A stretch of DNA of 22,814 nt, taken from positions 1 through 22,814 of IMG/VR virus record IMGVR_UViG_3300044858_003082; one strand, 5' to 3'. The DNA is from a virus. The translations under genes were made by a program, and so were the position numbers. Positions 1 to 22,814 of the stretch are shown here, in pieces. The notes beneath the pieces were generated by a model that made no database searches, had not been told where the DNA came from, and was given only the letters and a program-made list of their open reading frames with translations. How positions within the stretch are numbered: position 1 is the stretch's first letter; the number at the start of each line of letters is the position of its first letter.

Positions 1-433
1 CTTCTTTGCTGTTAGCGTTCATTAGTCTTTGCATAATGTCTCCATTGTGCTCTGGTGATACACCAGAGTCTGCGGAGTTTGTCATACGCTTGTATGCTGC
101 AGCATCGTTTGGATTTACGTTAGGTGTCTGGGTTTGGCTTACTTCAATGCCGAATACATCGGCATAGTCTTCAAGCCATTTAGATACAGACTCTTCAGTT
201 GGGTCTATATCCTGTGGGATAAATGAAGCAATTTTGCTGTTTACCCCGCGACTAGCGAGGGCATCCTTTATTGCTCGTTCGCGCTGCGACTTGTTCAAAG
301 ACTCGAACTGAGCCTTAAGCTCATTTAGTTCTTTGTCTTTTTGCTTAGACGCTTTGCGTAGTTGCTTTACTAGATCGTTAGACGAATCATCAAATGTGAA
401 GTCGTCGTCATCCTCGTAGTCGTAATTGGACAT
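1..433 (-). CDS. Capsid scaffolding-like protein, N-terminal part (runs off the left edge)
   Basis: The ATG at 433-431 opens a frame that stays open to the window edge, giving 144 visible residues; the C-terminus lies outside. An AGAAGGA site sits 5 nt upstream of the ATG. The N-terminus is very acidic (a DYEDDDDF stretch within the first 12 residues), then comes a charged helical region rich in Lys, Glu and Gln (about residues 20-55) that looks like a coiled coil. This composition, and a position after portal and large virion proteins where capsid genes are expected next, fit a phage scaffolding protein, which guides procapsid assembly and leaves before or during packaging. No catalytic motif is seen. 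It could instead be another internal head protein. The role is inferred from composition and position. Confidence 0.6.
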   Translation of the reverse strand, partial: MSNYDYEDDDDFTFDDSSNDLVKQLRKASKQKDKELNELKAQFESLNKSQRERAIKDALASRGVNSKIASFIPQDIDPTEESVSKWLEDYADVFGIEVSQTQTPNVNPNDAAAYKRMTNSADSGVSPEHNGDIMQRLMNANSKE

Positions 434-559
434 AGTGGTCCTTCTCCCTATTAGTTGTTGGCGCAGGCCTCACATATCCTGGGGTGGGTTATGTGGCTCC
501 TACTACTGGTCTTGTTGTCGCTCCACTAGGCCAGTCGTTCTAGTGGCAGGCTTTGTTAT
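434..559. other. Gap between virion genes with an inverted repeat
   Basis: This 126-bp gap is the longest inside the late block. It contains a perfect 7-bp inverted repeat, CCACTAG at 523-529 and CTAGTGG at 540-546, with a 10-nt loop. No U-tract follows on the minus strand, so it is a weak terminator or an RNA processing/attenuation hairpin at most. No convincing small gene was found on either strand. Confidence 0.4.
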
Positions 560-2335
560 TTAGAAAGCGCCAGCACGATCTCGTGCTAAGGCTCCACTTG
601 TTAGACCAGTCTGACCACCGAAGGTGGCCTTTTCTAGTCCAGTTAGTTTCTGTCGTTGTGCTCTTGACTCTTGAGCACCAGGAACGTTGAATACTTCTCT
701 TTCAGCGGTTGTCTGTGTATATGGGTTCTCGCCATAGATTGATGCAAGTTGTGAACCACGTTGTAGTCCACCTGCAATAGTTCCGTAACCTTGCTGAGCT
801 TGCGCCTTGTTGACACCGTAGCGTGCTAGGTACTCAGCATCAGTTACATTGGTTGCAAGTCCTAATTGAACTGCTGATGAACCGATTTCTGCTGCGGTAA
901 TGCGACGCTTGATTTGTTCTAGTCCCTTAGTAGGATCTAGTGCATATGCAAGCAAATCACCGTTGCTGATATCTGGATAGAAAGTCTTAAGTGCAATGCT
1001 TACCTCTGGGTTAGCAAAGAGAACACGCTGTTGCGCTGTAGAAACACGGTCTTCTAGTTCAACTGCAGACACATCGTTAGCAATAAAGTTAGTAAAACCT
1101 TCTTGAACACCTAGGTCGCCACGCTTCCAGTAAGACTCTGGTAGTCCTGCATTACGCAAGATGTTTTGATACTGGTCCTCAAGACCAAGGTACTCTGCTT
1201 CAGAGATTGCTTTGAGTCCCTTAGAAATACGTTGAGGGTTTGCAGAAAAGCGCTTCTTGTAGGCATCTGACTCACGTAGTTTAATAGTAAACTCAGCAGG
1301 TGATGCACCTGATTGGATAAGTCCTCGTAATGGTTCTACTAAGGAACCAAGTCCATAGGCTGAAAACTGTGCGTATAGCAAGTCGTATGCTGATTGACGC
1401 TCTGCTGCAGCAGCAGCATTTGTTGCATCTTTTGCTAACTTGCCATCAGTAAGGAATTTTTGATACTGGACATATGCTAATTGATCTGTAAATACAGTTC
1501 CATCAGTTGCTGTGTAAGTTAAAGCTGGTGTACCAGTCGGCGTACCTGTGGGCGTACCTGTGGGTGTACCAGTCGGTGTTCCTGTGGGAGCACCAGTCGG
1601 TGTTCCTGTAGGAGTACCAGTCGGTGTACCTGTGGGAGTTCCTGTGGGAGTTCCTGTGGGAGTACCTGTCGGTGTACCGGTAGGTGTTCCAGTTGGTGTT
1701 CCAGTTGGTGTTCCAGTTGGTGTTCCAGTTGGTGTTCCAGTTGGTGTTCCAGTAGGTGTTCCAGTAGGAGTACCTGTTGGTGCTCCTGTTGGTGCTCCTG
1801 TTGGACCTGTTGGACCTGTTGGAGCAACAACTTTACCCTCTGCATTAACTGTTCCACCGATAAGTGTTGCTGTCGCTTGAGCATTTGCAAGTGCATCCAA
1901 CTGAGCCTGCGTTTTGCCGGTAGTGCCAATCTTCTTTGTATAATACTCATCTGCTATTGCTGCTGCTTGTTCTTCTGCGCGTTTTTGCGCTGCACTTTCT
2001 GCCGCTGAAATAGATACAGGTGCCGCAGAATCTGTTTTAGCAGATGCTGTTTCTGATGCTCTAAAATTTGAAAGAACCTTAGTAGCAGCAAGTTGAGCAG
2101 CCTTTTGTGCTGCAGAATCTGTTTTAGCGCCAGCAAGTTTTGAACCTTCGTCAACTATCTTAGTTATGCTAGTGCCAGATTGAGTTTCTGCTGTTTTAAG
2201 ATTTTCAAGAATAGAACTAACAGCTCGTGAATACCCTGCAGGATCTGTTTCTTTGAGATAATCAAGGTAAGACATACGTTCTTCTGCAGGCAAAGATGCC
2301 TGAAGGTTATTCCATTGTGCCTCTGTATATGCCAT
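560..2335 (-). CDS. Virion-associated protein with a long Pro-Thr-Gly repeat linker (591 aa)
   Basis: I do not recognise a named family. The protein has three parts. Residues 1-170 are Ala/Gln/Lys-rich and helical, with the heptad AKTDSAA occurring twice (about 70 and 99). Residues about 171-271 are a nearly pure PTGT/PTGA tetrapeptide repeat. Residues 272-591 form a helical domain rich in Tyr, Leu and Arg, ending in a Gly-rich tail (about 560-591, with FGGQTG and GALAR). The start is ATG, 3 bp after the upstream gene's stop, so the genes are probably translationally coupled. Its place between portal and scaffold suggests a structural or DNA-ejection protein whose linker acts as a flexible spacer. 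No enzyme motif is visible. The coding region is certain; the function is inferred from position. Confidence 0.8.
   Translation of the reverse strand: MAYTEAQWNNLQASLPAEERMSYLDYLKETDPAGYSRAVSSILENLKTAETQSGTSITKIVDEGSKLAGAKTDSAAQKAAQLAATKVLSNFRASETASAKTDSAAPVSISAAESAAQKRAEEQAAAIADEYYTKKIGTTGKTQAQLDALANAQATATLIGGTVNAEGKVVAPTGPTGPTGAPTGAPTGTPTGTPTGTPTGTPTGTPTGTPTGTPTGTPTGTPTGTPTGTPTGTPTGTPTGTPTGTPTGAPTGTPTGTPTGTPTGTPTGTPALTYTATDGTVFTDQLAYVQYQKFLTDGKLAKDATNAAAAAERQSAYDLLYAQFSAYGLGSLVEPLRGLIQSGASPAEFTIKLRESDAYKKRFSANPQRISKGLKAISEAEYLGLEDQYQNILRNAGLPESYWKRGDLGVQEGFTNFIANDVSAVELEDRVSTAQQRVLFANPEVSIALKTFYPDISNGDLLAYALDPTKGLEQIKRRITAAEIGSSAVQLGLATNVTDAEYLARYGVNKAQAQQGYGTIAGGLQRGSQLASIYGENPYTQTTAEREVFNVPGAQESRAQRQKLTGLEKATFGGQTGLTSGALARDRAGAF
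1523..1825 (-). repeat. 12-bp tandem repeat tract encoding (PTGT)n
   Basis: About 25 tandem copies of a 12-bp unit are present; on the plus strand the unit reads GGTGTTCCAGTT with variants. The most homogeneous stretch, about 1691-1750, has consecutive identical units. The unit is in frame with the 591-aa gene and encodes Pro-Thr-Gly-Thr/Ala. Such tracts change length by slippage or unequal recombination, and each change stays in frame. The plus-strand reading (Val-Pro-Val-Gly repeats) is a by-product. Confidence 0.95.
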
Positions 2336-2338
2336 CGG

Positions 2339-3934
2339 TTACCCCATAAATCCAAAGTCTTGAAGGACCTTGAGCGCTCCGCTAGATACTTCATCTCTAG
2401 CACTCTGTGTGTACTGCCAACGATTGTCTTGACGCAACGCACGCTTGAAATCAAATAGGTTCATATCGCCCTTATCTGTAATAGCAGAACGTAGTGTTGG
2501 GTCATTAAGATCAATCATATCTGGGTTAATCTCAAGCTCTGTAGCCATTTGTCTTTTGTATGGAGCATATACATTCTCAAGGTCATAGCCTTGGTTGAGA
2601 AGGTTACGCACATATTGTGGCTGGCCTTGGGATGCAAGGACACGTGCATCTTGGGCCACACGATTGATATCAATAGTTCCTGCTGCAAGTCCCTGAAGAA
2701 CTGCCTGCTCGATATCTCCACCAGTTGCTACAGTTGAAATACCAGGGAGGATATCCTTCAAACTAAAACCATTTGCCTTAGCAATTGCTTGAAGTGTCTG
2801 GTAATTCTGTAATGCTTGACCACTGTATGCGGTTACATTCTGAGCACCAGTTCCAGTACCAGCAATGCTAGATACCTTGCCAATAAACGGAACAATAAGA
2901 GCATTGATTGCTAATGGGTCATCATCTAAGAATCCGTTATAGATCTTCTCAGCAACAGATTGTGCTTGCTCATCTGTTAAAGCAACGCCAGCAATTTCTC
3001 TTGCCTTAGCTTTAACAGCACCGATTTGCTTGCTAAGATATAAACCGTAAGTTGTCTTAGTTACATCTTCGCCAGCTGCACGAAGTTCGTTATACTTTTC
3101 ACGATCAATGATACGTTCACGCAAGGCTGGTGCGTTCTTCTGCCACCAAGAGGTACCACGTGCTGCAGCAAGGAACTTTTCTTTGTCCCAATCCTCATCT
3201 ACAGCTTGTACAAGGATCTTATCTAATCCTGGTACTGTCCTGAAAAGATAGTCAGGTAGGTCATACCAGAACTCTGTCTTCTTTAATAGTGTTTCAAAGT
3301 CTGAAGGCTTCTTTGTTGTGCCTGCAGGAGCACCCGTAGGAGTACCAGCAGGAGCACCAGCAGGCGCACCAGTAGGACCGGTGGCGCCTGTAGGTCCACT
3401 AACACCTGTCTTTGGTGGATTGCCTGTGGTATCAGTTTTTACTGGAGCGCCTGTAGCGCCTGTCTTTACTGGAGTTCCAGTTGGACCAGTTTTTACTGCA
3501 GGTGCGCCAGTAGGACCAGGCTTTGGAGTTGTTCCAATCTTAGGTGTTGCAACCTTGATCTCAGGGAAGTTTAACTCAACATCTGGAGCAATAGTATTTA
3601 AGCGACTTACGAGACCAGTGCGTTGGGACTTAAATGATGTGGTGCTTTCGCCACGAGACTCAGCCTTAGCAATTGATGCTTGAAGTTCCTTGAGTTTCTT
3701 GTTGATATCCAAGTATTCTTCAGCAGTCTTTGCTAACTTATTGAGTTTAGTTAACTGTGTATTTATCTGTAGTCGTTCACGATCAAGTTTGTCAATCTGT
3801 TGATTGATGGTTTTTATCTGAGCATCTGTTACAAATGGCTTGCGCTTATCTGCTTTTAGTTTGCGGATATCCTCAACTTTAGCAGAGTACTGACCTGAAA
3901 GTTTTTGTAGTTTAGTTTGGACTGCATTAGCCAT
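2339..3934 (-). CDS. Virion-associated protein with coiled-coil N-terminus and Gly/Pro/Thr linker (531 aa)
   Basis: No named family is recognised. Residues 1-115 are rich in Lys, Leu, Gln and Asp in a heptad-like pattern and should form a coiled coil. Residues about 136-207 are an irregular linker of GPTGAP, KTGATG and APAGTP segments, related in style to the linker of the next gene but less regular. Residues 211-531 are a helical domain (FWYDLPDYLFRTVPG near its start, the tail ending DFGFMG). The ATG overlaps the upstream stop as TAATG on the minus strand, so translation is probably coupled. Same architecture as the 591-aa protein (helical head, Gly/Pro/Thr linker, helical body), so the two may be paralogous or partner structural or ejection proteins. 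The function is inference. Confidence 0.78.
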   Translation of the reverse strand: MANAVQTKLQKLSGQYSAKVEDIRKLKADKRKPFVTDAQIKTINQQIDKLDRERLQINTQLTKLNKLAKTAEEYLDINKKLKELQASIAKAESRGESTTSFKSQRTGLVSRLNTIAPDVELNFPEIKVATPKIGTTPKPGPTGAPAVKTGPTGTPVKTGATGAPVKTDTTGNPPKTGVSGPTGATGPTGAPAGAPAGTPTGAPAGTTKKPSDFETLLKKTEFWYDLPDYLFRTVPGLDKILVQAVDEDWDKEKFLAAARGTSWWQKNAPALRERIIDREKYNELRAAGEDVTKTTYGLYLSKQIGAVKAKAREIAGVALTDEQAQSVAEKIYNGFLDDDPLAINALIVPFIGKVSSIAGTGTGAQNVTAYSGQALQNYQTLQAIAKANGFSLKDILPGISTVATGGDIEQAVLQGLAAGTIDINRVAQDARVLASQGQPQYVRNLLNQGYDLENVYAPYKRQMATELEINPDMIDLNDPTLRSAITDKGDMNLFDFKRALRQDNRWQYTQSARDEVSSGALKVLQDFGFMG

Positions 3935-4593
3935 TAGCGACCACCCAACGCGTTCATAAATGTCTCATAGAAACCAAGAACCTTGTTGGCTCTGCCTTCA
4001 TCTGTACCTGAAACCTGATCTACAAGGTACTGCTGTTCATTGATACCTGGTGTAGTTACCTGAGTCTGCTTACCGCCTATTGTCTTGTAGGTTGTAGTAG
4101 ATGCTGCCTTGTTCTGGATACCTTTAAGAGCTGCTGTGTACTTCTTGATTTCAGCATCTGTTGCCTTACGGCCCAGAGTATCTCTGATAATAGAATCAAC
4201 TAATTGTCTAGCGCTCTCAGGTGTGTAGGCAGTAACGCTAGTAACAACACTAGGACGACCATCGCCACCTGCACCAGCATTGAATTCAACCTGTTGCTTA
4301 AAGAATTCGTCACGACCTATAGGAGATACTGCGCTGACACTAAGACGATCTGTTTCTGCTGCAGTAAAAGCCTTTTGTAAAGCAGGTGTGTACTTGCTAG
4401 TAATCTTACCCTTGTAGTATCCAGCAGACTTAAGTATCTTAGAATAACCACTGATAAGTGCAGGACTCTTAGCGATTGTCTTTAAGAAGTCTGTAAAGTC
4501 GCCTGTTGTACCTGATGTGGCGCTAGCTGCAGGAGCAGGAGCAGGCATTGGCACAGCAGATCTGCGTGCCTCTTCTGGTGTCTTTGCTACCAC
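3934..4593 (-). CDS. Small virion-associated protein (219 aa)
   Basis: The start is GTG at 4593-4591 with AGGAG 5 nt upstream, immediately after the stop of the 1558-aa gene. The N-terminus is Ala/Pro-rich (about residues 14-30). Residues about 50-76 (GYSKILKSAGYYKGKITSKY and onward) loosely resemble the repeat of PG_binding_1-type domains, which have a Gly-Tyr-Tyr and a Lys-Tyr; the likeness is weak. A later segment contains DSIIRDTLGRKATDAEIKKY, a helical motif seen in several phage structural proteins. The C-terminus is helical (FYETFMNALGGR). It lies in the same cluster as the 531- and 591-aa proteins, so a virion or ejection role is likely. A weak peptidoglycan-binding role is possible but unproven. 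Confidence 0.72.
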   Translation of the reverse strand: MVAKTPEEARRSAVPMPAPAPAASATSGTTGDFTDFLKTIAKSPALISGYSKILKSAGYYKGKITSKYTPALQKAFTAAETDRLSVSAVSPIGRDEFFKQQVEFNAGAGGDGRPSVVTSVTAYTPESARQLVDSIIRDTLGRKATDAEIKKYTAALKGIQNKAASTTTYKTIGGKQTQVTTPGINEQQYLVDQVSGTDEGRANKVLGFYETFMNALGGR

Positions 4594-7500
4594 TTAGTCT
4601 CCTAACAATCTGCCAAAGAGCACGTTATATGCACTTTGTGTGTTTTCGTTAAATGTTGCTAGTTCGCGCATCTTGATAATAGTTTCTTCCTTATTCATTT
4701 GTGTAAGGAATTGGCTACCGCCTATGCCCTCAAACTGATCTTTAGTTGTCTTGTATGAGTTGTAAAGATCCATCATCTCGCGCAACTTGTTTGCAGTTGC
4801 AGGCGCTGCCTTGTATGCAGCCTTTTCATCAAGCATCTTTTGTAGGTCATTGAGCGCTTTCATACGCTCGATAGCCTTCCTGCCACCCTGTGCTAGTTCT
4901 TCTTGAACCAATGGACGGCCTGCCTTGAATACTGTTGCCCAGTCGGAGAACTCCTTGCGAAGTTGTGAACGCTCGAAATCTGTACCTACAGACTTGAGAT
5001 TCTCCTCATAATCGTTCTTCTTTTCGTAGTAAGCCTGCATATCTGCTGCAGTTTGTACCTCACGCATAAAATCAGATACGACTTTGTTCTTACGAAGACC
5101 CATATCAGTCATCGTCTTGTACGCATCCCAAGAGTATCCAGCCTTGTGAGGGATTAAGAACGCTGCACCCTGTGGATAAGACTTGAATAGTTCCTGATTG
5201 CCGTCAACAAAGTCACCAGACTCTTGTGCATAACGGAAGTATGCAACAGTTGAACGGTCTGATTCAGATACAGTAAATGGCATCTGATCTGGGTAACGCT
5301 TTACCCACTCAGTCATCGCTGTATCGTAATCGCCATACTTGTCTAGTAGTCCATACCAAGTCTGCTTAAATGATGCTTCACCATTGTCGCGTACCCAGTC
5401 AGCCATCTCAGACTTGAGTTGAACTTGTGCTGTAGCAGGTGCAGTAAAGCCATAAACAACACGCATACCTAAAATACCTAGTGTGGTGTTCTTAAGACGA
5501 AGACGGTAATCCTCTAGTTCAGCTGCGCTGAATGGGATTGGTACCTGTTCTCCATCAACTGTCTTGTACTTCTGCTGCAATCCGTGTCCACCTGCTTCAA
5601 GATATGTCATAGCCTTACGCATTGCTGATGCGTACTGGCCATCACGTTCATCTTGGTTCATTGCACTGTAGATACGGTTGACGTGTGCTGGTAAGAACGC
5701 TGAAACCATTGGTTGGTCTTGTGCATACTTACCCAAAAGTGTAGTTGTGATTGTATCTGCGGCCCCTGGGTTGAAGATACCTACAAGGTTTGTAGCAACC
5801 TTGATTGAGAAACCAGATAATGGTCCAGCAAGAGTAGGAACTGCTGACTCTGGGTTCAAAGATGGTGTAATCATCTTAAGTTTTGCACCAAACTCTACTG
5901 GGAATGGTGTCTTAAACTCTGCTGGTACACCTAATGCCTGCATTGCAGCTTGAACTGCCTTGTAAACGTACTGCGTACCAGGGTAAATGAAGTATGGCTC
6001 ACCCTGATCGTCTTGTTGTACCCAACCTGAGTGGGTTACACCCTCATAAGTAAGGCTTGCCTTGACAATTGCCTCTGGGTTATAGCGCACAACGCGATAC
6101 ATACGGCGATAGAAGTCTTCAGTAGCACGATAGAAGCGTGCAAAGTTACGAATCGAGAACGCCAACTGGCTCTGCACTGCAGGGTTATCAACATATGCCA
6201 ATGTCTGCAGGCGTGCTCGGTCTTCTACGATCTCTGCTAGCTTTGCACGTGCATTAAACTCTGCTTTAGCAAGTGCTGTTTCATCTGTAATACCGCGCTT
6301 GTAAGATGCGATAAAAGCCTTTTCAAATCCAGATTGGTCAAACTGCTTACGCAGTTTAATTATCTCAGATAGAACCATAGGTTCACGTGATAGACGGGCA
6401 TTAGCCTCACCTAGCCAGTCCCAACCCCATTCCATAATGGATGTGGTGTAGTTACCAGTGTCTGAAATAGGTACCAGTTGTGGGCCAACGATATACTCTG
6501 GAACATCATCAATGTTCTTTGGTAGATCATCAAGACCTAACTTACCAGTAATGCGGTATTCGCCTGTTTTTTCGTCAATTCCACGTACCTTAGATAGCAA
6601 ATCTTGATTGATCTTGCCATCCTTCTTAACAAACAATTGCTTTGCTGCATCATAGATGCGCTTAGCGTGCTCTTCAGTGCTGATACCACGCTCTTCCATA
6701 CGAAATGCTGCAACCTGTTTAGCATTTTCTGGGTCATTAAGCCAAGCGTTAATCTTACCAATTGCAGTTGTTGTGCCTTCTGCATCATCTGCAAGGTTAG
6801 CAACTGCAATACGGCCTAGTCTATCGTTTGAGTAGTACCCAATACGCATTGCCCAGGCAACCTGAGTTGCTTCATTAGCAAGTGGTGCCATAGAGGTATA
6901 AGCCTTAGCGCCTTTGGCACGAGCAAACTTACCCTTTGGTAGGTTGTAACTTAGTTCTGCTGTACGAACGTTGTTCTTACGGGCAAAGTTTAATGTACGT
7001 GTGAATGTATCAACACCGGTAAAGGCGTTCTTTCCACCTTCGACAACATCCATAAGAGCATTGTCTAGGTCACCGAAAAGAATCTGCTCTTGTAAGTACT
7101 TGCGGTCATCAACAGTAAACTTGCCTAAACCTGTTTGGTCATAGAAACGAGCCAACTTGCCTTCGTTCAAAGCCTCTGCAGTAATCTGGCGAATTTTAGT
7201 TACATCGCCTTGTGCTGCTGTAATAGCCTGTGTGTAGTGCTTGGCTTCTTTACGATTAACAAAGCGGATAACTCCACCTAGTGGATCTTGTGCTGCTTTG
7301 CCTAGAGTAGTTAGACCTTCTTCTACCTGACGTGCTGTACGCAAACGAGTTGACAAACCACGTGCTTTTACTAAACCAAATGGTGATTCACCAATTGCAA
7401 GGTGAACCATTAAATCTTCTGTTGCGTTACGGATAGCATAACGTGGACCGGCAAGTGTTAAGAATGACCAACCAGTTGTCATCTTTTCAACCCAGTTAGA

Positions 7501-9270
7501 ATGAGCAAGACCTGCAATGTTCTGGATAATACCTGAACGTGATGCTGTACGGTCAATATCGCGTACGCTTAGTGTAGATACGTAGTCTGATAGGTCAGAA
7601 AGAATAAGACCTACCTGCTCACCATCTGGTAGAGCTGCTGGATTGTATCCAGTGCGGGGATCTGTTACAGCAAACTCACGCTTAGGTGAAGCCTTTAACT
7701 GATCTGCAATAACCTTGCCTTCTTTGGTTACATTCAATCCGCGAATGTCAGCGATAGTTGATTGCAAACCATAAAAGATTTCTTTCTTGCGTCCTACTTC
7801 AGCATTGTCAAATGCCTGTGCAATAAGACGTGATTCATTCTGTGGAAGAACCAAGCGTGCGTAACGATAAACTTTAGCTGCACCATCTTTAGAAGTGACA
7901 TCAAATAAGTCATCCTCAAACATAGGTACTTGTGTAAACTTAGCCTTAAAGCGGTCAATGCGGTATTGGATCTGTGCCATTGATAGGCGTGCAGTTCCTT
8001 TAGCCTCACGATTAGCCTTGACACTATTAACAATAGTTTCTCTGCCATCAATGACTGCTTTAGCAATACCATCATCAGTAGATGCTCCACCAAAGTAAAG
8101 GTCATCTACAAACTTAGGACCGATACGGTCTAGGTTAAATACTTTGTTAGCTGTGGTAACTGTAGTAATGCGAGCCTTGCGTAATGGATCTAGGCGTGGA
8201 ATCATCACACGCTTGCGACCAATCTGGCCCATCATCATTTCTTCTACCTGTTTTGCGTTCAAGAAAAACGCTTTGGCAGTATCTGCATTTGTAATGGGTA
8301 CATCTGCGTTAATGAAAGACTTGATTACTGGATCACCGAACTCTGGTGCAATAGTTGTAAGACGCTTCTTGATATCAACTGCTTCTTTAGTAGCACCTGA
8401 ATCAATTGCTTTCTTAAAAGCACCAAGGTCTGCACCGTATTGGTTCCAGAAGTTCTGCATTTGTGGACGTGCAAACACTTCTTCTACCTTGTTGCCACCG
8501 ATTACTACATCGAGTGAATAACGAGAGATATCTACTGCACGCTTTGCTTTACCAGCAACAAGTAATGGATCTGCAAAAATACGATATGCAGCATCTACTG
8601 CACCGGATACTGCACGATAGAAAAAGCCTGAGCCTTCTAGTTGCTCTGGTGTAATCAGGTTTGCAATCTGACGACCAGGTGAGTACTTAGCAGCCTGTGC
8701 TGCATCTAGTGCATCTTGGAATAAATCATCTTTGTTTTGTGCAGCCATTGCTGCAATCTGCTTCTGAGCATCTGTACCAGATGATGCGATAGCGCTTAAC
8801 TTCTCACCTGCTGCAACTCGCATTGCAACCTGCATACGGTCATTGCCAAACTTAGAACTAGCGTTCTGAATACGACCTGGGTTAAATACCTTGTCGCCTT
8901 TATCGTTGGCTGTAGTCCAAGCATCTGCAATGTTCTTGCCTTCTAAAGCGGCAATAGCACCGGTACGGTAAAGACGTGTAGAAAAGTCTGAAACTTCAGT
9001 AAGGCCTGCAAGTACTGCGCCACCTGTGTAGTGCCAAGCAGTACCTAGCCAACCACGGTTGGCTTTAACTGCTGGGTCTTCCTCACCAGCTACGCGCTTA
9101 AGCGCTGCTTGCTGGTCAGGTGTTTTTAATGCGTAGGCTTGCTGTGCAACCCTTTGTGGAAGGTTAGAAAGTTCACGATGGACTGATAGAGTTTTGTTAA
9201 ACGCCTCCATCGCCTTTTTTTCTTCAGGCGTTAAACCTGCAGCACTAGCGGCAGCGTTGAGATTAGACAA
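4594..9270 (-). CDS. Giant virion/internal protein between portal and scaffold (1558 aa)
   Basis: At 4.7 kb this is the longest gene here. The TTG start at 9270 directly follows the preceding gene's TAG stop, and GAGGTGAT just upstream is a near-perfect ribosome site. No transglycosylase, protease or polymerase motif was found by eye. The protein is mostly helical with many Arg/Lys/Ala-rich stretches. Notable patches are amphipathic segments near the N-terminus (GWLGTAWHYTGGAVLAGL, about residues 73-90), a Tyr/Arg-rich block around residues 1040-1065 (ARFYRATEDFYRRMYRV), and an aromatic block near 1097 (YFIYPGTQYVYK). The size, composition and neighbours fit an internal virion protein ejected with the DNA, as for the large core proteins of podoviruses, but no homology to those could be seen. 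A tape measure is less likely because the gene precedes the scaffold/capsid region. Confidence 0.85.
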   Translation of the reverse strand: MSNLNAAASAAGLTPEEKKAMEAFNKTLSVHRELSNLPQRVAQQAYALKTPDQQAALKRVAGEEDPAVKANRGWLGTAWHYTGGAVLAGLTEVSDFSTRLYRTGAIAALEGKNIADAWTTANDKGDKVFNPGRIQNASSKFGNDRMQVAMRVAAGEKLSAIASSGTDAQKQIAAMAAQNKDDLFQDALDAAQAAKYSPGRQIANLITPEQLEGSGFFYRAVSGAVDAAYRIFADPLLVAGKAKRAVDISRYSLDVVIGGNKVEEVFARPQMQNFWNQYGADLGAFKKAIDSGATKEAVDIKKRLTTIAPEFGDPVIKSFINADVPITNADTAKAFFLNAKQVEEMMMGQIGRKRVMIPRLDPLRKARITTVTTANKVFNLDRIGPKFVDDLYFGGASTDDGIAKAVIDGRETIVNSVKANREAKGTARLSMAQIQYRIDRFKAKFTQVPMFEDDLFDVTSKDGAAKVYRYARLVLPQNESRLIAQAFDNAEVGRKKEIFYGLQSTIADIRGLNVTKEGKVIADQLKASPKREFAVTDPRTGYNPAALPDGEQVGLILSDLSDYVSTLSVRDIDRTASRSGIIQNIAGLAHSNWVEKMTTGWSFLTLAGPRYAIRNATEDLMVHLAIGESPFGLVKARGLSTRLRTARQVEEGLTTLGKAAQDPLGGVIRFVNRKEAKHYTQAITAAQGDVTKIRQITAEALNEGKLARFYDQTGLGKFTVDDRKYLQEQILFGDLDNALMDVVEGGKNAFTGVDTFTRTLNFARKNNVRTAELSYNLPKGKFARAKGAKAYTSMAPLANEATQVAWAMRIGYYSNDRLGRIAVANLADDAEGTTTAIGKINAWLNDPENAKQVAAFRMEERGISTEEHAKRIYDAAKQLFVKKDGKINQDLLSKVRGIDEKTGEYRITGKLGLDDLPKNIDDVPEYIVGPQLVPISDTGNYTTSIMEWGWDWLGEANARLSREPMVLSEIIKLRKQFDQSGFEKAFIASYKRGITDETALAKAEFNARAKLAEIVEDRARLQTLAYVDNPAVQSQLAFSIRNFARFYRATEDFYRRMYRVVRYNPEAIVKASLTYEGVTHSGWVQQDDQGEPYFIYPGTQYVYKAVQAAMQALGVPAEFKTPFPVEFGAKLKMITPSLNPESAVPTLAGPLSGFSIKVATNLVGIFNPGAADTITTTLLGKYAQDQPMVSAFLPAHVNRIYSAMNQDERDGQYASAMRKAMTYLEAGGHGLQQKYKTVDGEQVPIPFSAAELEDYRLRLKNTTLGILGMRVVYGFTAPATAQVQLKSEMADWVRDNGEASFKQTWYGLLDKYGDYDTAMTEWVKRYPDQMPFTVSESDRSTVAYFRYAQESGDFVDGNQELFKSYPQGAAFLIPHKAGYSWDAYKTMTDMGLRKNKVVSDFMREVQTAADMQAYYEKKNDYEENLKSVGTDFERSQLRKEFSDWATVFKAGRPLVQEELAQGGRKAIERMKALNDLQKMLDEKAAYKAAPATANKLREMMDLYNSYKTTKDQFEGIGGSQFLTQMNKEETIIKMRELATFNENTQSAYNVLFGRLLGD

Positions 9271-9675
9271 CTAATCACCTCGCGCAACGGCCTGCTGATA
9301 CAAGATGGCAATAGAACCGTCTGTGTCAAATGGCAACATCTTTGCTAGTGTATCTGAAGTCTTTGCAACTGACTTCTGCATTACTAAAGCGCTAGCACCA
9401 GGGCCTGCGCCCATATCAATACCTGCGGTAATTGGTTCATTAGGACGTTGTGATGGTGCGTATAATTCTGTTAGTGGTGACTGTCCTGCAGCTTCGCGTA
9501 CATCGCCTGCGCGAGCAGGGCGTACATCTGGAGTCTTGGAAAGCGGAGCACCTGACTTAATAGCCTGCGTCTCAACGCCTTCACCGTATGCTGTAGATCC
9601 CATTTGTAGATTATCAGTACGTGTGGAGAACTTGCCTGGACCTGCTGGTCCTGCCAGTGGATTCATCATACTCAC
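9271..9675 (-). CDS. Small Gly/Pro-rich virion-region protein (134 aa), GTG start
   Basis: The frame is open upstream to a TTG at 9723, but I place the start at GTG 9675-9673. AGGAGG lies 8 nt before it, and the GTG overlaps the TGA stop of the upstream gene by the typical 4-nt GTGA arrangement; an ATG at 9669 is the next alternative. The N-terminal half is Gly/Pro-rich with PLAGPAGPGKF, which echoes PAGPGK in the 47-aa protein upstream. The C-terminal half has a helix (VMQKSVAKTSDTLAKMLPF). The family is unknown. It ends in TAG immediately before the TTG of the giant gene, in the same frame, so readthrough would fuse the two. Possibly a portal- or head-associated accessory. Confidence 0.75.
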   Translation of the reverse strand: MSMMNPLAGPAGPGKFSTRTDNLQMGSTAYGEGVETQAIKSGAPLSKTPDVRPARAGDVREAAGQSPLTELYAPSQRPNEPITAGIDMGAGPGASALVMQKSVAKTSDTLAKMLPFDTDGSIAILYQQAVARGD

Positions 9676-9887
9676 TGTTGGTCCTCCTCTAATTTTTCTA
9701 AATCGTTTGCCATATCTTCCCAAGCCCTGTTGGTTTGAGTAATATGATTTGAATGGTAAATTGCTAATTCCATTAGTTCACCTGTTAATGTTTCAACAGA
9801 TGATGCTATGTTGTGTAGAAAGCCTACTCCTACAACAACGAAATCAAGAAAGCGTACTGGACGAGGAACATAATTATCATCTTTCAT
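9672..9887 (-). CDS. Small helical protein in the virion operon (71 aa)
   Basis: I choose the ATG at 9887 rather than the GTG at 9899, because a GAGAGG site lies 11 nt before the ATG but abuts the GTG. The protein has a short hydrophobic stretch (FLDFVVVGVGFLHNIA, about residues 13-28) and then an acidic helical tail ending EKLEEDQQ. The hydrophobic stretch could be a marginal membrane helix. The stop overlaps the next gene's GTG. No family is recognised. Confidence 0.65.
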   Translation of the reverse strand: MKDDNYVPRPVRFLDFVVVGVGFLHNIASSVETLTGELMELAIYHSNHITQTNRAWEDMANDLEKLEEDQQ

Positions 9888-9916
9888 CGCCCAGTACACC
9901 TCTCATTAAAAAGTTA

Positions 9917-10060
9917 TTATCCCTTTTTTACTGCGTTGCCGCGTCGTCCTGCTGGCATCATTGATGGTACTACCTTGCCTGGTCCTGCTGGCTTGGAGGT
10001 ATCCTTCTTGCCTTCAACTGGCTTTGACATTGGTGCTGCTGCACGTGATCCTTGGTTCAT
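9917..10060 (-). CDS. Small basic Gly/Pro-rich protein (47 aa)
   Basis: ATG at 10060 with AGGAGG 6 nt upstream, one of the best ribosome sites in the window, and stop TAA at 9919-9917. The protein is basic and low in complexity (SKPAGPGKVV, PAGRRGNAVKKG). PAGPGK recurs in the 134-aa protein two genes on, which may mark a shared short binding motif. No family is recognised. The strong ribosome site and its place in the operon are the evidence that it is real. Confidence 0.6.
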   Translation of the reverse strand: MNQGSRAAAPMSKPVEGKKDTSKPAGPGKVVPSMMPAGRRGNAVKKG

Positions 10061-10076
10061 ATTACACCTCCTCTGA

Positions 10077-11834
10077 TTATGCTGCGCCGGTGATACCAGC
10101 TAGTAGTTGGGCTATATCTGGACGTTGACCAGCAGCAGGGGCCATACCACCTTGTTCTTGTGGAGGTTGCGCTGAGGCTGGGGCGGGGGCCGCTCCTGCT
10201 GCTGGAAGCTGTTGCTCCATACCTGGTGCCATAGGCGGCATCTGCGGGGTTGGAGCTGGTTCTGGTGTAAATGCTTTTTCGATAACTGACTCTAGCGATT
10301 GGCCCTTTTGCCGACCTTGGATAACAGACGCAATGCGGGTGATAATCTCTGTAGGGTCTTGGCCCTGCGCTGCAAGGGCCGGAATGGCTTGAGCATACTG
10401 AGCAACAGCCACGCGCAAAGAATCGCGCATTTCTTCAATATCAACACGTTGTTCCTCCTGCGTAACATTCAAGTCCATAGGAATCTCACGACGTACATAG
10501 TCACGAGATACGAGCTTGTCTGAGCGCATTTGTAGTAAAGCAATGATGGCACGGTTTGGATCCATACCAGACATAATTCCGTAACGTACATCTATGCCAT
10601 ACTCGCCCTTGATATCACGAGATGGTGTGTACTTAAGAACATAAGGTGTTCCGTCATCTGTTCCCTTGATGGTCTTTGGAATACCACCAAATACTTTCTC
10701 ATCTGCTTCAAAGCAAACAGAGATAAGTTCTTGGAACATACGAGCAAACTGTGCTTGTGCTGCCTTGATCTGTGTGTCAAAGCCAGCCTGTAGTGCTTGT
10801 ACACCACGGCCTGTTACAACTGATGCGTCAATGTTACCTGAACGAGATTCAGGGTAACGAGCACCCATACGTAGTTCACGCTCTAGCACGCCAGATTCTG
10901 CAAAGATACCTGGTGGTAAATCTAGTGGAACGCGACGAATACCTTGTGGGTTAGCAGAACGCATAATTGAATCTGGACCAAGTGCCAACTCTTGCACATC
11001 TTGTGGGATAGCAATAGGTGCTTGGATAGACTTTTCTGCTGCTTGGATCTGCAATACTGCAAAGCGAGCACGAGCTAACTGTACAGATAGAACATCATCA
11101 AACTGTCCACGTGCTTCACCGTCAAGTGATGAACGCATAATGACAGATGCCATTGCCTTACCTAAGATGTTAGGTGTGCGTGATAGAACTAAGTTCTTAC
11201 GCTCTGGTAAGTACAATAAGTCCTGGTCCTTGTCGTGGTACTTGACCATTGAGATATAAGGAGAAGAAAGAGCATACTGGTTTTTACCTAGAATCAAATC
11301 GTAATACTCTGGGTACTGTGAAGCCAATGTCTCTGCATCAGTAACGATAACCTGAGTCACGGACATAACGCGACCATAACGATCTAACTCTGGGTAGGTA
11401 CCGAATGGGTTGAGCATACGGATACGAGGGTTGTTATCCTCAAAGTCCATCTCAACCATACCGATACCAAGACCGTAGGTGTTATACCAGTCTGCTGATG
11501 TGTACATCTGCAGTTGTAGGTCAGAGTTTGTTACATAAAAGTTTGCAATACGAGTTCTAGTATCTGCAGCTTTCCGTGCTGCATCTGAAACCATATTGGT
11601 TGCTGAGCAGTTGAAGGATGGCAGTGGTGCCATTGCTTCTGCTAAGTCACGTGCTGCTACGTCAATGAAGTTTGCAACCAGAGGCTTTGGGTATTCCTCT
11701 GAAAACATTGCAGGGTATACCTTAGAGATATCTCCCTGACGCACCGAAAGCACATCACGCATACGTTGATCTCGCGCTGATGAGCGAGTACGTAAGCGTG
11801 CTAGCTTAGCGTCAACTTCTTTGACTGATAACAA
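10077..11834 (-). CDS. Portal protein (585 aa)
   Basis: The portal forms the ring at the head vertex through which DNA enters and leaves. The call rests on length (585 aa), the position two genes after the terminase, and the look of the sequence: an Arg-rich helical N-terminus, LNPFGTYPELDRYGRV near residue 140, and a long helical stem region, as in actinophage portals. The last 60 residues are a Pro/Ala/Gln-rich tail (APTPQMPPMAPGM), probably disordered and internal. The start is TTG at 11834-11832, with AAGGA 6 nt upstream and the previous stop 9 bp away. No nuclease or protease motif is present. I am confident of the role, less so of the exact start. Confidence 0.88.
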   Translation of the reverse strand: MLSVKEVDAKLARLRTRSSARDQRMRDVLSVRQGDISKVYPAMFSEEYPKPLVANFIDVAARDLAEAMAPLPSFNCSATNMVSDAARKAADTRTRIANFYVTNSDLQLQMYTSADWYNTYGLGIGMVEMDFEDNNPRIRMLNPFGTYPELDRYGRVMSVTQVIVTDAETLASQYPEYYDLILGKNQYALSSPYISMVKYHDKDQDLLYLPERKNLVLSRTPNILGKAMASVIMRSSLDGEARGQFDDVLSVQLARARFAVLQIQAAEKSIQAPIAIPQDVQELALGPDSIMRSANPQGIRRVPLDLPPGIFAESGVLERELRMGARYPESRSGNIDASVVTGRGVQALQAGFDTQIKAAQAQFARMFQELISVCFEADEKVFGGIPKTIKGTDDGTPYVLKYTPSRDIKGEYGIDVRYGIMSGMDPNRAIIALLQMRSDKLVSRDYVRREIPMDLNVTQEEQRVDIEEMRDSLRVAVAQYAQAIPALAAQGQDPTEIITRIASVIQGRQKGQSLESVIEKAFTPEPAPTPQMPPMAPGMEQQLPAAGAAPAPASAQPPQEQGGMAPAAGQRPDIAQLLAGITGAA

Positions 11835-11843
11835 TGGAGTTCC

Positions 11844-12230
11844 TTACTTCTTGTATAATCCTGGATACTTCTTATTGGTTGCCTTCTTAGCATCCATCTC
11901 TGCCCTCTTAACACCGGCAGGTGATGTACGACGTTGAATTTCTGCAACTGCTGCTGGGCCTGTAAGTGGCTTTGGCTTAACTGTTGGCTTAGGTGCTACA
12001 GTCTTTGAACGACCCATACGAGACTGTTGCGCGTTAATCATCTCAGAACGTTTTTCTTTTGAAGGACGTGTTGCTCTATACTTCTCGGCTGCCTTTTTAG
12101 CAGCAGCAAGTTCAGCATCAATTTGTGCTTGTGTTTTTCTAACTTTAGGCTTTAGAGGTTCAGGCATTCTTTTTGCTGCAGCAGCACGTTCTGCCATAAT
12201 CTGCTGCTTTGTTTTTTGAGTATTTGCCAC
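11844..12230 (-). CDS. Basic Ala/Lys/Arg-rich protein between terminase and portal (128 aa)
   Basis: The frame could be extended to 12281, but AAGGAG lies 6 nt before a GTG at 12230-12228, so I use that start, which also removes the overlap with the terminase. The protein is strongly basic and rich in Ala/Lys/Arg with Gln-Ile repeats (TKQQIMAERAAAAKR; KTQAQIDAELAAAKKAAEKY), which look like helical, possibly coiled-coil, nucleic-acid- or capsid-binding segments. The tail is Lys-rich (ATNKKYPGLYKK). The family is unknown. Basic linker proteins between terminase and portal occur in many phages; the function is not established here. Confidence 0.7.
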   Translation of the reverse strand: MANTQKTKQQIMAERAAAAKRMPEPLKPKVRKTQAQIDAELAAAKKAAEKYRATRPSKEKRSEMINAQQSRMGRSKTVAPKPTVKPKPLTGPAAVAEIQRRTSPAGVKRAEMDAKKATNKKYPGLYKK

Positions 12231-12243
12231 TGTTATCTCCTTG

Positions 12244-14103
12244 TTAGATGAACGTTCGGTCTTTCTCTGCGAGCAGTTCATCTATGTTGACAACTGTTCG
12301 TTTGCCTACCTCGTAGCGAGATAGAAAAGGATTCTTCATATGATGTGTCTTGTGCATACCTTGGTTAAGCATTTCGCGTGCGCGGATCTCACAGAACCAC
12401 AGAGCCATTACCATATCGGTCTTACCCTTGGTCGTTGGGGACCAAGTAATTAGTTGCTCGATGAGCGCCTTAATGTTTTCAGTTTGGTCAGAAGGTAAGT
12501 GGATAAGGTTGTCGCGGTGGTGCTTGCCGTCAAATTGTTTTGTGCCGAACAGTGTGGACATAGAAGCAACACCGAAACCGGAGTCCCACTTATTGGTTCC
12601 AGTATGGTGTTCTCGCAGTAACACACCCCGTGAGGCAAGGTTTTGGCGGATGCCCTCATCTTGCGTAAGGAATGATTGAAAAGCATTCTTCTCTACTATC
12701 CACTCACTAGGCTGGTACAGGGAAGTCCAGTCAAAGATTAGTTGGCGTATCGCAGCAGGTGTTGGCCTAGTGATCTTAATAGCATCAACGATATAGCGTT
12801 TATGTGTAGCCCTATCAACAGCGTAACAAACGACGGCTGTATCACCAACCATAGCGGGATCAAGACCACAAATAAAAGAAAAGCCGTTAACATCCCTCGG
12901 ATGGCCTGGGTGACCAGGAACCAAGCGACCTGCTTTACGCATACCATCTATAGAACCTCGCACACATACTGGATCAAAGATGGCATCATCTGAGATATCT
13001 TGTTGTTGATACACCAAAGCCCAGGTGCTTGCATCCATAGCTTGGCGTTCATTGTAAAGGTTGCGACCATTCCATCTAGGGTAGAGGCCGTCTTCGTTCT
13101 TGTCAGATTCTTGTTGCCCATCGAAAGGCGCGTCACTAGCAGGCCACAAAGTTTCCCACTTGTCAGGGTCTTCGTGCGTAGTCAAAAGCGCTGGCATAGC
13201 CAAGTACTTCCACGGGACCAGTCCACCTGGGTAGCGGTCTTCGTTACGTAGCTCGCGGTATAGGTCCATAGCTGAAACACGCGTACCAATAACTACAAGT
13301 TTACCTGTAGGGTTCAAACGAGAGCGTACGTCCTGGGTTAACCAGCGGATCTGCTTTTCAAACTCGTTGGCGTTCTTTAAGGTAACAGCGTCATCTACGA
13401 TAATCATATCTGCACGCTTACCGTAGATCTGACCACCGATACCAATGGCTTCGATGTTTGGATCTTTTTCGCTAGACTCACGTAGCTCGGAACCAAAGGT
13501 GACGCGGGTGGCTTGCCACGATGCGCTCTTAGAGTTAAACCCTACGCCAGCAGCGTAAGCCTGTTGGAGTGATTCATACATCGGATGTGTCAGGCGTTGC
13601 TTGATGGCGTAGAGAAAGTCGGCAGCTAACTGCTGGGTTTGGGAAACAATCAAAACTCTAAAGTTGGGGTTACGTACTACCTGCCAGGTAACATAGTCCA
13701 CCGTGATCGTAATGGACTTGGCGTGGTTTGGCGGAATGTTAATCAGGATTCTATTAGAAGCCAGTCCTGGCTCATACTTCATAGAAGGGTGCATCCAGCC
13801 AGGTTCGCGGCCTTCGATCATATCTACCAGATTTTGCTGGTGTGGGAAAGTCTGGGAGTGCAGGAACTTCTGGCGGAACTCGGCAAAGGTAATGTCGTGG
13901 ACATCGCTTGTTGCAAAGCTCTTGTCCTTAAGACCAAGGCGTGTTCGGTCAACCTTGTCTGTAAAGACCTTATCGGTACGTCGGTAGTACTCGTATGTCT
14001 TAATGGATTTACCAGCCGAGGCACAAGCGGCCTCGATGGTCATACCCTCTGCTACACAGCCAAGGATGATTCTCTTGGCGATGTCGGCACTATTGTCAGC
14101 CAC
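12244..14103 (-). CDS. terL: Terminase large subunit with N-terminal helix-turn-helix (619 aa)
   Basis: This is the DNA-packaging motor: an ATPase drives DNA through the portal and a nuclease cuts the concatemer. Visible motifs are a Walker A-like PPNHAKS (124-130, K129), a Walker B MIIVDDA (233-239, D237/D238), and an RNase H-like nuclease with D415 (GLDPAM), E471 (WIVEKN) and D563 (KTDMVMA). Residues about 8-45 form a helix-turn-helix-like segment (ACASAGKSIKTYEYYRRTDK), as often found in small terminase subunits, and no separate small terminase gene is visible here. Walker A lacks the usual second glycine (compare GHGKS). The start is GTG with AGGAG 5 nt upstream, as usual in this phage. 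It is the first gene of the late operon. Confidence 0.95.
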   Translation of the reverse strand: MADNSADIAKRIILGCVAEGMTIEAACASAGKSIKTYEYYRRTDKVFTDKVDRTRLGLKDKSFATSDVHDITFAEFRQKFLHSQTFPHQQNLVDMIEGREPGWMHPSMKYEPGLASNRILINIPPNHAKSITITVDYVTWQVVRNPNFRVLIVSQTQQLAADFLYAIKQRLTHPMYESLQQAYAAGVGFNSKSASWQATRVTFGSELRESSEKDPNIEAIGIGGQIYGKRADMIIVDDAVTLKNANEFEKQIRWLTQDVRSRLNPTGKLVVIGTRVSAMDLYRELRNEDRYPGGLVPWKYLAMPALLTTHEDPDKWETLWPASDAPFDGQQESDKNEDGLYPRWNGRNLYNERQAMDASTWALVYQQQDISDDAIFDPVCVRGSIDGMRKAGRLVPGHPGHPRDVNGFSFICGLDPAMVGDTAVVCYAVDRATHKRYIVDAIKITRPTPAAIRQLIFDWTSLYQPSEWIVEKNAFQSFLTQDEGIRQNLASRGVLLREHHTGTNKWDSGFGVASMSTLFGTKQFDGKHHRDNLIHLPSDQTENIKALIEQLITWSPTTKGKTDMVMALWFCEIRAREMLNQGMHKTHHMKNPFLSRYEVGKRTVVNIDELLAEKDRTFI

Positions 14104-14147
14104 GTGATCTCCTAAAATTTATTGGGGACCGGCCGGAATCGGTTTAT

Positions 14148-14187
14148 TTTTATACTAGGCGAGGAAGGTTTTATCTACCAGTAGATA
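14148..14187 (-). promoter_or_regulatory. Candidate late promoter with dyad operator
   Basis: On the minus strand the sequence reads TAGTATAAAAATAAA just upstream of the terminase ribosome site, a good -10 (TAGTAT or TATAAA). A perfect dyad TATCTAC-CA-GTAGATA (14172-14187; 7-bp arms, 2-bp centre) covers where the -35 would lie. The -35 itself (TGGTAG at 17-nt spacing) is poor, as expected if a phage sigma or activator is used. The dyad is the solid part; the promoter is inference. Confidence 0.45.
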
Positions 14188-14337
14188 GACCTATCCCCAC
14201 TAAAAGTACTGGGCAGGTCGGGCTTAACGCCCGAAGGAGCTACAGCGAACTGAGGGGTAAGTTAGTGCTCGGCCTAGGGGCCTCGCTAGAGGCCATACCG
14301 TTAACTGCTCAGGGCTTTTCCTATTAAAACCCCTTAC

Positions 14338-14413
14338 TATATATAAGGCAGGAAATTATCGTCATTTCCCGTTTTTAGAATGTGACCTTCATCACAGTAT
14401 ATATAACCGCAGG
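14338..14413. repeat. Paired TATATATAA direct repeats flanking a hairpin and CRP-type site
   Basis: TATATATAA occurs at 14338-14346 and again at 14398-14406, exactly 60 bp apart, each followed within 3 nt by CAGG or CGCAGG. Between them are a 6-bp hairpin GGAAAT-TATCGTC-ATTTCC (14351-14369) with a following CGTTTTT, and the TGTGA-N6-TCACA site. The 60-bp distance is close to six helical turns. Confidence 0.55.
14381..14396. promoter_or_regulatory. CRP/GlxR-type operator TGTGA-N6-TCACA
   Basis: TGTGACCTTCATCACA matches exactly the CRP-family half-sites (TGTGA, TCACA) with 6-bp spacing. In Actinobacteria this is the kind of site bound by GlxR/Cmr-type CRP homologues of the host. It lies in the noncoding hub, about 530 bp upstream of the first early gene. 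One such 16-mer could arise by chance, so the match is real but the function is inferred. Confidence 0.5.
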
Positions 14414-14594
14414 TCAGAGGCCAGATCGCAGCTTTGACTTTAGCAAATATTTTTTGTTGGGGAGTATACAGACACCGCGTGCAGAATTCAACAACGGGGG
14501 GTCCCTGTTTCCTGTCTAACGCTGCGGTAGAGGTCTAGCCTTGGACAGTTGCGGGCTGTATGTCTATGGTGTTTGGTAAAGAGATAGGGGCTGA

Positions 14595-14790
14595 CTAACC
14601 CGCCGGCTACCCCTAACCCTTAAGCTCTCTCTAATTAAGTAACCGCCTAACCTTGCAGCTCTACCCTTGCAGCTACTAACCGGCGCAGCTCTACCCGATA
14701 ACCGCAGCTCTTACCCTCTCACCTTGCAGCTATCCGCCGGGGATCTAATGACCTAACCCCTAGACATAACCGGGCTAACTGTCTACCTTG
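14595..14790. repeat. GCAGCT/TAACC repeat cluster (iteron- or operator-like)
   Basis: GCAGCT occurs at 14655, 14669, 14685, 14704 and 14726, spaced 14-22 bp. Two of the copies extend to GCAGCTCTACCC (14655 and 14685) and a third, at 14704, to GCAGCTCTTACCC. TAACC or TAACCC words are interspersed throughout. No gene is present. Such clusters are typical of replication origins or of multi-site operators; no other origin signature was seen. Confidence 0.5.
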
Positions 14791-14832
14791 TTGAGAGCTG
14801 CGACACGCCCTAAAAGATCCTCTTAAATGGTG

Positions 14833-14861
14833 TTGCACTATGGGGCATAGTCGTGTATCGT
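14833..14861 (+). promoter_or_regulatory. Candidate early promoter (TTGCAC-17-TATCGT)
   Basis: TTGCAC at 14833-14838, 17 bp, then TATCGT at 14856-14861, which fits the -10 form TANNNT of Actinobacteria with canonical spacing. It lies 54 bp before the first early ATG, with a short leader in between. It is the best plus-strand promoter match in the hub. Confidence 0.55.
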
Positions 14862-14914
14862 GATCCCTGTAAAGCTCACTTACCTACTAAAGCTTTACGG
14901 ATAAGGATCTATAA

Positions 14915-15082
14915 ATGATTAAGAATAAGGTCTGCAGCTGCGGTGTATGCCTAGATAGTTATTGCAGCTCTAGCGATAGCAAGCTAACAATTGCAAAATG
15001 TTGGTGTGCAGAGTGTAAGGATACCCGTAAAGAGGCTAAATTAAATGCTTACAAGATTACTATTGTGAAAGGATCTATCTAA
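14915..15082 (+). CDS. Small Cys-rich (zinc-ribbon-like) protein, first early gene (55 aa)
   Basis: ATG at 14915 with AAGGA 7 nt upstream. It has six clustered cysteines in two Cys-x-Cys-x-x-Cys groups (C7/C9/C12 and C29/C31/C34) plus C17, which suggests metal binding. The same Cys-x-Cys-x-x-Cys pairs recur in the 149-aa protein two genes on. The family is unknown. As the first gene after the early promoter it may act early against the host, but that is speculation. Confidence 0.7.
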   Translation: MIKNKVCSCGVCLDSYCSSSDSKLTIAKCWCAECKDTRKEAKLNAYKITIVKGSI

Positions 15083-15246
15083 TGAAACTCACCGCAGCAT
15101 TAGCAATAGTTACCCCGGCTTACCTATACGCAATTCTGCCCGGCGTAACTCTTACCTATGAAAGCACTATCTTGTTTACTCTTATCTCTTTACTATCCGT
15201 GAGTATTCTCGCGGGTATTGTCGTACTAAACAAGGGGGCTAAATAA
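15082..15246 (+). CDS. Small membrane protein with two transmembrane helices (54 aa)
   Basis: The ATG overlaps the previous stop (TAATG at 15080-15084) with AAAGGA upstream. Two hydrophobic segments are clear, about residues 4-20 (AALAIVTPAYLYAILPG) and 28-48 (TILFTLISLLSVSILAG), with a short basic tail NKGAK. No family is recognised. It sits in the early block, so it may act on the host membrane; a holin role is possible but position argues against it. Confidence 0.65.
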   Translation: MKLTAALAIVTPAYLYAILPGVTLTYESTILFTLISLLSVSILAGIVVLNKGAK

Positions 15247-15696
15247 ATGACTAACACACAAGAGACACAAGGCGCTAAGCTCTCTTTCCCTTGCAGCTGC
15301 AACGGCTGCCGGAATTACCCAACACGCCCGGCGGAAATCTGGCACGAGTCGCAGATAGCTAGCAAGGCGCAAGGATACTTTTTTACCCCGGAGACTATGC
15401 GCTTTTTTAAGTCACGGATCGCAGACTTTAAGCCCGTGGGCATAAGCCCTAGCGGTGTTGATAGTTTAATGGTGATTGTGAGCAATAAGCGCGATAATGA
15501 CCCACGTTATTACGAGATTATTACCCTATGCCCTTATGGCGAAATCGGGCGTGAGTGGGCTACCGATAGCGACGGAGATCCGATTACCCAATACGAGACT
15601 CTCAACAAGGCGCGAAAGTCTGCCCGGTGGAATTGCACCATAGCCCCGCAGCTCTGCGAGTGTCACGGGTGCCAATTAGACAAGGCGGGGCGGTAA
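15247..15696 (+). CDS. Early protein flanked by Cys-x-Cys-x-x-Cys motifs (149 aa)
   Basis: The ATG follows the previous stop directly. Cys-x-Cys-x-x-Cys motifs lie near both ends (C16/C18/C21 and C137/C139/C142), suggesting the ends meet at one metal site. The middle is aromatic (YFFTPETMRFFKSRI, about residues 44-58; DNDPRYYEIITLCPYG). The TPETMRFF segment resembles small uncharacterised phage proteins of Actinobacteria with a TxETxRFFxSR signature. The function is unknown. The stop TAA overlaps the next ATG. Confidence 0.75.
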   Translation: MTNTQETQGAKLSFPCSCNGCRNYPTRPAEIWHESQIASKAQGYFFTPETMRFFKSRIADFKPVGISPSGVDSLMVIVSNKRDNDPRYYEIITLCPYGEIGREWATDSDGDPITQYETLNKARKSARWNCTIAPQLCECHGCQLDKAGR

Positions 15697-15866
15697 TGGA
15701 TAAGTGTCTATGGTGTGACAATATGGCAAGAGTGACAGTATCGGGTGGATATGTACCGCGATACTTATGCGCCTTTCACGCTAGCGAGCTATGCGAGAGT
15801 ATAGGCGACAAGGCGGGCGCGGTTAAGTTCGCGCAGCTTATAGCGGGGGACAGGGTGAGCGCGTGA
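15696..15866 (+). CDS. Small CxxC/CxxH zinc-finger-like protein (56 aa)
   Basis: I choose the ATG at 15696 (TAATG overlap) over an in-frame start further upstream at 15627. It has C4, C7, C25 and H28 in a Cys-x2-Cys...Cys-x2-His pattern, typical of a small zinc finger, followed by a helix (ELCESIGDKAGAVKFAQLI). GTGA overlap with the next gene. Role unknown. Confidence 0.65.
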   Translation: MDKCLWCDNMARVTVSGGYVPRYLCAFHASELCESIGDKAGAVKFAQLIAGDRVSA

Positions 15867-16015
15867 GATCGCGCAGCTATTATCGCGTGCGCTTAGCGGT
15901 ACGCCTAGCCTTTTGGTTAGCTCTTGTCGGTCTCTTGTACCTTGTCTCCGGGTTTTTATGGTGGACGGGATCTGAATACTGTCCCGGCTCAATGGTTAAT
16001 TGCGTAGGTCTCTAG
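15863..16015 (+). CDS. Small single-pass membrane protein (50 aa), GTG start
   Basis: The GTG overlaps the upstream stop in the GTGA arrangement. An Arg-rich N-terminus (RSRSYYRVRLAVR) precedes one hydrophobic helix (about residues 16-34, FWLALVGLLYLVSGFLWW), and two cysteines (C40, C47) lie in the external tail. By the positive-inside rule the N-terminus is cytoplasmic. It ends in TAG, showing TAG acts as a stop here. No family known. Confidence 0.6.
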   Translation: MRSRSYYRVRLAVRLAFWLALVGLLYLVSGFLWWTGSEYCPGSMVNCVGL

Positions 16016-16029
16016 GTGAGTGACTCTCG

Positions 16030-16077
16030 CTCTCTTGCGCGGTAGCGTGAGAGGGCGGGGGCCGGCACCTAGCCGGC
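16030..16077 (+). other. Two adjacent hairpins between early genes
   Basis: CTCTCTTGC-6nt-GCGTGAGAG (16030-16053, one mismatch and one wobble) and GCCGGC-ACCTA-GCCGGC (16061-16077) lie between the 50-aa and 46-aa genes. There is no T-tract, so RNA processing or stability is likelier than termination. Confidence 0.4.
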
Positions 16078-16098
16078 TAAGTATGAAAGGGTTAGAAT

Positions 16099-16239
16099 AT
16101 GAATAAGAGTAAAGTATTTACGCGCTTAGTGGATAGTCATACACGCGAGATAGTGGGAGAGTGCGAACTAACACCCGCAGCGGTTAAGAGGTTAATCAAG
16201 CTCTACCGCGAGCAAGGCCTATGGGTGGAGGTAGCTTAA
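16099..16239 (+). CDS. Small protein ending in the EVA junction module (46 aa)
   Basis: ATG at 16099 with AAAGGG 7 nt upstream. The last codons (GAG GTA GCT TAA) encode Glu-Val-Ala and double as the ribosome site of the next gene, which starts by overlapping the stop. The protein is basic and helical (TPAAVKRLIKLYREQGLW), which could bind nucleic acid. No family known. Confidence 0.6.
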   Translation: MNKSKVFTRLVDSHTREIVGECELTPAAVKRLIKLYREQGLWVEVA

Positions 16240-16592
16240 TGATACACGCGCAGACTATAAACGCAGCCTCCCGCCGGGTAGTAGACACCTACACCCTAGA
16301 GAATAACTATCGGATCAAGATTTACACCTATCACGACAAGACCCGCAAGGCTTACCTAAGTGTAATTAAAGAGTGCGTAGTGAGAGAGACCGATACGCCG
16401 GGGATCTATTTCGAAAGATCCCGCCTATATGCAGACCTTAATCACCTATTAAAGAGTGAGAGGGCGACACGCTACGCGCTTAAGGATCTAACCGCAGCTC
16501 ACGCCGTAGCCCTAGAACTAGGCGCAGACTTACGCGATAAGAGCTTAGCTATCAATGCAGACACACCCGCGCAAGAGTTAGCTAACGCTTAG
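16239..16592 (+). CDS. Early protein of unknown function (117 aa)
   Basis: I place the start at ATG 16239, which overlaps the preceding stop (TAATG) and has GGAGG 7 nt upstream; an in-frame ATG at 16221 would overlap the 46-aa gene. An N-terminal beta-rich half (NNYRIKIYTYHDKTRKAYLS) is followed by a helical half (ERSRLYADLNHLL, LTAAHAVALELGADL). No motif is recognised. It ends in tandem TAG codons. Confidence 0.7.
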   Translation: MIHAQTINAASRRVVDTYTLENNYRIKIYTYHDKTRKAYLSVIKECVVRETDTPGIYFERSRLYADLNHLLKSERATRYALKDLTAAHAVALELGADLRDKSLAINADTPAQELANA

Positions 16593-16597
16593 TAGTG

Positions 16598-16636
16598 TAG
16601 TATCGCACTCTACCTATCCGGTAGAGTGCGGTACTA
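16598..16636 (+). other. Long perfect-looking hairpin (17-bp stem)
   Basis: TAGTATCGCACTCTACC (16598-16614), loop TATCC, then the complementary arm (16620-16636) with one wobble pair. It lies in the gap between the 117-aa and 51-aa genes. No U-tract follows, so it may be a partial terminator, an RNA processing site or a structured regulatory RNA. Confidence 0.65.
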
Positions 16637-16682
16637 TCTTACTAAATTAGTAGGATAGTTAGACAGTAAAGGGGTTAGAGCT

Positions 16683-16838
16683 ATGACAGTAGAGAGAGTG
16701 CGCCATAGTGGCGCGTATGTAATAAGCGATATAGCGGGAGAGGGCGCGGGCGCTTACCTATTTACCCGTACCTACTACGGCTACACGCTTAAGCAAGCTA
16801 AGCAACTATTTAAGATCGCACTAAAGGAGGCTAAGTAA
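16683..16838 (+). CDS. Small early protein (51 aa)
   Basis: ATG at 16683, first gene after the 17-bp hairpin; the stop TAA overlaps the next ATG. It is Gly/Tyr-rich in the middle (GEGAGAYLFTRTYYGY) with a helical, Lys-rich tail (LKQAKQLFKIALKEAK). The tail's AAAGGAGG is the next gene's ribosome site. Unknown family. Confidence 0.6.
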   Translation: MTVERVRHSGAYVISDIAGEGAGAYLFTRTYYGYTLKQAKQLFKIALKEAK

Positions 16839-17044
16839 TGGAGACTATTAACCAACTAATCAATGAGATCTATGAGGACAACTATTCTCACTTAGAGTTC
16901 GATGAAAATATGGGGGGCGAGAGTTGCTCTTGCCCTATCCATACTACGCTTAACACTATCGTTAAGTATAGAGACGGGAAAGAGGGCGATGACGTAGAGA
17001 CAGTATCTTGGTCAAGCTCTAACCCTACGGGAGAGGTAGCGTAA
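16838..17044 (+). CDS. Small acidic protein with CSCPIH motif (68 aa)
   Basis: ATG overlaps the upstream TAA and has GGAGG 7 nt before. The protein is acidic (EIYEDNYSHLEFDENMGG) with a Cys-Ser-Cys-Pro-Ile-His motif that could bind a metal. It ends in the GAG GTA GCG TAA module. Function unknown. Confidence 0.6.
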   Translation: METINQLINEIYEDNYSHLEFDENMGGESCSCPIHTTLNTIVKYRDGKEGDDVETVSWSSSNPTGEVA

Positions 17045-17208
17045 TGAAAGATAACAAGATGTGCCTAAATGATGATTGCTATAACGACAGAGAGTATGGC
17101 GACAAGATTACCTATTGGAAAGATCAATGGGGCAATATAAGGTTTAACGCCAAGATGTTAGACCTATGCTTATTCTGCAGAGTTGAGAGAGATAGGGAGG
17201 TAGCGTAA
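17044..17208 (+). CDS. Small Cys-rich protein (54 aa)
   Basis: TAATG overlap with the previous gene. Cysteines C7 and C12, then C42 and C45 (LCLFC), suggest a small zinc-binding fold. Ends in Glu-Val-Ala, with GGGAGG as ribosome site for the next ATG. Unknown family. Confidence 0.55.
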   Translation: MKDNKMCLNDDCYNDREYGDKITYWKDQWGNIRFNAKMLDLCLFCRVERDREVA

Positions 17209-17342
17209 TGAGCTACGACATCAACAATAATTGCGTAAAGTGTGACCAATATAAGTACGACCAACACAAAAAGAGTTGCGAGTACTATGTAAAAGAGACT
17301 TACTTAGAGTTCATCAAAAGAATTATGGAGGTAGCTAAATGA
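17208..17342 (+). CDS. Small Cys-rich protein (44 aa)
   Basis: TAATG overlap at the start. C9, C12 and C24, with a nearby histidine (H20), form a possible zinc site (CVKCDQYKYDQHKKSC). The tail reads Met-Glu-Val-Ala-Lys, a variant of the same ending, with ATGA overlap to the next gene. Confidence 0.55.
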   Translation: MSYDINNNCVKCDQYKYDQHKKSCEYYVKETYLEFIKRIMEVAK

Positions 17343-17497
17343 AAGATAGATACTTAGTAACACTAGAGATAGAAACCTATGACGGAGATCCTAAAAATTG
17401 GGATTGGTCACACTTATTAGTTAATGACAAAACAAAATTTATCGAAAGTCAATTCAAGGGTAGAGTACTACCGGAAGAGGGAGAGGGTAATGAGTAA
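17339..17497 (+). CDS. Small protein ending GEGNE (52 aa)
   Basis: ATG overlaps the upstream TGA (ATGA). GGAGG lies upstream. Tyr/Trp-rich beta-like N-terminus (RYLVTLEIETYDG, NWDWSH). The last codons (GEGNE) belong to an exact 21-bp repeat shared with the next gene. Unknown function. Confidence 0.55.
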   Translation: MKDRYLVTLEIETYDGDPKNWDWSHLLVNDKTKFIESQFKGRVLPEEGEGNE

Positions 17498-17585
17498 TCT
17501 AAAAGAGTGGGTGGAAGATCGCCAACAAAATGGTGATGATGGAACAGGGTTTGATGATTACGCAGAGGGAGAGGGTAATGAGTAA
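17477..17585 (+). repeat. Exact 21-bp junction repeat (two copies)
   Basis: Copies at 17477-17497 and 17565-17585 are identical. Each contains GAGAGG as ribosome site, an ATG and, in another frame, the TAA ending the previous gene. The first copy ends the 52-aa gene and starts the 31-aa gene; the second ends the 31-aa gene and starts the 44-aa gene. Confidence 0.85.
17490..17585 (+). CDS. Tiny acidic protein ending GEGNE (31 aa)
   Basis: ATG inside the 21-bp junction repeat, overlapping the previous gene by 8 bp. It is a short acidic peptide (DDGTGFDDYAEGEGNE). The weakest gene in the train: the repeat could simply duplicate a junction and leave a spacer peptide. Confidence 0.45.
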   Translation: MSNLKEWVEDRQQNGDDGTGFDDYAEGEGNE

Positions 17586-17712
17586 GTGGACAGTATGGGT
17601 AGGCGGTAGTGAAATGAGTAGTAATCTATTAACTAGAGGACAAGCCGTATCAATAGCTAACGATTGGTTTAATCGTGGTTATGATGATGTAGTAGTAGAG
17701 GAGGTAGCGTAA
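17578..17712 (+). CDS. Small early protein ending EVA (44 aa)
   Basis: I choose the ATG at 17578, within the second junction repeat, rather than the in-frame ATG at 17530, which would lie in the preceding gene. It reads as a small alpha-beta protein (KWTVWVGGSEM, GQAVSIANDWFNRGYDDVVV), similar in layout to phage proteins that follow this pattern but without a named family. Ends in GAGGTAGCGTAA, the junction module. Confidence 0.6.
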   Translation: MSKWTVWVGGSEMSSNLLTRGQAVSIANDWFNRGYDDVVVEEVA

Positions 17713-17870
17713 TGAACAGAGAATACTTAGAGGCTAAGGTAGACCTATGCCTTAATCAAGCTGAGATAGACTTACAACAGGAGGAGATAGCGAGAGCTAT
17801 CGCTAACCTACGCAGGGCGAACTCTGCCCTATCGCAACTGTTCGGGTTTGAGGAGGAGGACAATGAATAA
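17712..17870 (+). CDS. Small coiled-coil-like protein (52 aa)
   Basis: TAATG overlap; GGAGG upstream from the junction module. It is helical with a heptad-like pattern (YLEAKVDLCLNQAEIDLQQ, EEIARAIANLRRANSAL), likely a coiled coil. Its tail GAGGAGGAC also supplies the next gene's ribosome site. Unknown function. Confidence 0.6.
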   Translation: MNREYLEAKVDLCLNQAEIDLQQEEIARAIANLRRANSALSQLFGFEEEDNE

Positions 17871-17982
17871 GATTTCAGATTACAAATACGAGATGTGGTT
17901 CTCAAATTCCTATGCCGTCTTAACTAAGGAGGAGAGTGCATTGTGCCTTGCACGCTGGGTAGAGGAAGGGTGCAATCTATGA
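17863..17982 (+). CDS. Tiny protein (39 aa)
   Basis: ATG overlaps the previous gene by 8 bp, with GGAGGAGGA just upstream. It is a short Tyr/Trp/Cys-containing peptide (YKYEMWFSNSYAVLTKEES, CLARWVEEGC). ATGA overlap with the next gene supports it. Confidence 0.55.
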   Translation: MNKISDYKYEMWFSNSYAVLTKEESALCLARWVEEGCNL

Positions 17983-18278
17983 CTAATTACATAGCAGAAC
18001 AGGTTGCTGAGATGAAAAGAAAACTAGAGAAAGAAGCAAGCAACATCTATACCATACACCCGCGTAAGTCTGAACTGATCCTCTTATATGAGGTAGTGGA
18101 CGAGAGCGGGAGAGCTGAGTGGGGCGGGGCTAATGCTGAGCACGCTATCCAATGGCTTAGCCTTGCGCCAAGAGAGGCACGCATACTGGTAAGTGCTTGG
18201 GATAGTGATGAGGAGGACGCTCACTTAGTAGGGCAGACCATAGACATCACCGAGATAGTAAGGGCAGCTAGCCTATGA
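17979..18278 (+). CDS. Early protein of unknown function (99 aa)
   Basis: ATG at 17979 in an ATGA overlap with the preceding gene; the frame extends further upstream but without a better start. Helical N-terminus (YIAEQVAEMKRKLEKEAS), then beta-like segments (SELILLYEVVDES; ARILVSAWDSDEED). Acidic. No family is recognised. Confidence 0.65.
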   Translation: MTNYIAEQVAEMKRKLEKEASNIYTIHPRKSELILLYEVVDESGRAEWGGANAEHAIQWLSLAPREARILVSAWDSDEEDAHLVGQTIDITEIVRAASL

Positions 18279-18385
18279 CGGAGGATACTGTTAAGTGCAG
18301 TAGGTGTGAAGTTGATACACCAGAGTCTGAAGTAATCGAAGTCCACGCTTGGTGGCTATGTGGTATCTGTTATGACGAAGTATGA
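18275..18385 (+). CDS. Tiny zinc-ribbon protein (36 aa)
   Basis: ATGA overlap with the previous gene. Two Cys-x2-Cys pairs (C8/C11 and C29/C32) 17 residues apart form a classical small zinc ribbon (KCSRCEVD, WWLCGICYDE). Too small for a catalytic domain; a DNA- or protein-binding adaptor is plausible. Confidence 0.65.
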   Translation: MTEDTVKCSRCEVDTPESEVIEVHAWWLCGICYDEV

Positions 18386-18397
18386 GAGGGTAAAAGT

Positions 18398-18481
18398 ATG
18401 ATGTATTGGTTAGGGATAGCTGCGGTAATGGTGATAGTCTATGTACTTATAGTGTGGGAGGACAAGATCAATGGAGAGTAA
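18398..18481 (+). CDS. Tiny single-pass membrane peptide (27 aa)
   Basis: ATG at 18398 with GAGGG 8 nt upstream. It is almost entirely one hydrophobic helix (WLGIAAVMVIVYVLIVW) with an acidic, hydrophilic tail. It overlaps the next gene's start by 11 bp. The position just upstream of the transglycosylase makes a holin-like role possible, but a single 27-aa helix is small for a holin. Confidence 0.5.
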   Translation: MMYWLGIAAVMVIVYVLIVWEDKINGE

Positions 18482-18755
18482 GCAGGTAAGCGGGAAACAA
18501 TCTATCCACTACCGAAATTACAGAAGGGCAAGAGACAAGGCACTCGTGCGCCTAGCGCACCTATACCCAGAGACATACAAGCAATTGCTTGATGAACAAA
18601 GGAGTTTTGATGAGCAAGAGGGCAAGACTTGGATCATTGATAGTAATAGTAGGCTTACTGTGGGCGTTCATACCAGAGCGAACGCAGTCCCCGACGTTGC
18701 CGGACGTACCGATTATGAAAGCCCGGACGAAAGCTACAATGGAGGAGAAGCGTGA
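18471..18755 (+). CDS. Basic RNYRRARDK-type phage protein (94 aa)
   Basis: ATG at 18471 overlapping the previous gene. The N-terminal half is basic and helical (HYRNYRRARDKALVRLAHLY, ETYKQLLDEQ); the EGKTW segment followed by VGVHTRANA resembles small proteins of actinophages of unknown function. The last 48 codons are also read in another frame as the start of the transglycosylase gene, so this tail is dual-coding. The stop overlaps a GTG of a third frame. Confidence 0.7.
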   Translation: MESKQVSGKQSIHYRNYRRARDKALVRLAHLYPETYKQLLDEQRSFDEQEGKTWIIDSNSRLTVGVHTRANAVPDVAGRTDYESPDESYNGGEA

Positions 18756-19044
18756 GAACAAGGCACTTGCAGTTAGTTTCCTCAGAGCACTCGGTTACAA
18801 CGCACAACAGCGAGAGTGTGCGGTCACACTTTGGACCCGTGAGTCCAGGTTCGACCACCTTGCTCGCCCAAGAGACTCTTCGGGCAAACCAATTAGCTCA
18901 GCTTTCGGAATTGCTCAACTGCTTAGAGAACGTAGTGGAGAACCTGAACTACAAATCCTTCACGGCATACGATACATTGGTCACCGCTATGGAGGGAGTG
19001 CGTGTCGCGCTCTTAGCCACTCCGATAGACGGGGTTGGTACTGA
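18610..19044 (+). CDS. Membrane-anchored lytic transglycosylase-like protein (144 aa)
   Basis: Start chosen at ATG 18610 because AAAGGAG lies 5 nt upstream. A basic N-terminus (KRAR) and a hydrophobic helix (about residues 8-21, GSLIVIVGLLWAFIP) make a signal anchor or signal-arrest-release segment. The body (about residues 50-144) fits the lysozyme-like SLT fold: likely catalytic E78 in LWTRESRFDHLA, GIAQ (100-103) and a C-terminal RYGGSACRA..SHSDRRGWY common in actinophage and actinobacterial transglycosylases. Such enzymes cleave the MurNAc-GlcNAc bond of peptidoglycan. The first 146 bp are read in another frame as the 94-aa gene and most of the rest as a possible 101-aa frame. The stop overlaps the ATG of the methyltransferase. 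A role in lysis is likely, entry less so. Confidence 0.8.
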   Translation: MSKRARLGSLIVIVGLLWAFIPERTQSPTLPDVPIMKARTKATMEEKRENKALAVSFLRALGYNAQQRECAVTLWTRESRFDHLARPRDSSGKPISSAFGIAQLLRERSGEPELQILHGIRYIGHRYGGSACRALSHSDRRGWY

Positions 19045-19057
19045 TGAGACTACTTGA
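18752..19057 (+). CDS. Possible third overlapping ORF (101 aa)
   Basis: GTG at 18752 overlaps the 94-aa gene's TGA as GTGA and has GGAGG 6 nt upstream, the ordinary start style of this operon. The frame runs inside the transglycosylase gene in a different frame and 14 bp into the methyltransferase. The translated C-terminal half is helical (LAQLSELLNCLENVVENL). No family, no membrane helix. It may be a real nested gene or a by-product of the transglycosylase frame. Confidence 0.3.
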   Translation: MRTRHLQLVSSEHSVTTHNSESVRSHFGPVSPGSTTLLAQETLRANQLAQLSELLNCLENVVENLNYKSFTAYDTLVTAMEGVRVALLATPIDGVGTDETT

Positions 19058-19685
19058 TCTTTACTGCAAGGCTGGAGGAGCGAGCAAGGGATATGTTGAT
19101 GCTGGCTTTGAGGTTACTGGTATTGACATCAAGAAGCAGAAGCGTTACCCATTTACTTTTATATAGGCAGATTGCTTAGAGATACTGCAAGACTTAGATT
19201 ACTTGCGTACCTTTGATGTGATTGCAGCTAGCCCACCTTGTCAGACACACTCACGCACTCAGCATCTACGTAATGCTCAGGGTAAGAGCACGGATAAGGT
19301 AGATCTGATACCGCAGACAAGAGAAGCTTTGATTGCTAGTGGCGTACCTTACGTGATTGAAAATGTACCGGGTGCTCCATTGATTAACCCGGTACAATTC
19401 TGCGGTTCATCATTTAATCTAAAGGTGCGTAGACATAGACTCTTCGAGTCTAACCTGCAACTAATAGGTTCAGTGTGTGACCATAAGAAGCAGGGGAAAC
19501 CGGTAGGTATCTATGGATCTATGCGTGATGAGATACCTAAAGGTGGACACACGGCAAAGACTATTGAACAAGCACGCGAAGCAATGGGAATTGATTGGAT
19601 GATCTGGGGAGAACTTGTTGAGGCTATCCCACCTGTGTATACTCGTGCTATAGGCAAACAACTAATAGATGTGCTAGGTTCTTAA
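19044..19685 (+). pseudogene. dcm: C5 cytosine DNA methyltransferase interrupted by an in-frame TAG
   Basis: Read through one TAG at 19164-19166, this is a complete short phage C5-methyltransferase of 213 codons. Motif I is LDLYCKAGGASKG (4-16, SAM binding), motif IV has the catalytic Pro-Pro-Cys (ASPPC, C66), motif VI is VIENVPGA (E106-N107-V108), and the tail EAIPPVYTRAIGKQL is the usual motif X end. The enzyme transfers a methyl group from SAM to C5 of cytosine, usually to shield phage DNA from host restriction. The codon before the break is Ile40 and the frame resumes with ADCLEIL. In relatives the residue at this place is usually Gln (FIQAD), so one C-to-T change of CAG explains the stop. 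The gene may be dead, sequence error, or read by a suppressor. A TTG at 19203 cannot restore motif I. Confidence 0.75.
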
Positions 19686-19701
19686 CCCTTTCCTGGCAAA
19701 A

Positions 19702-19736
19702 CAAAAACCCCATCGGCAGAACCGGTGGGGTTTTTG
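19702..19736. terminator. Bidirectional rho-independent terminator
   Basis: A 15-bp stem with one wobble pair and a 5-nt loop (CAGAA), with core CCCCATCGG / CCGGTGGGG flanked by A5 on the left and T5 on the right, so each strand ends in a U-tract. It separates the convergent early (plus) and middle (minus) blocks. Confidence 0.9.
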
Positions 19737-19783
19737 CTAGCACTCACCAGGCGGAATTGCCTGCCGAGAACTTAATCATAACA

Positions 19784-19957
19784 CTATCCACCAGTAGAGT
19801 AAAACCCTTTACCCTTGAAAGTGATAGAGGGCGTGTCCCACTTGCGTACCATAGGTATGTGACAGTCAAAGCAAGATGGCTCACGAGGTTCCTCGTGGAT
19901 ACTGCGTTCAATAGTTAATACGCTGTTGCAATCAGGGCAACGATAGTCGTACTGCAT
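19784..19957 (-). CDS. FmdB-type zinc-ribbon protein (57 aa)
   Basis: Two Cys-x2-Cys pairs (C7/C10 and C29/C32) and a tail reading KGKGFYSTGG match the small FmdB-type zinc ribbons (an RCPDC beginning and a GFYST end are characteristic). These proteins are often called regulatory, with an unproven function. The ATG overlaps the upstream stop (TAATG). The TAG stop falls where family members end, which supports TAG being a normal stop in this phage. Confidence 0.75.
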   Translation of the reverse strand: MQYDYRCPDCNSVLTIERSIHEEPREPSCFDCHIPMVRKWDTPSITFKGKGFYSTGG

Positions 19958-20340
19958 TAGAGCTGCACCGCTTCCTCTATGGGTAGATAACCTACTAACT
20001 TGCTGACCTTGTTAGAACGTGAGAACTCTGTAGTTGCTGGCATCCAATGGTTCAACCACTCAGGTTCTGGTACATCCATCAGGTCAAAAGAAAAGACACC
20101 TTGCGGTGTCGAGTTGATGTAGTAGGGGATAAGATCTCGCTCTGCTGCCTGCGTTATCAGCTTGCGATACTTCATCTCCTCTATCAGTAACGTGGGATAG
20201 TGGGTATGACGACACTTCAACTCTATGTAGTGACCTGCTTGGATAGAGATACAGTCGAAGGCATCATAGATACCTGGTGCTTTCTCTAAGTCAGGATAGA
20301 AACCTTCTCGCAAAAAGGTAAACAATAGTTCTTCGTTCAT
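19957..20340 (-). CDS. PD-(D/E)XK nuclease-like protein (127 aa)
   Basis: The start at ATG 20340 overlaps the sigma-like gene's TGA; an in-frame TTG six bases upstream is the alternative. The core YDAFDCISIQAGHYIELKCR puts D29 before E40-x-K42, the arrangement of the PD-(D/E)XK nuclease superfamily (D, E and K of the active site). It is small, with a beta-rich core and helices around it, as in phage resolvase- or restriction-like nucleases. The motif fit is good but short, so the call is moderate. A DNA-repair or Holliday-junction-related role is possible, the neighbour being Endonuclease VII two genes away. Confidence 0.5.
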   Translation of the reverse strand: MNEELLFTFLREGFYPDLEKAPGIYDAFDCISIQAGHYIELKCRHTHYPTLLIEEMKYRKLITQAAERDLIPYYINSTPQGVFSFDLMDVPEPEWLNHWMPATTEFSRSNKVSKLVGYLPIEEAVQL

Positions 20341-20969
20341 TGCCAAGGTGAGACACCACCTAGATTATCCTGCAATCTACGCAAAGCCTGAGCGCATCTA
20401 CGATCTGCGGTAGAGATGGCACACTCTAATACCTGTGCTATTTGTTGCAGGGTAAAGCTCTCGTGATGGCGCATACGCAAGATAGACTGGTCCTCTTGGT
20501 CTAGTTTGAGAAAGCCCTTCTTGATGTCAATGAGGTTAGCAAGTAGGTTGCCACCTTCTGCCGGTGATGATGAACCTTTAGGTTGCCCATCTCTAATCAT
20601 CTCTTGTGCTTGCTCTAATACTGTGCCATCTATGACTGATGCAATAACAAAGGGTAGCAACTGACCAAGCGTAGCTGACTCGTAATAGGCTTCATCATTA
20701 GTCTGATAGCCAGACTTAGCTGCCTTCTCTTTGCGTGCATAACGTTCGCCTGCACGCTTCATCTGCCAAGCAATGCGTTGCTCGTTGTGCTTGCGTCGCT
20801 CTTCGTTAGGTTCCAGTAGATCAATGATGTGATCTTCTACCCTAGTCATAGCCCACGCCATCAGCTCTTGCTTGATGTCATCCTTCTCAACGTGCTTGTT
20901 ATACCTACGATGGATGGTGTTAGCAACGCTAGGCACTAGGTCATAGATTACTGGGTGCAGTTCAGTCAT
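20337..20969 (-). CDS. Sigma-like transcription factor (210 aa)
   Basis: The ATG at 20969 lies inside the 35-aa gene's end, overlapping by 8 bp, with AGGA just before it; an upstream TTG at 21008 would place most of the extension over that gene. The C-terminal segment (about 150-205) reads KGFLKLDQEDQSILRMRHHE, then SFTLQQIAQVLECAISTADRR, which matches sigma-70 region 4 (helix-turn-helix at about 172-199). The N-terminal half is helical and charged with the dispersed Tyr/Arg/Lys of region 2-like helices (EELMAWAM-like), but the recognition motifs of a full region 2 are not evident. It probably directs RNA polymerase to phage promoters, perhaps the late one. It might be a related activator instead. 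Confidence 0.65.
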   Translation of the reverse strand: MTELHPVIYDLVPSVANTIHRRYNKHVEKDDIKQELMAWAMTRVEDHIIDLLEPNEERRKHNEQRIAWQMKRAGERYARKEKAAKSGYQTNDEAYYESATLGQLLPFVIASVIDGTVLEQAQEMIRDGQPKGSSSPAEGGNLLANLIDIKKGFLKLDQEDQSILRMRHHESFTLQQIAQVLECAISTADRRCAQALRRLQDNLGGVSPWQ

Positions 20970-21069
20970 TGTCCTGCACTTCAGATTCTTTTGTCTTGAC
21001 AGTATCAAGTATGCGTTGAGCCTGGATGTCTAGGGCTTTAGCCCAAGCTGGCTTTGGATGCTCACTCAT
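20962..21069 (-). CDS. Small acidic/basic protein (35 aa)
   Basis: ATG at 21069 with AAGGTGG 4 nt upstream, 8-bp overlap with both neighbours (54-aa gene before, sigma-like gene after). It is a short helical peptide (WAKALDIQAQRILDTVKTK) with no family match. The overlaps on both sides are the support. Confidence 0.55.
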   Translation of the reverse strand: MSEHPKPAWAKALDIQAQRILDTVKTKESEVQDND

Positions 21070-21226
21070 TAGGCCACCTTGATTCAATATAATCGTTTAA
21101 GATTATTGCGTTAAACATTATGTCTGTGTATGTAATAAAGTACGCTTTGTCAGGATCCCTATAACTTGCATCAATTGAAGGCTTATCACCGGAAAGCACG
21201 TAAACAAGTCTTTCTATCTCATCCAT
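21062..21226 (-). CDS. Small protein of unknown function (54 aa)
   Basis: ATG overlaps the Endonuclease VII stop (TAATG). It is acidic, beta/alpha mixed (RLVYVLSGDKPS, AYFITYTDIMFNAIILNDYI). Overlaps the next gene by 8 bp. No family is recognised. Confidence 0.6.
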   Translation of the reverse strand: MDEIERLVYVLSGDKPSIDASYRDPDKAYFITYTDIMFNAIILNDYIESRWPNE

Positions 21227-21687
21227 TAGTTGACCTCGCTATGTCGTTTAATATATGCAGCAATAATATCAAGTGATACATTCCTGTTCTCTATGTTTCC
21301 TAGCATATGGTTACAACCAACACATAGCAGTTCACGAACAGCGCCTGTAGTGTGATTGTGATCTACTGCAAGGATACTCGTAGTCCCGTCTCTACGCTTC
21401 TTAGTTTCTGGTAAACCGCATATGGCGCATAGATGATTCTGCCGTGCCGACATAGATTCATAATCTTCAACGGTAATACCATATCGTTTCTTGTAGTGCT
21501 TGTTACGATTAGCGTTAGGGTTATTCTTTCTATAATTATCTATGTGTTTTCTTGCTTTGGCTTTGTGATACTCAGGGTCAGATGCGTACCTAGCACGTGC
21601 CTGAGCACGTACTTTTTCTGCGTTCTTGGCACGCCACTCACGAGCATAAGCGTTGCGTTCTTCTTTGGTCATCAAGATTTTGGCCAT
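21226..21687 (-). CDS. Recombination endonuclease VII-like (153 aa)
   Basis: This matches Endonuclease VII (T4 gp49 type), which resolves Holliday junctions and branched DNA before packaging. The core is YGITVEDYESMSARQNHLCAI-C onwards: zinc ligands C87/C90 and C122/C125 frame the His-Asn-His active site D109-H110-N111-H112, followed by N126. The N-terminal 60 residues are basic (MAKILMTKEERNAYAREWRA) and probably contact DNA. Start taken at ATG 21687, with GGATGG 3 nt before; a second start at ATG 21672 would overlap the upstream TGA. Its neighbours are replication and modification genes, and it sits with the sigma-like gene in one operon. Confidence 0.9.
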   Translation of the reverse strand: MAKILMTKEERNAYAREWRAKNAEKVRAQARARYASDPEYHKAKARKHIDNYRKNNPNANRNKHYKKRYGITVEDYESMSARQNHLCAICGLPETKKRRDGTTSILAVDHNHTTGAVRELLCVGCNHMLGNIENRNVSLDIIAAYIKRHSEVN

Positions 21688-22088
21688 TTGCCATCCAAAA
21701 CTAAGAGTGCGATAGCACTGTAGTTCAGTAGATCAATGAAGCTATCTCGTAGCGACTCGTTCTCTGGTGTTGCACCGCTATCAATCAAGTGGTTGATGCG
21801 TGCAGTCTTGTCGTGCATACGCACACGCAAACCATTGAGAGGTCCACCAGGTGAGAGGCTTATGTTGGTTGGGCCGTAGTCTTTGTGCTTCTTGATGAGC
21901 AGGTTACCTGCACCATCTAAGACTTCCCACATATCGGTAACAAACTTCACGTGGTCAAAGTCTATCGAGTCGGTATCGGACGTATTGTTATTGTTTCGCT
22001 TTGCGTATCCACTGAAAGGATCTGGAAGCCCATATGCTGCAAAGTCTGTAGCATCGTGTCCCACTCGCTTCTTGTCATCGTCATACAT
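21672..22088 (-). CDS. Nucleotide modification-associated domain protein (138 aa)
   Basis: The segment KKHKDYGPTNISLSPGGPLN, then RVRMHDKTARINHLI and DLLNYSAIALLVLDGKW, fits the family annotated as Nucleotide modification associated domain 1 (DUF1599), found in phages and hypermodifying genomes. Its role is unproven, but it occurs with DNA-modification or nucleotide metabolism genes. The first 45 residues are polar and Asn-rich (KRNNNNTSDTD), probably disordered. It overlaps the primase by 8 bp at its start and the next gene by 16 bp at its end. In this window the only other modification enzyme is the interrupted methyltransferase. Confidence 0.75.
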   Translation of the reverse strand: MYDDDKKRVGHDATDFAAYGLPDPFSGYAKRNNNNTSDTDSIDFDHVKFVTDMWEVLDGAGNLLIKKHKDYGPTNISLSPGGPLNGLRVRMHDKTARINHLIDSGATPENESLRDSFIDLLNYSAIALLVLDGKWPKS

Positions 22089-22731
22089 TCGACTCCCCTA
22101 TCAGTAGCTTTCTCGTAGCATCAATTCCATTAGCCAAGTAGTAATCATTGATGTCCATACCTGGGGGTAGTGTAACAATCTGTGAGTTCATTACCTCATT
22201 CGCCACGCGCTTAGCAAACTCCGCGCCAGGGTTAGACCCATCCTCTTTGATGTCATTGTCACCGACAACATAAATAGTTTCGTACCCCGCAAATAGTTTT
22301 GGGAAGTGTGACTTCCACGCAGCAACACCAGGTACACCCACTGCTGGGATACCAAGCTCACCGCTAGTAACTATCGCATCTAGTTCACCTTCACATACAA
22401 CGATGTAAGGTGAGTCAACAGTGATGTCACATACGTTATACAGGTGTGCCTTCTGCCCAGTAGGTGAACCATACTTAGGCTTGGCATCATCTAATCTTCT
22501 AAACTTAAAGCCAACACAACCACCGGAAGCTGTGATGTATGGGATGGATAGCCACCCTTCATACATCTCGTGACCATTGATTGGGTTAGTAATAGTCCCT
22601 AACTGAAACAGTCCTGCTGTCTCTTCAGAGATCCCACGTCCTTCGAGTACGGCTAGAGCCTCTGGACTTATTGCCTGTGCGTATTGTTGCGCCGCTTCCA
22701 GCAGCAATTTCGACTGCACGTTTGAGGCCAT
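22081..22731 (-). CDS. Primase TOPRIM domain protein (216 aa)
   Basis: A DnaG-type TOPRIM domain, the catalytic core that makes RNA primers. The glutamate is in VVCEGELDAIV (E114) and the acidic pair in VVGDNDIKED (D158, D160). Residues 1-80 are the helical linker that follows the zinc domain in primases. The usual N-terminal zinc ribbon is missing from this frame; it is encoded by the partially overlapping ORF upstream. The ATG at 22731 has GGAG 7 nt before, so independent initiation is likely. No helicase motifs follow in the 216 residues, so the helicase, if any, is a separate gene outside the window. Confidence 0.82.
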   Translation of the reverse strand: MASNVQSKLLLEAAQQYAQAISPEALAVLEGRGISEETAGLFQLGTITNPINGHEMYEGWLSIPYITASGGCVGFKFRRLDDAKPKYGSPTGQKAHLYNVCDITVDSPYIVVCEGELDAIVTSGELGIPAVGVPGVAAWKSHFPKLFAGYETIYVVGDNDIKEDGSNPGAEFAKRVANEVMNSQIVTLPPGMDINDYYLANGIDATRKLLIGESNV

Positions 22732-22814
22732 CGTTAAACTCCAAGTTCTCTAGTATGCACACTAAGTTAGCTGCGTTGCCACCCTTACCGCAGGTATGGC
22801 AGAAATATAAATTG
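22625..22814 (-). CDS. CHC2-type zinc-finger primase piece, partial (start outside window)
   Basis: The frame enters from the right edge and ends at TGA 22627-22625. Near its start it reads YFCHTCGKGGNAANLVCILE, the CHC2-type zinc finger (Cys-His-x2-Cys-Gly-Lys-Gly-Gly) of DnaG/T7-type primases that recognises the priming site. The C-terminal 30 residues (basic, RTGNKSRGSSRTRR) are probably not conserved. It overlaps the TOPRIM ORF out of frame by 107 bp, one frame step away (+1 from zinc frame to TOPRIM frame). Split primases of this form are known in actinophages. Confidence 0.75.
   Translation of the reverse strand, partial: NLYFCHTCGKGGNAANLVCILENLEFNDGLKRAVEIAAGSGATIRTGNKSRGSSRTRRTWDL

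Follow-up and report, generated by a model that had tools for sequence, protein, structure and literature searches.

Do the closely similar sequences that close several small genes of this virus form a portable linker, through which one-gene cassettes are exchanged, or are they a translation signal on which unrelated genes have converged? The window analysed here, which is the whole virus record (22,814 bases), carries a cluster of small genes of about 30-150 codons on its plus strand, at about 14.9-19 kb, and genes for the terminase large subunit, a sigma factor and a DNA primase, among others, on its minus strand. The matches of the large terminase were all below 60% identity, the best being to Caudovirales sp. 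ct2KA10 (46%), followed by Streptomyces phages (43%); because the terminase resembles those of ct2KA10 and the Streptomyces phages, the host may be actinobacterial. A scan of bacterial genomes with the terminase returned no relative that would identify the host, a megablast search with the window region gave 0 matches among phage records, and all Pfam matches of the small cluster proteins lay below the curated cut-off.

Relatives were fetched from IMG/VR with the terminase, the OG0 protein and the OG87 protein, and contained copies were removed, leaving 142 loci. Genes were called with our own dynamic-programming script, which reproduced the gene chain of the window, and the 2,982 distinct proteins were clustered into 622 families. 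Some relatives are fragments and some loci overlap on one contig; exact duplicate junction contexts were dropped, and L126, which is the same phage as the window, was excluded from the later junction analyses.

Repeated junctions in a cluster of small genes

The stretch of the cluster that holds the repeated endings begins with the OG34 gene (16099-16239; 46 aa, ending in WVEVA, with a weak HTH_28 match below the cut-off) and the OG62 gene (16239-16592; 117 aa), and continues on the same, plus, strand with OG16 (16683-16838; 51 aa, ending in KEAK), OG20 (16838-17044; 68 aa, ending in TGEVA), OG87 (17044-17208; 54 aa, ending in DREVA; present in other gene orders in L128 and L164), OG71 (17208-17342; 44 aa, ending in MEVAK), OG10 (17339-17497; 52 aa, widespread among the relatives), OG54 (17490-17585; 31 aa), OG26 (17578-17712; 44 aa, ending in VEEVA) and OG2 (17712-17870; 52 aa, very widespread among the relatives). 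In most relatives OG26 also ends in EVA or EIA, with synonymous variants.

A motif scan of the window found GGAGGTAGCGTAATG exactly at 17196-17210 (OG87/OG71) and 17700-17714 (OG26/OG2), with one mismatch at 16227-16241 (GGAGGTAGCTTAATG, OG34/OG62) and 17032-17046 (AGAGGTAGCGTAATG, OG20/OG87), and with two mismatches at 17327-17341, in the OG71/OG10 junction (17327-17342; GGAGGTAGCTAAATGA). When up to three mismatches were allowed there were six hits for 0.58 expected, a number reached in 0 of 100 shuffles; the sixth hit (17602) is not at a junction. The five repeats that the original prediction had placed at small-gene ends were thus recovered, to within 1-2 nt and far above chance, and counting the motif elsewhere, as it had proposed, gave no further copy in the record at up to two mismatches.

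Read in frame, GAG GTA GC(G/T) TAA TG encodes Glu-Val-Ala-stop, and the following ATG shares 1 nt with the stop codon. The original reading of an EVA-stop ending (once EVAK-stop) with the next start in register agrees with the frames, but the copy at 17327 has a different joint: it reads GAG GTA GCT AAA TGA, or Glu-Val-Ala-Lys-stop, and overlaps the next gene by 4 nt in TAAATGA, without TAATG. Stop and start overlap at all five sites, by 1 nt in four and by 4 nt in one, and at every EVA junction the Shine-Dalgarno sequence (GGAGG) lies within the final codons of the upstream gene. The sequence at 16826-16840 (GGAGGCTAAGTAATG, plus strand, OG16/OG20), also predicted to behave in this way, is a true junction with a Glu-Ala-Lys-stop ending. 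Similar behavior had been proposed for copies at 14904 and 15069; AAGGATCTAT occurs twice (0.04 expected), and the copy at 15069 does end a gene (KGSI-stop), but the one at 14903 precedes the first gene of the cluster, as its leader. A second junction type, absent from the original prediction and as exact as the EVA type, is represented by GGAGAGGGTAATGAGTAA at 17480-17497 (OG10/OG54) and 17568-17585 (OG54/OG26), both on the plus strand and both with an 8-nt overlap and an EGEGNE-stop ending.

Three other features of the record are mentioned here for completeness. Two minus-strand proteins (560-2335 and 2339-3934) contain extended repeats of low complexity (PTGTPTGTPTG... and PTGAPAGAPAG...). 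At 19035-19685 lies a gene that by eye resembles a DNA cytosine methyltransferase; it is divided between frames (19035-19166 and 19203-19685), which may reflect a frameshift, a gene that is truly split or an error of assembly. Finally, a region of about 370 nt (14131-14502) that lies upstream of the terminase gene and has no long plus-strand gene is about 75-93% conserved in most relatives; an Rfam search of this region gave no match, the fold of 14104-14253 was not unusually stable (z -0.8), and the region is possibly a control region, a packaging site or an unknown RNA.

Register of the ribosome site and choice of the spacer

Among the relatives, the overlaps between plus-strand neighbours are mostly of 1, 4 or 8 nt (386, 377 and 285 deduplicated junctions, respectively). 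The 349 TAATG joints show a preference for GAGG at positions -11 to -8 (G 93%, A 59%, G 87%, G 76%), followed by five spacer bases that differ between joints; at most of these joints a Shine-Dalgarno sequence, GGAGG or GAGG, lies inside the upstream gene, in a fixed register and at a working distance. The endings found over 240 distinct TAATG family pairs include EVA (29), EGK (28), EGE (23), AVA (11) and EAK (11). EVA therefore makes up about 12% of the distinct TAATG joints, and since EGK, EGE and EAK joints exist beside it, the description of the repeat as a uniform linker was wrong. EVA endings were found 66 times, in 25 families, 60 of the 66 with a 1-nt overlap.

This frame arithmetic accounts for the endings. 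Each gene has its ribosome-binding site (GGAGG or GGAGGT) in the last codons of the preceding gene, whose stop codon overlaps the downstream start as TAATG, as ATGA or by 8 nt. The overlap sets the frame, so that GAGG at -11 to -8 is read as Glu-(Gly/Val/Ala...)-x-stop; a full GGAGGT gives Val, and the frequent last codons AAG, GAG and GCG give Lys, Glu or Ala. EVA is then one frequent solution to the combination of a stop-start overlap and a ribosome site, and unrelated proteins have common E-x-x endings because the ribosome site overlaps the gene end in a fixed frame. We consider it likely that the EVA motif is a translational-coupling junction, reached by convergence, and that gene shuffling at start codons is a separate, real process. 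The 15-letter match would mostly be an ordinary translation signal, invented repeatedly, and not a mobile linker. For annotators, this means that common C-terminal tripeptides of small phage proteins can reflect an overlapping ribosome site and not protein function.

Codirectional genes with a 1-nt or 4-nt stop-start overlap are common in prokaryotes, where termination-reinitiation coupling is described (Huber et al., 2019; PMC6728339). The phage junctions share the codirectional stop-start overlap with these pairs and, judged from their sequence, are probably coupled. In contrast to those pairs, both the overlap (TAATG and the 8-nt class) and the register are stereotyped in the phages, and unrelated proteins have common C-terminal tripeptides.

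The spacer TAGCG is in moderate excess beyond what the Shine-Dalgarno sequence and codon choice would produce. With one representative per upstream family it was seen 11.4 times against 3.6 expected when codons were shuffled among GAGG joints, and looser clustering gave 11.1 against 3.8. Moreover, the same 14-mer occurs twice in each of four loci (L014, L024, L027 and L040) that have no protein hit to this phage group, which argues that much of the match reflects repeated selection of one solution. The motif lies at a called gene junction in 88 of 113 motif-bearing loci without nucleotide relation to the cluster, although these loci were fetched by the motif itself and so overstate its frequency in phages at large. 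When the selecting copy was dropped, TAGCG occurred 2 times at the remaining GAGG joints of the unrelated loci, against 3.6 under the codon-shuffle null, and other EVA spellings (TGGCG, TAGCA and TTGCA) topped the list. No copy of the 9-mer, and few TAATG joints, were found in ct2KA10, in the T4, S-PM2 and SPO1 segments or in Stella, so the EVA junction is not universal. Independent use of the EVA junction in unrelated phages is clear; a special role for TAGCG is less so. From its excess over the codon-choice expectation and its appearance in unrelated phages we infer that TAGCG may be selected as a good re-initiation spacer. Very old recombination could also explain part of the excess, as could homology that is too faint for blastp to detect, although identity drops to background directly outside the linker. 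If convergence is the correct explanation, GAGGTNGCNTAATG should be enriched at the junctions of many unrelated phage groups once homologous genes are removed.

It is conceivable, though we think it doubtful, that GGAGGTAGCG-TAATG is a tuned re-initiation element, reached repeatedly by unrelated phages, which because it is repeated also serves as a recombination substrate for one-gene cassette swaps. Were this so, a swapped-in neighbour would be translated from the ribosome site of the gene in front of it.

Many plus-strand cluster genes of the relatives begin with ATGA or ATGARTAR, which places stops in both other frames. The ATGARTAR form was considered as a "frame-proof start" and set aside: in contexts where it is unused, the latent stop of the 8-nt overlap class was retained only somewhat above background (0.23 against 0.12), in part through OG2, and the A-richness of the starts could account for this.

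Gene gain and loss, and ownership of the linker

Gene order in the cluster is heavily reshuffled among the relatives. With the requirement that both flanks be at least 75% identical, we found 111 distinct cases in which genes A and C are adjacent in one phage and separated by a single gene B in another, with break points at the junction boundary; because the phages are related, their joints and events are not entirely independent of one another, and short proteins may hide homology. The idea of interchangeable one-gene cassettes, as originally put forward, is well founded in this respect, in that relatives differ by the gain, loss and reordering of genes, and the breaks at the junctions are clean. 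The arrangement OG26/EVA/OG2 of the window, for example, corresponds, as predicted, to OG26/EVA/OG65/EVA/OG2 in L214, where a 20-nt EVA repeat lies on each side of OG65; the same site (17700-17714 in the window) holds OG65 in L237 and L238 as well. L214 and L237 differ by the presence of OG20 between 13-nt repeats, with flanks 100% identical, L248 and L237 by one gene between 12-nt repeats, and L214 and L148, with flanks about 100% identical, show a 6-nt repeat. A 19-nt repeat is found in L240, in the order OG16/OG82/OG20. Assembly joins are possible in some IMG/VR contigs, although the best case of gain or loss was seen in two separate contigs (L214 and L215). In more than 100 natural cases, then, relatives differ by the presence or absence of one gene, and their flanks are close enough in sequence for the joints to be read.

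When only the upstream family was shared between two junctions, linker positions were 0.53-0.96 identical and spacer positions 0.56-0.84, and identity fell to near background past the start codon. When only the downstream family was shared, the linker was near background, as in unrelated pairs, and the sequences were alike from the start codon on. Spacers were identical in 17% for the same upstream gene (3% with shuffled labels) and in 6% for the same downstream gene (3%). Within one phage, spacer sharing was slightly raised (5.7% against 3.5%; 1/100 shuffles), which would fit some exchange between linkers. In the 111 cases of gain or loss the A/C linker was nearer to A/B in 73 and to B/C in 28, with 10 ties; that is, the linker is kept alike after a change of downstream neighbour. 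The same gene pair retains its linker, with drift, and we did not find the same gene order joined by unrelated junctions, an outcome that would have spoken for mere coincidence. The linker moves with the upstream gene, whose tail it forms, and, contrary to the original suggestion, is not independently portable. Since it assorts with the upstream gene, every cassette supplies the ribosome site of its next neighbour and not its own. The cluster is shuffled gene by gene, with breaks at the start codon, each cassette carrying the ribosome site of its follower; the cases point to exchange at the start codon, with the ribosome site staying with the upstream gene.

That phage recombination uses the repeated EVA module itself to insert or delete one-gene cassettes appears improbable to us. 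The repeats around OG65 in L214, in L240, and between L237 and both L214 and L248 are of the kind it predicts. Linkers beside variable genes are more alike than random pairs from the same phage, the longest run shared within the linker is slightly longer at variable genes (5.4 against 4.9, p 0.007), and shared runs of at least 10 nt, one of several thresholds examined, occur at 10 of 58 variable genes (17%) and 42 of 697 controls (6%; Fisher p 0.004). A strong effect of linker similarity on gene loss, however, shrank once matched for overlap class: compared with class-matched flanks of non-variable genes, mean similarity was 0.50 against 0.48 (p 0.12) and shared runs were 6.8 against 6.5 (p 0.13). 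In addition, most cases lack a long repeat, a common downstream gene hardly predicts the linker, and a linker tied to its upstream gene is not interchangeable. In general, the similarity of linkers is no guide to the genes that are gained or lost. Of the proposal that genes recombine between junctions, what stands is the enrichment of long runs, while mean microhomology is that of the controls. Because only the long runs are enriched, a minority of exchanges may use linker repeats, perhaps aided by 10-20 nt of identity; most need not. Recombination directed by linker homology is unsupported as a general mechanism, and selection alone is also able to place surviving break points at gene boundaries.

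We regard it as very unlikely that selection acts at the protein level, so that the C-terminal Glu-Val-Ala would have a function of its own, such as signalling proteolysis, and the DNA match would be secondary. Ortholog groups do hold EVA or EIA despite synonymous changes such as GTTGCA and GTGGCG, which would fit a functional tail. Yet EVA is nearly confined to places where a ribosome site and a start overlap, with the 1-nt overlap prevailing, EGK, EGE and EAK fill the same joints, and GTAGCG is strongly preferred at EVA ends (39/66) but makes up few of the Val-Ala dicodons in gene interiors (25 of 636). Equally remote is a common descent, in which the EVA genes would have diverged after duplication of a single ancestral cassette and kept its end: many cluster genes are small and apparently fast-evolving, so that distant homology could escape, but identity between EVA genes of different families is at background directly outside the linker on both sides, which makes hidden paralogy unlikely, looser clustering merges few families (upstream, 21 to 19), and the same junction occurs in phages without a protein hit to this group. 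The reading as a convergent coupling junction is the one that we retain.

Comparison with known repeats, and hairpin leaders

In Cluster K mycobacteriophages, the SAS and ESAS elements are short repeats just upstream of many unrelated gene starts; a role in translation was suggested, and the authors point out that recombination might also target repeats of this kind (Pope et al., 2011; PMC3203893). The EVA junction resembles them as a short repeat before the starts of unrelated genes in a phage cluster. SAS and ESAS, however, are tabulated by downstream gene family, whereas the EVA linker is coding and follows the upstream gene; the 13-bp SAS consensus, GGGATAGGAGCCC, had no match here at up to two mismatches. 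Short conserved boundary sequences have also been described as recombination points in phage mosaicism, as in the case of Island3 and Brujita (PMC3029335). As there, a gene is present or absent between neighbours and the flanking gene ends are similar. Unlike those boundary sequences, the repeat studied here is mainly a ribosome-site junction, and most cases are without long repeats. With its linker assorting with the upstream gene, the cluster comes nearer to illegitimate exchange followed by selection at gene boundaries.

T4-type mobile regulatory cassettes combine a promoter with a stem-loop, and small genes are shuffled as modules together with this repeated element. The cluster is similar in that small genes joined to a repeated element are shuffled, and different in that the EVA junction is coding sequence. 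A better comparison with the T4 cassettes is provided by two intergenic tandem-hairpin elements (16016-16098 and 16593-16682; fold z -4.8 and -5.3), after each of which come AAGGG(G)TTA and an ATG. Element A has 43 copies in the relatives, 42 of them after OG1, and stands before 8 gene families; its stem covaries, both partners having changed in 9 of 13 pairs. Of element B there are 21 copies, which precede 6 families. An Rfam search gave no match for either element in the window. Both elements resemble portable start modules more closely than the EVA junction does.

Leaders of the same kind in relatives, before AAAGGGTTA-ATG, contain a core that resembles a type II hammerhead ribozyme. They were found at 3193-3252 in L274 and at 3772-3829 in L281, and also in L180, L166, L190, L245, L272 and L280. 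The Rfam model RF02276 matched with an E value of 3.7e-6 in L274, just below the gathering score, and of 0.14 in L281.
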